A DNA stretch of 64,000 bases, from the NCBI RefSeq assembly GCF_004792515.1, contig NZ_CP038865.1, forward strand, positions 1,076,001 to 1,140,000, given 5' to 3'. Source of the stretch: Vagococcus xieshaowenii (GTDB lineage Bacteria; Bacillota; Bacilli; Lactobacillales; Vagococcaceae). The position numbers and the translations under genes are program-made. Below the pieces are notes generated by a model. It searched no databases. It saw nothing but the letters and a program-made list of their open reading frames with translations, and was not told the DNA's origin. Shown here piece by piece: positions 1-64,000 of this stretch; within the stretch, counting starts at the first letter, position 1; each line of letters opens with the position of its first letter.

Positions 1-53
1 CTAACTATTTCACCATCTTTAAGGGTTAAATTTAAAACTCTATAATTTGCCAT
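1..53 (-). CDS. unknown protein, N-terminus only (runs off the left edge)
   Basis: An ATG at 53-51 follows a GGAGT ribosome site at 65-61 with about seven bases of spacing. It opens a frame that reaches the window edge without a stop and encodes about 17 residues beginning MANYRVLNLTLKDGEIV. A second in-frame ATG at 59-57 lies too close to the ribosome site. The gene starts right after the stop of the helicase gene, so the two are probably co-transcribed. Too little is visible to suggest a function. Confidence 0.5.
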   Translation of the reverse strand, partial: MANYRVLNLTLKDGEIV

Positions 54-70
54 TTCCATCACTCCAACTA

Positions 71-1972
71 TTAATTTAGAAATTCCATTACTTTTTCTTT
101 TGTTGTATTATCTTTAAACCAGATGTATATACCTTTCCTTGCACGAGTCATCAATACTCTATAAGTATTTAAAACTAGTTCCTTAACTTCCACTGGATTC
201 CCAAATTTAGGGATAAACTCATTTATATTATAGTCTTTACCATCTTTTTGAACTATCCAATGCCCCTTTAACCTATCATATTTTTTTAAAATCCCTTCAT
301 ATTGTTGAACTATTTCCCTAATGAATTGAAAATCCTGACTTTTATTCAAATCAACTATCCAATCATTTTTTTGGGGTGACCAAATTAAGTCATTCCAAAA
401 AATATAACCCACATAATCAAAATCAAGTCCCTGTGCTGTATAAATACAGCCGATTCTATCTTTATGATGTATTTCAATTTCTGAATACCATTCAAATTGT
501 TCTTTAATAGGATTCCAAGGTTTAGAAAAGTTTTCTTTAGAGATGATGACATCATTTTTATTAACATTCTTAGTCCATTCCCAACAAAATGGAGCAAACC
601 ACTGAGCTTTTTCATAATTAATTATATGATGTTCTAACATCATATCAATATCATTCAGACTATTTAAAACTCTTATGTCATAACCACTAATGTCTTCATA
701 TTCATTAGCTACAGGATTCAAATTGAATAAATCATTTATCCTATCCACATAACTACTTTGATACAAAGACCTCTTTTGTATAGACAGGTATTCTTGGTGC
801 AATCTAATGTCCATTTGACTGCTCTGAACATACTCATAAAAATTGTCTATCAGCCCTTCTTCATTAATTCTTACTCGTTGTCTGTCATCTTGAAGAACAA
901 TAACAAATTTCACATTATTCTTAATATATAAATTATCTAAAACTTGATTTAAATTTTGTAATCTATGAGCTTCATCTATAATTACTAAATCAAATTGACC
1001 ACTTAAGTTATTGACATAAGGCATATATGTTTCAGTATGGCCACTAATGATAGCATTTAATATACGACTGGTTACCGCAAAAGCAACTGATTTTGACTTA
1101 GTTAAGTCAATATAGCGCTTAAGCAAATACAAACCTAAGTAGGTTTTTCCAGTTCCACAATCACCACTTATTATTATCAAGTGTTTCTGATTTTTTTCTC
1201 TAAAAATGTCAGAAACTCTAACAGAAACGTCTCTTTGCTCATCCAAGAGAGGGCTAATTTCATCTGAATTTAATGCTTTTACCAAATTTTCATACCCTTG
1301 TTTTTCCATTGAATACTGACCACTAATGATTAAGTTTGTAATAGTCGTAGAATCACTATTTTCAAACGTATCAGCTAACAATTTTACTAACTGGTTGTCT
1401 TCACCCTTAACAAAACAATTGCTCTTTTTCGAGTTATAGATACTATACTGATTAGCAAATAACTCCTCTTTATTTTGGAAATTATGAAGATACTGTACCT
1501 CCATAATTTCTACCTGATTGTTTCCTAAATTTGAATGATTACACTTCAAATGATTTCTATAGGTATGTGTTTGAGCGATTGGATGACTCCTAACACTTAT
1601 TTCTTCATCAACATTAGAAAGCTTCACAGATGTGCTAGAATCCTTATAATTTGTATCGATTGATTGCCACTGCTTTAGTTCAATTATCATCGCAGTTGGT
1701 CGATTAGTTTCTTTATGTAACCCAACTAATAACGCATCAATCCTTGAATTTAGAGGTGTTTCATATTCTAATATTAAATCCAAATTTGTTAATCCTGCTT
1801 CATTAATTAGATTAATCAGAATAGGCAATGAATTTTTCCATGATAATATTTCATTATCATTAAATTCAATAATAGTCTCTTCAAATGATTTAAATTTCAT
1901 CAACATCTTTTCAGCCAATTCTTCCTTAGACAAATTTATTAAGCTAGAAACTTTATCATAAAAATACAACAT
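71..1972 (-). CDS. DUF2075-type DNA/RNA helicase with nuclease-like N-terminus
   Basis: This 633-residue protein combines a possible PD-(D/E)XK-like nuclease region with a P-loop helicase core of the DUF2075 kind. Residues about 75-102 read RIDALLV...MIIELKQW, with Asp, Glu and Lys spaced as in that nuclease fold. Walker A (GDCGTGKT) is at about 270-277 and a DEAH box at about 333-336. The C-terminal motifs IYTAQGLDFDYVGY and YRVLMTRARKG resemble UvrD/DUF2075 motifs V and VI. The start at 1972 is preferred over an upstream GTG or ATG because GGTGG lies eight bases before it. Proteins of this family occur in defence islands, and it sits next to an AbiH gene here. The helicase assignment is firm; the nuclease and any defence role are inference. 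Confidence 0.8.
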   Translation of the reverse strand: MLYFYDKVSSLINLSKEELAEKMLMKFKSFEETIIEFNDNEILSWKNSLPILINLINEAGLTNLDLILEYETPLNSRIDALLVGLHKETNRPTAMIIELKQWQSIDTNYKDSSTSVKLSNVDEEISVRSHPIAQTHTYRNHLKCNHSNLGNNQVEIMEVQYLHNFQNKEELFANQYSIYNSKKSNCFVKGEDNQLVKLLADTFENSDSTTITNLIISGQYSMEKQGYENLVKALNSDEISPLLDEQRDVSVRVSDIFREKNQKHLIIISGDCGTGKTYLGLYLLKRYIDLTKSKSVAFAVTSRILNAIISGHTETYMPYVNNLSGQFDLVIIDEAHRLQNLNQVLDNLYIKNNVKFVIVLQDDRQRVRINEEGLIDNFYEYVQSSQMDIRLHQEYLSIQKRSLYQSSYVDRINDLFNLNPVANEYEDISGYDIRVLNSLNDIDMMLEHHIINYEKAQWFAPFCWEWTKNVNKNDVIISKENFSKPWNPIKEQFEWYSEIEIHHKDRIGCIYTAQGLDFDYVGYIFWNDLIWSPQKNDWIVDLNKSQDFQFIREIVQQYEGILKKYDRLKGHWIVQKDGKDYNINEFIPKFGNPVEVKELVLNTYRVLMTRARKGIYIWFKDNTTKEKVMEFLN

Positions 1973-2045
1973 AATTATTACCACCCACATCTAATATAGT
2001 AATAATTGTATCATAATAGCTACAAAAAATCGTATAATTATAAAA

Positions 2046-2076
2046 CAAAAAACTCCTGAAATATCAGGAGTTTTTT
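2046..2076 (-). terminator. rho-independent terminator after the abiH-like gene
   Basis: Arms ACTCCTGA and TCAGGAGT around an AATA loop are flanked by A and T runs, so the hairpin can work in both directions. It lies between the AbiH gene and the helicase gene, which suggests that these are separate transcription units. Confidence 0.8.
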
Positions 2077-2132
2077 ATCAACATTCTTAAAAATAGAATA
2101 TTATGTATTACTGACTAGGATTCATTTTGTAG

Positions 2133-3239
2133 TTAATAATATACTATTTGAGCCTTTATTTCTGATACATTATTCAAAAAATTTATTTTATTTGAATAAT
2201 CCTCCCCACTGTAAACAAATAGTTTAATCTTTTCTAAATTATCTAATTCGTTGATAATATCTACAATCAGTTCTTCATCGGCCTCTAAACTATGACCTAA
2301 AATAATCAACTCTTTAACATTAGTAAAGTCAATATTCATACTAATTGGTGCTGGACTGAAATTGTTTATTTCACCATAATCATTAATAATTGGTGATATT
2401 TGTTGAAGTCTTTCATTCCTTAATTGTTCATCCAACAAGAGGGGATAAATAATGGGGTCTACTTTTCTAAATCTATTAAATGTAGACCATCCTTTTTCTT
2501 TATACCATTCATTAATATAATCAAAAAATTCTTTATTAAGTGCTGGTGAATAATCAAATACATATCCTCCTCTACCACTAAACATTCGTCTTACATGAGA
2601 TTTAAATTCACTCATCTCTTTTTCTAAAGCTTTTTTACTTAGTCCAAGGCTAATAAGATATCGTTTAAAATTTAGTTGTTCTCTTAATTTCTTTTTATCA
2701 AAAACCGTCGCTTCTGACATGATACCCGTTTGTTCGACACGTTGCTTATATCCTAGTACTATTTCAGATTCCATTAATGAACCATGAACATAATAAATGC
2801 AGCTTTTTACATACTTTTCAACTGTACCTGTATAATTAAAATTTATTATATTTGTATCAAAATCTAGGATTTTTTTTACACTACTTTTTAACTCTATAGT
2901 TTTATAGTCTTCTCCCAAAAGATATTCCATCAATAAGGTATTCATTTTAAAAAATATCGTGTTTATTTCTTCTATTTTTTTTAGAAGAACTTCTTCGGTA
3001 AATTCATCGTCCCTTTTTATAATAGTATTAAAATATTGTTCTTGCCATTTTGCTGTAATTTTATCTATTGCATCTTCAAATGAATACCACGTTTTTGGAT
3101 GAACTTCACTTTCAATAAGTATTTTTTCCCATTCTTTCTTAATATCTATCGGTAACGTATTTGCAAAATCTAAATATCCTGTTTTAAGCCCGTGAGATAT
3201 ATCAAATCCATTTCCAATTATTGCTAATTTATTTTTCAT
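2133..3239 (-). CDS. AbiH-family abortive infection protein
   Basis: A 368-residue protein with the family landmarks in order: N-terminal KLAIIGNGFDISHGLKTGY, central IINFNYTGTVEKY, then YVHGS and IVLGY, and near the C-terminus IILGHSLEADEE. AbiH was first described as a lactococcal plasmid-borne phage-resistance factor that acts by abortive infection; its biochemistry is not settled. The GNGFD opening looks like a nucleotide-binding turn. The gene follows the DUF3800-like gene by 48 bases on the same strand with only a weak AAGAAAG ribosome site, so the two probably form an operon that ends at the hairpin at 2046-2076. Confidence 0.85.
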   Translation of the reverse strand: MKNKLAIIGNGFDISHGLKTGYLDFANTLPIDIKKEWEKILIESEVHPKTWYSFEDAIDKITAKWQEQYFNTIIKRDDEFTEEVLLKKIEEINTIFFKMNTLLMEYLLGEDYKTIELKSSVKKILDFDTNIINFNYTGTVEKYVKSCIYYVHGSLMESEIVLGYKQRVEQTGIMSEATVFDKKKLREQLNFKRYLISLGLSKKALEKEMSEFKSHVRRMFSGRGGYVFDYSPALNKEFFDYINEWYKEKGWSTFNRFRKVDPIIYPLLLDEQLRNERLQQISPIINDYGEINNFSPAPISMNIDFTNVKELIILGHSLEADEELIVDIINELDNLEKIKLFVYSGEDYSNKINFLNNVSEIKAQIVYY

Positions 3240-3287
3240 TAGATTCCAGTTCTTTCTTTAAAATAAGAATTTTATTTGGTTTTAGTC

Positions 3288-4520
3288 TTATCTTTGATGC
3301 ATTTGTTCCTCTCTTTGTAAACAAAACAAATTAAACTGTTCTCTATGTTCCTCATAACTATAGCTTTGATATTCATCAAAATTGTCATATGTTAAAAAAT
3401 AATATAGTAAAGATATAAACACACCAAAATGCCCCCAATAAAGACCTGTTTGTACAGTCCAGAAAATATCTTTTCTATCATAAAATACGTTAGCTATTTT
3501 AACGTATAAATCAAATTGCTCATTAGTTAAATTAAACCATTCTGTGTTTAAAATTCTTCTCTCAGCTAGTTTAGCTTTAGTATCAGGATTATCCCAATCT
3601 TCAAGATACTCATCTTCTATAGCTTTTACGAATCTACCTACAAAATTGCTAAAAATATCCGCTATTCTTACACCTGAACAATCTTTAGATTTTACACTTT
3701 TTACACTTTTAAAATTGAAAAACCGTTTTGCAACTGCTTCAGTTCTCTCTTCTCTATCTATAATTAAATTAACGGATTTAATTTTTATTTTCTTCTCCTC
3801 AAGTAAAAAGACCAGTCCATTTAAAGAGTGACTGTAGTCCCACTCATATTTTTCTTTTGATTTTAAATTTAATAAACTATTTGACAAAATAGTCCTTATT
3901 TCTCGAATGGCCCTCTCCTCTTTTTCTTTTCGTTTTATTCCTGAAATATTATTCTCAACATCATCTAATAGATTCATAATACAATTATAAATATCAGATA
4001 TTGTCGAATCTGAATCGAACAATACTGATATTAACTCTTCATTTCTATAATGATTTAAAAATTTACTTAATGAATATCTAAAAGCTTGCTCATCAGCTAT
4101 CAAAGAAATACTACTATTTGAAAAAATAGAATTGATTACATGCTCTAATTTATTCATTACTGAAATTTGAAAAATCCAATTATTATCAATCAAATCAAAA
4201 AAATTATTATATATTTCTAGCGTTTTTTCATTAAATGATGATACTCCGTTTTTAAAATTAGGTTTATTTATTGTTGTTCCTTTAAACATAGCAGAACTAT
4301 CAATTCCTAGAATTTCTTTTGCTTGATTTTCAAATTCATTAAAAAGCCTAATATATTTTTCATGTTGATGCTCTAAAAAAATAATTTTAGCAGTGAAAAA
4401 ATTATCTCCATTCTCTTTTTGTTCAATATTCATTTGTCCTTTTTCTTTAGATTCGGTTATTTTTCTATCATGAAATGCTTCATCATAAAAACAGATATAA
4501 AATTTTTTCTTTTTGGCCAC
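3288..4520 (-). CDS. DUF3800-like protein (RNase H-fold candidate)
   Basis: A 410-residue protein opening with FYICFYDEAFHD, like the IYIDESG start of DUF3800 proteins. In its second half it carries IIDRE and then SKDCSGVRIADIFSNFVG, which matches the family's C-terminal Asp plus (Q/R)xADxx motif. Acidic residues at those places are thought to be a metal-dependent nuclease site, though few family members have been studied. The central region, about residues 100-240, is charged and helical and has no recognisable domain. The start is a GTG at 4520-4518 behind GGAGAGAG; this ribosome site lies inside the decayed resolvase reading frame. It pairs with the AbiH gene downstream. The family call is moderate because motif spacing is unusual and the C-terminus is extended. 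Confidence 0.6.
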   Translation of the reverse strand: MAKKKKFYICFYDEAFHDRKITESKEKGQMNIEQKENGDNFFTAKIIFLEHQHEKYIRLFNEFENQAKEILGIDSSAMFKGTTINKPNFKNGVSSFNEKTLEIYNNFFDLIDNNWIFQISVMNKLEHVINSIFSNSSISLIADEQAFRYSLSKFLNHYRNEELISVLFDSDSTISDIYNCIMNLLDDVENNISGIKRKEKEERAIREIRTILSNSLLNLKSKEKYEWDYSHSLNGLVFLLEEKKIKIKSVNLIIDREERTEAVAKRFFNFKSVKSVKSKDCSGVRIADIFSNFVGRFVKAIEDEYLEDWDNPDTKAKLAERRILNTEWFNLTNEQFDLYVKIANVFYDRKDIFWTVQTGLYWGHFGVFISLLYYFLTYDNFDEYQSYSYEEHREQFNLFCLQREEQMHQR

Positions 4521-4939
4521 TTTAATCTCTCTCCTTTTTCATCTCTAATTCTATAAATCATATTTCTCGCCACATCCAACTCTTTAGAAATCTGTGTTAT
4601 AGGAGCATCTTTCTCCAATATCTCAACAATCTTTTCATACGTTACACGTTTTTGTTTATCTGTTGAATCAGCACTATAAGCCAAAGGACGACCTTTGTAT
4701 TTACCTTTTTATTTCGCCAACTCAATACCTTGCCTTTCACATATCTGTTTACGCTCATTCTCAGCTGTATACTTAAACAATTCAATGATTAAGTTATTTA
4801 GTAACCTTCTCAAGTTATCGTCCTGTATTCCGTTTAGAGATGGCAAATTAAGGATTTCAAGAGTTGCACCTTTATCTTGTACCTGATTCATAATACTAGT
4901 AATTTCTTTATTATTTCGTCCTAATAATATGTGTATAAA
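4457..4939 (-). pseudogene. decayed serine resolvase (C-terminal two thirds)
   Basis: The frame reads LLGRNNKEITSIM, then ATLEILNLPSL, NLRRLLNNLIIELFKYTAENERKQI and RQGIELAK, followed by an in-frame TAA at 4711-4709. It then resumes in the same frame with KGKYKGRPLAYSADS and a helix-turn-helix region (ITQISKELDVARNMIYRIRDEK). Plasmid and transposon resolvases normally have a Glu or Lys codon where the TAA stands. The N-terminal catalytic-serine region is missing; the frame upstream of 4939 shows no homology that I recognise. The 3' end runs about 64 bases into the DUF3800-like gene. This looks like a mobile-element remnant into which, or against which, the DUF3800/AbiH pair was joined. Confidence 0.8.
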
Positions 4940-4967
4940 CCAATAATTTAATAGACATTTATTTCAG

Positions 4968-6902
4968 TTACTCATCAATAGCTCTTACTTTTTTTATGTA
5001 CTTTCTTTTTTGCGTTCCATGCAATTCTATAACCATCTCTAAACCATACTCATTTAGTTTTTTATCAAAATACTCTTTGTTATTATCATATTGATTATTA
5101 ATAAAACTTTGAATAGACTTACCTTTCCCTATTCGTCCAATTGATAACTTAGTTTCCACTATCTCATTATCAAAAAACTTTCTGATTTCTTTGCATTTTT
5201 CTTTTATTTTCATTTGCATTTTAATTGTTGTAGAATTGGCTTTGGGTTGTATAACTTTAAACTTTGTTATTTCAAACGCATTTTGTATTAAATCTACAAG
5301 TATAGTAGCAATAAATATATATATTTTTTCTTCAGATTGTAAATTTCTCAAATCTGTTCGCATAATAATTTGTATTAATTCGTTTAGTATCTCCCTCATA
5401 TATATTTTTTGTAGCTTTTCATCTACAAACCAACCTGAATTTTCTAAGTTTTCTTGATTTATTAGCTCTCTAAGCCTATAGTCTAAACGTTTACTGTAGA
5501 GCACACTTGCAAATGCCCGATAATAATTGGGGGGCTTTATCGGTAGTGAAGTTATATATATGGATGTTAAACTGTTCAATTCATTACTTCCTCTAGTATT
5601 AAATATATGTTTAGACACATATTCAATATCATTGTAGTTTTGATTCCTGTCAATCTTAATCTTAAATGCTTCAGCATCAGATTTTTTTGGAATTAATGGT
5701 ACGTCTCTTAACTTAAAGTCGTTTTTCACTTCAGAAATATCGTGAAGAATTTGTTTTGAATATAGTATTTTCTTTGTATCACGACGAGAAGCTGATGAAT
5801 TAATATTTCGTATTATTATATCAGCTCTCTTATAGTTAATAGAGTCTGCCACTTGCTTTATAACAAAGCCTAGCTGGCGGTATTTTTCCGTGAAGTAACT
5901 AGCCGTTCCATCCATAATTAATATATCACTACCTAATATATTAAAATCTATTTTATTGGCTACTATTATTGTTTTGGGGTTACTATCTTGTTCTGGTGTA
6001 AAAAAACCTACATTATCATGATAGTATAAAGCCTTAAAACACATAAATCTTTTTATAAACTCTCTTTCAAAAATCTCTCCACTTTCTATTTTCTTTTCAA
6101 TTTTTTCAAAGAACGTATTGAATGATTCCCTATCTTCTTTCGTTTGATGGTTAATTAAAGCTTTGGTTTCGCAACTGGTATTCGCCAATTGTTCTTGAAT
6201 AATCAACATCTGTATCATACATCTAATAAATGTTTGATAAAGAATTATATTAGACGTATAGCCTTCCTTATAGGGCATTTTTATTTGATAGGACGTTTCC
6301 TTAGAGTAATCATATGCTTTCTTAATTTTTTGTTCATCAATCCACGAATTATCATCAACTTTAAATTCTTCATAGTAAAATAAATTGGGTTCTTCATCTA
6401 TGATTATTTTTCTTTTTTCTATCGAATCTAATTCAAGTAATTTTTTTATTTCTAAATCTGACTTTTTTAATCCAAACTGTTTATTTAGAATCAAATTTTC
6501 TAATCTTGCATGTGTAATAGTAATAATTTGTTGATATTTACTTGTTGAGTTCATATTTTGATTCTCTTGGTTTACGTTCAATAGCTTTCTTTTTACTACT
6601 TTTTTTGAGTTCAAATTTAATAAAAATTCTTCCATCAAATATTGTTGTTCAATTTCTTTAAACACTAGTAGTAAAGATTCTTTGGTATTATTTATCAAAT
6701 AGTTTACAAAGCAATATAACGCGGTTGTTTTCCCATGACCTGGTTTTGCATCTAGAACTATATTATTATTATTATTATTATTAATATTAATAAAATCGTA
6801 ATATGATTCTACACATTGTTCAAACGAATCTAAATTCAACTTAATATTCAGCTCTTCTAAATACCCTATACATTCTTTTACTACCTTCTTTTTTTCGTCC
6901 AT
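4968..6902 (-). CDS. P-loop ATPase / helicase-like protein of unknown function
   Basis: A 644-residue protein that I do not recognise as a named family. Walker A is DAKPGHGKT at about 51-59 and a helicase-like motif II is IIIDEEPNL at about 167-175. Between them, TITHARLENL resembles helicase motif Ia, and ILIMDGTASYF at about 345 resembles a motif III. The second half has no clear motif VI. Seven Asn codons (a 7 x ATT run on the plus strand, 6762-6782) sit just before the Walker A strand. The start at 6902 has a strong AGGAGGTC ribosome site. It stands apart from both neighbours: a resolvase remnant follows it and a structured spacer precedes it. It could be the motor of a defence or plasmid-derived system, but this is inference. 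Confidence 0.6.
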   Translation of the reverse strand: MDEKKKVVKECIGYLEELNIKLNLDSFEQCVESYYDFININNNNNNNIVLDAKPGHGKTTALYCFVNYLINNTKESLLLVFKEIEQQYLMEEFLLNLNSKKVVKRKLLNVNQENQNMNSTSKYQQIITITHARLENLILNKQFGLKKSDLEIKKLLELDSIEKRKIIIDEEPNLFYYEEFKVDDNSWIDEQKIKKAYDYSKETSYQIKMPYKEGYTSNIILYQTFIRCMIQMLIIQEQLANTSCETKALINHQTKEDRESFNTFFEKIEKKIESGEIFEREFIKRFMCFKALYYHDNVGFFTPEQDSNPKTIIVANKIDFNILGSDILIMDGTASYFTEKYRQLGFVIKQVADSINYKRADIIIRNINSSASRRDTKKILYSKQILHDISEVKNDFKLRDVPLIPKKSDAEAFKIKIDRNQNYNDIEYVSKHIFNTRGSNELNSLTSIYITSLPIKPPNYYRAFASVLYSKRLDYRLRELINQENLENSGWFVDEKLQKIYMREILNELIQIIMRTDLRNLQSEEKIYIFIATILVDLIQNAFEITKFKVIQPKANSTTIKMQMKIKEKCKEIRKFFDNEIVETKLSIGRIGKGKSIQSFINNQYDNNKEYFDKKLNEYGLEMVIELHGTQKRKYIKKVRAIDE

Positions 6903-7027
6903 TTAATAAGACCTCCTCTATCCTCATAATTTCTCTATATAATAAATAATATTATTAGGATGTTAATGTTGTAAATATATATACAGTGTTAGTATTTCCC
7001 TAATTTAATTTGAAGATGTTTTTGATT

Positions 7028-7114
7028 GCGGAAAATGATTATGCGCGATTTTTGCGCGTAATCGTTTTCGCGCGGCTCTAAACTTAACGCGCGGTCTTCG
7101 CGTTGAGCTTAGAG
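7028..7114. other. two adjacent long GC-rich hairpins in an AT-rich spacer
   Basis: The first hairpin spans 7028-7073: GCGGAAAATGATTA and TAATCGTTTTCGC form the outer stem, TGCGCGA/TTGCGCG the inner stem, and TTTT the loop, with G-T wobbles and one bulge. The second spans 7076-7114: two 16-base arms, 7076-7091 and 7099-7114, with one mismatch and one wobble around a 7-base loop CGGTCTT. CGCG steps are concentrated here and rare in the surrounding DNA. Neither hairpin is followed by a clean T run, so a plain terminator is unlikely. Possibilities are a structured RNA, a replication or transfer site, or a recombination site. Confidence 0.65.
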
Positions 7115-7176
7115 ACGGAGTCTTTTGGGTTTGTCTTTTCCTTTGATAAATAAGTATTTATAAACACATACTAACA

Positions 7177-8337
7177 TTATCTGAAATAGTCTTCACATAA
7201 CCTCGTTAATTGTTTATTTTCATAGTTATCATTAATTAAAAAGTCTAACATTAACTCTTCTATTTCGTCACTTCGTTCCATGTATGATAAATATTCAAAA
7301 TAGCTTAATCTTAATTCTTTATATAAATAATTCTCTGTCAATATGGAGTATAAATCTATTAATAATTCTTCCTTATATATACATAAAGTTATGATAAACT
7401 GCTCCATATCTTCAAAATAATTATTATCTAATAATACTTCACTTGTTAATCTAGTTAATATTTCTATATCAGTAATATCATATTTTTCTAAAAAACTTTG
7501 CACGTAACAGAACTCATCAATAGAAGGGATTTTATTTATAGTTAAATTATTAAAATTACTATTAAACCCTTTGTACACATTGTTTTCTTTGTATGGTTCA
7601 ATAACAAAACATTCTAGTGGTTGCTTTCTTTCATATGCTATAGTAGCTTTGTGATGCCCATCCAATAGACATCCTAGAAAACCTGAAAAATTAATAACTA
7701 ATCCACGCCCAAGATAAGCTTGTTGCCTATAGTCACCTAAAGTATCCTTTGAATACAGTTCAGATGCTTGAGTTGGTAGCATGTAACTTGTTGATGCATC
7801 TACTGAGATTATTCCATCATAGCCTCCTAGAGCTCTATAGTAACTGTCCGAAGAAGCAGTTAACGGTTTATCAGTAAATTCAGAAAAAACCATATTTTCA
7901 CCAAATGTTAGAAAAATATATCTTAAAGATACAATGTACTTCGCACTTGGTAATAATGATAAAATAGGAACATTAACTTCTACCAATTCATTAAGGCTTA
8001 TACTTTCATTATTCATTGCCTCTCTATAAGACGTCATAATACTTTTTATTTCAACGGTACTAGAAGAATTGAAATGTTTTCTAATCATTCTTTCACATGT
8101 AGGACACCAATAATTTTCATCTGTAGCAGTATAAAGTAAGCTATTTTTGTATGTAAGCAATAAATCAATAAAATAATCCGAGTGTTCTTTACTGCTATTA
8201 AAATAATTATTGACTGATTCAAATTTTAATTGGTTTTTTCCTCTGATAACCTCAATCACAACAGAATCATGTAATTGTAAAATATTAGTCGTATCAAATT
8301 CTATATTCTTTAAAACTTTTACCTTTGTATTAAACAT
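7177..8337 (-). CDS. unknown protein with ParB/sulfiredoxin-like DGHHK motif
   Basis: A 386-residue protein that I cannot assign to a described family. Around residues 210-240 it reads LVINFSGFLGCLLDGHHKATIAY, which resembles the nucleotide-binding DGHHR motif of the ParB/sulfiredoxin-like fold. A CPTC pair at residues 78-81 could bind zinc or be redox-active, although no second CxxC pair is seen. The C-terminal third is rich in acidic residues, Leu and Tyr and looks helical. The start has a good GGAGGTGAG ribosome site, and a TATAAT box lies about 40 bases upstream near 8375. The gene is monocistronic, ending before the hairpin spacer at 7028-7114. The fold guess rests on one motif. Confidence 0.55.
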   Translation of the reverse strand: MFNTKVKVLKNIEFDTTNILQLHDSVVIEVIRGKNQLKFESVNNYFNSSKEHSDYFIDLLLTYKNSLLYTATDENYWCPTCERMIRKHFNSSSTVEIKSIMTSYREAMNNESISLNELVEVNVPILSLLPSAKYIVSLRYIFLTFGENMVFSEFTDKPLTASSDSYYRALGGYDGIISVDASTSYMLPTQASELYSKDTLGDYRQQAYLGRGLVINFSGFLGCLLDGHHKATIAYERKQPLECFVIEPYKENNVYKGFNSNFNNLTINKIPSIDEFCYVQSFLEKYDITDIEILTRLTSEVLLDNNYFEDMEQFIITLCIYKEELLIDLYSILTENYLYKELRLSYFEYLSYMERSDEIEELMLDFLINDNYENKQLTRLCEDYFR

Positions 8338-8414
8338 TTCTCACCTCCACAAAATACATAACTATCTTTATTATACCAAAGACCTACATTGAAATGAAAA
8401 CGATAACCTAAAAA

Positions 8415-8441
8415 AACACGTCATATAATCATTGACGTGTT
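8415..8441 (-). terminator. terminator after the lipoprotein gene
   Basis: Nine-base arms AACACGTCA and TGACGTGTT enclose a nine-base loop and are followed on the minus strand by a run of T. It would stop transcripts coming from the lipoprotein gene that ends at 8609. The 167 bases between that gene and this hairpin hold no frame that I can support. Confidence 0.75.
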
Positions 8442-8608
8442 CTAAATTTGAACCCTACTATTATTATCTAAGATTTTTAGCACTTTATTATCTATAAATA
8501 CGGTTCAAAAGTAATTATACTTTTTATAGCGTATATATACGTAGGTCACTTTTTTAAAATAGTGGGGAGCAACCAGTCCAAAATCAAAGCTTTCACTATC
8601 CTTTTATC

Positions 8609-9082
8609 TTAGTAGATATAGGGACTCATATCCCAAAAAGTTGTAATATACTCCTCGTTATCAAAAATGAAGTAATTACTATACTCTTCATTTTTACTAC
8701 TTATTGTTCTGTACTCCAAAACCTTAAAATTTTCATTTCCTTCAAGTGAAGATACTGTTTCTAATCTGTCCTCTGCAATTTCAATAAATTGTGAGTACCC
8801 CACCTCATTAACAGCATCTCTAGAAATATCTCCTGTTTTTCTTGGTAGTTCTAAATTTTGAATGACACCTTCAATAATCGCCTCCATATCTTTGGTTTCA
8901 GTTATTATTGTTTTAGGATTACCAAGTTCTTTTATTAAATCCTTTGAAGAACCGATGGTATCAGTATCAAATTCAGTCATTTTACTGTAGGGAACAGGTT
9001 CTTTCTGACCTGAAGCTCCGCATCCCACCATCGTAAAAGCCAATATCCCAATAATAATTAACCCACTTATTATTTTTTTCAT
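8609..9082 (-). CDS. small predicted lipoprotein of unknown function
   Basis: A 157-residue protein with a classic lipoprotein signal: MKKIISG, a hydrophobic stretch, then the lipobox MVGC with the modified Cys at about residue 21. The mature part is acidic, begins SGQKEPVPYS and contains no motif that I recognise. Its length and composition resemble the small surface lipoproteins common in mobile islands of lactic bacteria. The start is supported by GGGAGAAAG just upstream. The two-helix membrane protein upstream is on the same strand 87 bases away, so the two may be co-transcribed. Confidence 0.75.
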   Translation of the reverse strand: MKKIISGLIIIGILAFTMVGCGASGQKEPVPYSKMTEFDTDTIGSSKDLIKELGNPKTIITETKDMEAIIEGVIQNLELPRKTGDISRDAVNEVGYSQFIEIAEDRLETVSSLEGNENFKVLEYRTISSKNEEYSNYFIFDNEEYITTFWDMSPYIY

Positions 9083-9169
9083 TATTTCTTTCTCCCTTAT
9101 ATTAGTTTGTAACTATTCTTTACAACATCTCTAACAGTTAGATTGAGTTTTGTATATGTAAGTCAATTT

Positions 9170-9502
9170 TTATTCATTTTCTTCTTTTGTTAATTGTGGC
9201 TCGAATATAGGTATATCTGATATCTTTTTATCAATACCTAATTTATCTACATTCTTAGCAAGAATCGCAATATTAAGAAATAATCTCAAGAACATTTGAT
9301 AAAAAATAAAGAACAGCCCTGCATAAATAGCTCCTTGTACCAAGTAAATAGACTTTCGTTCTTCAATTTCTATTGAGTATATATATTCTGTTTCGACAGA
9401 TGATGTATATAGGATGAAGTATCCTATAAAAATTAGTATAGGAGTAATAATTCCCACCATTTTATAAAATTTGATTGAATTTAAACCGTAATTTTTTTGC
9501 AT
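9170..9502 (-). CDS. small membrane protein with two transmembrane helices
   Basis: A 110-residue protein. The hydrophobic stretches at about 14-32 (VGIITPILIFIGYFILYT) and 52-80 (YLVQGAIYAGLFFIFYQMF and onward) form two membrane helices. The loop between them is acidic (EIEERKS) and the tail is charged and hydrophilic (PIFEPQLTKEENE). An AAGGAGATAG ribosome site precedes the ATG at 9502. No family is recognised. Position suggests an operon with the lipoprotein downstream. A role in membrane anchoring or sensing is only a guess. Confidence 0.6.
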   Translation of the reverse strand: MQKNYGLNSIKFYKMVGIITPILIFIGYFILYTSSVETEYIYSIEIEERKSIYLVQGAIYAGLFFIFYQMFLRLFLNIAILAKNVDKLGIDKKISDIPIFEPQLTKEENE

Positions 9503-10024
9503 CGTTACTATCTCCTTAATTTTATTTTAGTAGAACGGTAAATGTGGTAATGGCTTTTTCTGTTTTTTCATTCATCATATTTGGTAGAAAACACCCCCTC
9601 TCTTTTTAAGTAAGTTTCAACAGATAATCGTTATTATATTCTCTAGCAAAGTAAATATTTCAACAACTTCGAATATGTTCATCTTCAAGAATGAAGTACT
9701 ATATGTTTCTTAGAACCTGTTATTCTCCCTACTAGTGACTCTATAACCACAGTGAGATGAATCCTATTGTGCTTAATTAGCTAGTTTAATTTTCGAATAG
9801 TTTAGCAGTTCCATTGAGTCTGTAGAAATTCTAGTGCATTTATGCACCTTTTATCACGAGATACTAATTTAGTTTTTGTATCAATCATATGAGTTTCTTT
9901 TGATTTTCGACTACTTTCTACTAATTTAGATTATTACTCACACTACCAGCAAAGAAAGTTAATCTGATAAATACGATAATATAAGAATAGCTAATATTAT
10001 TAATATTTTACTGAACCATAATTA
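9503..10024. other. 522-base gene-poor stretch in the island
   Basis: No coding region here combines a ribosome site, a start codon and a plausible length. A 42-codon open stretch on the minus strand (9802-9930) has protein-like composition but no start with a good ribosome site, so it may be a gene fragment. A short palindrome, GTGCAT-TT-ATGCAC, is at 9834-9847. The stretch separates the recombinase from the membrane-protein genes and may be decayed DNA. Confidence 0.4.
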
Positions 10025-10939
10025 TCACAAAACAGATAACGGAGTGGTAAGTAGTCCTTTCTGAATTATTTCATCCGATGACATCGATTCTAAGTAACGT
10101 TGAGTTATCTTAATATTAGAATGTCCTAGAATTTTAGATAAAGTATAAATATCTTGTCCGTTTTTGATGCTTGTTTTAGCAAACCAATGCCTGCAAGTAT
10201 GTGGACTGCATCGTATAGTATCCCTTATATTAGTATTAACGGTTATCTCTTTAAAAATAAGCTCTATTGTTGCGTTTGTAGAAATGTTATTACCTTTTTT
10301 TGTTAAAAATAAGGTGTCTCCAATATCATTACTTCTAATTTTTTTTATATAACTATCCCTTGCTTTTCGATACTTTAAAATTTCCTTTTGAAGTTGCTTG
10401 CTAGTTGGTATTACACGCCACTTATTTCCTTTTCCACAAACTTTAAGATAGTTATCATATACATGATTAACTTTTATAGACCTTAATTCCGAGCATCTTA
10501 AACCAGTATCTAGCAACATATAGACAATCAGTCTGTTTCTTATACTCAAATAGTCCTTTTTATTAAAGTATGAGAGTAATATTTTTATTTCATCATCATT
10601 AAAAGTCTCAATTACCATTGTTGGCTCTTTCAACAGCTTAATATTAGTTATACAATTTTCTTTAATATATTCTTCCGAAAATAAGTAGTAATAAAATGCT
10701 TTTAGCGCTTTAAGGATAGTATTGATGTAGGTCTCTTTATATCCTTTATCTAGCATTGATAATACAAAACGCTTAAAATGTATTTTCTTAATCTCACTAA
10801 CTTCTTGAAAGTCACAGCTTTGATTCACCCATCTCCAAAATATATTAATATTAATCTCATATGTTTCAATTGTTCTTTTGGATAAATTTCTAATTTGACA
10901 ATCTAGGATAAATTCTTCAAGTAATTCTGTAGACAACAC
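10025..10939 (-). CDS. tyrosine recombinase / integrase (XerC/D type)
   Basis: A 304-residue site-specific recombinase. The N-terminal SAM-like core-binding domain covers about residues 1-100. The catalytic domain has the first Arg in LDTGLRCSELRS, the HxxR motif in SPHTCRHWFAK, the later His in ILGHSNI and the nucleophilic Tyr in ITQRYLE. The start is a GTG at 10939-10937 with AAAGGAGG eight bases upstream; a longer TTG-initiated version would put the ribosome site inside the gene. It reads toward the island and lies beside the eno 3' end, where an integrase of an integrative element would be expected. It could equally be a stand-alone phase-variation recombinase. Confidence 0.88.
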   Translation of the reverse strand: MLSTELLEEFILDCQIRNLSKRTIETYEININIFWRWVNQSCDFQEVSEIKKIHFKRFVLSMLDKGYKETYINTILKALKAFYYYLFSEEYIKENCITNIKLLKEPTMVIETFNDDEIKILLSYFNKKDYLSIRNRLIVYMLLDTGLRCSELRSIKVNHVYDNYLKVCGKGNKWRVIPTSKQLQKEILKYRKARDSYIKKIRSNDIGDTLFLTKKGNNISTNATIELIFKEITVNTNIRDTIRCSPHTCRHWFAKTSIKNGQDIYTLSKILGHSNIKITQRYLESMSSDEIIQKGLLTTPLSVL

Positions 10940-10941
10940 AA

Positions 10942-10991
10942 AAAAGCCCTCCTTTCTAATTGTATTTAACAATTAAAAACAGAGAGCTTTT
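10942..10991 (-). promoter_or_regulatory. hairpin that can hide the integrase ribosome site
   Basis: In the integrase transcript the bases from 10991-10982 (AAAAGCTCTC) can pair over 10 positions with 10951-10942 (GAGGGCTTTT), which contains part of the AAAGGAGG ribosome site. A second short stem, AATTGT/ACAATT, sits in the loop. The hairpin is followed by T residues just before the GTG start, so it could act by blocking translation or by early termination. Confidence 0.5.
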
Positions 10992-11110
10992 CCAATTATT
11001 ACATAACATATCCGCAAAAAATTACTGGTCATGTATTGCTAAATAGAAACACTTTTTCAGCAATTTTTTACAGAAAGTATGTAATATTAGTAATTGGTAT
11101 AGTTAGAATT
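10992..11110. other. inverted-repeat-rich junction between integrase and eno
   Basis: This spacer has ATTGCTAAA (11035-11043) facing TTTCAGCAAT (11055-11064), and ATTACATA (10998-11005) facing TATGTAAT (11078-11085). Nested inverted repeats beside an integrase fit an attachment site, and the end of eno at 11126 would be a natural boundary of the core genome. The other end lies outside the window, so no direct repeat can be checked. Confidence 0.3.
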
Positions 11111-11125
11111 TAACTTCTTACAAGC

Positions 11126-12469
<1,344 letters not shown>

Positions 12470-12521
12470 TATTTTAGTTGTTTTTTATGAAACTTTCAAT
12501 GATAACCTTGGTTTTCAGTGA

Positions 12522-14051
12522 TTATTTCTTAATAATTAATGATTCACCAGTCATTTCTGCTGGTTTCTCAATATTTAATAAATCAAGCATTGTTGGCGCA
12601 ACGTCAGCTAAACGACCGTCATTACGTAGTTCAACGCCTTTTTTCGTTACGATAACTGGTACAGGTACGGTTGTGTGAGCAGTATGAGGTTTACCTTCTG
12701 GTGTACACATTGTTTCTGAGTTACCATGATCGGCAAAAATCACTGCATAACCACCTTTTTCAAGGATAGCATCTACAACACGACCTAAGTTTTCGTCTAC
12801 AGCTTCAATCGCTTTGATTGTTGGTTCTAACATTCCTGAGTGACCAACCATATCAGGGTTAGCGAAGTTTAAAATGATTGCATCATGTTTGTCAGCTTCA
12901 ATATCAGCGACTAATGCATCCGTTACTTCATAAGCACTCATTTCAGGTTTTAAATCGTATGTTTCAACTTTAGGTGAGTTGATTAAAATACGACTTTCAC
13001 CTGGGAATTCTTCGTTACGTCCACCGTTCATAAAGAACGTTACGTGAGGATACTTTTCAGTTTCCGCAATACGTAATTGTGATAAACCAGCATTTGAAAG
13101 TACTTCACCAAGAACATTTTTCATTTCAATTGGTGGGTAAGCAACTTCAGCTACAATACTTGGATTATATAATGTCATTGTAACGAATTTTACTGTTGGG
13201 TGGTTATCGCGAGCGAAATGTTCCCACTCTTCATCAGTAAAGGCGTTAGATAATTGAATCGCACGGTCCGGACGGAAGTTAAAGAAGATAATAGAATCAT
13301 CATTTTTAACTGTCGCTACTGGTTGGCCATCTTTTTCGATGACAACAGGTACGATAAATTCATCATTTACGTTGTTTTCGTAAGAATCTTTAACTGCTTG
13401 AACTGGATTAGTTGCTTTTACGCCTTCTCCGTCAACGATTGCTTTGTATGCTTTTTCAACACGTTCCCAACGTTTGTCACGGTCCATTGCATAGAAGCGT
13501 CCTGAAACAGTCGCTACGCTACCGTAGTTTAACTCTTCCATTTTAGCAACTAATTGTTCCATGAAGCCTAAACCTGAAGTTGGTGATACGTCACGTCCAT
13601 CCATGAAGGCATGTACGTAAGTATTTTTAACTCCACGATCTTTAGCTGTTTCTAATAAGGCATATAAATGATTTTGATGACTATGTACACCACCATCAGA
13701 TAATAAGCCGAATAAATGTAAGTCTGTTCCTTTTTCAATGGCATTATCCATTGCTGAAAGTAAGACTGGATTTGTTTGAAATTCACCATCTTGGATAGCT
13801 TTATCAATTCTTGTTAAACTTTGATACACAATACGACCTGCACCAATGTTGGTATGACCTACTTCTGAGTTCCCCATTTGACCTTCAGGAAGACCTACGT
13901 CTAATCCTGCAGCTTTCATTGTGCTATGAGGGAATTCAGCCATGTAGCGATCATAATTTGGTTTGTTCGCTTGTGCTACTGCATTACCTACGACTTCGTC
14001 ACGTACACCGTAACCGTCTAAGATAATGATTGCTACTGGCGCTTTACTCAT
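12522..14051 (-). CDS. gpmI: 2,3-bisphosphoglycerate-independent phosphoglycerate mutase
   Basis: A 509-residue, manganese-dependent phosphoglycerate mutase that interconverts 3- and 2-phosphoglycerate. It has the N-terminal metal site [10 protein letters not shown], the phosphorylated serine in [26 protein letters not shown], the insertion-domain region [19 protein letters not shown] and the C-terminal metal site FADHGNSE. This is the alkaline-phosphatase superfamily enzyme, not the cofactor-dependent type. Its ATG overlaps the tpiA stop as TAATG, so translation is coupled. It sits between tpiA and eno, as in bacilli. Confidence 0.97.
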
Positions 14052-14806
14052 TATTTTACTGCCTCCAATAATGCTAAGAATGACTCAGCTTCTAAACTAG
14101 CGCCACCTACTAGGGCACCGTCTACGTTTTCTTTAGCCATGTATTCAGCGATGTTTTCAGGTTTAACTGAACCACCGTATTGAATGCGTACTTTTGATGC
14201 TACGTCAGAACCGTATAATTTTTCAACAGTTGCGCGTACAACGCCACAGATTTCATCAGCAATGTTAGCATCTGCTGATTTACCAGTTCCAATAGCCCAG
14301 ATTGGTTCATAAGCGATAACCATAGAGCTTACTTGCTCAGCAGTTAAATCAACTAAACCATTTGTGATTTGTCCTTCGATCCATTCAGCTGTTTGACCAG
14401 CTTCGTAAGTTTCTAAAGATTCACCACAACAGAAGATTGGTGTCATACCATTAGCAAAAATAGCTTTCGCTTTTTTGTTAATATCTTCGTCTGTTTCGTG
14501 GAAGTATTCACGACGTTCTGAATGTCCAATAATCACATATTGAACACCTAAGTCAGCGATTGCTGCTGGTGAGTTTTCACCAGTGAATGCTCCAGCATTT
14601 TCAAAGTAAGTGTTTTGTGCTGCTAATTTAACATCAGTTCCTTCTAAGCTTGATGCTAATGGTGCTAAAAATAATGCTGGTGAGCCGATAACAGCGTCTA
14701 CCACATCGTTTGATGGTACATTACCTTTCACTGCTTCAGCAAAGCTAACAGCTTCTGCTAAAGTTTTATTCATTTTCCAGTTTCCTGCAATAATAGGTTT
14801 ACGCAT
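14051..14806 (-). CDS. tpiA: triosephosphate isomerase
   Basis: A 251-residue TIM-barrel enzyme that interconverts dihydroxyacetone phosphate and glyceraldehyde 3-phosphate. The active-site Lys is in AGNWKMN, the catalytic His in IIGHSERR and the catalytic Glu in [20 protein letters not shown] is the phosphate loop. Two ATGs lie close together; 14806 is preferred because AGGAGG is about nine bases before it, while 14812 has only three. It sits 22 bases or so after pgk in the glycolytic operon. Confidence 0.97.
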
Positions 14807-14833
14807 TTGCATATGCCTCCTAGTAATTTTTAA

Positions 14834-16015
14834 TTATTTATTTGAGATAGCTTCAACACCAGGTAATTTTTTACCTTCTAAGTATTCTAATGAAGCTCCT
14901 CCACCTGTAGAAATGTGTGAGAATTTGTCAGCGTATCCTAATTGGATAGCAGCTGCAGCTGAATCTCCACCACCGATGATTGTTGTAGCGTCTTCTAAAT
15001 TAGCAATCGCTTCACAAACACCAACCGTACCTTTAGCGTAGTTAGACATTTCAAATACGCCCATAGGTCCATTCCATACAACTGTTTTAGCACCAGCTAA
15101 TAATTCAGTATATAATTTGATTGTTTTTGGTCCGATATCTAATGATTCTTGATCAGCTGGAATTTCTGAAACGTATGTTGGAGGAATATCAGCAAACTCT
15201 TTAGTTACACCAAAATCAACAGGTAATACTAATTTGTCGCCAGCTTTTTCTAATAATTCTTTAGCTAATTCGACTTTATCTTTTTCAACTAAAGATAAAC
15301 CAACTTCTTTACCTTGTGCAGTCATGAATGTATATGACATACCACCACCGATTAAGATTTTGTCAGCTTTTTCGATTAAGTTTTCGATTACACCAATTTT
15401 ATCTGAAACTTTCGCTCCACCTAAAATTGCTACGAATGGACGTTTTGGTGCATCAACCGCCCCACCAATAAATTCAATTTCTTTTTCCATTAAGAAGCCA
15501 GCAGCTGTTTCTAAGTTAGACGCAATACCAACGTTTGAAGCATGCGCACGGTGAGCTGTTCCGAATGCATCGTTTACAAATACATCACCTAAAGAAGCCC
15601 AATATTTACCTAATTCAGGATCATTTCCGCTTTCTTTTTTACCATCAATATCTTCAAAACGAGTGTTTTCAAATACTAATACGTCGCCGTCTTTCATGTT
15701 AGCAATAGCAGTTTCTAAAACTTCTCCACGAGTTTCAGGTACGAATGTTACTTCTTTACCTAATAATTCGCCTAAACGAGCTGCAACTGGAGCTAAAGAT
15801 TTGCCTTCTTTATCTTCTTCAGTTTTTACACGACCTAAATGTGAGAACAGAATTGCTTTTCCACCTTGTTCGATAATATATTCGATTGTTGGTAATGCTG
15901 CAACAATACGGTTATCATCAGTGATGACACCATCTTTCAATGGTACGTTAAAATCAACACGTACAAGTACCTTTTTATCTTTCAATTCTAAATCTTTAAC
16001 AGTTTTCTTAGCCAT
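14834..16015 (-). CDS. pgk: phosphoglycerate kinase
   Basis: A 393-residue enzyme that makes ATP from 1,3-bisphosphoglycerate. Hallmarks are [12 protein letters not shown] near the N-terminus, [46 protein letters not shown] and the C-terminal GGGDSAAA and STGGGASLE. It has a strong AAGGAGG ribosome site. It is separated from gap by 92 bases that contain a terminator-like hairpin at 16067-16091, which should make its level lower than that of gap. Confidence 0.98.
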
Positions 16016-16066
16016 AAATTTATTGCGCCTCCTTGGAAAATCCTCTATTGTTTTTTTAAAAGAAAA

Positions 16067-16091
16067 GCGAGGAAGCGCGTAGCTTCCCCGC
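16067..16091 (-). terminator. hairpin with T-rich tail between gap and pgk
   Basis: On the minus strand GCGGGGAAGC pairs with GCTTCCTCGC around a short loop and is followed by TTTTCTTTT. It would act as a leaky terminator or 3' stabiliser, giving more gap than pgk-tpiA-gpmI-eno message. Confidence 0.7.
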
Positions 16092-16107
16092 TTATATTTC
16101 GGTTATA

Positions 16108-17106
16108 TTAACCTAATTTTGCAAAGTATTCTAAAGTACGAACTAATTGAGCAGTGTATGACATTTCGTTATCATACCAAGCAACAGTTTTAACTAATTG
16201 TTTGTCGCCAACTGTCATTACTTTAGTTTGTGTTGCGTCGAATAATGATCCGTAAGTAATTCCGATGATATCAGAAGAAACGATCATGTCTTCGTTGTAA
16301 CCGTAAGATTCGTTAGCAGCAGCTTTCATCGCTTCGTTAACTTCTTCAGCAGTTACTTGTTTGTCTAAAACAGTTACTAACTCAGTTAATGATCCAGTTG
16401 GAACAGGAACACGTTGAGCAGCTCCGTCTAATTTACCGTTTAATTCAGGAATTACTAAACCGATAGCTTTAGCAGCACCTGTTGTGTTAGGAACGATGTT
16501 AGCTGCAGCAGCACGTCCGCGACGTAAGTCACCGTGTGGAGCATCTAATGTGTTTTGGTCACCTGTGTAAGCGTGGATAGTTGTCATTAATCCTTCAACA
16601 ATACCAAATTTGTCTTGTAAAGTTTTAGCCATTGGAGCTAAACAGTTAGTAGTACATGAAGCACCTGAAATAACTGTTTCTTCACCAGTTAAGATTTCAT
16701 GGTTAGTGTTGTAAACGATTGTTGGTACGTCATTTCCACCTGGTGCAGAAATAACAACACGTTTAGCGCCACCTTTTAAGTGTTTTTCAGCGCCTTCTTT
16801 AGATGTGAAGAAACCAGTACATTCTAATACGATTTCAACACCTAAGTCGCCCCATGGTAATTCTTCTGGGTTACGGTTAGCTAATACTTTAACTTCTTTA
16901 CCGTTAACTTTGAAGAATCCTTCGTTTACTTCAACTTCACCGTTGAAACGTCCTTGAGTTGTATCATATTTTAATAAATGAGCAAGTGTAGCTGCATCTG
17001 TTAAATCGTTGATTGCTACTACTTCAATTCCTTCTACTTCTTGGATACGACGGAACGCTAAACGTCCGATACGTCCAAAACCGTTAATACCTACTTTTAC
17101 TGTCAT
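16108..17106 (-). CDS. gap: glyceraldehyde-3-phosphate dehydrogenase
   Basis: A 332-residue NAD-type enzyme oxidising glyceraldehyde 3-phosphate to 1,3-bisphosphoglycerate. The Rossmann motif [15 protein letters not shown] opens the protein and the catalytic Cys lies in [29 protein letters not shown] and WYDNEMSY follow in the usual order. AAAGGAGG precedes the ATG. It directly follows cggR, whose product represses this operon, so it is the glycolytic form (GapA), not a gluconeogenic paralogue. Confidence 0.98.
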
Positions 17107-17148
17107 GTGAGATTTCCTCCTTTAGAAAATCGAAAAAATTTTTTTATT

Positions 17149-18186
17149 TTAAAGGGTTACCCCTTTTAAAATCTCGTTAGCTGCACCTTCATCTGTAATC
17201 AACCACGTTTGACTTGGTGCGTGATTCATGTAGGACGTGATTGCTTGGCTCTTAGCCTTACCACCCGTCACTGCAATAATGAACGGTATTTCTTTTAAAT
17301 CATTTAATTGTAAGCCAATACGTGGGATTTTATAAACGATATCGCCATCTTTATTGAAAAAATACCCAAAAGATTCGCCAACGGCTTGTCCTTCTGTGAT
17401 AATTCTCAATTCCTCATCAGACATGCCACGTCGTTGGGCCATATGCATGGCATTACCAACACTGTGAATGACACATGTAGAACGATGGATTAATTGCAGA
17501 ACATCTTGAACACTTGGTTCTTGCAATAAGGATTGATACGTTTCTTGACTTACCCGTTCTGGTACAAATAGTGAGCGAGAACGTCCACCTGTTTTTTTGG
17601 CCATTAATTCACTGACCGAATTGGCTTGGATGTCAATAGACTCTCCTACACCGCCTCTTGCGGGAACAAATATATTGTGTCTTAACTTTGGTTCAAGTAA
17701 GCTCATTTGGCTTGCTACTCCAGCCATCGTTGTCCCCCCCATTACCGCAATGATATTCTCTTTTGCTGGCAATAATTGATTCAACGCTTCTGTAACAGAT
17801 TTGCCAAACTCTTCTAACACTTGACTGTCTTGATCACAATCACCTGAAACAATTGTACAACGTCCTATATTGAATAATTGTGCTAGTTGTTGTTCTTTTT
17901 GTTTCATTCCAGATACTTGAGACATTAACTCTTCAAGTTCCTGTAATACACGTTCACCTTCAGCAGTAAGCGTCATACCACTTTTAGAAATATTAATCAG
18001 CTGTAACTGACGTAATATATCTGTTTCAGTACGTAAGGCACGTTCTGTGGTATTTAACTTTTGTGCCAATGTTCTACGTCCAACCGGAGACATCCATTGG
18101 ATATTACGAAGAATAGTAAAACGTTCTTCCACAATTTCCAAAACTTCAGGAATAATCGCTTCTAACAAATTAATCTGATTTTCCAT
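17149..18186 (-). CDS. cggR: central glycolytic genes regulator CggR
   Basis: A 345-residue repressor of the SorC/DeoR group that controls the gap operon in response to fructose-1,6-bisphosphate. The N-terminus has a winged helix (VGRRTLAQKLNTTERALRTE at about 35-54). The C-terminal sugar-phosphate domain has VMGGTTMAGVA, FVPARGGVGES and VGNAMHMAQRRG. The start at 18186 gives the normal length but its ribosome site, AAAGGAG, is far away, at about 14 bases; a GTG 12 bases upstream is too close to the same site. A short stem, AAAGGG/CCCTTT, spans the stop codon and precedes gap. Confidence 0.93.
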   Translation of the reverse strand: MENQINLLEAIIPEVLEIVEERFTILRNIQWMSPVGRRTLAQKLNTTERALRTETDILRQLQLINISKSGMTLTAEGERVLQELEELMSQVSGMKQKEQQLAQLFNIGRCTIVSGDCDQDSQVLEEFGKSVTEALNQLLPAKENIIAVMGGTTMAGVASQMSLLEPKLRHNIFVPARGGVGESIDIQANSVSELMAKKTGGRSRSLFVPERVSQETYQSLLQEPSVQDVLQLIHRSTCVIHSVGNAMHMAQRRGMSDEELRIITEGQAVGESFGYFFNKDGDIVYKIPRIGLQLNDLKEIPFIIAVTGGKAKSQAITSYMNHAPSQTWLITDEGAANEILKGVTL

Positions 18187-18212
18187 TTGTTTTGTCACTT
18201 CTCCTTTACAGT

Positions 18213-18250
18213 GGGACAACATTCGCCCAAGCTAGTCACTTAACGACCCA
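18213..18250 (-). promoter_or_regulatory. CggR-like operator (two direct half-sites)
   Basis: On the minus strand GGGTCGTTAAGTGAC and GGGCGAATGTTGTC occur as two similarly oriented units about six bases apart. The Bacillus CggR operator is a pair of CGGGAC-N6-TGTC units. The site lies between the promoter at 18316-18344 and the cggR start, where a roadblock operator belongs. Confidence 0.6.
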
Positions 18251-18315
18251 TGCTTCTTAAAAATAAATTGGTAGAACAAACAACACACTATGTCATCACT
18301 ACCAATCACAAAATT

Positions 18316-18344
18316 AGTATAGCACCACTAAAATTTAAAATCAA
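18316..18344 (-). promoter_or_regulatory. sigma-A promoter of the cggR-gap operon
   Basis: TTGATT, a 17-base spacer and TATACT on the minus strand form a good vegetative promoter about 130 bases before cggR. Confidence 0.65.
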
Positions 18345-18360
18345 GTATCAGATACCTAAA

Positions 18361-18394
18361 AAGAACTTGTGGAAGTGATTTCCTACAAGTTCTT
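18361..18394 (-). terminator. terminator after the ClC-type gene
   Basis: Arms AAGAACTTGTGGAA and TTCCTACAAGTTCTT form a long stem with a one-base bulge, followed by a short T run on the minus strand. It lies directly downstream of the ClC-type transporter stop. Confidence 0.75.
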
Positions 18395-18407
18395 ACTCTT
18401 GTTATTT

Positions 18408-19619
18408 TTATTTTACACTTCTGGAGTTTATTGGATAGATAGAAATGTTTTGTTTTAACAAATAAAAAATCACTGCTTGAACCATAGCTAGCGGTACCAT
18501 TTGCCACCCAAAAACCTCATACGCTAACAAAATCGCCGTTAAAAAGGTATGCGAGGCGCTACTAAACACGCCAATATAACCCAGCGCTACGACCGGCATA
18601 AGAGGTAGATCAAAAACTGTTGCAAATAAATAACCAAAACTAGCGCCAATTGAAAATAATGGCGTCACTTCTCCCCCTTGAAATCCAATAGAAAGTGTCA
18701 AAATAGTGAACAATAGCTTTAACAACCAATCATAAGGTGCGACCACACCAAAGAATGAAGAGTCAATCAGGTTAGTGCCTAAGCCTGAGTATCGGCCATA
18801 ATGGCCAAAAAATAGTAATAAAGCTAAAAATGTTCCCATCACTGTCATTTTCAAATAAGGATTTTGGAATCTATCATTTAACAAACGCTTAGTCGCTGTT
18901 AGTAACAAAGCAAATAATTTACCAATTGCAAATAAACTTAATATTAACAACAACCATTTAAATACTGATACAAACGTCATCGTTGTCCACCAGTTTTGAC
19001 TATTTGACAGACGAACAGCAAATTTTTCTAAACCTAAAAAAGAAGTGGTAAAAAATGATATAAAAGCCGCAATAAGGACATAGATTATATTAATCAGTTT
19101 AATTTTTTTTGTACGAAATACTTCAAAAGCAAACATAGTTGCCGTTAATGGCGTTTGAAACAAGCCACCAAAACCTGCCGCCATTCCAATGATTAAAAAT
19201 AATTGCTTATAGTTTGCTGTTTGTTCAGCTTGTGGAAAGCGACGAAAAAGTTTATTACCAACTGTTCCTCCAATTTGAACTGCCACACCTTCTCTACCAG
19301 CACTTCCGCCAAACAAGTGCGTTAACCACGTACTAACAACGATTAATGGAATAAGGATAAGGGGAATGTTCTCTTTTTTATCTTGATGGACATCAAATAG
19401 TAAGCCCATCCCTTTAGAGACTTCGTTACCATAACGTTGGTAACAATAAACAATCATAAGCCCCACAACCGGTAGCCACGGAATGACGTTTGAAAAATAA
19501 TCTGTCCTAATGTCTCCTATTTTTAATAATACTGAACCAAATACGTAGTCCAATAACCCTACGATTAAACCAATTAAAGCACTATAAATAGGGATTCTAA
19601 GGTCAATTTTTTTATTCAT
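18408..19619 (-). CDS. ClC-family chloride channel or proton/anion antiporter
   Basis: A 403-residue integral membrane protein with about ten hydrophobic segments and the ClC filter motifs: GSAGREGVAVQIGG (GxxGREGP-like, with the gating Glu position) at about residue 108 and GGEVTPLFSIGASFG (GxFxP-like) at about 315. It moves chloride or another halide across the plasma membrane; the fluoride-exporting branch is also possible and I cannot separate the two by eye. The start at 19619 follows GAGGAG by seven bases. It stands alone between cggR and rpoN. Confidence 0.88.
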   Translation of the reverse strand: MNKKIDLRIPIYSALIGLIVGLLDYVFGSVLLKIGDIRTDYFSNVIPWLPVVGLMIVYCYQRYGNEVSKGMGLLFDVHQDKKENIPLILIPLIVVSTWLTHLFGGSAGREGVAVQIGGTVGNKLFRRFPQAEQTANYKQLFLIIGMAAGFGGLFQTPLTATMFAFEVFRTKKIKLINIIYVLIAAFISFFTTSFLGLEKFAVRLSNSQNWWTTMTFVSVFKWLLLILSLFAIGKLFALLLTATKRLLNDRFQNPYLKMTVMGTFLALLLFFGHYGRYSGLGTNLIDSSFFGVVAPYDWLLKLLFTILTLSIGFQGGEVTPLFSIGASFGYLFATVFDLPLMPVVALGYIGVFSSASHTFLTAILLAYEVFGWQMVPLAMVQAVIFYLLKQNISIYPINSRSVK

Positions 19620-19691
19620 TGTATACTCCTCATCAAAAAAGGTAGACAATTACTGCCTACCTCCTAATCATTAAATTTTTATCGTTAACTG

Positions 19692-21023
19692 CTAATTATC
19701 ATAACGTTTACGATTTGTAGAAGAAGGAATGCCTAAAATATCACGATATTTTGCTACAGTTCTTCTAGAAATAGCCACACCTTCTTCTTTCAACAATGTT
19801 AAAATCTTTTGATCAGATAAAGGTTTACGTTTATCTTCGCCGTCTACAATTTTTTGAAGTAGCTGTTGAACATCATTGGCTGACGTATCACTGTCACTAT
19901 CTGTTTGAGAAATAGCTGTTGTAAAGAAGTGGCGCATCTCAAACACGCCAAAGTCCGTTTGTAAATATTTGCCATTTACGGCACGACTAATGGTTGATTC
20001 ATGAACCGATAACGTTTCTGCCAATTCTTTTAATTTCAATGGCTTAAGGGGACGATTAGTATCTGTAAAGAAAGCATGCTGGCGTTTAACAATTTCTTCG
20101 CCAACTCTCAAAATCGTCTCACCACGTTGCACAACGCTCTTTTGTAACCATTCAAATTCGGCTTGTTTTTCTTTCAAGTAATGTTTGACTTCTTTGTCAT
20201 CACTCTGACTCATTTGATCAAAATATTGTTGTTGGAAAACAATTTGAGGCTGTCCACGCTTGGTTGAAAGCACACTTAATCCGTCATTTTCTCGCTTCAC
20301 AATAATATCCGGATAGATTTGATGCTCAAATGATTCGCCAAAACCTGCTCCTGGATTTGGGGTTAAGTTTTGAATATAATCGTATATTTCTTGAATATCT
20401 TCAAGCGAAATTTTATAAGCAGATGCGATTTCTTTCCATTTCTTATTAGCAAATGTTTCAAAATGTTCTTCAATGACGATATAGGCCATATCTGGGGCAT
20501 GTTCATCTCGTTCAATTTGTAACATTAATGCTTCTTGAAGGTTTCTAGCTCCTACACCTGGCGGATCCAGTTGTTGAAGAAGCGTTAACGCATCGAGCAT
20601 TTGAATATATTCTGAACCTGTCTTCTCAGCAGCATCCTTTAAATCAATTGATAAATAGCCATTTACATCTATAAATTCCACTAAAAAAATAATCAGTTGT
20701 CTTAAATAGGTATCTCGATAATTCAAATGAATCTGGTCAATTAAATATTCAAAGAGTGACATACGGTTATCCGCAATATTGGCAAAAACATTTTGCTCGT
20801 CCTCTCCTTGATAACTTTGACGATTGACATACGGTTCATCATACTCGCCCGTTGTCACCTCAAGTTCCATCAACGGATTTTCTAGCGTCTTATTTTCTAG
20901 AAATGCTAATAAATCATCTGTATTATATTGCAAAATCTGAATAGATTGTTGTAAAGCTTGCGTCATCGCTAACTTTTGCGTTTGCTTTTGTTGTTGATTT
21001 AATTGATGACTGAAATTCAACAT
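19692..21023 (-). CDS. rpoN: RNA polymerase sigma-54 factor
   Basis: A 443-residue sigma-54. The Gln-rich activator-interacting region I is at the N-terminus (HQLNQQQKQTQKLAMTQALQ), the core-binding region in the middle (LDPPGVGARNLQEALMLQ), a helix-turn-helix follows (LAETLSVHESTISRAVNGKY) and the RpoN box is at the end (SRRTVAKYRDILGI). In enterococci and relatives sigma-54 serves mainly sugar phosphotransferase operons driven by LevR-type activators; none is in this window. The start at 21023 has AGAAGGTGA about six bases before it. Confidence 0.96.
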   Translation of the reverse strand: MLNFSHQLNQQQKQTQKLAMTQALQQSIQILQYNTDDLLAFLENKTLENPLMELEVTTGEYDEPYVNRQSYQGEDEQNVFANIADNRMSLFEYLIDQIHLNYRDTYLRQLIIFLVEFIDVNGYLSIDLKDAAEKTGSEYIQMLDALTLLQQLDPPGVGARNLQEALMLQIERDEHAPDMAYIVIEEHFETFANKKWKEIASAYKISLEDIQEIYDYIQNLTPNPGAGFGESFEHQIYPDIIVKRENDGLSVLSTKRGQPQIVFQQQYFDQMSQSDDKEVKHYLKEKQAEFEWLQKSVVQRGETILRVGEEIVKRQHAFFTDTNRPLKPLKLKELAETLSVHESTISRAVNGKYLQTDFGVFEMRHFFTTAISQTDSDSDTSANDVQQLLQKIVDGEDKRKPLSDQKILTLLKEEGVAISRRTVAKYRDILGIPSSTNRKRYDN

Positions 21024-21092
21024 ATAATTCACCTTCTTCACTTTAATAGCTTGCTATTTATTATTTTATTAGCTAAAATTATTCTTGTTCTT

Positions 21093-21164
21093 GCACCTTT
21101 AGTGTAGTGGATATCACACAAGATTCCGGTTCTTGAAACAGGGGTTCGATTCCCTTAAGGTGCG
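21093..21164 (+). tRNA. tRNA-Arg (anticodon CCG)
   Basis: A full cloverleaf is visible: acceptor arms GCACCTT/AAGGTGC, an anticodon stem CAAGA/TCTTG around the loop TTCCGGT with anticodon CCG, and a T arm containing GGGTTCGATTCCC. No CCA is encoded. It reads CGG, a rare codon in this AT-rich genome, and is transcribed away from rpoN. Confidence 0.93.
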
Positions 21165-21293
21165 TAAAACTCTCTTATATATCAACGTTTCAGGACGTTT
21201 TTCCCTAATCATTTCCTAAATCGTTTAAAATACCTAGACATCAAACGTGTCTTTCATGAATTACTTCATGATAATCTTTTTAAAGTATAGCTC

Positions 21294-21329
21294 AAAAAAA
21301 AGGCGAACTCAACCACGTTCGTCTTTTTT
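21294..21329 (+). terminator. terminator downstream of tRNA-Arg, abutted by the insertion sequence
   Basis: GGCGAAC and GTTCGTC form a stem between an A run and a T run. The insertion sequence entered just inside the T-rich tail: its 8-base target copy is TTTATTTA at 21327-21334. Confidence 0.7.
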
Positions 21330-21334
21330 ATTTA

Positions 21335-22844
21335 GGCTGTATAATATTTGGTGTTGATGGAAAATCCAATTAGGATTTTCTGTTAACACTTTTTTTTGAT
21401 TTTTAGACAAAAAAAGAGACCTCAACCTGATAAAATTAAAGTCGACTAAAACCAAATATATCGGAGGGGTCTCTTATGGATAAGCATACTAGAAAATTAC
21501 TTGGATTGGAAGATAAAAATATATATTTTGCAGAAGATTGGTTAAAAGAAGAAAAGAAAAAAGATGTTCTGGCTTATATTATTGAAGGTGTATTAACCTA
21601 TCGCCCGACTTGCTGCGAAAAATGTGGTGAACTAGATAGCTCAAAAATCGTTAAAAACGGATATAGAACGACCAAAACACAATTACCGCCCTTTAGAAAT
21701 AGACTGACGTATCTAAAGCTGCATCGTTCAAGATTTCGTTGTTACACCTGTGGTGCTACTTTTATCGCCTCAACACCTATCGTTGAACGCAATCATCATA
21801 TTTCCCGTGAATTAAACTATCAAATCATGATGGAATTAAAGCGTATTGTATCTCGTAAAGATATTGCGGAACGGTACTTTGTTTCTGATGTAACTGTGTT
21901 ACGTACACAAAGAGAGTTAGCTAAACAACGGACAATTAACTACAATCACCTACCAAGTATTCTATGTATTGATGAATTTAAATCAATGAAATCATGTGAA
22001 GGCTCTATGAGCTTTATTTGCGTTGACGGCGTTAGGAATAAGCTGTTTGTCCTCTTAGAGGACAGACGATTGGAGAAGTTGGCTAGTTATTTCATGAAGT
22101 TTTCTCTTAAAGTACGCAAATCCGTTAAATACTTAGTCATGGATATGAATGGTAGCTATGCGCAACTAATCAAGAAAGTTTTTCCTTGTGCTGAAATTGT
22201 CACGGATCGTTTTCATATTGTACAACACATTAACCGTAGCTTTAATCAGTTACGTATCAATATCATGAATACCTTCCGAAATCATCATTCAGAAGATATG
22301 AAGAAATATCGCAGATTGAAGCGTTACTGGAAACTCCTTTTAAAAGATACTGATACTTTAGATAATAAGCATTCACATTATCATTATTTGTTTAAACGTG
22401 AACTTTTCCAACAGGAAATTATTGATGAACTATTAACTTATGATGAGCGTCTACGACTAGCATACGATACCATCCAGCTCTTACATCACTATCGCAAGAA
22501 ATCCGATGTAGAGAACTTCTTTCATATAATAAATGACTTATCTAAAGAGCTTCCTAACTGGTTTAGAAAGAAATTAACCTTCTTCAATCGACACAATCAA
22601 GGCATTTATAATGCCTTGATTCTGCCTTATTCTAATGGTATTACCGAAGGTATCAACAATAAAATCAAATTAATTAAACGCGTTTCCTACGGCTATCGTA
22701 ACTTTAGAAACTTACGTGATAGAATTTATATTTCGCAAGGATTAATTTTCCAAAATATCATATAAAAAAGGTGAAGCTTTTACACTTCACCTAGTCACTT
22801 ATTTTAGCAAATTTGAGCCCATCAACACTATTTGACGAAGAGCC
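21335..22844 (+). mobile_element. complete ISL3-family insertion sequence
   Basis: The left end begins GGCTGTATAATATTT and the right end is the inverted GGCTCTTCGTCAAAT; both share the internal block GTGTTGATGG. The element is flanked by a perfect 8-base duplication, TTTATTTA, at 21327-21334 and 22845-22852, the size usual for ISL3. It carries one uninterrupted transposase gene, so it appears intact. The exact duplication implies a fairly recent insertion, with no loss at either side. Confidence 0.93.
21476..22765 (+). CDS. ISL3-family transposase
   Basis: A 429-residue DDE transposase. The N-terminal zinc ligands are CCEKCG and CYTCGATF, followed by a helix-turn-helix region (SRKDIAERYFVSDVTVLRTQ). 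Candidate catalytic residues are Asp in LCIDEFKS, Asp in VMDMNGSYAQ near FPCAEIVTDRFH, and Glu in NGITEGINNKIK. The length is typical. It has the ribosome site CGGAGGG before the ATG at 21476. A small inverted repeat, GAAAATCC/GGATTTTC, lies in the leader inside the element and could limit read-through transcription. Confidence 0.96.
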   Translation: MDKHTRKLLGLEDKNIYFAEDWLKEEKKKDVLAYIIEGVLTYRPTCCEKCGELDSSKIVKNGYRTTKTQLPPFRNRLTYLKLHRSRFRCYTCGATFIASTPIVERNHHISRELNYQIMMELKRIVSRKDIAERYFVSDVTVLRTQRELAKQRTINYNHLPSILCIDEFKSMKSCEGSMSFICVDGVRNKLFVLLEDRRLEKLASYFMKFSLKVRKSVKYLVMDMNGSYAQLIKKVFPCAEIVTDRFHIVQHINRSFNQLRINIMNTFRNHHSEDMKKYRRLKRYWKLLLKDTDTLDNKHSHYHYLFKRELFQQEIIDELLTYDERLRLAYDTIQLLHHYRKKSDVENFFHIINDLSKELPNWFRKKLTFFNRHNQGIYNALILPYSNGITEGINNKIKLIKRVSYGYRNFRNLRDRIYISQGLIFQNII

Positions 22845-22953
22845 TTTATTTATCCTATATACTAGTTGTGCACCAATTACTTTTATTAAACATACGCTAA
22901 TATTTCTTTAATAGTCATCTATAAGGTATAATTTCATCAGGAGGTGTTTTATA

Positions 22954-23232
22954 ATGAAAAAAACTAACTTTGTCGTCGTTTTTTGGTTGTTAATTGCACT
23001 TATCTCTTTTGTCGTGTTCTTAATGAACTTCTATTCTTTATTTGAGTCAGTCTCTTATATTCTATTCCCAGCGAATTATACAGATGGTTACTACTCAGAT
23101 AAACATCAGTTATTTAGAGACTTGATCAAAACTATTCCGATGTTACTAATTGTTACGGGTTCATTTGTCATCAGTCTAAAACAAGGATTAAAAGCTTACG
23201 AAACAAGTAACACACTCACTGAAACAAAATAA
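22954..23232 (+). CDS. small membrane protein with two helices, unknown function
   Basis: A 92-residue protein. Hydrophobic segments are at about 8-30 (VVVFWLLIALISFVVFLMNF) and 63-80 (TIPMLLIVTGSFVISL), separated by an aromatic and acidic loop. A TATAAT box is at 22927-22932 and a strong AGGAGGTG ribosome site precedes the ATG. A 15-base-pair terminator follows at 23241-23292, so it is a single-gene unit. No family recognised. Confidence 0.7.
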   Translation: MKKTNFVVVFWLLIALISFVVFLMNFYSLFESVSYILFPANYTDGYYSDKHQLFRDLIKTIPMLLIVTGSFVISLKQGLKAYETSNTLTETK

Positions 23233-23240
23233 CTACATCC

Positions 23241-23292
23241 AAAAGAAGAAAAAGAGCACATTATTTGTTTCATTCATTCTTTTTCTTCTTTT
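23241..23292 (+). terminator. terminator after the small membrane protein gene
   Basis: Perfect 15-base arms, AAAAGAAGAAAAAGA at 23241-23255 and its complement at 23278-23292, enclose a 22-base loop. The A- and T-rich arms make it usable in both directions. Confidence 0.75.
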
Positions 23293-23345
23293 ATATATTT
23301 TTACTTTACAATTTTTTTATCTAGGCGTAAAATTATTATATATTA

Positions 23346-23416
23346 GCGGGTGTAGTTTAGTGGTAAAACTACAGCCTTCCAAGCTGTTGTCGCGAGTTCG
23401 ATTCTCGTCACCCGCT
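23346..23416 (+). tRNA. tRNA-Gly (anticodon TCC)
   Basis: Acceptor arms GCGGGTG/CACCCGC, an anticodon stem ACAGC/GCTGT with loop CTTCCAA (anticodon TCC), and a T arm containing GAGTTCGATTCTC form a complete cloverleaf. No CCA is encoded. Confidence 0.95.
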
Positions 23417-23435
23417 TTTGCAACATACTGAACTA

Positions 23436-23473
23436 AGGACAATGACGATTTAGTGTCATTGTCCTTTTTATAT
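23436..23473 (+). terminator. terminator after tRNA-Gly
   Basis: AAGGACAATGAC and GTCATTGTCCTT form a 12-base stem around an eight-base loop and are followed by a T run. Confidence 0.85.
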
Positions 23474-23570
23474 CCAACTATCTTCGTTGGTAACTAGGAA
23501 AGAGCAATATTGTTTACTAATTTGATAAATTTGCTATAATCAATCCATCAAGATAATGGAGGTTGATATT

Positions 23571-23696
23571 ATGAAATTGAATCGAAAAAAGCTGTTTAAG
23601 TTGGTCAAAAAGAATACTATGAATTGTTCTTGTCGTTGCTCTTTCTGTCGAGATCAAGTCCATTGCGGTAGTAAAGAAAATGGTTGTACATGTTAA
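23571..23696 (+). CDS. 41-residue cysteine-rich peptide, unknown function
   Basis: An ATG at 23571 follows a strong TGGAGGTT ribosome site and opens a 41-codon frame. The first 18 residues are strongly basic (several Lys and Arg, no acidic residue). The rest holds seven cysteines at positions 19, 21, 23, 26, 32, 39 and 41. A TATAAT box lies at 23535-23540 and a terminator hairpin follows, so it looks like its own transcription unit. The pattern could fit a metal-binding peptide, a bacteriocin-like or modified peptide precursor, or a small regulator. No modification or transport gene is adjacent, and I recognise no family. Confidence 0.6.
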   Translation: MKLNRKKLFKLVKKNTMNCSCRCSFCRDQVHCGSKENGCTC

Positions 23697-23717
23697 TTAG
23701 TTAAGAATAATATTTAT

Positions 23718-23750
23718 GGGAGATAACACTTTAATGGTTACCTCCCTTTT
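23718..23750 (+). terminator. terminator after the cysteine-rich peptide gene
   Basis: GGGAGATAAC and GTTACCTCCC pair with a single mismatch and are followed by TTTT. Confidence 0.8.
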
Positions 23751-23836
23751 ATCATGCTGTCACGTCCGGGCCTTATCGCTTTTTATTTTCATTAAACGAT
23801 GTTAAAATATAAATATAAGAAAGGTAGGTTTTGAAT

Positions 23837-24019
23837 ATGACAATTAATAGAGAAACAATCACGCACCTTATCAACGAGGATAAAAAAGAGGTCGAGCGCT
23901 TAGAAAATCGTCGCCAAGAAGATTTAGGCAATTCCATCAACTATATTGAAAATGAATTACAACTTCAACACTTACTTGGAAGAATCGAAGGATTAGAAAC
24001 ATTATTAGGAAAAATTTAA
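23837..24019 (+). CDS. small charged protein, unknown function
   Basis: A 60-residue, highly charged, mostly helical protein (INRETITHLINEDKKEVER at the start, HLLGRIEGLETLLGKI at the end), with heptad-like leucines that suggest a coiled coil. The ATG at 23837 is chosen over a TTG six bases upstream because the AAGGTAGG ribosome site is then about nine bases away. It ends at a strong bidirectional terminator. No known family. Confidence 0.6.
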   Translation: MTINRETITHLINEDKKEVERLENRRQEDLGNSINYIENELQLQHLLGRIEGLETLLGKI

Positions 24020-24026
24020 TCATACA

Positions 24027-24073
24027 TAAAAAGAAGCTAGCACAGTATTTTTTACTGTGTTAGCTTCTTTTTT
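24027..24073. terminator. bidirectional terminator between convergent genes
   Basis: Seventeen-base arms beginning AAGAAGCTA (24031-24047 and 24053-24069), with one G-T pair and A and T runs on both sides, serve the small charged-protein gene and the oxidoreductase gene. Confidence 0.9.
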
Positions 24074-25106
24074 AGTAATATTTCGGCATATTTTGATGTA
24101 AAGCTACGATTCCTTGTTCTAAAATAGCTAATTGAGCCAATGTTTCTTCCGGCTTAACAACTGCTTCTTTACCGTTTATTAACACATCGTATAGCGCTTG
24201 ATACACACGTGAATAATCACCAACTTCAGAGACGACTTTCTCTTGGTGATACACACCTTGTTCGTCCATGTATGTTAGCTCTCCATAATGTTCAGGCAAG
24301 TCCACCCCAAAATCAGTATTAGTTGGCATGTAAAACAATTTCAGATGCTCTTCCTGACGATCCTTAGTTGCTTTAATAAAACAACCTTTCGTTCCATATA
24401 CAGCAAAACTTGGACGTTCTTTAATCCTAAAGAAACTAGATTTAACCGAAACTTTTAAACCTTTTTGATAAAATAAATCTAAATCAAAGTAATCGTTCAT
24501 ACGATTAGGACCCAATAATTGTCGGACATCGTAATGGATATCTAACGGCTCACCAAAATATGAAATCACTTGGTCAACTGTGTGACAGGCATGACTATAT
24601 AAGTAGTCATTGATGACATCTAACTGATGATTATTAGTTGGTACTTCTGGTCTGAAGTAATCAAAATGCATCTCAACTTCCAAAATATCCCCTAGTTTAC
24701 CGCTCTCAATCACTTGTTGAACTGTTAAAAAATCAGAATCATAACGACGATTTTGATAACACTCTAAGTGTAGACCTTTTTCTTTAGCCAAACTAAATAA
24801 TTCCTTAGCTTGTTCTGTTGTTTCGCAGAATGGTTTTTCTAATAAGACATTCTTATGATGATTCAACGCTTCTTTTGCTAGTTCATAGTGACTTGAAGGT
24901 GGTGTCGTAATAACGACTAAATCTAATGCCTCATCTTGCCATATTGATGATAGATCATTGACATATTCAGTTCCTTCTAATACATCCCATTTAGGTTGAC
25001 TACGTGCGTAAATCTTTTTGACATTAATTCCTTCAACTTTTGTTGCAAAAGGTAAGTGATAACGATTCGTACTTTTTCCATTTCCTATATAGGCAATAGT
25101 TAACAT
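24072..25106 (-). CDS. Gfo/Idh/MocA-family oxidoreductase
   Basis: A 344-residue NAD(P)-dependent sugar-type dehydrogenase. The N-terminal Rossmann domain starts IAYIGNGKS; LVVITTPPSSHYELAKEAL and LLEKPFCET (the Lys-Pro motif that contacts substrate and cofactor) are typical. The C-terminal alpha/beta domain contains DYLYSHACHTVDQV with the catalytic-site His. The substrate cannot be told. Of several in-frame ATGs, 25106 is best spaced from GGAGG. It is divergent from the RpiR regulator next to it, which may control it. Confidence 0.9.
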   Translation of the reverse strand: MLTIAYIGNGKSTNRYHLPFATKVEGINVKKIYARSQPKWDVLEGTEYVNDLSSIWQDEALDLVVITTPPSSHYELAKEALNHHKNVLLEKPFCETTEQAKELFSLAKEKGLHLECYQNRRYDSDFLTVQQVIESGKLGDILEVEMHFDYFRPEVPTNNHQLDVINDYLYSHACHTVDQVISYFGEPLDIHYDVRQLLGPNRMNDYFDLDLFYQKGLKVSVKSSFFRIKERPSFAVYGTKGCFIKATKDRQEEHLKLFYMPTNTDFGVDLPEHYGELTYMDEQGVYHQEKVVSEVGDYSRVYQALYDVLINGKEAVVKPEETLAQLAILEQGIVALHQNMPKYY

Positions 25107-25300
25107 ATTCATTCCTCCGTTCATTCTTATCTTCATTTAATCATTGACCGTTGAATCTGTAAACTATTTAAGTAAAATTGACAAATTATTCCAAAATCAA
25201 TAACAATACAGCCACTAAGCTGGAATATTTTTCCTTTTCATTTAATACACTTGACGAAAAATGATTTTACTTAGACAATAAAGATGGAGGTGTTGGCTAT

Positions 25301-26155
25301 ATGTTGATATTGGAAGCCTTAAAAGAACAAAAAAACTTTAATTCATCAGAAATTGAATTAGCTAATTATATACTTGAACACGCTGAAGATGTTTTAGACG
25401 ACTCTATTCAAGAATTGTCAGGTAAAACATTTCATGCCACCTCAACTATTTACCGTTTATGCCGAAAAATCGGACTGAAAGGCTACAAAGACTTTAAGAT
25501 AAAATTGTCTGCTGAACTACAATCAGCTCCGACTTCTAGCATGGTCGACCCAAATTTTCCATTTACAAAAGATGATAGTACGAGATCTGTCGCAAAAAAG
25601 ATTTTGAAACTATCTATTTCTTCTTTGGAATACACAGAGCAACTCTTAACTGACGACTTGATTCATAAGGCTGTCGAACTACTTAGTCAATCAGAACGAA
25701 TTGGCATTTTTGGTTACGGAGACCCCTATCTTCCCGCTCTTAATTTCCAAAACAAAATGATGAAAATTGGTAAACGAGTTGAACTAACCCCTATTCCTGG
25801 TGAAACGCATCAACTAGCTTTCCAATTTTCACCACAAGATTGCGCTATCGTCCTTTCTTATAGCGGGCAAAGTAAGAATATGTACGAAATTACGCAAATA
25901 TTAAAACAGCGACACACAAAAATCATCGCTATTACGTCAAATACGGATTCACATATTGCTACTTTAAGTGATTTGTCTATTCAAATTGCTAATAAAGAAA
26001 GCCAATCAGTCAAACAATCAACCTTTTCTTCTCAATTAGCGATTGATTACGTTCTTAACACCTTATATTCTTGTCTATTTGTAGAAGATTTTGAAAAAAA
26101 TCAACAGAAAAGAATTAGCGCTGAATTGAACTTTTTAAATGATCGCTTCTTTTAG
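25301..26155 (+). CDS. RpiR-family transcriptional regulator
   Basis: A 284-residue regulator with an N-terminal HTH_6 domain (STIYRLCRKIGLKGYKDFK at about 48-66) and a C-terminal SIS sugar-phosphate-binding domain (GIFGYGDPYLP, CAIVLSYSGQSKNMYEI). Members sense phosphosugars and control sugar catabolism. The neighbouring divergent oxidoreductase, about 195 bases away, is the likely target. The ribosome site is GGAGGTG. Confidence 0.9.
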   Translation: MLILEALKEQKNFNSSEIELANYILEHAEDVLDDSIQELSGKTFHATSTIYRLCRKIGLKGYKDFKIKLSAELQSAPTSSMVDPNFPFTKDDSTRSVAKKILKLSISSLEYTEQLLTDDLIHKAVELLSQSERIGIFGYGDPYLPALNFQNKMMKIGKRVELTPIPGETHQLAFQFSPQDCAIVLSYSGQSKNMYEITQILKQRHTKIIAITSNTDSHIATLSDLSIQIANKESQSVKQSTFSSQLAIDYVLNTLYSCLFVEDFEKNQQKRISAELNFLNDRFF

Positions 26156-26157
26156 TC

Positions 26158-26199
26158 AAAAATAACCTAGTGAAGCAGTTGCTTCACTAGGTTATTTTT
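26158..26199. terminator. bidirectional terminator between the rpiR-type and ABC genes
   Basis: Sixteen-base perfect arms, starting AATAACCTAG at 26161 and closing at 26196, enclose an AGTT loop, with flanking A and T runs. Confidence 0.9.
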
Positions 26200-26200
26200 A

Positions 26201-26893
26201 TTAATGCGCGTTTACATCACTTAAAGCTACTTCACTTAACACACCGTCATTCATTTCTAAAATACGATCACAATATGATAACATTCTTGTATCATGCGTT
26301 ACCATGATAATAGTTGTGTTTGACTCATGAGATATTTTTTGAAAAACTTCTACTACTTCGTAAGCTTTTTCAGTATCTAAGCTGGCAGTTGGCTCATCTG
26401 CTAAAATAATTTTAGGACTTAATACTAAAGCTAAACCAATCGCCGCGCGTTGTCGTTCGCCACCTGAAATATCATCTGGATACTTATCTGCTAAATGCGT
26501 AATCGATAATTTATCCATTACTTCTTGGACACGTTCTTTATCATATTTTTCTTTTTTGTATTTGTACTTCAATTCAAATTGTTCCTTTAGCGTCAAATAT
26601 GGCACTAAATTGGAGGCTTGCAGAACAAAGCCAATATCATTGAAGCGCACACTAGATAGTTCATTTTTTGATAAATTTGACACGTTCTTTTCATTGATGG
26701 AAATGCTTCCTGAAGTTGGTGATTGTAAGGCTCCCATAATAGTTAATAATGTTGATTTACCACTACCACTTGGTCCAACAATCGCCACGAAATTCCCTTC
26801 ATCAATCGTCAAACTTGTTTCTTTTAAAATAGTGACTTCGTTTGAACCCACAGTAAAATTTTTGGTTACTTTATTTAATTCAATGACATTCAT
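26201..26893 (-). CDS. ABC transporter ATP-binding protein (MacB/LolD type)
   Basis: A 230-residue ATPase with Walker A GPSGSGKSTLL, Q-loop region VLQASNLVPYL, signature ISGGERQRAAIG, Walker B IILADEPTASLD and the H-loop MVTHD. Its closest kind is the MacB/LolD/FtsE group that partners FtsX-like permeases, which is what the adjacent upstream gene encodes, 12 bases away on the same strand. It likely powers export or extraction of a lipid, peptide or drug. Confidence 0.93.
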   Translation of the reverse strand: MNVIELNKVTKNFTVGSNEVTILKETSLTIDEGNFVAIVGPSGSGKSTLLTIMGALQSPTSGSISINEKNVSNLSKNELSSVRFNDIGFVLQASNLVPYLTLKEQFELKYKYKKEKYDKERVQEVMDKLSITHLADKYPDDISGGERQRAAIGLALVLSPKIILADEPTASLDTEKAYEVVEVFQKISHESNTTIIMVTHDTRMLSYCDRILEMNDGVLSEVALSDVNAH

Positions 26894-26905
26894 TTTGATG
26901 ACCTC

Positions 26906-28033
26906 CTATAACGCATCTAATGGATCAATATTTAAAACACTCTTTGCAGAGAAAATGCTACCAATTAAACCACATAGAATGAATAATCCTGTAATGGCTA
27001 AATATAGTGGCCAATAAATAGCAACCGGTACGGCAGCAGGCATGAAGTTAAACGTAATAACCGTTAACGCTAATCCAATTAATGCCCCAAAAATACTGAT
27101 TAACAATGTTTGATAAATCACTGATTGGCTAATAAATTTATTACTAATTCCTTGAATTTTCAAAATAGCAAAAATTGATTTCTTTTGCATAGTTAAGATA
27201 TACATGAAAATCCCAATAATAACTGATGCAATTAAAATTAATGATACAATCATCAAGCCAAAGGTTAACACCTGTGCTTGATAACCTGGAATAGAATTAA
27301 TGAATTCTTTTTTGTCCATATAGATCAAATCATTATCTGCTAATTTCTTCTTATCAACTTTTTCATCAACAATTAACGCTGAAATACGATTAGGCATATT
27401 TTGCGTTGGTCCTGTTGTCGCTTCTACCCCTTCAGCTTGATTTTCCTCTGTTGGCGAATAAATCATCATGGCTTGAGATGCCATCTCTAAATCAACGTAT
27501 CCGACAGGTTGTGTATTATATTTTGATGATTCTGTAAAACCAACTACTTTATAGGCACGATCTGTATCAAGTAGTGTAATGGTATCACCCAACTTAACAT
27601 CAACTAATTCTTTAAAACTTTCACTTAAGACGATTTCATCTTGAGCTGCAAACTTTTTACCTTCTGTAATAGGTGCCATTAAATCTTTATCATTTTGTTT
27701 AACCCCCATTAATACAAGGTCTAACGGATCTGATGATACATTTTTTACTTCAACAACAGTTGAGCCAACGTTTAGCTCTTTTGCATTTTTTAAGCCTAAA
27801 GATTTCACCACTTCTTCATCAATAGCCGATGAATAAATATTCTGATTAGATGCCTTAGTTAATACAATGCCCTCCGCATTTTTCCAATGATCAATCGATG
27901 TTGTATTTGATTTAGCTAGACCATATGCTAATCCAGATAAAAAATAAACTAAATACGCAATTAAGATGGTCACCATAACGATCATGAAAAATCGTCCTTT
28001 TTCTTTTTTTATTTCTTTGAGTGCTAAAAACAT
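26906..28033 (-). CDS. ABC transporter permease, FtsX/MacB family
   Basis: A 375-residue permease: an N-terminal transmembrane helix (residues about 17-38), a large extracellular MacB-like domain (about 40-240) and three C-terminal helices, ending with SVLNIDPLDAL as in DevC/FtsX-type proteins. The start at 28033 follows GGGGA by about six bases. It forms a two-gene exporter with the ATPase downstream. A TATAAT box and a palindrome lie upstream, between it and the divergent TetR gene. Confidence 0.9.
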   Translation of the reverse strand: MFLALKEIKKEKGRFFMIVMVTILIAYLVYFLSGLAYGLAKSNTTSIDHWKNAEGIVLTKASNQNIYSSAIDEEVVKSLGLKNAKELNVGSTVVEVKNVSSDPLDLVLMGVKQNDKDLMAPITEGKKFAAQDEIVLSESFKELVDVKLGDTITLLDTDRAYKVVGFTESSKYNTQPVGYVDLEMASQAMMIYSPTEENQAEGVEATTGPTQNMPNRISALIVDEKVDKKKLADNDLIYMDKKEFINSIPGYQAQVLTFGLMIVSLILIASVIIGIFMYILTMQKKSIFAILKIQGISNKFISQSVIYQTLLISIFGALIGLALTVITFNFMPAAVPVAIYWPLYLAITGLFILCGLIGSIFSAKSVLNIDPLDAL

Positions 28034-28081
28034 ATTTGTCCCCAATAAGATACAAACCCTATTGAGTCCTCCCTTCTACAT

Positions 28082-28099
28082 AACTTATCACTTGATAAG
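28082..28099. promoter_or_regulatory. candidate TetR operator
   Basis: ACTTATCA-CT-TGATAAGT is an eight-base inverted repeat just downstream of a minus-strand TATAAT (28102-28107) that would serve the ABC permease. It lies between the divergent TetR and exporter genes, where autoregulatory operators occur. Confidence 0.55.
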
Positions 28100-28199
28100 T
28101 AGATTATAACAGAGTAAGATACGATTAGATAATATTTTGCTTATACTATTTTTTTGTTATAATAACCCTAATGAAACTAGACTGAATAGAGGTGTCTAC

Positions 28200-28751
28200 A
28201 TGAAACAAAAAATCATTGACTTAGCAACCGAATTATTTATGAAACAAGGCTACTTAGCGACTTCTACTAGACAAATTGCCAAAGAGTTAAACATCACACA
28301 ACCTGCCCTATATCATCATTATAAAAATAAAGAGCAAATATATATTGAAGTGCTAAAAAACTTTTCAAATAAAATTGGTATTCAACTCCACCAAATCATC
28401 CATTCTGAACCTAATAACGAAGAAGCATTAATCAAAATTTGCCACTACTTGAAAGATAGCCATCCAATGAATTTTTCAATGATGATGCACGACATGAATC
28501 ATGAGCTAGACCAACAAACCAAAGGCGAAATCTTTATTATTTGGCATAATAATTATTTCCTTTATTTTGAACAATTGTTTGAACGATTTGCTCAAATTGA
28601 CGACTTATACTTATCACCTAAACAAATTTCATCTCATTTTTTAAGAGGCTTATCTGCTTATATTGTTGATAAAGACGAACAAAACTTGACACCTGAATTA
28701 CCCATTGAAGAATTTGTGAAAATATTTTTACATGGCATAATCAAAAAATAA
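28200..28751 (+). CDS. TetR-family transcriptional regulator
   Basis: A 183-residue repressor. The N-terminal helix-turn-helix is evident (ATSTRQIAKELNITQPALYHHYKNKEQIY), and the C-terminal ligand domain is not diagnostic. The ATG at 28200 follows AGAGGTG; an upstream start would add residues that do not look like a TetR start. It is divergent from the FtsX-type exporter and is its likely local repressor. Confidence 0.9.
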   Translation: MKQKIIDLATELFMKQGYLATSTRQIAKELNITQPALYHHYKNKEQIYIEVLKNFSNKIGIQLHQIIHSEPNNEEALIKICHYLKDSHPMNFSMMMHDMNHELDQQTKGEIFIIWHNNYFLYFEQLFERFAQIDDLYLSPKQISSHFLRGLSAYIVDKDEQNLTPELPIEEFVKIFLHGIIKK

Positions 28752-28778
28752 GCAAGAAGGCAGATGCCTTCTTGCTTA
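28750..28778 (-). terminator. terminator between convergent tetR-type and Nudix genes
   Basis: AGCAAGAAGGCA and TGCCTTCTTGCT form a 12-base stem with a two-base loop. A T-rich stretch follows on the minus strand, so it mainly serves the Nudix gene. Confidence 0.7.
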
Positions 28779-29366
28779 TTTGATTTGATTTGTTTTATTT
28801 TCTACAAATTCTCGTTGCAGTTTCACGTTTAGTTTAGTATATATTCGCTCTTTAAACCACTCTTCGTTCGATGCTTCTATCGCCTCATCTAGATTGAACC
28901 AACCTACTTGACTATTTTCATCAGGTTTAATCTTTAACGGTTCCTTTTCATCTGCTTCTAATAAATACGTCACATTCAAGTGCAAATGAGACGGTATGTA
29001 ATGTCCTCTTTTATCATGACCATCTACTGTTAATACTTCCATTGAAAATATCTCTTCTGATAATGGACGAACTTCACGAAGGCTACTTTCTTCTTTAACT
29101 TCTTTCATTGCCACCTCTAGTAAGTTTCTGTTACCATCTGCATGTCCACCGAGCCAAGCCCACGAGTCATACAAATTATGATAAGCCATTAATACTTTAT
29201 CTTTGGTTTGATTCACAACCCACGCAGAAGCAGTAAAATGCGCACAACGATTAACTCTCGTAAACAGATGCTCTTGTGTGTCTAATAAATCTAACATTAA
29301 CTTTTTATCTTCTACTTCTTGCTGATTAATAGGTAAATAATTCATCAATTGCTTCTTAATATCCAT
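28776..29366 (-). CDS. Nudix hydrolase
   Basis: A 196-residue protein with a Nudix box of the form GHADGNRNLLEVAMKEVKEE, that is Gx5Ex7-like with the metal-binding EVKEES. Nudix enzymes cleave nucleoside diphosphates linked to another moiety; the substrate here cannot be told. The N-terminal 45 residues (VNRCAHFTASAWVVN) resemble the group related to isopentenyl-diphosphate isomerase-like and ADP-ribose-type Nudix proteins. The start at 29366 follows AGAGGTG; a longer version is unlikely. Confidence 0.88.
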   Translation of the reverse strand: MDIKKQLMNYLPINQQEVEDKKLMLDLLDTQEHLFTRVNRCAHFTASAWVVNQTKDKVLMAYHNLYDSWAWLGGHADGNRNLLEVAMKEVKEESSLREVRPLSEEIFSMEVLTVDGHDKRGHYIPSHLHLNVTYLLEADEKEPLKIKPDENSQVGWFNLDEAIEASNEEWFKERIYTKLNVKLQREFVENKTNQIK

Positions 29367-29466
29367 CGTAACACCTCTTATTTCTTTGCTCAATTATAGC
29401 ACAAAACCAGTTTTCTCTAAACGAACATTGCAAACCTTTATGTTATAATCTGATCGGAGGGATTTT

Positions 29467-30540
29467 ATGAAAAAAATAATCAAACTACCACTAATCTTTA
29501 TTGGCGCATTAAGTTTATTGGTACTTATCTATGTCAGCTATTTATTGATTGACTATCATCGTTTACCAGATAACCAAGCACTAACAGCCGTCAATCGCAA
29601 AAACTCAGAAGTAGAAAAAAACCAACGTACAGCGTACCAGGTGACTAGCTTTAATATTGGCTACGCGGCATATCCAGCAGACTATTCTTTCTTTATGGAT
29701 GGCGGGAAATATTCTCGTGCCTATAATAAAGAAACCGTCATGACTAACCTTAAAGGCATCACCGATAATCTAAGTCACTTGAATTCTGATATTATCATGC
29801 TTCAAGAAGTGGATACTAAAGGTGATCGTTCAATGGACGTTGATGAAGTGGCTTATATTACCAATCAACTTGCACCCTATCACTATGTATTCGGACAAAA
29901 TTACGACTCAAGTTACCTATTTTATCCAATCACACAGCCAATAGGCGCTGCAACATCAGGACTACTTTCATTAAGTCGTACACCAATTGAACAAAGTACC
30001 CGTTATTCACTACCAATTGAAACAGACTTTAATAAATTTTTCGATTTAGATCGTGCCTTTACTGTTTCTCGTACAACATTAGATGGTCATCCACTAACCT
30101 TTATTAATGTGCATTTATCAGCATTCACCAAAGATACTACTATATTGGATAATCAAATAAAAAAATTAGGACAATATATGACGCGTGCATATAAAGCAGG
30201 ACAAAGTGTGATTGTAGCAGGAGACTTTAACCATGACATGTTAGGCAACAGTCCTGAAGTTTTTAATACTGATACTATTCCTAGAACATGGACACATCCA
30301 TTCCCAGTCGAGTTGTTACCAGAACACTTCACGATTCCTAAAGGTTCATTAGACAAGGATAATATCCCATCTGTACGTTCTAACGGAGAGCCTTATAAAG
30401 CAGATAAATCTTTTGTTTCAATCGTTGATGGGTTTATTGTGTCTGATAATATTAACGTTAAAGACGTTACTGTATTAGATTTAAGCTTCAATTATTCTGA
30501 CCATCAACCTATTACCTTGTCATTTGAATTCAAACCTTAA
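29467..30540 (+). CDS. endonuclease/exonuclease/phosphatase-family protein, membrane-anchored
   Basis: A 357-residue protein with an N-terminal hydrophobic helix (residues 7-27) that acts as an uncleaved anchor or signal. The metal-dependent EEP fold follows: TSFNIGYA, the catalytic Glu in IIMLQEVDT, INVHLSAF, VAGDFNHDM and the final SDHQP. The family includes sphingomyelinases, DNases and inositol-phosphate phosphatases. Because it faces outside the cell, a phospholipid or extracellular-DNA substrate is plausible but unproven. The CGGAGGG ribosome site is strong. Confidence 0.87.
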   Translation: MKKIIKLPLIFIGALSLLVLIYVSYLLIDYHRLPDNQALTAVNRKNSEVEKNQRTAYQVTSFNIGYAAYPADYSFFMDGGKYSRAYNKETVMTNLKGITDNLSHLNSDIIMLQEVDTKGDRSMDVDEVAYITNQLAPYHYVFGQNYDSSYLFYPITQPIGAATSGLLSLSRTPIEQSTRYSLPIETDFNKFFDLDRAFTVSRTTLDGHPLTFINVHLSAFTKDTTILDNQIKKLGQYMTRAYKAGQSVIVAGDFNHDMLGNSPEVFNTDTIPRTWTHPFPVELLPEHFTIPKGSLDKDNIPSVRSNGEPYKADKSFVSIVDGFIVSDNINVKDVTVLDLSFNYSDHQPITLSFEFKP

Positions 30541-30546
30541 ACTTAC

Positions 30547-30588
30547 AACTCTAAGTCGGTGTACCCACGCTTACTTAGAGTTTTTTTT
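30547..30588 (+). terminator. terminator after the EEP-family gene
   Basis: AACTCTAAGT and ACTTAGAGTT pair over ten bases and are followed by eight T residues. Confidence 0.9.
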
Positions 30589-30594
30589 ATACAT

Positions 30595-30628
30595 AAAAAG
30601 GCTGAAACATCGTGACGTTTCAGCCTTT
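30595..30628 (-). terminator. terminator after ccpA
   Basis: GGCTGAAAC and GTTTCAGCC form the stem; an A run on the plus strand gives the T tail on the minus strand. Confidence 0.9.
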
Positions 30629-30638
30629 AACTTATCTA

Positions 30639-31640
30639 TTATTTTGTTGATCCTTTGATTTTGAAGCCATGAGGTAAAACGATTTGTTTTTCTTCAACTT
30701 CTTCTTTATGCATTAATTTAGTTAATAAACGCATTGATACTGCACCAATATCATATAAAGGCTGGCTAGTTGTTGTAATTTTTGGTCGTGCTACATCTGT
30801 TAAGAATGTATTGTTAGATGTGACAATTTCAAAGTCATCAGGTACTTTAATCCCTTGATCTTGGATAGCATTTAAGATTCCTAAAGCTAATGCATCTTGT
30901 GTCACAATAGCAGATGTTGCACCACTATTAATTAAACGCTCTGCTAAGTCTTCTGCTACTCTATAATCATAAACTGTTTCAAACACTAATCCTTCTTTAT
31001 AAGGTAAATTAGCTTCTTTTAATGCCGCTTTATAACCGCTTAAACGTTCTTTACCATTAATTGGGTCCAACAATGAACCTGTGACTAAAGCAATATTTGT
31101 GTTACCATTTTTCACAAGTAATTCAACCGACTCTTTACACGCTTTAGCATAATCAATATTTACTGAACCTACTTGGTTATCTGGATCAATTGCACCAGCT
31201 AACACTACAGGTGTTTTTGCTCTTGAAAATTCTGCTCTTAATTCATCGGTAATATGGTGTCCCATAAAGACAATACCATCTACCTGTTTTGATAATAGCG
31301 TATTTAATACATTCACTTCTTTTTCAGGCTGTCCATCTGAACTTGCTAAAATAATATTGTATTTATACATAGTCGCTACATCATCTATCCCACGTGCTAA
31401 TGCTGAGAAATAAGCATTGCTAATATCTGGAATGATTACTCCAACTGTGGTTGTTTTTTTGCTAGCTAAGCCTCGTGCTACTGCATTTGGACGATAATCC
31501 AAGCGATCGATAACTTCTAATACTTTCTTACGTGTGACAGGTTTAACGTTGGGATTACCGTTAACGACACGTGATACCGTTGCCATTGAAACATTTGCTT
31601 CACGAGCAACGTCATAAATTGTAATTGTTTGTTTTTCCAT
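30639..31640 (-). CDS. ccpA: catabolite control protein A
   Basis: A 333-residue LacI/GalR-family master regulator of carbon catabolite control; with phosphorylated HPr it binds cre sites. The N-terminal helix-turn-helix is TIYDVAREANVSMATVSRVVNG, the hinge NAVARGLASKKT and the periplasmic-binding-like core follows (VGVIIPDISNAYFS). The start at 31640 has GGAGG eight bases upstream. A cre-like site at 31725-31740 suggests autoregulation. Confidence 0.95.
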   Translation of the reverse strand: MEKQTITIYDVAREANVSMATVSRVVNGNPNVKPVTRKKVLEVIDRLDYRPNAVARGLASKKTTTVGVIIPDISNAYFSALARGIDDVATMYKYNIILASSDGQPEKEVNVLNTLLSKQVDGIVFMGHHITDELRAEFSRAKTPVVLAGAIDPDNQVGSVNIDYAKACKESVELLVKNGNTNIALVTGSLLDPINGKERLSGYKAALKEANLPYKEGLVFETVYDYRVAEDLAERLINSGATSAIVTQDALALGILNAIQDQGIKVPDDFEIVTSNNTFLTDVARPKITTTSQPLYDIGAVSMRLLTKLMHKEEVEEKQIVLPHGFKIKGSTK

Positions 31641-31724
31641 GATTGCCTCCATCTATCTATATCTAGAATTCAAAAATATTTCCTTATGTTTAATCATAAT
31701 AAGAATAGCAAATGTAAGCACTTT

Positions 31725-31740
31725 ATGCAAGCGTTTTAAC
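31725..31740. promoter_or_regulatory. cre-like site upstream of ccpA
   Basis: ATGCAAGCGTTTTAAC matches the cre consensus WTGNAANCGNWNNCA except near its last bases. It is about 85 bases upstream of the ccpA start, consistent with CcpA controlling its own gene. Confidence 0.55.
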
Positions 31741-31870
31741 GAAGTTCACATAATTTTGTTTTCATTACACATCTTTTTTAACTCTTATGAAACAAAGGTT
31801 CCTCTATGATTTTGTAAATTTTCAACTTTTTTCATTATAAGAATAAATAAACGATTTGTAAACTGTTTTG

Positions 31871-31900
31871 AAAAAAAAAAGAACCTTTTCAGGTCTTTTT
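31871..31900 (-). terminator. terminator after the zinc-binding lipoprotein gene
   Basis: A short GACC/GGTTC stem with a bulge, followed on the minus strand by a long T run (A run at 31871-31880), begins at the stop codon of the gene. Confidence 0.6.
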
Positions 31901-32880
31901 TAGTTAATCGATTGTTTTAATGCGTCTAAATTATCATTCATGATGGAAAAATAATCTTTTCCATCTTCAATATCTTTTGACGAAACGGTTTCTAGCGTTG
32001 ATAAAGTTAATACATCCGCTCCGGTCGCTTTTGAAATGGTATCGGCATATTTACTTGAGCCTGATTGTTCCACATAAATATAGTGAACATGTGATTCCTT
32101 AACAAAGTCTTGAAGTGCTGCTAACTGTTTAGGGCTTGGCTCAATATCAGGGGTTAAACCTGCGATTGATACTTGGTCTAAACCATATTCATTTGCCAAA
32201 TAACCAAACGCTGCATGTTGGGTCACAAATGTTTTGTTTGTTGCATCTTGGAACGCCGCATGAAAATCATGATCTAAGTCATCTAGTCTTGTTTTAAATG
32301 AATCAGCGTTTGCTTGATAAAAATCACTATTTTTTTCATCTACTTCAATTAATCCTTTAGTAATAGTAGCTACTTGCTTTTTCGCTAATAAAGGACTTAA
32401 CCAAACATGTGGATCAACTTCATGATGATGACCTTCGTGATCTTCTACCTCGTGATCATGTTCGTCTTCATGTTCATGCGAATCAGCTTCTTGCGCATGC
32501 TCATGTTCTTCAGCTTCTTCTAAAAAATCGATACCTTTTGAAGCTTCAACTACTTTGGTTTTATCTGTATCAATATTCGCTAATACTGAAGATACCCATG
32601 TCTCCATTTCTTCGGAACTATATACAAAAATATCAGCAGATTGGATTTTAGCAATATCTTTAGCACTTGGTTCGTAGTCATGAGGTTCAATCTCCCCACT
32701 CAACAACATGCTAACCTCACCTTTATCACCTACAATGCTTTTGGTAAAATCATAAACTGGATAAAACGTTGTGACTACCTTTAATCCTTCATCATTTTTG
32801 TTGCTATCATTTTTCTTAGCACACGCTGTCACTGATAATGCAGTAAACAATCCCGCTAATACCAATACTATCTTTTTCAT
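31900..32880 (-). CDS. adcA: zinc ABC transporter substrate-binding lipoprotein (AdcA/ZnuA type)
   Basis: A 326-residue lipoprotein of cluster A-I. The signal ends in a lipobox with Cys about residue 20 (VTAC), followed by the binding fold: VVTTFYPVYDFTKSIVGD, the first His in GEIEPHDYEPS, the second in HVWLSP, the third in THAAFGY and the final acidic region. A His/Glu-rich loop at about residues 123-160 holds many His residues and collects zinc. The family also has a longer form with a ZinT domain, which is absent here. A Zur-like box overlaps its leader. Partner permease genes are not adjacent, so it stands as an orphan component. Confidence 0.9.
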   Translation of the reverse strand: MKKIVLVLAGLFTALSVTACAKKNDSNKNDEGLKVVTTFYPVYDFTKSIVGDKGEVSMLLSGEIEPHDYEPSAKDIAKIQSADIFVYSSEEMETWVSSVLANIDTDKTKVVEASKGIDFLEEAEEHEHAQEADSHEHEDEHDHEVEDHEGHHHEVDPHVWLSPLLAKKQVATITKGLIEVDEKNSDFYQANADSFKTRLDDLDHDFHAAFQDATNKTFVTQHAAFGYLANEYGLDQVSIAGLTPDIEPSPKQLAALQDFVKESHVHYIYVEQSGSSKYADTISKATGADVLTLSTLETVSSKDIEDGKDYFSIMNDNLDALKQSIN

Positions 32881-32895
32881 ATTTCCCCTCCTGTT

Positions 32896-32916
32896 AAATC
32901 GTAATGATTACTATTT
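32896..32916 (-). promoter_or_regulatory. Zur-like box in the adcA leader
   Basis: Read on the plus strand the element is AAATCGTAATGATTACTATTT, the Bacillus-type Zur box with one deviating position in the right arm. It lies just after a minus-strand TATAAT at 32919-32924 with TTGCGT 16 bases upstream of it, so repressor binding would block transcription when zinc is plentiful. Confidence 0.75.
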
Positions 32917-32944
32917 AAATTATACACGAATTTGTTCATTACGC

Positions 32945-32980
32945 AATAAAAAAAGCATCCATACGGACACTTTTTTTATT
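32945..32980 (-). terminator. terminator after dnaJ
   Basis: GTGTCC and GGATGC (wobble pairs included) enclose a GTAT loop, flanked by A and T runs. Confidence 0.65.
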
Positions 32981-32983
32981 GAA

Positions 32984-34111
32984 CTATTTTTTACGCCCAT
33001 TAAAGGCATCTTTTACTTTATCGAAAAAACCTTCTTCTTGCGGACTAACAACCGTCTCTCCACTTGCTTCTGCAAAATCTTTTAACGCTTGTTTTTGAGC
33101 ATCATTTAGGTTTTTAGGTGTTACAAGTTTAACAATAACATGTTGGTCTCCATTACCAGTACCACGTAATCTAGGTGCCCCTTTGCCTCTTAGACGGAAA
33201 GTTGTTCCTGTTTGGGTACCTGCTGGAATTTTTAATTTAACCTCTCCATGTACAGTTGGCACTTCAACTTCAGTTCCCAAACCTACTTGGACAAAATTAA
33301 CCGGCAGTTCATAAAATATATCTGCACCTTCACGCTCAAATGTTTTACTTTCTTCAACACGGAATACCACATATAAATCTCCATATGGTCCACCATTAAT
33401 TCCAGCTTCACCTTGTCCGCTTAGACGCATTTGTTGACCATCTTCTACACCAGCTGGTACATTAACTTTCACTTTATGTGTTTCGTTAATTTTTCCAGTA
33501 CCGTGACAGTCTGTACATTTATCTTTAATTGTTTGACCTTTACCTTGACAATCTGGACAAACTTGACGACTCATCACACGGCCTAGTGGTGTTTGACGTT
33601 CAACATTGATAGTTCCTTGACCATGACAACGACTACATGTTTCTGGATGAGTCCCTGGTTTTGCACCACTTCCTGAACATGTCTTACATGATTCTTCACG
33701 TTTGTAACTAATGTCTTTTTCAACACCAAAAATTGCCTCTTCAAAGGTTAAATTAATACTATATTGTAGGTCTGATCCTTGACGTGGTGCATTTGGATTA
33801 CTTGAACGACCACCGCCACCAAAGAACGATTCAAAAATGTCTTCAAAACCTCCAAAACCTCCAAAGCCACCGCCAGCTCCAAAGTTAGGATCTGTAGATG
33901 CATGACCATATTGATCATAGGCAGCTCTTTTTTGTGCATCACTTAACACTTCATAAGCTTCCGCTACTTCTTTGAATTTTTCATCAGCATCTGCTTCTTT
34001 ATTTATATCAGGATGATACTTTTTTGATAGCTTTCTATAAGCTTTTTTAATTTCATCGTCTGAAGCATCTTTCGATACCCCTAGCACTTCATAATAATCT
34101 TTTTTTGCCAT
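32984..34111 (-). CDS. dnaJ: chaperone DnaJ (Hsp40)
   Basis: A 375-residue co-chaperone that stimulates the DnaK ATPase. The J domain with the HPD motif ([12 protein letters not shown]) is followed by a Gly/Phe-rich linker ([14 protein letters not shown]). Four CxxCxGxG zinc repeats follow ([32 protein letters not shown]), then the C-terminal substrate domain. The start at 34111 has a GGAGG site; an earlier in-frame start would add ten residues. It is the last gene of the heat-shock cluster, separated from dnaK by a hairpin. Confidence 0.97.
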
Positions 34112-34206
34112 GGGTTTACCTCCACACTTCTCTAGTTTCAATGCTTTCTTATCATATCATATTATTTACGAATGGCAAACCGTTCATTAACAGTAGTAAT
34201 CATAGA

Positions 34207-34238
34207 GAAAGCCAACTACCCTGAGGTGGCTGGCTTTC
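34207..34238 (-). other. hairpin between dnaK and dnaJ
   Basis: GAAAGCCA and TGGCTTTC form an outer stem with further pairing inside and no T run on the minus strand. It may protect or process the dnaK mRNA so that dnaK exceeds dnaJ. Confidence 0.55.
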
Positions 34239-34245
34239 AATTTGA

Positions 34246-36087
<1,842 letters not shown>

Positions 36088-36107
36088 TTAATTTTCTTTT
36101 TATATTA

Positions 36108-36665
36108 TTATTGTGCCACGATAACCATTGATGGTCGTAACACGCGATCATGTAATTTGTAACCTTTTTGAAGTTCATGAATAATTTGATCAACTGCTTG
36201 TTCTTCTGAAGCAGGCATTGTTTGAACTGCTTGATGTAAATTTGGATCAAACACTTCATTTAGCGCAGGAATTGTTTCAACACCTGCTGATTTAAGAGCA
36301 TTCAACAAACTATCTCTTACCATCTCAACACCTTTTTTAAGGCTTTCACCATTTTCATCGGTTACTTCTGTTTCTAATGCACGTTCTAAATTATCAATTG
36401 CAGGTAATAATTCTTTTGCTAAATCTTGTGAACGGTAACGTGCAGCTTGTTCACGCTCTTTTTGATTACGATTTCGCATATTAATCATTTCTGCTTGAAC
36501 TCTTAATAATTGATCCTCTAATTCATTGACCTTTACTTCCAGTTCTTCTTCTTTTGATAGTTCAATGACTTCTTCAACTTCCTCTACCATATCTTCAGTA
36601 GATGCTTGAGTTGTTTCAGTTGCTTGTTCTTCTTGAATCATTTCTTCATTGATTTCTTCTGACAA
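36108..36665 (-). CDS. grpE: nucleotide exchange factor GrpE
   Basis: About 185 residues: an acidic, Thr/Glu-rich N-terminal tail, a long coiled coil (ELEDQLLRVQAEMINMRNRNQKE) and the C-terminal beta domain (GVETIPALNEVFDPNLHQA, VLRPSMVIVAQ). It exchanges ADP for ATP on DnaK. The start is ambiguous: a TTG at 36665 is spaced about six bases from AAAGGGTGAG, while a GTG at 36674 lies within the ribosome site itself. Confidence 0.95.
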   Translation of the reverse strand: MSEEINEEMIQEEQATETTQASTEDMVEEVEEVIELSKEEELEVKVNELEDQLLRVQAEMINMRNRNQKEREQAARYRSQDLAKELLPAIDNLERALETEVTDENGESLKKGVEMVRDSLLNALKSAGVETIPALNEVFDPNLHQAVQTMPASEEQAVDQIIHELQKGYKLHDRVLRPSMVIVAQ

Positions 36666-36682
36666 CTGGCTCACCCTTTCTT

Positions 36683-37717
36683 TTATGAATCTAATAGGCG
36701 ATAATAATCGCTTAAATAATCCGCTAATTCTTTTCTGTAAGTATCCATTAATGTAAACACTTTTGAATAGGCCATATTGGTTGGACCGATAATCGCAATC
36801 GTTCCATTGCCATATTCACTTATTTCATACGAAGCCGTAATCATACTCATATTGGCTAACAATTCGTTATCATTTTCTGAGCCAATTCGGAATTCAATAC
36901 CATTAGATGGCGTTGAAATCATCGTTGACAATAATTCTTGATTATCCATTAATGAATAGAAAGATTTAATTTGATGAACATCTGAAATCAATTGATTTCC
37001 TAGCAAATTCATTTGTCCACTAATGTACACTTTGTCTTTAAACGTTCCAGATAAAATAGTATCAAAAACATCCATTACGCCTCGCGTTGTAACAAAATAT
37101 TTCTGTAAGATCATAGGAATTTCCGTTCTCAACTTGTTGTACACCGTTAACAAAGGTTCACCAACTAATTTATCGTTAGCAATCGATACAATGGTTTCAA
37201 TATCGCTAAAAGATAGATGTTCTGGCATTTTGAACACTCGACTTTCTACGTTACCCTTATCTGTTATAATAATGGCCACTAATTGCTGCTTGTTAAGTGG
37301 AATCACTCGAAAGCCAGTCAACCGTCGATTACTCATCTCCGGTCCTAACGAAATAGCAGTGTAGCTAGTTAATTCAGATAAAAACTCAGCAGAATGTGCC
37401 ATAATATCATTTAGCGCTGTATATTCTTGACCAAATGATTGGCGTATCTTAGTTAAGTCTTCTTGCCTCATCTGTGATGGTTGTAATAGATGATCCACAT
37501 AGAATCGATACCCCTTCAATGAAGGTACACGACCAGCTGATGTATGAGGTTTCTCTATCAACCCTTGATTTTCTAAAACAACCAAATCATTCCTAATTGT
37601 TGCAGAACTTGCCTTAATCCCAGCGTTCATTAACGTCTTAGACCCAATTGGCTCTCCTGTTTCAGTATTCAATTGAATCACTAATCGCAAAATATCTAAT
37701 TGTCGTTGTGATAACAT
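36683..37717 (-). CDS. hrcA: heat-inducible transcription repressor HrcA
   Basis: A 344-residue repressor of class I heat-shock genes. The N-terminal winged helix is evident (SSATIRNDLVVLENQGLIEKPHTSAGRVPS). The central GAF-like region and C-terminal dimerisation part follow, with a signature GNGTIAIIGPTNMAYSKV. Its start at 37717 follows GGGGTGG. It is the first gene of hrcA-grpE-dnaK-dnaJ. Two CIRCE operators flank the promoter upstream. Confidence 0.96.
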   Translation of the reverse strand: MLSQRQLDILRLVIQLNTETGEPIGSKTLMNAGIKASSATIRNDLVVLENQGLIEKPHTSAGRVPSLKGYRFYVDHLLQPSQMRQEDLTKIRQSFGQEYTALNDIMAHSAEFLSELTSYTAISLGPEMSNRRLTGFRVIPLNKQQLVAIIITDKGNVESRVFKMPEHLSFSDIETIVSIANDKLVGEPLLTVYNKLRTEIPMILQKYFVTTRGVMDVFDTILSGTFKDKVYISGQMNLLGNQLISDVHQIKSFYSLMDNQELLSTMISTPSNGIEFRIGSENDNELLANMSMITASYEISEYGNGTIAIIGPTNMAYSKVFTLMDTYRKELADYLSDYYRLLDS

Positions 37718-37732
37718 TCTATCCACCCCTTT

Positions 37733-37759
37733 TTAGCACTCAAAACATATAAGTGCTAA
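37733..37759. promoter_or_regulatory. CIRCE operator, promoter-proximal
   Basis: TTAGCACTC-N9-AAGTGCTAA differs from the consensus TTAGCACTC-N9-GAGTGCTAA by a single base and lies between the -10 box (37771-37776) and the hrcA start. HrcA binds here. Confidence 0.95.
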
Positions 37760-37770
37760 TCACAATACTA

Positions 37771-37799
37771 AGTATATCAGTTAGATTATTAGTTGTCAA
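37771..37799 (-). promoter_or_regulatory. sigma-A promoter of the heat-shock cluster
   Basis: TTGACA and TATACT on the minus strand are separated by exactly 17 bases. The promoter sits between two CIRCE operators. Confidence 0.9.
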
Positions 37800-37816
37800 C
37801 GGAAAAACATCATTTT

Positions 37817-37843
37817 TTAGCACTCTTTTATCAAGAGTGCTAA
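37817..37843. promoter_or_regulatory. CIRCE operator, upstream
   Basis: A perfect TTAGCACTC-N9-GAGTGCTAA lies just upstream of the -35 box. With the second CIRCE it brackets the promoter. Confidence 0.97.
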
Positions 37844-37883
37844 ACACGTTTCTACCTAGCTATCATTGTTCGTTTGGACTATC

Positions 37884-37914
37884 AAAAAAGGCATTTCGCT
37901 TTCACGAAACACCT
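37884..37914 (-). terminator. terminator after hemW
   Basis: AGGTGTTTCG and CGAAATGCCT pair with two wobbles around a six-base loop and a T run follows on the minus strand. Confidence 0.75.
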
Positions 37915-37951
37915 TTACAACTATGTCATAATACACCAGATGGTCACAGCA

Positions 37952-39088
37952 TTAATCAATTAGGAATTTTTCAAACACTTCATTGCCTAAAATCAACCCA
38001 TGTTTTGTTAACGCGATACGATCATCTTTTATTTGAATTAAGTCTTGCTTTTCTAATTCCGGTAGTACTTTTCCGTATACATCATAAAAATCACGGTCAA
38101 ATTTCTGATTAAACTCATTAATAGATATGCCTGCTAATTTTCTTAATCCTAAGAACATCTGCTCTTCCATAACGTTTTTGGTTGATAACTTTTCAACTTC
38201 ACGGATAGGTAGCTGATTCTCTCTTAATGGCTTCAAATAGTGTTGGATTGGGCCATGGTTTTTATAACGCGTTTGATTCAAGTAACCACTCGCTCCAGCC
38301 CCCAGTCCGTAATAATGTTCATTGTTCCAGTAAACTAAATTATGTTGACTTTGTTTACCTGGTGCAGAGAAGTTACTGATTTCATATTGTTTTTTCCCAT
38401 GTTTTTCCATTTCTTCTGCTGCTCGTTCAAACATATTACCTTCAACATCTTCTGGTGGCAATTCAAGACGACCTTGACGTGCCCAGTTATAAAAAATCGT
38501 TTGATTTTCTAATATTAATGAATATAGGGAGTAATGTGGTAAATCAAGCGCCAAGGCTTGTTTCAATGTGTCTTCAAAACTAGCCATTGTTTGTCCTGGC
38601 AAAGCATAGATTAAGTCAATACTAACATTATTACCGAATCCGGCTTTATCGATCACTTTCATCGTATCATAGACATCTTGCGCGCTATGTTTTCGCCCGA
38701 TTTTTTTGAGCAATTTATCATCAAACGATTGAACGCCCATTGATAAACGATTCACACCATAAGAAGACATGACATTTAATTTTTCAAGTGTCAAATCACC
38801 AGGATTGGCTTCAACTGTAAATTCATTTCCATCTTGAAACGGCATTAGCTCACGAATACCTGATAACAGAACATCTAGCTGTTCTGCAGTTAATGAAGTA
38901 GGTGTCCCTCCACCAATATAAATTGTTTCGGTATTATCCGTTGGGTATTTTTCTAGCGTCATTTTTATTTCTTTTAGTAACGCTTGAACATACTCATCAA
39001 CTGGTTGTCCTTCCAACATTACCTTATTAAAATCGCAATAATAGCAAATATGCTCACAAAATGGTATATGAATATAAGCTGACGTCAT
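37952..39088 (-). CDS. hemW: radical SAM heme chaperone HemW
   Basis: A 378-residue radical S-adenosylmethionine protein of the HemN/HemW group. The iron-sulfur ligands are in FCEHICYYCDF (CxxxCxxC at residues 11-18) and later landmarks are YIGGGTPTSL, EANPGDLT and SMGVQSFDD. HemW carries heme for delivery to acceptor proteins and lacks coproporphyrinogen oxidase activity in most bacteria; many lactic bacteria make no heme, so the role here may be heme use. It begins one base after ribF and probably shares its transcript. CCR-type spacing is ordinary. Confidence 0.9.
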   Translation of the reverse strand: MTSAYIHIPFCEHICYYCDFNKVMLEGQPVDEYVQALLKEIKMTLEKYPTDNTETIYIGGGTPTSLTAEQLDVLLSGIRELMPFQDGNEFTVEANPGDLTLEKLNVMSSYGVNRLSMGVQSFDDKLLKKIGRKHSAQDVYDTMKVIDKAGFGNNVSIDLIYALPGQTMASFEDTLKQALALDLPHYSLYSLILENQTIFYNWARQGRLELPPEDVEGNMFERAAEEMEKHGKKQYEISNFSAPGKQSQHNLVYWNNEHYYGLGAGASGYLNQTRYKNHGPIQHYLKPLRENQLPIREVEKLSTKNVMEEQMFLGLRKLAGISINEFNQKFDRDFYDVYGKVLPELEKQDLIQIKDDRIALTKHGLILGNEVFEKFLID

Positions 39089-39089
39089 A

Positions 39090-40040
39090 CTACAGACCTT
39101 CTCTCTCTTTAAAATAAAGCACCGTTTGTTGTTTGTCTTGATTTAATTGTGCAACTAAACCATCAATTCCGTCAAATTTTATCTCTCCACGCAAATAGTG
39201 ATGCCATTTCACTTCTACTTGTTCTCCGTAAATATCTTGATCAAAGTCTAGAATATAAACTTCCACTGTTCTATCACGATTAGCTTCAAATGTTATGTTA
39301 TGACCGATTTGGGCCATCCCTTTGTACCAAGTATCTGCCACTTTTATTTCAACCACATATACGCCATCTTTTGGTAAATGTACTGAGCTAGCGGTTTTAA
39401 CATTGGCTGTTGGAAAACCTAGTGTGCGTCCTCGAGCGTCACCATGAACCACGATACCCCCTGTGACATAATCATACGCCAACATTTCACTAACTAATGA
39501 CATTTTTCCTTCATCAAGATATACGCGAATACGAGAAGAACTAATTTTTAAATTATTTTCAGATAATTGGTCAACTGAAATCACGTCAAAACGATGATTG
39601 GCATAACCTGGTAAGTGTTCCATTGAAGCCACTTCTTTCTTACCATATGTATAATCAAAGCCGGCAACCGCAACTTTAGCATGTAATCCAACAATATACT
39701 CGTCTACAAAATCTTTAGGCGATAAACCAGCAAAAGCTGAGGTGAACTCAACTACGTATAAAAAATCCACACCAAGATCTGACATAATTTGAGCCTTTTG
39801 CTCAATCGTTGTTAAATATTTAACCGTATCCGGATTAATCTTTTGGAACACAATCGATGGATGTTGGTTAAATGTCATAACCGCTAATTTTAACTGGCGC
39901 TCATCAGCTTCTTTTCTTGCACGTTTAATCACTTCTTGATGACCACGATGCACACCATCAAAGAAACCTAGCGTCATCACTACTTCATCTTTAGGAATTT
40001 CATTTGGGTCATACGGGTGATGTATTTCAATTATTTCCAT
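39090..40040 (-). CDS. ribF: bifunctional riboflavin kinase / FMN adenylyltransferase
   Basis: A 316-residue enzyme that makes FMN and then FAD. The N-terminal adenylyltransferase has TLGFFDGVHRGH and AGFDYTYG, and the C-terminal kinase has RGRTLGFPTANV and YKGMAQIG. It lies 14 bases after truB and one base before hemW, in the usual truB-ribF order of Gram-positive bacteria. Confidence 0.95.
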   Translation of the reverse strand: MEIIEIHHPYDPNEIPKDEVVMTLGFFDGVHRGHQEVIKRARKEADERQLKLAVMTFNQHPSIVFQKINPDTVKYLTTIEQKAQIMSDLGVDFLYVVEFTSAFAGLSPKDFVDEYIVGLHAKVAVAGFDYTYGKKEVASMEHLPGYANHRFDVISVDQLSENNLKISSSRIRVYLDEGKMSLVSEMLAYDYVTGGIVVHGDARGRTLGFPTANVKTASSVHLPKDGVYVVEIKVADTWYKGMAQIGHNITFEANRDRTVEVYILDFDQDIYGEQVEVKWHHYLRGEIKFDGIDGLVAQLNQDKQQTVLYFKEREGL

Positions 40041-40054
40041 AAATTTTCTACCTC

Positions 40055-40978
40055 TTACTGATCATTTCTAATAATTTTAGTTGGTTTTAACAGATTATTT
40101 TTTCTAGGATGTACTTGATAAATACCCACTACTTGCCCTTGATAAAAAACAGGGATTGGCTCTTCTTCAGTTACTTCCTTATCGATTAGATTTCTTGATA
40201 AAAAGACACCATTTTTCACTAATTGATACTGTTCCTCGCTTAGATCCACACAAGTAAATGAGGCATCAAACGCACGTTCAATTGGTTGAACAAATTCAAA
40301 TGATTTTTGCTCTACCAATGTTTTTATTTCATCTAATGTTAAAGCATTTTCTTTTGATAAGCCCCCACTTGCGGTTCTTGTTAAATCAGACATATGAGCC
40401 GGATAACCTAGAATTGAACCAGTATCTACTGATAACGTTCTAACATAGGTTCCTTTCCCACAAATCACTTTAAAACGCCATGATTGTGTTCCTTTTTCTT
40501 CATCAAATACCGGCACTGATGTGCGTTCAAAAGAGAAAATATCCGCTTTTCTCATAGGACGTTCTACTTCTAACCCTTCACGAGCGTATTCATATAAACG
40601 TTTACCCTTCACTTTTACAGCTGAATACATTGGTGGTATTTGAGTGATTGTGCCCACCATCTGACTCATGGCTTGATCAATTACCTCAACCGTTAAAGGA
40701 GCCGTTACATTGACTTGTTCAACTATCTCACCTGAAACATCTTCGGTCGTTGTTGAAAAACCAAGGGTAATTTCACCTTCGTATATTTTATGATTATCTT
40801 GTAAATATTCAATAACTTTCGTTCCTTTACCTATACAAATGGGTAACACACCATCAACATCTGGGTCTAGAGTGCCTCCATGGCCGATTTTTTTCATGTG
40901 TAAAATTTTTCGTAATTTAAAAACGCAATCATGACTCGTCATACCACGTTCTTTCCATAATGCAATAATACCGTCCAC
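40055..40978 (-). CDS. truB: tRNA pseudouridine-55 synthase
   Basis: A 307-residue enzyme that makes pseudouridine 55 in the T loop of tRNA. The catalytic Asp is residue 38 in GHGGTLDPDVDGVLP; the KKIGHGG start, PPMYSAVKVKGKRLYEYAREG and the C-terminal PUA-like tail follow. It starts the truB-ribF-hemW transcript. Confidence 0.95.
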   Translation of the reverse strand: MDGIIALWKERGMTSHDCVFKLRKILHMKKIGHGGTLDPDVDGVLPICIGKGTKVIEYLQDNHKIYEGEITLGFSTTTEDVSGEIVEQVNVTAPLTVEVIDQAMSQMVGTITQIPPMYSAVKVKGKRLYEYAREGLEVERPMRKADIFSFERTSVPVFDEEKGTQSWRFKVICGKGTYVRTLSVDTGSILGYPAHMSDLTRTASGGLSKENALTLDEIKTLVEQKSFEFVQPIERAFDASFTCVDLSEEQYQLVKNGVFLSRNLIDKEVTEEEPIPVFYQGQVVGIYQVHPRKNNLLKPTKIIRNDQ

Positions 40979-41103
40979 GATTCATTCTCCTTCTCATCTA
41001 TAATAACTCAGTCATTATATCATATTACTATCTTCAAGTGGTTAAAAAGCGACTAATTTCAAGCCTTTTAACCTTTTTCCAATTTATTTATTCTACAAAA
41101 AAA

Positions 41104-41126
41104 AGCAGAAGAATTAATCTCCTGCT
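41104..41126 (-). terminator. terminator overlapping the MFS transporter stop
   Basis: AGCAGGAG and CTTCTGCT-type arms around the sequence at 41104-41126 are followed by a T run on the minus strand. The stop codon lies inside the hairpin. Confidence 0.65.
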
Positions 41127-42289
41127 TGATATTTTTTACTATTTAATTTTAGGGATAAAACACCGGTTACTAGTAAAATAATGGCTGATACAAAGTAAGG
41201 TGAACGATGATGGACATCAAATAATGCACCCGCTACAATCGGTCCAACGATATTCCCAACACTTGTAAAGGTAGAGTTCAACCCGTTAACCATCCCTTGA
41301 TTATTTCCCGCATGTTTTGACAGATACGTAGTGACTGCCGGTCTAAACAAGTCAAATGACAAGAAAATAACAAATGTTGAAGCCACTACTACCCATGGTT
41401 TGTTCGTAAAAGCAATAAATGCGATAAAAATCGCACTTGAGAAAAACGTTAACTGGATTAATCGCAATTCGCCAATCAAGTTGACTAACTTCTCAAATAT
41501 AAATAATTGGAAAATTAAAGCAAAAATTCCACCTACCGTGATAACTATTGAAATTTGACCAACTGTAAACCCAAAATTTTCTGTTGCCATTACACTGTAA
41601 ATTGCTTCAAATGCCTGTAAACCAAATGAAGAAATAAAAATAATAATAAATAACATACTAAAAATTGGACTCTTCAATAAATTAATGGCTTCTTTTTTAG
41701 CATTTGTTGGTTCTAATTCGTCAGAATGAACATGCTTTTCAGGTTCTTTTAAGATAAGTGCTGAAATAATAAAACCGATAAATGCCACTAAACCTGCTGC
41801 AAAAAATGGCACACGCAAGCCAAAGTGAGTTAATGCTCCACCGACACCTGGCCCAATAATGAAACCACCACTAATAGCTGCTGATACAAGTCCCATTGAT
41901 TTAGGACGTTCTTCAATTGTCGTTAAATCCGTAACAAACGCTGTAACAGACGGCATTATCAATGCAGCTGATGCTCCACCCAATAGTCTTGAAAAATAAA
42001 ACCACGGCAAAGTCTGAGCAAATCCAAAAATAATTTCAGAAATAGAAAATAATAGCATACCTAAGACAATTAATTTTTTTCGTCCTAACTTGTCAGATAA
42101 ATGACCTGAAATTGGAGATACCACTAATTGAGCAAAAGCAAAGATAGAGACTAACAGACCCATTACGGTACCAGAAAAGCCCATTTCAATTTTTAGTTGT
42201 GGTAATGCAGGTATCACTAATCCCACGCCTAAAAAGACTAAAAATAAATTAAATATAACTAAGTACAGCATTTGATTTTTTTTAACCAT
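41114..42289 (-). CDS. MFS transporter, probable drug efflux
   Basis: A 391-residue major-facilitator protein with about 12 hydrophobic segments. Motif A (GHLSDKLGRKKLI) is between helices 2 and 3 and motif C-like GFIIGPGVGGAL is in helix 5, which is the antiporter mark of drug-efflux pumps. It lies alone between truB and rbfA on the same strand. The substrate is unknown. Its TetA/NorA-type pattern suggests drug/H+ antiport. Confidence 0.85.
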   Translation of the reverse strand: MVKKNQMLYLVIFNLFLVFLGVGLVIPALPQLKIEMGFSGTVMGLLVSIFAFAQLVVSPISGHLSDKLGRKKLIVLGMLLFSISEIIFGFAQTLPWFYFSRLLGGASAALIMPSVTAFVTDLTTIEERPKSMGLVSAAISGGFIIGPGVGGALTHFGLRVPFFAAGLVAFIGFIISALILKEPEKHVHSDELEPTNAKKEAINLLKSPIFSMLFIIIFISSFGLQAFEAIYSVMATENFGFTVGQISIVITVGGIFALIFQLFIFEKLVNLIGELRLIQLTFFSSAIFIAFIAFTNKPWVVVASTFVIFLSFDLFRPAVTTYLSKHAGNNQGMVNGLNSTFTSVGNIVGPIVAGALFDVHHRSPYFVSAIILLVTGVLSLKLNSKKYQAGD

Positions 42290-42307
42290 CCAATTCCTCC
42301 TTCATAT

Positions 42308-42336
42308 AAAAAGAGCTGTGATATAAATATCACAGC
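42308..42336 (-). terminator. terminator ending the rimP-to-rbfA operon
   Basis: GCTGTGATAT and ATATCACAGC form a perfect ten-base stem with a two-base loop, followed on the minus strand by TCTTTTT. Confidence 0.88.
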
Positions 42337-42346
42337 CCCCTCGTTC

Positions 42347-42700
42347 TTAATAATCCTGACGGTTCATGTTTCGAATCAATTCATCAATTCGATTACCGTA
42401 TGCGACAGATTCATCACGTTTAAAGAATAGCTCGGGCGTTTTATAGATTTGTAATCTGCTCCCTAGTTCTTTACGCATTAAGCCACTTGCTTTATCAAAG
42501 CCTTTTTGGACATCATCCCAATCACTCGGATCGTCTGTTAATGTACTATAATAAATAGTTGCTTGTTGTAAATCACCAGTAACCGATACTTCAGTAATAG
42601 TTGCACCCTCAACTCTAGGATCACGAACTTTTTTATGCAAAATATCGTTGATTTCTTTTTGAATTTCTTGTGCTACACGGCGAGAACGATAATTAGCCAT
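42347..42700 (-). CDS. rbfA: ribosome-binding factor A
   Basis: A 117-residue KH-fold protein that helps mature the 30S subunit. It has RRVAQEIQKEINDIL at the start, VRDPRV, VSVTGDLQQATIYYS and RIDELI at the end. It is the final gene of the rimP-nusA-infB operon. Confidence 0.95.
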   Translation of the reverse strand: MANYRSRRVAQEIQKEINDILHKKVRDPRVEGATITEVSVTGDLQQATIYYSTLTDDPSDWDDVQKGFDKASGLMRKELGSRLQIYKTPELFFKRDESVAYGNRIDELIRNMNRQDY

Positions 42701-42725
42701 ATTCGTTGGCCCCTTTCAATATTTA

Positions 42726-45038
42726 CTAAACGCGTTTAATTTCTTCCATTACGAATCCTTCAACCACATCGTCAACACGTAAGTCATTAAAGTTTTCAAT
42801 CATGGCACCACATTCAAATCCCATTTTAACTTCTTTAGCATCATCTTTGAAACGTTTTAGACTTGCTAATTCGCCTTCAAAAATAACGATACCATCACGA
42901 ATAACACGAACACCACTATCACGTTGAATTGAACCTTCAAGTACGTAACATCCTGCAATTGTTCCAACTTTAGAAACTTTATAAGTTTCACGAACAACCA
43001 TTTGACCCGTAATTTTTTCTTCAAATTCTGGATCTAACATTCCTTTCATCGCTGTTTCGATTTCTTCAATCACACGGTAAATAATACTGTGTAAACGAAT
43101 ATCTACTTGTTCTTGTTCTGCTTGCATTTTAGCTAATGGCGTTGCACGAACATTAAATCCGACAATAATAGCACCACTTGCTGCTGCTAATGTAATATCA
43201 CTTTCGTTAATTGCCCCTACAGCTGAATGGACAATCTTAACACGAACGCCTTCAACGTCAATTTTATTTAAACTAGCGACTAATGCTTCTGCTGAACCTT
43301 GTACATCAGCTTTAATAATCACGTTAACGTCTTTTAATTGACCTTCTTTTAGACTTTCAAATAAGTTATCTAATGTTACTACGCTACTTGCATTACGTTG
43401 AGCTAATAATGCACGTTTGGCACGTTCTTCGCCGGCTTGACGAGCTGTTTTCTCATCTTCAAAGTTTACAAAGTGGTCTCCTGCTTGAGGAACATCATTT
43501 AATCCTGTAATCTCAACTGGTGTTGCAGGACCTGCTTCTTTGACACGACGTCCAATATCATTAGCCATTACACGTACACGTCCGAACGTATTACCTACTA
43601 CGATTGGGTCTCCTACTCGTAAAGTTCCTTGTTGAACTAATAATGTTGCAATAGGTCCTTTACCTTTATCTAAACGTGCTTCAATAACTGTCCCAATAGC
43701 GCGTTGTGTTGGGTCAGCTTTTAATTCTTGTACTTCAGAAACTAAAAGAATCATTTCTAATAATTCATCAATATTTTCCCCAAATTTAGCTGAAATTGGC
43801 ACGAAAATAGTTTCGCCACCCCATGCTTCAGGAATTAATCCATGTTCGCTTAATTCTTGCATCACGCGATCTGGATTAGAAGCTGGTTTATCGATTTTAT
43901 TTACGGCAACAATAATTGGCACATCAGCCGCTTTGGCATGGTTAATCGCTTCAATTGTTTGAGGCATTACACCATCATCTGCTGCTACTACTAAAATTGT
44001 GATATCGGTAATACTTGCGCCACGTGCACGCATACTTGTAAAGGCCGCATGTCCTGGTGTATCTAAGAATGTAATTGTTTTGCCATCAACATCAATTTGG
44101 TAAGCCCCAATATGCTGAGTGATCCCACCGGCTTCACCTAATGATACTTTTGTATGACGTAATGTATCTAGTAATGTTGTTTTACCATGGTCAACGTGTC
44201 CCATAATAGTAACAACTGGCGGGCGTGTCACTAAGTTTTCTTCTACTACTGCATCTTCTTCAAAGAATTTATCAATATCTGCTACGTCAACTGTTACTTT
44301 TTCTTCTGCTTGAATACCATAATCAGCTGCTAATAATTCAATCGTATCTTTATCTAATGCTTGGTTTTGGTTAACCATAATACCTAACATAAATAGTTTT
44401 TTGATAATTTCAGCTGGTTCACGATAGATTTTTTTAGAAATTTCAGCTACGTTCATACCATCTGTGTAAACTAACACTTCTGGCAATTCTCTGAACTTAC
44501 GTTGTGGCATTGGTGGTTTATTTGTTGCTTGGTGACGATTATTTTTACCTTTTTTACCACGTTTGTTAAATTTATTCCCTTGGTTATTGTAGTTACCGTT
44601 AGGGCGCTTGTTACCATTATTATTGTTATTATTCATTCGGTTTGATTGCTCTTTCTTTTCTTCATTTTGTTTCTTAGGGCGTGCTCCAACATTGTTAGCT
44701 TGTCCTTGTTTCTGCGTTTGTTGTGGACGATTAGCTTGTTGCGAGTTTCCTTTGCCACTTTGCTGCTTATTTGGTGTTGCTTGTGTCGAATGTTTAGGTT
44801 TCGTCACATTTTTTGATTGATTATTAGTTGATGTTGGTGCTTTTGCTTGTTGTTTTGGAATTTGTTTGGACTGCGTTGGTTTCGATTGAAATGCTTGATT
44901 GATTTTTTGCACATCAGCAGCTTCCACTGTTGTCATGTGATTTTTCACATCAATCCCTAAAGACTGCGCTTTTTCAACGACCGCCTTACTTGATTGATTG
45001 ATTTCTTTAGCTATTTCATACACTCTTTTTTTACCCAT
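42726..45038 (-). CDS. infB: translation initiation factor IF-2
   Basis: A 770-residue GTPase that brings initiator tRNA to the 30S subunit. The N-terminal IF2_N domain ([22 protein letters not shown]) leads into a long, low-complexity Gln/Asn/Lys linker. The GTPase domain has [28 protein letters not shown] and NKIDKP, followed by domains II-IV. The start at 45038 has GGAAGGTGA. The linker is rich in Asn and Gln. Confidence 0.97.
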
Positions 45039-45052
45039 GCACAATCACCTTC

Positions 45053-45358
45053 CTAACTTTGGATTAACTCCTTAAGCTTCTTAGCGAACCCTGCATCTGT
45101 CACACCACAAATCATACGATGTTTCCCTATAGCATGACTCAGTTCTCCTTGTGAAAATTCCAGAATACAAGGGACTTCATAGTAAGAACACTTATCAGTG
45201 AGTTTTTTCTTAGTATTATCACTTGCATCAGTTGCAACAAATACTATTTTCATTTTTTGGGAACGCACATCTTGTAAAACTAATTCTTCACCAGAAACAA
45301 TTTTACCTGCTCGTTGAGCGATTCCTAATAAATTTAATATTTTTTCTTTGTTATTCAT
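45053..45358 (-). CDS. ylxQ: L7Ae-like ribosomal protein (YlxQ type)
   Basis: A 101-residue L7Ae/L30e/S12e-type RNA-binding protein (ILNLLGIAQRAGKIVSGEE at the start, VPCILEFSQGELSHAIGK near the end). Its gene always sits between ylxR and infB in Gram-positive bacteria. It overlaps ylxR by four bases, which couples their translation. It probably binds kink-turn RNA. Confidence 0.9.
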   Translation of the reverse strand: MNNKEKILNLLGIAQRAGKIVSGEELVLQDVRSQKMKIVFVATDASDNTKKKLTDKCSYYEVPCILEFSQGELSHAIGKHRMICGVTDAGFAKKLKELIQS

Positions 45359-45648
45359 TTTCCAAACAATTCCTGTCTTGCTTTTTGGTGAGTGACATAA
45401 TCTACCAACTCTTGATAAAACTCATCTGAAATTTTTATCTCTAAGATTTTAGATAGTGTGTCATTCTTTTGAGCTTTTTTTGCCACTTCAGGTTCAATAG
45501 ATACGTAAGCACCGCGCCCTGGCATTTTTCCAGAAGGATCGATACTTACTTCTCCTTCTTTTGAACGGACAATTCTAATCATACTTTTTTTATCCTTCAT
45601 CTCACCAGAGACGACGCATTTTCTTAATGGAACTTTACGTTGTTTCAT
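45355..45648 (-). CDS. ylxR: YlxR-family RNA-binding protein
   Basis: A 97-residue protein with the family signature RKCVVSGEMKDKKSMIRIVR and PGRGAYVS. YlxR is a small nucleic-acid-binding protein encoded after nusA. The function is not fixed: it has been linked to RNase P in Bacillus. It overlaps the next gene by four bases. Confidence 0.9.
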   Translation of the reverse strand: MKQRKVPLRKCVVSGEMKDKKSMIRIVRSKEGEVSIDPSGKMPGRGAYVSIEPEVAKKAQKNDTLSKILEIKISDEFYQELVDYVTHQKARQELFGK

Positions 45649-45666
45649 CTATTTTACCTCCGTGTA

Positions 45667-46851
45667 TTAAATTTCCTCAGTAGTTGTTTCTTCTTCTTCA
45701 ACTGCTACTACTGCTACTTCAGTTGGTTCAGTTGTTACAATTTCTTCTACTGTTTCTGTTGATAAAACTTCTTCTGGCATTTCTTCTGCTACTTCGATAG
45801 TTTCAGTTTCAGCAACTGCCATTTCTGATTCAGGTTTAATATCGATTTTATGATTAGTTAATTTAGCTGCTAAACGGGCATTTTGTCCACGTTTACCGAT
45901 TGCTAATGATAATTGGTGATCTGGTACAACCACTGTACATGTACGTGAATCTGCTTCTGAAAATTTCACATCTAGTACTTGTGCTGGATTTAGTGCATTG
46001 GCAATAAAGATTGCTGGATCTTCATTCCACTCAACAATATCCATGTTCTCACCTTTTAATTCATTAACGATAGCTTGTACACGTTGTCCACGTGGTCCAA
46101 CACATGTTCCAACTGGATCAATGTTAGCATCTTCTGAACGTACTGCCACTTTTGAACGATCTCCAGCTTCACGTGCGATGTTAACAATTTCAACAGCACC
46201 GTCATATACTTCTGGAATTTCTTGTTCAAATAATCGTTTTAATAAGTCAGGATGGCTACGACTTACAAAGACTTGTGGTCCTTTTGATGTGTTCTCAACT
46301 TTAGACACATAAACTTTAATACGGTCATGTGGTTGATACATTTCATTTGGGATTTGATCTTGGCGAGATAATACTGCTTCAATTTTCCCTAGGTTTACAT
46401 AAATATAACGATTATCTTGACGTTCTACAATCCCTTGCATGATTTCATTTTCGTATGCTGAAAATTCTTCATAGATAATTGTGCGCTCTGCTTCACGAAC
46501 ACGTTGTAAAATAACTTGTTTTGCTGTTTGTGCAGCAATACGACCAAAATCTTTTGGTGTTACTTCAAAACGAATGGTATCGCCTACTTCATAAGCGGGA
46601 TTAATTTTGATTGCTTCTTCAAGTGAGACTTCTAATTGTGAGTCCATTACAAAATCTGTTACTTCTTTTACTGCGTATACGTGAATATTCCCTTTTTTAC
46701 CATCGAATTCCACTTCTACATTTTGTGCTTGTCCGTAGTGACGTTTATAAGCTGAAACTAATGCTGCTTCTAACGCCTCTACTACTATTTCTTTTGAAAT
46801 GCCTTTTTCTACTTCTAACACTTCTAAAGCGTTTAACATTTCTTTACCCAT
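45667..46851 (-). CDS. nusA: transcription termination/antitermination protein NusA
   Basis: A 394-residue protein with an N-terminal RNA-polymerase-binding domain, an S1 domain (GIVERQDNRYIYVNLGKIEAVL) and two KH domains (VGTCVGPRGQRVQAIVNEL and LAIGKRGQNARLAAKLT). The acidic Glu/Thr/Val-rich tail of about 50 residues is long and has no fold. Like other Gram-positive NusA proteins it lacks the E. coli AR repeats. Confidence 0.96.
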   Translation of the reverse strand: MGKEMLNALEVLEVEKGISKEIVVEALEAALVSAYKRHYGQAQNVEVEFDGKKGNIHVYAVKEVTDFVMDSQLEVSLEEAIKINPAYEVGDTIRFEVTPKDFGRIAAQTAKQVILQRVREAERTIIYEEFSAYENEIMQGIVERQDNRYIYVNLGKIEAVLSRQDQIPNEMYQPHDRIKVYVSKVENTSKGPQVFVSRSHPDLLKRLFEQEIPEVYDGAVEIVNIAREAGDRSKVAVRSEDANIDPVGTCVGPRGQRVQAIVNELKGENMDIVEWNEDPAIFIANALNPAQVLDVKFSEADSRTCTVVVPDHQLSLAIGKRGQNARLAAKLTNHKIDIKPESEMAVAETETIEVAEEMPEEVLSTETVEEIVTTEPTEVAVVAVEEEETTTEEI

Positions 46852-46875
46852 GACTACTATTGCCTCCGTTTATTA

Positions 46876-47349
46876 TTAAAATTGAATTGCTAGTCTTGCT
46901 TTGGCGATATTTTTTCTTGAGAAAGTAATTTCTTTTTCTCTTGTTTTAATTTTTACACGTAATGTTAACTCAGATTCGTTTAAATCAATTAAGAAACCAT
47001 CAAATGACTTTTCCCCTTCAACAGGTGAATATAACGATACATTAATATACTCGTTCAATGCATTTTGGAAATCTTCTTCTTTTTTCAACGGTCTTTCCAC
47101 GCCTGGTGAAGACACCTCTAAGAAATACGCTTGAGGGATTGGATCAGGATTTAAGCTGTCCATTTTCTCACTTAATTGTTCACTTACAATCGCACATTCT
47201 TCAATATCGATACCATTTGGCTTATCGATATATACTCGTAAGAACCAATTTTTACCTTCTTTTAAAAATTCAATGTCTACAAGTTCAAAATTCAATTGAT
47301 CTAGGATTGGTGTTACTACTTCAGTAACTGTTTCCACTACACTACTCAA
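46876..47349 (-). CDS. rimP: ribosome maturation factor RimP
   Basis: A 157-residue protein needed for 30S maturation; [29 protein letters not shown] and [13 protein letters not shown] are typical. The start is a TTG at 47349-47347, eight bases after AAAAGGAGG. It is the first gene of the operon, behind a leader with a terminator-type hairpin. Confidence 0.95.
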
Positions 47350-47386
47350 TTAATTTCGCCTCCTTTTCGGAAATCCGTATTTCATC

Positions 47387-47417
47387 AAAAAGAGTGAGCG
47401 TTGGTCACGCTCACTCT
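47387..47417 (-). terminator. terminator-like hairpin in the rimP-nusA leader
   Basis: AGAGTGAGCGT and ACGCTCACTCT form an 11-base stem around a five-base loop and are followed on the minus strand by TTTTT. It lies downstream of the promoter at 47441-47469 and 38 bases before the rimP start, so it can attenuate the operon. Confidence 0.75.
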
Positions 47418-47440
47418 CCCTTCAATATCAATCTATAAGT

Positions 47441-47469
47441 AGTCTAACATAAATAAATGAAATTTTCAA
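47441..47469 (-). promoter_or_regulatory. sigma-A promoter of the rimP-nusA-infB operon
   Basis: TTGAAA and TAGACT are separated by 17 bases on the minus strand, about 90 bases upstream of rimP. Confidence 0.65.
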
Positions 47470-47527
47470 GAAACATTGCCTATTATCCGTTATATTAACA
47501 ACGATTTAACTGCCCACGAGATAAAAC

Positions 47528-47560
47528 AAAAAGATGTGACAATCGCTGTCTCATCTTTTT
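47528..47560 (-). terminator. terminator after folD
   Basis: AAAAAGATG-T-GACA and TGTC-T-CATCTTTTT form a stem with one mismatch. The T run on the minus strand ends the folD transcript before the rimP promoter. Confidence 0.75.
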
Positions 47561-47566
47561 GCTGTC

Positions 47567-48415
47567 TTATTTATACATGTTTAAGATTTTATAAGCTTTC
47601 ATCACATGCTTAGCTAACACAAAATTCGTGACGGTTCCTACACCACCAGGAACAGGCGTGATAGCTTTAACTTGCTCGTGTACAGATTCAAACGCTACGT
47701 CCCCGACAATTTTTCCATCTTCAGTAGGATTAATCCCCACGTCAATCACTACGGCTTCTTCGTTCACATAATTTTCTTGAATCATCTGCGCTTGTCCCAT
47801 CGCCGAAATAATCAATTCTTGATCGCGACACTCTTTTGCTAAATCTTTAGTTGTACTGCGGCAAATTTTGAGAGTCGCACCTCTTGCCATTAATGCTAAC
47901 GCCAAAGGTTTGCCTACGACCATGCTATAACCCGCAACGACTGTACGCATTCCTTTCAAGTCCAGTTCCAGATAATCGATTATCTCTAAACAAGCTTGCG
48001 CGGTACATGGCAAATAACCAGAAAAATCACCTTGATAAATTTTTAACATGTTTGTTTGACCGAAACAATCAACATCTTTGGCTTCATGAATCACACGACT
48101 CGCGTATTCATCAGACAAATGCTCTGGCAAGGGCTTCAATAGTAAAATCCCGTGAACATCTTTATCGTCATTCACTTGTTCAAACGCCTTATCAAACACC
48201 GTTTGCTCAACAGTTGAGGGTAACACGACACTATTCACATCAAAACCAATATTACCTAATATACGGTGACAAGCTTGCTCATAATACAATTGATCTGCAT
48301 CTTCTCCAACTCGAATAATGGTAAGGTTAGGTTTCACTGTCAACTCGTTGATTTCAGCCGTTAAATGTTCTTTTTTTTCACGAACAATGTCAATTCCTTT
48401 TACAATGTTAACCAT
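47567..48415 (-). CDS. folD: bifunctional methylenetetrahydrofolate dehydrogenase / cyclohydrolase
   Basis: A 282-residue enzyme that interconverts 5,10-methylene-, methenyl- and 10-formyl-tetrahydrofolate with NADP. The catalytic region reads DADQLYYEQACHRILGNIGF, where the usual SxxYxxxK Lys is replaced: the family motif is VGxdxASxxYVxxK, and here the corresponding residue after YYEQA is Cys/His. PLPEHL, DVDCFGQTN, VVGKPLALALMARGAT and TPVPGGVG follow. The missing Lys is worth checking because it is catalytic for the cyclohydrolase reaction. It leads a folate cluster (formate channel and 5-FCL upstream on the same strand). Confidence 0.92.
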   Translation of the reverse strand: MVNIVKGIDIVREKKEHLTAEINELTVKPNLTIIRVGEDADQLYYEQACHRILGNIGFDVNSVVLPSTVEQTVFDKAFEQVNDDKDVHGILLLKPLPEHLSDEYASRVIHEAKDVDCFGQTNMLKIYQGDFSGYLPCTAQACLEIIDYLELDLKGMRTVVAGYSMVVGKPLALALMARGATLKICRSTTKDLAKECRDQELIISAMGQAQMIQENYVNEEAVVIDVGINPTEDGKIVGDVAFESVHEQVKAITPVPGGVGTVTNFVLAKHVMKAYKILNMYK

Positions 48416-48438
48416 TACTTCACCTCTAAATAATTACA

Positions 48439-49197
48439 TTATTTTTTCTTTTTTAATGTTGTGTAGAAAACAGCTGAAACTAAAATGGTTCCACCTACTA
48501 AATTACCCAAATAAACTGGGACAAAATTTTGTAGCATTTGTAACCAAGTGATGTCTCCTCCATTGAAAATAGCTGCTGGAATAACAAACATGTTGGCCAC
48601 ATTATGCTGGAAACCAATTAATACGAAAATCATGATTGGGAACCACGCACCTAAAATCTTACCTGCTGCATCTTTTGCACCGTAACATATCCATACTGCC
48701 ATACCAACCATCCAATTACAACCAATTCCTGATACAAATGCTTGTAAAAACGGCATATCTACTTTTCCGTGAGCAAGTTCACGTGTTGTTTCTAAATATG
48801 GGTCAGCTTCTGTTAATCCTAAGATATGCCCAAAGAAATACGCCATGAATAACGCGCCTAAAAGATTAGCAAACGTGACAATCACCCAGTTAACAAGCAT
48901 GTCTTTACCTGATACTTTCTTATCATACCAAGCTATTGAAACAGTCATCATGTTACTCGTAATTAATTCACCTGCTCCTAATAAAATACAAATAAGTCCA
49001 ATTGGAAAAACTGCCCCACCTACTAATGAATGATACGCATGTGGTAATGCTGCCACCGCTTTAATATAAGCAATGTATCCCAACGCCACAAAGGCCCCTG
49101 CTAAAAAACCTAATATTAACTTGTTACGGTGTGAAGTATTAACTTTTTTGACCCCACTCTTAATCGCTAATTCTACTACTTCATCTGGTGAATACAT
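48439..49197 (-). CDS. formate/nitrite-family anion channel (FocA/NirC type)
   Basis: A 252-residue membrane protein with six hydrophobic segments and the FNT marks GAGELITSNMM and CNWMVGMAVWICYGA. The family exchanges formate, nitrite or lactate with protons. Next to folD and the 5-FCL gene, formate is the likely cargo and would feed or drain the one-carbon pool made by Fhs. Confidence 0.9.
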   Translation of the reverse strand: MYSPDEVVELAIKSGVKKVNTSHRNKLILGFLAGAFVALGYIAYIKAVAALPHAYHSLVGGAVFPIGLICILLGAGELITSNMMTVSIAWYDKKVSGKDMLVNWVIVTFANLLGALFMAYFFGHILGLTEADPYLETTRELAHGKVDMPFLQAFVSGIGCNWMVGMAVWICYGAKDAAGKILGAWFPIMIFVLIGFQHNVANMFVIPAAIFNGGDITWLQMLQNFVPVYLGNLVGGTILVSAVFYTTLKKKK

Positions 49198-49213
49198 GTC
49201 TGAATTTACCCCT

Positions 49214-49753
49214 TTACTCTGTAATTACCTTTTTTACTTTTACATCATGTTCTTCTACAGGAATTGCATCAAATAGCATTTTTTTCCATATACATAAAAC
49301 CGACATGGCTTGACTTTCTTTTAGGAAACGATCATAGAAACCTCCACCGTATCCTAATCGATCACCTTGCCTATTAGCAGTGATACATGGCACAAGAACT
49401 AAATCAACCGATTTGGAATTAACCAACATATTTTCCTCAGTCGGTTCTAGCACACCAAACGAACTACGAACCAAACACGAATCACACATAATTTCACGTA
49501 ATTCCATCTCATCAGGTGCTACAACTTTAGGTACACAAACACGTTTATTATCCGACAAAAAATACTCGATAAATTGCCACGTATTTATTTCCTCTTCCAT
49601 ACCAATATAACAGAAAATCATCTCCGATTTTTGGTACTCTGGCATTGCAATTAGTTTTGTCAACATCGTTTTTTCAGCTGTTTGACGGTAGCTTAACGAT
49701 AGTTCTTTACGCTTTGCTAGCTGTTCCATTCGTAACGTCTTTTTTATCCCCAT
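49214..49753 (-). CDS. 5-formyltetrahydrofolate cyclo-ligase
   Basis: A 179-residue ATP-dependent enzyme that recycles 5-formyl-THF to methenyl-THF. The family motif is GDRLGYGGGFYDRFL, preceded by FCYIGMEEEINTW and VDLVLVPCITAN. The length is normal. It sits 16 bases before the formate channel gene and belongs to the folD operon. Confidence 0.9.
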   Translation of the reverse strand: MGIKKTLRMEQLAKRKELSLSYRQTAEKTMLTKLIAMPEYQKSEMIFCYIGMEEEINTWQFIEYFLSDNKRVCVPKVVAPDEMELREIMCDSCLVRSSFGVLEPTEENMLVNSKSVDLVLVPCITANRQGDRLGYGGGFYDRFLKESQAMSVLCIWKKMLFDAIPVEEHDVKVKKVITE

Positions 49754-49864
49754 TCGAAAACCCCTTACATGTAGTCATTTAAACATTATGAAAAAATACT
49801 AGGTTAAGTGACATTATAATATAATTTATTCACAAACTGTATCATTATTTTCATTTTTATGTAG

Positions 49865-49900
49865 AAAAAGAGGAACAAGTGATAAACACCTGCTCCTCTT
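49865..49900 (-). terminator. terminator after hpf
   Basis: GAGGAGCAGGTG and CACTTGTTCCTC pair with wobbles and are followed by a T run on the minus strand. Confidence 0.8.
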
Positions 49901-49914
49901 TAACATTTTTATCA

Positions 49915-50475
49915 TTAATCAGTTTCAATTAAACCATATTTACCATCTTTACGGATATAAACAATGCTTGTACCATTTGTTTCAGCATCCTCAAAGATGA
50001 AGAAATTGTGACCTAACATATTCATTTGTAAAATAGCTTCTTCGCTATCCATTGGTTTCAATGATAAGCGTTTTGTACGAACAATTTCATTTTCATTTTC
50101 ATCTGTTTCTTCTACGTCTTTTGTATCGATAAAGAACTTAGCTGCTAAGTCTTTTTCAGATACCTCACGTTGTTTACGATGAATTTTAGTTTTAAATTTT
50201 CTGATTTGTCTTTCTAATTTATCAACGACTAAATCAATACTTGCGTATAAATCATGTGATGTTTCTTCGGCTCTCAATACTAAGTATGGCAATGGAATGG
50301 TCACTTCCACTTTTGCATCTTTATCAGCATACACTTTTAAATTCACGTGTGCTGTTGCTTCAATATCTTGGTTTTTATCGAAATATTTTTCTAATTTTGA
50401 AACTCGTTTTTCAACATAATTTCTAATAGCCTCGGTAACCTCAATATTTTCTCCTCTAACGTTAAATTTTAGCAT
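49915..50475 (-). CDS. hpf: long-form ribosome hibernation promoting factor
   Basis: A 186-residue HPF: an N-terminal ribosome-binding domain (VRGENIEVTEAIRNYVEKRVSKLEKYF), a linker at about 100-125, and the C-terminal dimerisation domain (KRLSLKPMDSEEAILQMNMLGHNFF) that defines the long form. It pairs two 70S ribosomes into inactive 100S dimers in stationary phase. It lies downstream of comFC, as in many Lactobacillales. Confidence 0.95.
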   Translation of the reverse strand: MLKFNVRGENIEVTEAIRNYVEKRVSKLEKYFDKNQDIEATAHVNLKVYADKDAKVEVTIPLPYLVLRAEETSHDLYASIDLVVDKLERQIRKFKTKIHRKQREVSEKDLAAKFFIDTKDVEETDENENEIVRTKRLSLKPMDSEEAILQMNMLGHNFFIFEDAETNGTSIVYIRKDGKYGLIETD

Positions 50476-50510
50476 AACACATTGCCCCTTTCATCAAACA
50501 TCTATTAGGA

Positions 50511-50540
50511 GAAAAAGATAATTAAAACGCTATCTTTTTC
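50511..50540. terminator. terminator between comFC and hpf
   Basis: GAAAAAGATA and TATCTTTTTC form a perfect ten-base stem and, being A- and T-rich, could work in both directions. Confidence 0.7.
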
Positions 50541-50594
50541 CTTAACTTTATTATAGCGAATGACGCGTATAATTACAAACAAACTTCCTTATTT

Positions 50595-51284
50595 TTATCG
50601 ACACAAACTAAAAGTTTCTATTGTTTTAGCATATGGAATAATCAAACGAGCCGCTTCGTGGAGCGTCTTACCTGTTGTATAGACATCATCCACCAACAAG
50701 ACCGATCGATTAATAAGTAGTTCTTTACTGTTTTTTTCTAAAAAAAAGGGCATTTCAGCATTTAAACGTTCTTGTTTTGACTTTGACCCTTGAGCCCCTT
50801 GCTGCGTCTGTTTTATGCCTATCAATTCTTGATATCCAATAGAAGCGAACGCTAACATGACTACCACTTGATTAAAACCGCGTCGTTGATAATGCTCAGT
50901 TGAACTAGGAATAGGAATAACGATATCCGGCTTTAATCTCTCAATAGTATAAGCAATTTCTTTAGCAAATAACTGACCTAAAACATAATCACCTTGTCGT
51001 TTAAATCTCTCTAACCACTCTGAAAAAAAATCACTATAGTAATAACAACTATGATGTCGAATATCTCTACCTATTATTTTTTTCCAATACAAACAATCTA
51101 CACACACTTCATCCTCACAAAAAATCTGGCAAATAGAACACCTCTTGGCCAAACCAATCCGCTGTTTATCAACTAAACATTGACAAGTAGCACACAACAA
51201 ACAAGGAGATAGACGAGTGAAACTCATTAATTCATTTAATCTCAGAGTATAACTGATTTTTTGCTCACACATCAGACAATTCAC
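50595..51284 (-). CDS. comFC: ComF-family competence protein ComFC
   Basis: A 229-residue phosphoribosyltransferase-fold protein. N-terminal zinc ligands are in NCLMCEQKI, CLLCATCQCL and RCSICQIFCEDEVCVDC, and the PRPP-loop motif is SVLLVDDVYTTGKTL. It helps import single-stranded DNA during competence. It starts inside the comFA end, with a 20-base overlap. Confidence 0.93.
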   Translation of the reverse strand: MNCLMCEQKISYTLRLNELMSFTRLSPCLLCATCQCLVDKQRIGLAKRCSICQIFCEDEVCVDCLYWKKIIGRDIRHHSCYYYSDFFSEWLERFKRQGDYVLGQLFAKEIAYTIERLKPDIVIPIPSSTEHYQRRGFNQVVVMLAFASIGYQELIGIKQTQQGAQGSKSKQERLNAEMPFFLEKNSKELLINRSVLLVDDVYTTGKTLHEAARLIIPYAKTIETFSLCR

Positions 51285-52605
51285 TATTCATCAACGCTCC
51301 TATTCGGTTCATTAGTTTGATTTGCTTGCGACTCTTCTTCATCGCTAATGATTGACCTTCATGTAAATAATACACATGACCATTAGGAAACTCATTCTTT
51401 CTACCTACCCTTCCCGCAATTTGAACCAATGACGCGGTATTATAGATAGGGTGATGGGCACCAAAAACTATCACATCAATATCGCTAAAAGTCACACCAC
51501 GTTCTAAAATGGTCGTTGTAACCAACAAATCAAAATAATTATCTCTCATTTTTTCTACTTTTTCATGACGTGCATGATCGACCGAAGAGACATTAGCTAT
51601 CCGACTAGTTGGATAATGTTTTTTTAATAGTTTTGATAAATGTTTACCTGTAGCAATGGTAGGGACGAAAATCAATGTTCGTCGTTGATTCGTTAGCTGT
51701 TGATTAATTAACTGTTGAAGTTGTTTTGGAAGAATCGTTTGACCACCTAAATAACTAGGGCAATAAACAAAATCAGGAACCGGCAACGGCCGACCATGAT
51801 AACGCAAAAATAACGTTTCTTTTTTTAGTAGTCCTTGTTTAACGTCATGTAATTGTTTGGCACTTGGAGTTGCTGTTAATAATACTCGTTTGCCAGTTAG
51901 TTTCACTGATTGATCAACTGCATATTCTAGAGAAGGGTTCCCACGAAACGGAAAAGCGTCTACCTCATCTAATACTAAACAATCAAACGCTTGATAATAG
52001 CGGTATAGTTGATGAGTTGTACAAACTATCAACGGAACAAACTTGCTTGGCTTGTCGCTCCCACCATAAATCAAACAGCTTTCACAAGTAAACAGCGGAC
52101 TAATTCGTTTAAACAACTCAATACAAACATCCGTTCTAGGTGCGGCTAGACACACGCTTCCGCCGTGAGATATCACTTCCAAAATCAACGGATATAACAT
52201 CTCTGTTTTCCCTGCACCGGTTACCGCATGAACCAACGTATCGTGTCCTTCTTGATAGTGTTTGACTAGCTGTTTTGCAATTTTGTGTTGATGAATGGTT
52301 AATTCCCCCTCCCAAGTACACGTCACTAATAACTGGTCTCTAGTATCATTAGGCAGATGATATAGCTCTGTGGATTCATCGACTTTGCCCATCTGAATGC
52401 AGTGACTACAATAATACATAATATTGCCTTCCAAAAATTGCTGGTTGCGCCCTCTCTTTAACATATGTCCACATCTAAAGCATCGAACAACACCTTTTAT
52501 CTGCTGTATACCAGGAAAACGAATGATGTCACTAGTTTCAAAAAAACTTAATTGGCTTAATAATTCTGAGGCTAACAATTTTTTTCCTTTTAATTTCTCT
52601 AACAT
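51265..52605 (-). CDS. comFA: ComF operon helicase ComFA
   Basis: A 446-residue DEAD-box-like ATPase that drives DNA uptake in naturally transformable Gram-positive bacteria. N-terminal zinc finger CFRCGHML...YYCSHC is followed by Walker A VTGAGKTEM, motif II VLDEVDAF, motif III LTATPS and motif VI QIAGRVGR. The start at 52605 has GGTGAGAG upstream; an earlier in-frame start would add an atypical hydrophobic stretch. Intact comFA/comFC suggest that the competence machine is retained. Confidence 0.93.
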   Translation of the reverse strand: MLEKLKGKKLLASELLSQLSFFETSDIIRFPGIQQIKGVVRCFRCGHMLKRGRNQQFLEGNIMYYCSHCIQMGKVDESTELYHLPNDTRDQLLVTCTWEGELTIHQHKIAKQLVKHYQEGHDTLVHAVTGAGKTEMLYPLILEVISHGGSVCLAAPRTDVCIELFKRISPLFTCESCLIYGGSDKPSKFVPLIVCTTHQLYRYYQAFDCLVLDEVDAFPFRGNPSLEYAVDQSVKLTGKRVLLTATPSAKQLHDVKQGLLKKETLFLRYHGRPLPVPDFVYCPSYLGGQTILPKQLQQLINQQLTNQRRTLIFVPTIATGKHLSKLLKKHYPTSRIANVSSVDHARHEKVEKMRDNYFDLLVTTTILERGVTFSDIDVIVFGAHHPIYNTASLVQIAGRVGRKNEFPNGHVYYLHEGQSLAMKKSRKQIKLMNRIGALMNSELSDV

Positions 52606-52720
52606 TTCTCTCACCACTATAATATACGAAAACAAAGAGCTTTTTCCGTTTAACAAAATTGAAAACAACTTAATCATCCACTATAATAATAGTATTACCA
52701 ACAACTTGAGGAGGACATTT

Positions 52721-53635
52721 ATGAGAAAAGATTTTTATGTGTCATCATCAAATAAACAGCACGATTTACATGTTATTGCTTGGTTACCAAATTATCCACC
52801 TAAAGGGATTATCCAATTAGTTCATGGCATGGCTGAATATGTTGAACGCTACGAACCTTTTGCAAACTTCCTAATAGAAAATGGTTGGGGCATATTAGGA
52901 CATGATCACCTTGGTCACGGACAATCCGTTAAAAGAAACACTGATTATGGCTTTTTTGATAAACATCATGGAGCAGACGTATTGATTAGTGATACATACC
53001 TTATGACAAAAATTATTAAAGAAAAATTCCCAACTACAAAAATTATCCTTTTAGGACACAGTATGGGGTCTTTAATTGCTAGAAACTATTTAAAACGTTA
53101 TAGCAGTGACGTGGATGCAGCAATTATTATGGGTACTACTTCAGGAAGATTGGACTTAACTTTTGGATTATCACTAGCTAAGCAATTAAATCGTCTAGCA
53201 CCTAAAAAAACAAATATACGATTGAACCAATTAGCATTTGGAAGCTTCCATAAAAATTTTCCCGAAAGTTCTACCTTTAACTGGTTATCTAAAAACCAAG
53301 ATAATGTCCATCAGTATGAGCTTGACAAATTAACTGGTTTCACTTTTACAAACAACGGATTTTATACCTTATTTCAATTAACCAAACAAGCCAATGAAAA
53401 AAACTGGGCAAATGATATTCGTACAAATTTGCCTATTTTAGTTATTAGTGGTGAAAAGGATCCCGTTGGTGATTTTGGGAAAGGCCCTCGAAAAGTCGCC
53501 TTTGATTTAAGAGAAAGCGGTAAACAGAAGCTCACCCTTCATCTCTACCAAGAATTACGACATGAATTGCTAAATGAAGAAGAAAACGAGTTAATTATGC
53601 ATGATTTACTTGGTTGGATAGAAAAACACGCTTGA
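52721..53635 (+). CDS. alpha/beta hydrolase, monoacylglycerol lipase-like
   Basis: A 304-residue serine hydrolase. The oxyanion region is LVHGMAEYVERY, the nucleophile is in GHSMGS, and the acid and His are in SGEKDPVGDFG and YQELRHELLNE. The closest style is lysophospholipase or monoacylglycerol lipase. AGGAGGAC precedes the ATG at 52721 and the short divergent spacer to comFA contains TATAAT-like bases. The stop lies within a long hairpin. Confidence 0.9.
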   Translation: MRKDFYVSSSNKQHDLHVIAWLPNYPPKGIIQLVHGMAEYVERYEPFANFLIENGWGILGHDHLGHGQSVKRNTDYGFFDKHHGADVLISDTYLMTKIIKEKFPTTKIILLGHSMGSLIARNYLKRYSSDVDAAIIMGTTSGRLDLTFGLSLAKQLNRLAPKKTNIRLNQLAFGSFHKNFPESSTFNWLSKNQDNVHQYELDKLTGFTFTNNGFYTLFQLTKQANEKNWANDIRTNLPILVISGEKDPVGDFGKGPRKVAFDLRESGKQKLTLHLYQELRHELLNEEENELIMHDLLGWIEKHA

Positions 53636-53678
53636 TTCTCTATTGACGATTGTCAATTGGAAGCAAGCGTGTTTCTAT
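53616..53678. terminator. long hairpin between convergent genes
   Basis: GATAGAAAAACACGCTTG (53616-53633) and CAAGCGTGTTTCTATC (53663-53678) pair with a two-base bulge; a smaller TTGAC/GTCAA stem lies in the loop. The left arm includes the end of the hydrolase coding region. It serves both converging genes. Confidence 0.65.
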
Positions 53679-54206
53679 CTAAATATGTGACATAATAGTA
53701 ATGTTATTTTTCTTAGCAACAGATAATATTTCTGACGCACGGTCAAAATATTCCGATGCAGGCTCAATATGATCACCAATTTGAAGTTGTTCGATTCCTT
53801 CAATTAAATTCATACAATTACCATCAAAACCTACTGTCTTACACTGACCATCTTTTAACTCTATTACGATGTGGCGATGTCCAGTTAATTCCACTTTGTG
53901 TGGATTTAATAGATCCAATTTTCGTTTAACCATCTTAGATTCATTGTCAATATAATGCACAGAATGTGTCGGACGTGTTTCTCCTGAAACAATAGTCGTC
54001 TGATCAGGTTGTTTATCTCCTGTGAACGGCACAATAATTTTCATCAATGTACGTTCTCTTTCCTCACCATTTAACTTTGTTACATGAAAAATTAAATAAG
54101 GAAATAATTTAATAGTGACTTTCTTCACATCTTCCAACTTAATTAATTCATCCCCACTAAGCTTGATATGTACACCATCAAATACTTCTTGTTCTCTAAC
54201 ATCCAT
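53679..54206 (-). CDS. unknown protein, 175 residues
   Basis: I do not recognise this protein. It is soluble and mixed alpha/beta, with VFDGVHIKLSGDELI near the start, a middle rich in charged residues (RPTHSVHYIDNESKMVKRKLD) and a last part LTGHRHIVIELKDGQCK followed by a helical region that ends KKNNITIMSHI. The ATG at 54206 has AGAGGTG; an earlier GTG is too close to it. It lies between an alpha/beta hydrolase and a divergent YigZ gene. Its function is open. Confidence 0.7.
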   Translation of the reverse strand: MDVREQEVFDGVHIKLSGDELIKLEDVKKVTIKLFPYLIFHVTKLNGEERERTLMKIIVPFTGDKQPDQTTIVSGETRPTHSVHYIDNESKMVKRKLDLLNPHKVELTGHRHIVIELKDGQCKTVGFDGNCMNLIEGIEQLQIGDHIEPASEYFDRASEILSVAKKNNITIMSHI

Positions 54207-54357
54207 CCCTTGCACCTCTTTATGTTTTTATATTCACATGGTATATTACTCCTCTTTTTTATTTATTTCAACACTTTTCACAAAAAAATCACACTTTTTC
54301 ATAGTTGCATTCGCCCAAAAAAACTCTATACTAATAAATGAAAGTGAGGTAAGAACA

Positions 54358-54999
54358 TTGACTAATCACTATATAACCATTAAAGAAGACGGCATACACG
54401 AAATAGATATAAAAAAATCACGATTTATTACGCAACTGGTAAGAATCGAATCAGAAGAGCAGGCACGTGAAATCATCCAGCAGACCAAAAAAGAGCATTG
54501 GAAAGCTAATCATAACTGCAGCGCCTATGTATTAGGAAACAAACAAGAAATCCAACGTAGTAGCGATGACGGTGAACCAAGCGGAACGGCAGGTGTTCCG
54601 ATGCTAGAAGTCCTTAAAAAGCAAGACATCATTAACACATTAACGATTGTGACTAGATATTTTGGTGGAACTAAACTTGGTGCTGGCGGGTTAATAAGAG
54701 CATATAGTAGCGCCGTATCTGAGGCAGTTCTAGCTATTGGTTTAGTAAAAGGTACTTTGCGACAGGAAATTATGCTTACCATTGACTATTCACAACATAG
54801 CACCTTGGAATATTTTTTAACACAGCATCAGTATGCTATTTCAGAGACGACTTTCACTGAAAAAGTCACCGTGCATGTGATGGTTAACGAAACAGAAGTT
54901 ACCACTTTTGAAGAAGCTGTGACAAACTTACTTAACGGACAAATTCAATTAACACTTGGTGACACAAATTATTTTGAAGAACCTATTAATGCCAATTAA
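54358..54999 (+). CDS. YigZ/YvyE-family protein (IMPACT fold)
   Basis: A 213-residue protein with the UPF0029/IMPACT N-terminal domain (KKSRFITQLVRIESEEQA, NCSAYVLGNKQEIQRSSDDGEPSGTAGVPML, TRYFGGTKLGAGGLIRAYSSAV) and a DUF1949-type C-terminal ferredoxin-like domain. In many Firmicutes it is next to comFA. Role is uncertain, possibly in stress-linked translation control. The start is a TTG at 54358 behind GTGAGG. Confidence 0.9.
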   Translation: MTNHYITIKEDGIHEIDIKKSRFITQLVRIESEEQAREIIQQTKKEHWKANHNCSAYVLGNKQEIQRSSDDGEPSGTAGVPMLEVLKKQDIINTLTIVTRYFGGTKLGAGGLIRAYSSAVSEAVLAIGLVKGTLRQEIMLTIDYSQHSTLEYFLTQHQYAISETTFTEKVTVHVMVNETEVTTFEEAVTNLLNGQIQLTLGDTNYFEEPINAN

Positions 55000-55047
55000 A
55001 AAATAGAGAAGAGACGACGATAAAAGTCATCTCTCCTCTATTTTTTT
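54998..55047. terminator. terminator between convergent yigZ-type and gntR-type genes
   Basis: AAAATAGAG with AGAGA, and the complementary TCTC with CTCTATTTT, form a long, slightly bulged stem. A and T runs on both sides suit both strands. Confidence 0.8.
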
Positions 55048-55056
55048 AATATCCAC

Positions 55057-55788
55057 TTATCTACGTTCTAAAACAAACTCGAAGCGATCAGCGACATAAT
55101 ACGAACGTACCATCTCAAACGGGCGTCCATCTTCTAAATAAGTTACCTGAATTAATTTCAACATAGCTTCACCTTTTTTAGTATCTAAAAAATCAGCCGT
55201 GCGCTCTCGTGCTAAAGTAGCCGTAATATTTTGTTCTGAGTAACCAATGCGATAATTCCCTTTAAGTTGCATCGTTTCATAAAAGGATTTAATAATCTCT
55301 GCTTTGCTAAAATCTTTTACCAATTCATATGGAATAGACATAACTTCAAAACAAATGGGTACCTCATTAGCATAGCGAATACGTTCCAATTTCAAAATTT
55401 TATCAGTTGGACGTAATTTTAATTTTTCCATCTCACTAGCACTTGGCTGTGTAACAAAAAACGATACAGCTTTAGCTGAAGGCTCTTTGCCTTGTGAGCG
55501 AACAATTTCTGAAAAACTTGTTGTACCTGTTAATGTTTCTTGTACTTTTTTAGCCGCCACATAAGTTCCGGAACCAATCTTTCTTTCCAAAACTCCTTCG
55601 TCAGCTAATGTTTGAACTGCTTGTCTCAACGTCATGCGACTCACATCAAAGTGAAGGGCTAAATCACGTTCTGAAGGTAATTTATCTCCAATTCGCCATT
55701 TTCCCTCTTCAATTTCTTGTCTCAATTGATTATGAATTTGTAAATATCTTGGTATATTATTGTTGTTTTCAGACACACCAGTCACCAT
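55057..55788 (-). CDS. GntR-family (HutC/UTRA) transcriptional regulator
   Basis: A 243-residue regulator. The N-terminal winged helix (GDKLPSERDLALHFDVSRMTLRQAVQTLADEGVLERKIGSGTYV) and the C-terminal UTRA ligand domain (SFSEIVRSQGKEPSAK through MVRSYYVADRFEFVLERR) place it in the HutC group, which includes the N-acetylglucosamine regulator NagR. The effector cannot be told. It stands alone with a TATAAT-less, AT-rich upstream region. The exact start is uncertain: ATG at 55788 with weak ribosome site or a later GTG. Confidence 0.9.
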   Translation of the reverse strand: MVTGVSENNNNIPRYLQIHNQLRQEIEEGKWRIGDKLPSERDLALHFDVSRMTLRQAVQTLADEGVLERKIGSGTYVAAKKVQETLTGTTSFSEIVRSQGKEPSAKAVSFFVTQPSASEMEKLKLRPTDKILKLERIRYANEVPICFEVMSIPYELVKDFSKAEIIKSFYETMQLKGNYRIGYSEQNITATLARERTADFLDTKKGEAMLKLIQVTYLEDGRPFEMVRSYYVADRFEFVLERR

Positions 55789-55927
55789 TCTTTCTCATTG
55801 GTCTACATTATAAACTATTTAAAGCTCTAATATCTTCACATTCCATTATAACTGGTATATATCTTTCAAACAACTATTTTTAAAAAACCCTCCGATTTAT
55901 CATGTTTACTGATGATTTGATTTTATA

Positions 55928-56317
55928 CTAATTTTCTTTTGATTCAATTATCTTCTCAATCAATTCAACATAACGAACATCTTCCCACATAAAGGCGCGC
56001 TCCTCTATGACAAAGTAATCTGTATAGTATTCACCTTTAAATTGCCCTTCAACAGGCTCTACAAAACGGCCTAATTGATCACGAGCGTTTAAATAAACGG
56101 CTACTCGCTTATTTTTCAAATATGCTTTTATCAATACGTCATCTATCTCATTGGGTGACATTAACGGTTTACTTTTAGTTTTCTTTTGGGAAAATTGATT
56201 ATTTTTTTCAATACTTGTCGTGAGTTCCTCCATTGAAAAAGAAGTCCCCCATTTCAAACCAAAGGGACGATCTTGATAATCATTATAAGGAATAAATTCC
56301 TTTTTAGTTCGCTTCAA
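55928..56317 (-). CDS. YolD-like protein
   Basis: A 129-residue protein of the YolD type, which in Gram-positive bacteria is the companion of a UmuC-like polymerase. It has the early RPFGLKWGTSFSMEELTTSIE and a late domain that reads VYLNARDQLGRFVEPVEGQFKGEYYTDYFVIEERAFMWEDVRYVELIE, which resembles the YolD family's oligonucleotide-binding-like end. The start is a TTG at 56317. The gene follows the polymerase gene by 20 bases and shares its SOS control. Confidence 0.8.
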   Translation of the reverse strand: MKRTKKEFIPYNDYQDRPFGLKWGTSFSMEELTTSIEKNNQFSQKKTKSKPLMSPNEIDDVLIKAYLKNKRVAVYLNARDQLGRFVEPVEGQFKGEYYTDYFVIEERAFMWEDVRYVELIEKIIESKEN

Positions 56318-56337
56318 TTCATCTCATCCTTAACTTT

Positions 56338-57687
56338 CTATTCTAATCCACCCATACCACCTGCATGACCTCCAACTAAACTAGAACGCGCAATAGCCCG
56401 TCCTCCTTCAAGCAAGCTATTGGCATGAATAAGTGCTCGAAAGCCATGTTTTTTTCTAATAGCATCTACTACATCATCCACTTGTACTCGTTTAATTTGG
56501 CTTTCTGGTTCTTCAAATAAATTCAATTGTAACGCATGCGTATAGATTAAGTCACTTGCTTGAATCGCCACCGTTCTTACATGTTCGCAACGATAAAACT
56601 GACGGAATATACCTAACAAATAGCGAGCTAACTCGCCACTTGTATTAGTTGGACGAATCTTTAATTGCTTTCTAAAGCCGGTTTTACCATCATCGCTAAG
56701 ATAGCCTAAAGAAAAACCTATTGTTAAGCAAATCACCTGTGACTTCGCACCCAAACGTCTAAGTCGAGTGCCGACTTGATCTGCCATCTCAGTTATCACG
56801 ATTTCTAACTCTTTAGGATCATGATAATTACGAGGTAATACTTGAGAATTCCCAATAGACTTAGATAAAGGATGGTATACTTGTCCCAAAAAAGTCCGAT
56901 CAATCCCCCAAGCGTGGGCATATAATTGTGTCCCAATCACCCCTAATGCTTCTTTTAACAGATAGTAATCAGCATGTGCCAAGTCATAAAGATTATAAAT
57001 ATTTAACGCTTGTAACCGACGCGTAGTGCGTTTGCCAATCCCCCAAAAATCGGTTAAATCTGAAATCTTCCATATTTTATTAGGGACATCTTGATAACGC
57101 CATTCCGCTTTCATATGCCGATAATATTTAGACTCATTATCTAGAGCCAATTTAGCAAGTAATGGATTGTCTCCAATCCCAACTGCCGTATAAATACCTG
57201 TCTTAATATATACCTCACGCTGAATTAAGCGCGCCATTTCAAAAGCTGAGGAAACATGATACATTTTCATCCCCTCTGTCATATCCAGAAAACTCTCATC
57301 TACTGAATAAACATGATGATTGTTATCATCAGCAAATTGTTTATAGATAGCATTTATTTCTTGATTTTTTTCCATATAAAGACGCATACGAGGAGGGGCG
57401 ATAATTAAGTCATCAGGATATGGGTAGGGTAGGTCTCTTGCTCGTGAAACATTAGAAATACCATAAGCTTTTTTGGCCATAGGAGAACTGGCTAAAATTA
57501 GGCCACTACCACGTTCTTTAGGATTATCACTAGGATAACTCATGACAACAAGCTTGGTTTTTAACGGATTTAGACCACGTTCAACACATTCAACAGACGC
57601 ATAAAAAGACTTACAATCAATACATAAAATATCTCGTGAAGGCTCTTTTTCATAATCAAATATCGGATTCTTTTGACAATCATTCAA
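56338..57687 (-). CDS. Y-family translesion DNA polymerase (UvrX/UmuC-like)
   Basis: A 449-residue polymerase with the catalytic motifs CIDCKSFYASVECVERGL and YSVDESFLDMT, the little-finger region and an HhH-like motif (WGIGKRTTRRLQALNIYNLYDLA). The TTG at 57687 has AAGGAGTGG about eight bases upstream; an earlier ATG would give a Lys-Cys-rich extension that is not typical. It copies past DNA damage with low fidelity. It is preceded by an SOS box and followed by a YolD-like gene, a combination found on plasmids and phages as well as chromosomes. Confidence 0.92.
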   Translation of the reverse strand: MNDCQKNPIFDYEKEPSRDILCIDCKSFYASVECVERGLNPLKTKLVVMSYPSDNPKERGSGLILASSPMAKKAYGISNVSRARDLPYPYPDDLIIAPPRMRLYMEKNQEINAIYKQFADDNNHHVYSVDESFLDMTEGMKMYHVSSAFEMARLIQREVYIKTGIYTAVGIGDNPLLAKLALDNESKYYRHMKAEWRYQDVPNKIWKISDLTDFWGIGKRTTRRLQALNIYNLYDLAHADYYLLKEALGVIGTQLYAHAWGIDRTFLGQVYHPLSKSIGNSQVLPRNYHDPKELEIVITEMADQVGTRLRRLGAKSQVICLTIGFSLGYLSDDGKTGFRKQLKIRPTNTSGELARYLLGIFRQFYRCEHVRTVAIQASDLIYTHALQLNLFEEPESQIKRVQVDDVVDAIRKKHGFRALIHANSLLEGGRAIARSSLVGGHAGGMGGLE

Positions 57688-57737
57688 TATAACCACTCCT
57701 TTTACACGCAAACATTTGTTCTTACACACTTCAATTA

Positions 57738-57749
57738 GAACATACGTTC
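57738..57749. promoter_or_regulatory. LexA/SOS box
   Basis: GAACATACGTTC matches the Gram-positive consensus GAACNNNNGTTC exactly. It lies inside the putative minus-strand promoter (TTGACG upstream, TTCTAA downstream), so LexA would repress the polymerase until DNA damage. Confidence 0.85.
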
Positions 57750-57771
57750 GTATTTTTCGTCAAGTAAAAAC

Positions 57772-57809
57772 AAAAAAAGATATGACCCAAAATTGGTCAT
57801 ATCTTTTTT
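57772..57809 (-). terminator. terminator after the YtxH-type gene
   Basis: AAAAAAAGATATGACC and GGTCATATCTTTTTT form a long stem with a short loop and T runs on both sides; it ends the YtxH/DUF948 transcript and shields the polymerase promoter. Confidence 0.88.
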
Positions 57810-57813
57810 GAAA

Positions 57814-58395
57814 TTATCCTAAGTGATGATTAATATCGTCTTTAACATCTTCAGTTGTTTCTTTAGCTGCTGTGACAACCTCTTCGGCGACATCTTTTGC
57901 TGTATCCACTGTTTCATCTACAGTATCCTTAGCATCAGCTACTAATTCTTCTGTTTCAGATTTATCAAAAGCAGACTTAACTCCATCTTTAACATCCGCT
58001 GCCATATCTTGGGCATGATCTACTGCTTTACCAGACATTTCTTTGACATCCAGAACAATGTCTTGAGCGCCGTCAACTAAATTGTCTAAACGTTCTTCCC
58101 ATTCAGATTTTTCAACTGTTTCTTTCAAATCGTCTGCTAATTCTTCAGAGTTCTTTTTTAATGTTGATAATGTTGAATCTTTAATATCTTGTGCTTTTGA
58201 AAGAGCTTTGTTACCTTTTTCTTTTGCTAGTTGTGTATAGTCTGATGATTTAGCTTTTAAATCATCCATTTGTTCCAACAATTCTTCACGAGTTTCTTTT
58301 CCTGCTTTTGGTGCCATCAATAATGCTGCCGCTGCTGCCGCTGCTCCACCGATAATTGCGCCTAATAAGAAGCCACCATTATTCTTTTTACTCAT
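57814..58395 (-). CDS. YtxH-domain protein
   Basis: A 193-residue protein. The N-terminal YtxH domain (FLLGAIIGGAAAAAAALLMAPKAGKETREEL) is one membrane helix plus a Gly/Ala-rich turn; the rest is a long, charged coiled coil rich in Lys, Asp and Glu. Proteins of this kind are induced by envelope or general stress. Its neighbour is a DUF948 protein 25 bases upstream. Confidence 0.88.
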   Translation of the reverse strand: MSKKNNGGFLLGAIIGGAAAAAAALLMAPKAGKETREELLEQMDDLKAKSSDYTQLAKEKGNKALSKAQDIKDSTLSTLKKNSEELADDLKETVEKSEWEERLDNLVDGAQDIVLDVKEMSGKAVDHAQDMAADVKDGVKSAFDKSETEELVADAKDTVDETVDTAKDVAEEVVTAAKETTEDVKDDINHHLG

Positions 58396-58420
58396 AAAAA
58401 TCCCTCCTATAAATAATAAG

Positions 58421-58870
58421 TTATTTTTTCTTTCTCAATAATTTAAAAGCTGATTGGCCAACTTTAGTGACAACAGATGCTTTCACTGCATTACCACCCA
58501 TCACACCAAGTTTATTGGCAACATTTCGACTTGAGTTGTTAATACTTGAAACGCTATCCCCCAAATCTGCTGCTGCTTTAAACAAAGGTTGAATAGTCTC
58601 AACCTTACCATTGACATCATTTAATAAATCATTGCTCTTAATTAATAATTCTTCCACTTGATGGCTTAAAACATCAACATCTTTAGCCACAAGTTTTAAC
58701 GTACGATTACTTTCATCCACAATATCTTGCGTTTTTTTCATCGTTTTATTTGCGTTATCTAATGTTTCTTTTAATTTTGGTAATAATGTCATTAAAAAGA
58801 AGATTAGCACAACAACTAAAATAACAAATGCTATAGCTGCAATTAGCGCAGCCACTTCTGTTCCTGTCAT
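58421..58870 (-). CDS. DUF948 membrane protein
   Basis: A 149-residue protein with one N-terminal membrane helix (VAALIAAIAFVILVVVLIFFL) followed by a long coiled coil (DNANKTMKKTQDIVDESNRTL and onward). The DUF948 family is found next to YtxH in many Gram-positive bacteria. AGAGGTAGATATT precedes the ATG at 58870. Function unknown, possibly a membrane-linked stress scaffold. Confidence 0.85.
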   Translation of the reverse strand: MTGTEVAALIAAIAFVILVVVLIFFLMTLLPKLKETLDNANKTMKKTQDIVDESNRTLKLVAKDVDVLSHQVEELLIKSNDLLNDVNGKVETIQPLFKAAADLGDSVSSINNSSRNVANKLGVMGGNAVKASVVTKVGQSAFKLLRKKK

Positions 58871-59029
58871 AATATCTACCTCTTTTCCTTCTATTTTCCC
58901 TATTTTTAGCATAACATTAAGCCCAATTTTTCACAACTATTACCAATTATTCACGTTTATTTTTTACAATTATCTTAAGAATCTGATACACTTACATTAT
59001 GAAAATTTTTATAGAAAGTGAGTCTATCT

Positions 59030-59941
59030 ATGCTATTCTTAACTACTCAAACAGAATCATCTGATATCTTACTACAAGAAGACCCTGTTAAACAACTAAA
59101 CTTATTAGCTAGCTATTGGCAATCAATTGATTGGTCGTCAATTTTATCTCTTGTCATCAACAAAGGCATACTCATTATTGTCACTACTGTATTAATTCTT
59201 TTAGTAAAAAAAATCGGTAATCATTTAATCAAGCAGTCTTTTCAATCTAAAAAATTCACTGAAAATCACGGTCAAAATCGAATTGAAACGTTATACTCCC
59301 TGACCAAAAATATATTCAGTTATATTTTGTTGTTCATCTACCTTTACACCATTTTAACTATCATTGGCATTCCTGTTGGCTCATTAATTGCGGGTGCTGG
59401 GATTGCTGGTGTAGCAATTGGATTAGGTGCTCAAGGGTTTATTAATGACTTCATCACCGGCTTTTTCATTATTTTTGAAAAGCAAATTGAAGTTGGCGAC
59501 TACGTGATTATCAATGAAGCTGAAGGAACCGTTTTGTCTGTCGGCTTGAGAACGACTAAAATAAAATCAATTGATGGTGTGGTTCATTTTATTCCAAACC
59601 GTAGTATCTTAGTCGTGAGTAACTTATCAAAAGCCAATCGATTAGCCGTGATCCAATTACGAGTTAACCCAAATAGTGACTTAGAACAAATCAAGCAAAT
59701 AATTACAGCCGTTAATCAATTATTAACGCCATTATTTTCAGAAATCCAAGGTGAACCTAATATTGTAGGCATTATTGATATTGGTAATGGTAATTTAGCT
59801 TTAAAAATTGTGATTCCCACACTCAATGGTGAACAAGTCAAAATCCAAACGAAATTTTTAGAAGAATACTTAATCGCACTAAATGAAGCTGGAATAGAAC
59901 TACCAACATCACCCGTTAATTTAGGTGAGATAAAGAAATAA
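59030..59941 (+). CDS. small-conductance mechanosensitive channel, MscS family
   Basis: A 303-residue MscS-type channel that releases solutes when membrane tension rises. Membrane helices occupy about residues 40-60, 90-112 and 120-150; the pore helix has GSLIAGAGIAGVAIGLGAQGFINDF. Beta-domain motifs FIIFEKQIEVGDYVIINEAEGTV and IPNRSI follow. The ATG at 59030 is seven bases from AAAGTGAG. Confidence 0.92.
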   Translation: MLFLTTQTESSDILLQEDPVKQLNLLASYWQSIDWSSILSLVINKGILIIVTTVLILLVKKIGNHLIKQSFQSKKFTENHGQNRIETLYSLTKNIFSYILLFIYLYTILTIIGIPVGSLIAGAGIAGVAIGLGAQGFINDFITGFFIIFEKQIEVGDYVIINEAEGTVLSVGLRTTKIKSIDGVVHFIPNRSILVVSNLSKANRLAVIQLRVNPNSDLEQIKQIITAVNQLLTPLFSEIQGEPNIVGIIDIGNGNLALKIVIPTLNGEQVKIQTKFLEEYLIALNEAGIELPTSPVNLGEIKK

Positions 59942-59945
59942 ACAC

Positions 59946-59979
59946 AAAAGGTTACTGACAAAAATGTCAGTAACCTTTT
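59946..59979. terminator. bidirectional terminator between mscS-type and fhs
   Basis: AAAAGGTTACTGACA and TGTCAGTAACCTTTT form a perfect 15-base stem; the two genes converge on it. Confidence 0.9.
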
Positions 59980-59986
59980 AATTTTT

Positions 59987-61666
59987 CTAGAATAAACCGT
60001 CAATTTCACCACTGTCTGAGATAGTGATTTTTTCTGCAGCAGGCACTTTAGGAAGACCTGGCATCGTCATTACTGCACCAGTTAAGACTACAATAAAACC
60101 TGCCCCTGCTGATACTTTCACTTGTTGAACCGTGACATCAAAATCACTTGGCGCACCAAGTAACGTTGCATCATCAGAAAATGAGTATTGTGTTTTCGCC
60201 ATACAAACAGGCAGTTGACCAAACCCTAAATTTTCTAACTCTGCTATTTCACGTTTGGCTTGTGGTGTTAATTGAATCCCTTTTCCACCATAAACTTTTG
60301 TAACGATTTTTTGAATTTTATCCTCGATGCTATCTGTTAATTCATAGGCATATTGTAGCTCAGCAGGTTGCTCGGCTAATGCTATTACCTTTTTAGCCAA
60401 ATCAATACCACCTTGACCACCTTTTTCCCAAACTTCAGATAAAGAAACCTCTACTCCTCGAACTTCACATGCTTGTTGTACAGCTGCTAACTCGGCATCT
60501 GTATCTGTTGGGAATTTATTAATCGCCACAACAACTGGTAAGCCATAAACATTTTGTAAATTATCTAAATGCTTCTCTAAGTTAGGTAAGCCTTGGCGAA
60601 CAGCTTCCACATTCTCGGTAGATAGTTCTTTTTTATCCACCCCACCATGCATTTTCAGGGCACGAACAGTTGCAACTAATACAACTGCGTCAGGTTTCAA
60701 ATCACCTAAACGGCATTTAATATCTAAGAACTTTTCAGCACCTAAATCTGCCCCAAACCCTGCTTCTGTTACCGTATAATCAGCATATTTCATCGCCATC
60801 TTAGTTGCTAGAATACTATTACAACCATGCGCAATATTAGCAAAAGGGCCCCCATGAACCAACGCTGGTGTATGCTCTAATGTTTGTACAAGATTAGGGT
60901 TAATAGCGTCTTTAAGAAGAACCGCCATTGCACCAGATGCCTTTAGATCTTCTGCTGTTACTGGCTGACCATCAAATGTATAGGCAACAATGATACGACT
61001 TAACTTATCTTTTAAATCGGCTAAACTATTAGATAAGCATAAAATCGCCATAATTTCTGAAGCTACGGTAATATCGAAACCGTCTTCTCTTGGCACACCG
61101 TTCACTTTTCCATTTAGGCCATCTACAATGTAACGTAATTGACGATCATTCATGTCCACTACGCGCTTCCACGTAATACGACGTGAATCAATACCTAATG
61201 GGTTACCATGATGAATATGATTGTCTAACATAGCAGATAACAAATTATGCGCTGCACCAATCGCATGAAAATCACCGGTAAAATGTAAGTTAATATCTTC
61301 CATAGGTACAACTTGCGCATAACCACCACCGGCTGCTCCTCCTTTAACACCAAAAACTGGTCCAAGAGAAGGCTCTCTTAACGCTAAAACAACTCGTTCA
61401 TTCAATGCATGCAAGCCATCTGCTAAGCCAACAGATGTCGTGGTTTTCCCTTCACCTGCAGGGGTTGGGGTAATCGCCGTCACTAAAATCAGTTTACCAT
61501 CAGCTTTATCTTGTAGTTTTTCTAATTCTAAAGCAGATAGTTTCGCTTTATATTTACCGTAAAACTCTAATTGTTCTTCGTCTAATCCTAATGTCATGCC
61601 AATGTCTTTAATTGGTTTCATTTGACTTGCTTTTGCAATATCAATATCACTTAATCTATTTGTCAT
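59987..61666 (-). CDS. fhs: formate-tetrahydrofolate ligase
   Basis: A 559-residue enzyme that makes 10-formyl-THF from formate, ATP and THF. The P-loop-like motif is [63 protein letters not shown] and the final [22 protein letters not shown] are typical. It follows fchA by 22 bases. With the formate channel, FolD and FchA it links formate to purine and dTMP synthesis. Confidence 0.97.
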
Positions 61667-61688
61667 TGTTTCGCCCCCATTTTCAGCT

Positions 61689-62312
61689 TTAAGATAATTC
61701 TATTACAACTAAGTTATATAATTCATCTGCTAACTGTTTACCTTCCGCAAGCAGTTGTTCCCCTTGCTCTTTATAGCGAGCAACGAACACTTCATCTTGA
61801 ATAGTTTTCAAGTTAATTAACACATTTAGCCAAGAACTTTGTAACGTCGCCTTCAAATTTAACGCGGCAACACCTAAATCACTTAACACATTAGGATTAG
61901 ACTTACCGACCAATTGTTTGGATAAACGTAAAGCTAAAATAGAAGCCTCCATCATTTCAAACGGCGCTACTGTCGCTTGTTTACTGGCTTGTTCTATCCT
62001 TGCTTGTTTAATTACTTGTTCTTCATCCGTTGTAGCTTTTATTCGGTAAGCTTCCATAACGCCATTAAAAGCGTCAATATCAGCTTGCATTCCGTCTACA
62101 AAACGTTGTGTCAATTCACTTGCCTGCTCCTGTACACTATCTAACAACGGTTGATACGCTTCATAACGTGGTTTCCCAGTAGTTAAAGAGACTACCATTT
62201 GTGTTAATGAAATTCCAATGGCGCCTGTTATAGCCGCTGCCGACCCGCCACCAGGTGTAGATTGCTTTGATCCTAGTGCTTCAATAAAATAATTCATGCT
62301 GTGATTTATCAT
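61689..62312 (-). CDS. fchA: FchA-type methenyltetrahydrofolate cyclohydrolase / formiminotransferase-cyclodeaminase family
   Basis: A 207-residue member of the cyclodeaminase fold. It has the Gly-rich [32 protein letters not shown] and the closing [22 protein letters not shown]. The start at 62312 follows a G-rich site. It sits directly upstream of fhs, so methenyl-THF handling is the likely task. Name by context, since sequence alone cannot separate FchA from FTCD-type domains. Confidence 0.85.
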
Positions 62313-62453
62313 GTCTGTCCCCCCACTCAACAATACCAAACATCCGAAAACTCTTAACCACTCTTAACGAGCTCTCTTTCCAGAGGATAGTTTGATTTAA
62401 CTTTAGTTATTATAACGTGTTTCAGCTCGAGTTAAAAGTAGGAGTCACCCATA

Positions 62454-63722
62454 TTATGAATGACTTTCAAGATATTTCACTGCACGATGCGCTATATCAT
62501 GACGATAAAACAGCTCGTCCCCTTGATAATGATCCAAAAACTGATACACTTCCTCTAATGCTTGCGCTAAGGTAGGCGCTTTAGCATTAAGCAACATTAC
62601 GCGTCCACCATTTGAGACTAGCTGATTCTCACGTTCAGACACACCAGCATAAAACGTCGTCACTTTATCTGGAAATTCTGGTAAAAGTACCCCGGTACTA
62701 TATGCTTCAGGGTAGCCTTTTGCTGCTAATATAACACCTACACATGTATCGTCAGACCACGTAATATCAGGAATTTTATCATTGAATATATTATCGATTA
62801 TTTTAGCAAAATCACTTGTTAAACGAGATAAAATCACTTGTGTTTCTGGATCTCCAAATCGCGCATTAAACTCAATAACTTTAGGCCCTTCTATTGTATT
62901 AATTAACCCCGTATATAAAATACCCGTAAACGGCGTTCCATTTTCAATCATACCTAAAACAGTCGGTTTCACTATTTCCATGACCGCTTGATTAATAACT
63001 GATTGAGGAATTTGCGGAACAGGAGAATACGCTCCCATACCTCCAGTATTAGGCCCTAAATCATGATCATAGGCACGTTTGTGGTCTTGTGCTATGACCA
63101 TCGGATAAAAGGTTTCATTTTTCACAAACGATAGCAGTGAAAATTCTTCTCCTTCTAAAAACTCTTCAATAACCACTTCTTGACTGCTTTCTCCAAACTT
63201 GTGTTGAACTAGTAATTCTTCTAGGGCTTGATAGGCTTCTTCAAGCGTTGTGGCAATAACGACACCTTTGCCTGCTGCCAATCCATCGGCTTTAATGACC
63301 ACGGGAAATGATGATTGACTAACGCATGCTCTAGCCGCTTCCACCTCATGAAAAACCTGATAATCAGCAGTTGGGATGCCATACGTTGTCATTATTTTTT
63401 TTGCAAAAGCCTTTGAGCCCTCGATTTGACTAGCTAAACGATTAGGACCAAATATTTTCAATCCTGCTGATTCAAACTCATCTACGATACCATTAATTAA
63501 TGGCTGTTCCGGTCCTACTAATGTCCAATGAATGTTTTGTTCTTTAGCAAACTGAATCAATCCTTTATGATTATTTTCATTAATATCAAGGCATTCAATC
63601 CCATCTTGACGCATCCCAGGGTTACCTGGTGCACAATAAACAGTTTGAACACTTGAACTTTCTAATAATTTTTTAGCAATCGCATGTTCGCGTCCGCCAC
63701 TACCAATGACTAATAACTTCAT
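62454..63722 (-). CDS. purD: phosphoribosylamine-glycine ligase
   Basis: A 422-residue ATP-grasp enzyme of purine synthesis, making glycinamide ribonucleotide. Landmarks are the N-terminal LLVIGSGGREHAIAKKL, VIKADGLAAGKGVVIA, EFLEGEEFSLLSF, GPNTGGMGAYSPVPQ and LYTGLINTIEGPKVIEFNARFGDPETQ. It follows purH on the same strand and ends the pur operon in this window. Confidence 0.97.
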   Translation of the reverse strand: MKLLVIGSGGREHAIAKKLLESSSVQTVYCAPGNPGMRQDGIECLDINENNHKGLIQFAKEQNIHWTLVGPEQPLINGIVDEFESAGLKIFGPNRLASQIEGSKAFAKKIMTTYGIPTADYQVFHEVEAARACVSQSSFPVVIKADGLAAGKGVVIATTLEEAYQALEELLVQHKFGESSQEVVIEEFLEGEEFSLLSFVKNETFYPMVIAQDHKRAYDHDLGPNTGGMGAYSPVPQIPQSVINQAVMEIVKPTVLGMIENGTPFTGILYTGLINTIEGPKVIEFNARFGDPETQVILSRLTSDFAKIIDNIFNDKIPDITWSDDTCVGVILAAKGYPEAYSTGVLLPEFPDKVTTFYAGVSERENQLVSNGGRVMLLNAKAPTLAQALEEVYQFLDHYQGDELFYRHDIAHRAVKYLESHS

Positions 63723-63734
63723 TAGATATTCTCC

Positions 63735-64000
63735 TTAATGTTTAAAATGCCTTGTACCAGTAAAAATCATAGCAATATCATGCTCATCGGCTGCGACAAT
63801 CACTTCGTTATCTTTAATGCTACCGCCAGGCTGAATCACTGCTTTAATGCCGTGACTAGCTAAATACTCAATGCTATCACTCATTGGGAAGAAAGCATCA
63901 CTTCCAACAACTACTCCATCTAAATTATCTGAGGCTTGTTCCATCGCAATCTTAAGTGAGCCAATACGGTTCATTTGACCCGCTCCAACCCCTAGTGTTC
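63735..64000 (-). CDS. purH: AICAR transformylase / IMP cyclohydrolase, C-terminal end
   Basis: Only the last 88 or so residues are in the window. The frame reads [15 protein letters not shown], then [54 protein letters not shown], which is the typical end of PurH. The 5' part lies beyond the right edge. The purH-purD spacing is 12 bases, as is common in this group. Confidence 0.97.

Follow-up and report, generated by a model that had tools for sequence, protein, structure and literature searches.

A neighbouring AbiH and DUF3800-like gene pair as probable independent cargo of an eno island in Vagococcus xieshaowenii

AbiH first became known as an abortive infection gene of Lactococcus lactis S94 (Prevots 1996, as cited in PMC12322248). 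It has been assayed as a stand-alone defence system and is reported to act against Vansinderenvirus in S. thermophilus (PMC12322248). A prediction assigned it to Sir2 already in 2012 (PMC3506569), and in 2025 its mechanism was given as unknown (PMC12322248). DUF3800 proteins have been described as RNase H-fold accessories of some Cas12a2 (V-A2) and VI-F CRISPR loci (PMC10910872, PMC12669027), and our literature search found no paper joining AbiH with DUF3800. Here, we analyzed a stretch of 64,000 nucleotides from Vagococcus xieshaowenii (contig NZ_CP038865.1; hereafter “the window”), in which a DUF3800-like gene directly precedes an AbiH gene. An earlier note on this DNA had put forward the idea of a two-gene system. 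We instead consider it probable that AbiH and the DUF3800-like gene are defence-type genes of independent mobility, brought together in one integrative island where a promoter and a terminator now serve both.

The gene pair and its predicted products

The features of the locus, in window coordinates unless indicated otherwise, are the following:

71..1990, minus strand: SLFN-g3/DUF2075 helicase, in the same island but a separate transcription unit
2044..2079, minus strand: intrinsic terminator downstream of AbiH, with a 16-pair stem
2076..2135, no strand assigned: 60-bp element at the far cargo end, common to islands in five other family genomes
2133..3239, minus strand: AbiH gene, 368 aa
3240..3287, minus strand: intergenic spacer between the DUF3800-like gene and AbiH, 48 bp
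3288..4520, minus strand: DUF3800-like gene, 410 aa, GTG start
4536..4925, minus strand: 3′ remnant of a serine recombinase gene, with one in-frame stop
4968..6902, minus strand: P-loop ATPase/helicase-like protein of the island, with a 41% homologue in the second island of genome G011
10025..10972, minus strand: tyrosine integrase adjoining eno, downstream of it
11123..11295, no strand assigned: copy of a 173-bp direct repeat, at the eno 3′ end
11126..12424, minus strand: eno
G000:C1:1069374-1069546 (L128:13275-13447), left of the window: second copy of the 173-bp repeat

On the minus strand, the DUF3800-like gene is followed by the 48-bp spacer, AbiH, the terminator, and the helicase. The positions, strand, and spacing agree with the earlier note, as do the terminator after AbiH (16-pair stem at 2079..2044, minus strand) and the DUF2075 helicase beyond it (Pfam PF09848, SLFN group 3/DUF2075; E 2.4e-48). 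A terminator search of the region returned two terminator-like sites, compared to 0.6 expected from shuffles, and none between the DUF3800-like gene and AbiH; judging by this layout, the two genes are probably co-transcribed. In its N-terminal part, the helicase has a D...ELK pattern reminiscent of a PD-(D/E)XK nuclease, and a 75% identical homologue in G011 adjoins a different AbiH cassette. We considered the helicase as a third component and set it aside, because the terminator separates it from the pair and because other genes lie between the G011 homologue and AbiH. Two SLFN-g3 helicases occur in succession at this locus, one at window 71-1990 with the PD-(D/E)XK-like N terminus and one with a GIY-YIG (L128:18290-19900).

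The AbiH protein matches PF14253 with E 2.2e-22 (80.8 bits versus a cut-off of 30.9), and the GNGFD, FNYTGT, and GHSLEAD motifs from which the earlier note had recognized it are all present. Across 12 aligned AbiH proteins, the GNGFD, NY, HG, and GxS...D motifs are invariant or nearly so, while N135 and H152 are strictly invariant and sit in motifs similar to those in which SIR2 enzymes carry their catalytic Asn and His. With the PF14253 family, the window protein has in common the match over the cut-off and the GNGFD, FNYT, HGS, and GHS..D motifs. It is nevertheless divergent, with 63-85% to relatives in the same bacterial family and, elsewhere, a weak similarity in motif stretches only.

A structure model of AbiH built on the 12 sequences reached moderate confidence (pLDDT 65, pTM 0.62). 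Its eleven top-ranked Foldseek matches were all SIR2 chains from SIR2-HerA entries (best E 0.003), and the rows listed by VIA-align were SIR2 proteins or SIR2-complex entries throughout, with Z up to 10.9. Compared by hhalign with three SIR2 proteins, the AbiH profile, which is thin, gave no significant match (probability 0.8%, E 0.069, 62 columns). A sequence search found no true relative among solved structures, and a single-protein scan of viral contigs found no relatives of this AbiH. With moderate confidence, we predict a SIR2 fold and a SIR2-type NAD enzyme. The predicted core fold and the invariant Asn135 and His152 are common to AbiH and the SIR2 effectors of SIR2-HerA/Nezha, DSR2, and ThsA, whereas the window protein has GNGFD where SIR2 proteins have the GAG(I/V)S loop, lacks a HerA or sensor domain, and contains a long low-confidence insert at about 155-305. 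AbiH would most likely kill or stall the infected cell, via NAD+ consumption or ADP-ribose modification of a target, and would need no partner to do so.

For the DUF3800-like protein, the family assignment is less direct. Taken alone, it scored below the DUF3800 cut-off (PF12686; E 0.47, 11.6 bits versus a cut-off of 21), which weakens the name that the earlier note had given it. The name holds all the same, because three of its six aligned relatives (L003, L006, and L007) pass the curated PF12686 cut-off, because the key residues are common to them, and because the predicted fold is RNase H-like; this evidence supports a divergent DUF3800 member. An AlphaFold model from a 27-sequence alignment (pLDDT 80, pTM 0.81) had RNase HII/HIII chains at ranks 1-19 in VIA-align, with Z from 9.4 to 6.5 and the next entry at 5.4. 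Foldseek against the PDB gave weak matches, with RNase H2 and HII on top and none below E 0.001, and the RNase H reading accordingly draws on the VIA-align rank pattern, the DUF3800 relatives, and the literature. Residues D13, E14, D255, S278, G283, R285, and D288 are invariant in 27/27 sequences. The D13-E14 pair lies at the end of strand 1, where RNase HII carries its own DE, and D255 and D288 may be the counterparts of the other two RNase HII aspartates.

Together, these features predict an RNase HII fold whose acidic residues follow the D-E...D...D pattern of a metal site. The earlier note had proposed structure prediction as a way to look for an RNase H-type Asp/Glu site, and the RNase HII/HIII matches and the invariant acidic residues bear that expectation out; of its metal-nuclease partner for AbiH, the predicted fold and Asp/Glu set survive while the dedicated partnership does not. 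In structure, the DUF3800-like protein comes closest to class II ribonucleases H (166 residues, Z up to 9.4, rmsd 4.5), yet it lacks the GRG ribonucleotide-recognition motif of RNase HII and has a large helical insert at about 124-242. No true relative was found among solved structures by sequence search, in viral contigs by single-protein scan, or in phages at E 1e-5. With the DUF3800 of V-A2 and VI-F CRISPR loci, it has in common the conserved Asp/Glu set and a place in a defence locus, but here it has neither a CRISPR effector nor a TPR partner immediately beside it and the neighbour is AbiH. No Rfam match (DUF3800 motifs) at gathering score was found near the gene, and a structured RNA is not reported for all DUF3800 members. 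The protein would most likely cut invader RNA, RNA/DNA hybrid, or DNA, as an accessory nuclease of whichever defence locus hosts it.

The eno island and its cargo slot

The pair lies inside an integrated island, and the segment ahead of it (4536..4925) is what is left of a disrupted serine recombinase gene, namely its 3′ end; the earlier note had missed both. Because the 173-bp eno end, including the last part of the gene, recurs left of the window without a single mismatch, we conclude that a 17.7-kb island occupies the eno 3′ end. The two marks of an integrative island, i.e., an integrase and flanking direct repeats, are both present at eno, and the island would have entered there via the tyrosine integrase. 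Smaller eno islands occur in five other genomes of the bacterial family, G018, G023, G010, G011, and G004, with flanking eno repeats of 115-135 bp that are 87-99% identical. A plasmid collection contained nothing similar to 71-9082 at the DNA level. Further genes were seen in and around the island: a Septu-like ATPase/HNH pair (PDC-M62A/B, L128:13645-16697), a GIY-YIG helicase, and a MazG-like gene lie within it, and a Cas9 gene with a repeat-rich, CRISPR-array-like stretch lies just outside its far repeat (L128:5900-13087).

In the window and in relatives, the cargo is framed by the serine-recombinase remnant on one side and the 60-bp element on the other. The remnant is 84-91% identical in island loci of G018, G011, G010, and G004, with only its last part present in G023. 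The 60-bp element, possibly a recombination or end site, reaches 82-92% identity in the matched part in five other family genomes (L122-L126). The slot between the two holds different genes in different relatives.

Comparison of these slots takes the pair apart. In G018, a genome of the same genus, an AbiH with 84.5% amino acid identity stands at the same site; 31 bp upstream of it, another AbiH takes the place of the DUF3800-like gene, and no DUF3800-like gene was found in that genome. In G023, from another genus of the same family, the DUF3800-like gene is present (93.7% amino acid identity), but a 167-aa membrane-type protein comes next where AbiH would be expected, with no AbiH at that place. 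In G011, the gene before a 63% identical AbiH encodes a 309-aa protein from a different family. Since each of the two genes is found on its own in close relatives, they look like interchangeable cargo.

The DNA alignments place the boundary between the two units in the spacer. Window 2076-3277 matches G018 at 85.8% and window 3255-4638 matches G023 at 94.0%, and these blocks overlap only at 3255-3277, i.e., for 23 bp within the spacer. The block ends point to the spacer 3240..3287 as the junction of two cargo units, and the present neighbourhood of AbiH and the DUF3800-like gene would then stem from cassette joining there. Between the window and G023, dS is 0.11 for the DUF3800-like gene versus 0.56 for eno in the same two genomes, which argues that the DUF3800-like gene moved recently on its own. 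Both genes look selected, given their low dN/dS (0.26 for the DUF3800-like gene, 0.24 for AbiH). Cargo exchange at one insertion site can thus yield a pair that resembles a new defence operon. It also offers a natural contrast for comparison, with AbiH alone, the DUF3800-like gene alone, and both together. The reading as cargo has its limits in the moderate AbiH model and the nonsignificant AbiH-SIR2 hhalign result, with protein activities that are predicted and an expression deduced from sequence.

Tandem pairs of divergent AbiH genes on the same strand were seen at L129:8417-11093 and L106:2992-5247, at distances of 31 and about 97 bp, and are perhaps a paired AbiH arrangement of their own.

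Co-occurrence of AbiH and DUF3800

Joint occurrence across genomes had been set beforehand as a test of the proposed two-gene system. In a phylum sample of 398 genomes, AbiH occurred in 15 and the DUF3800-like family in 3; in a class sample of 398 genomes, the counts were 16 and 4. In both samples, the window's genome was the only one with both. Leaving that genome out of the class sample, ~0.1 joint occurrences were expected and 0 seen, in a sample too small to speak against a weak link. Among the other AbiH-positive genomes, DUF3800 adjoined AbiH in 0/28, while 4/28 had some DUF3800 gene, none of them near AbiH. Plasmid AbiH neighbourhoods contained DUF3800 in 0/9 cases. A single independent pair was found on Enterococcus hirae plasmid pHDC14-2.74K (NZ_CP042291.1), where a DUF3800 protein is encoded 110-122 bp before AbiH in the same order. 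This pair is highly divergent, with the DUF3800 protein at 24% to that of the window, and it could mean that AbiH and DUF3800 cooperate, which counts against a reading as mere cargo.

These data leave little room for a dedicated AbiH-DUF3800 system. The 48-bp spacing, the one terminator after AbiH, and the same gene order in E. hirae favour it, but close relatives have AbiH without the DUF3800-like gene and vice versa, the samples contain no further joint occurrence, and all nine plasmid AbiH neighbourhoods are without DUF3800. The earlier note had named co-occurrence no higher than chance, or an AbiH protecting without such a partner, as grounds to abandon its proposal; by that measure the proposal falls, because the genes dissociate (in G018, G023, and G011), do not co-occur beyond the window's genome in the phylum and class samples, and AbiH is published as a system alone. 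We regard a dedicated system as highly improbable and an obligate one as unlikely, while the DUF3800-like protein may facultatively help AbiH.

Related DUF3800 genes in other defence loci

A scan of the genome collection with the EHSRKIN sub-clade of DUF3800 returned 40 loci, and the viral scan 2. The query was limited to EHSRKIN because a mixed alignment of seven proteins offered no sufficiently conserved stretch, and the result is hardly informative on the sub-clade of the window protein itself (F-DEAFHDRK). Many of the EHSRKIN genes (L028-L069) lie in defence loci, chiefly between the type I restriction-modification (RM) subunits HsdS and HsdR, and others neighbour OLD plus UvrD, JetA/Wadjet, SIR2 plus HerA, AbiEii, or DUF4238, in many cases on the same strand at a distance of tens of bases. 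AbiH adjoined none of the DUF3800 genes among the scan loci. After clustering at 80% identity (n = 20), type I RM genes were found in 11/20 clusters and a recognised defence gene in 15/20, on the same strand and within about 6 kb; since the reference defence genes came from the same loci, the latter count is descriptive and makes no comparison with a background. Clade members without a recognised defence partner were found in G023, on S. aureus and E. faecalis plasmids, and at L028, L032, and L068. As the related clade sits in so many other defence loci, it resembles a roving defence accessory, in line with the CRISPR reports.

This distribution bears on an alternative, namely a facultative plug-in: as a general accessory with an RNase H fold, the DUF3800-like protein would strengthen whichever defence system lies close by, and AbiH would be one of these. 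It could, for instance, break down phage nucleic acid while AbiH brings NAD+ down. The varied defence neighbours of the related clade, the independent pair in E. hirae, and the CRISPR precedent (PMC10910872, PMC12669027) are all consistent with such a plug-in. Plain cargo clustering, however, would equally place such genes in defence loci, several clade members have no recognised partner, and the 15/20 count is descriptive, so that we judge this explanation of the pair rather improbable. As a statement on the lineage, we consider it conceivable but rather unlikely that DUF3800 proteins with an RNase HII fold serve as a general plug-in accessory of type I restriction, Gabija-like, Wadjet, SIR2-HerA, AbiE, and AbiH systems, and that AbiH can recruit them. 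If true, this would extend the role reported for CRISPR to unrelated anti-phage systems.

In a further alternative, the DUF3800-like protein would have its role in recombination or replication of the island, to the benefit of the mobile element and not of defence. The gene does travel with the serine-recombinase remnant, and some relatives adjoin recombinases, topoisomerase plus ArdA, or a TraG-like gene. But relatives also lie between HsdS and HsdR in chromosomal type I RM loci without element genes, and CRISPR loci use DUF3800 as an accessory (PMC10910872, PMC12669027); we accordingly give a role in element upkeep very little credence. Overall, the DUF3800 RNase H-fold lineage recurs in many defence loci, of which the literature that we searched reports only the CRISPR ones.
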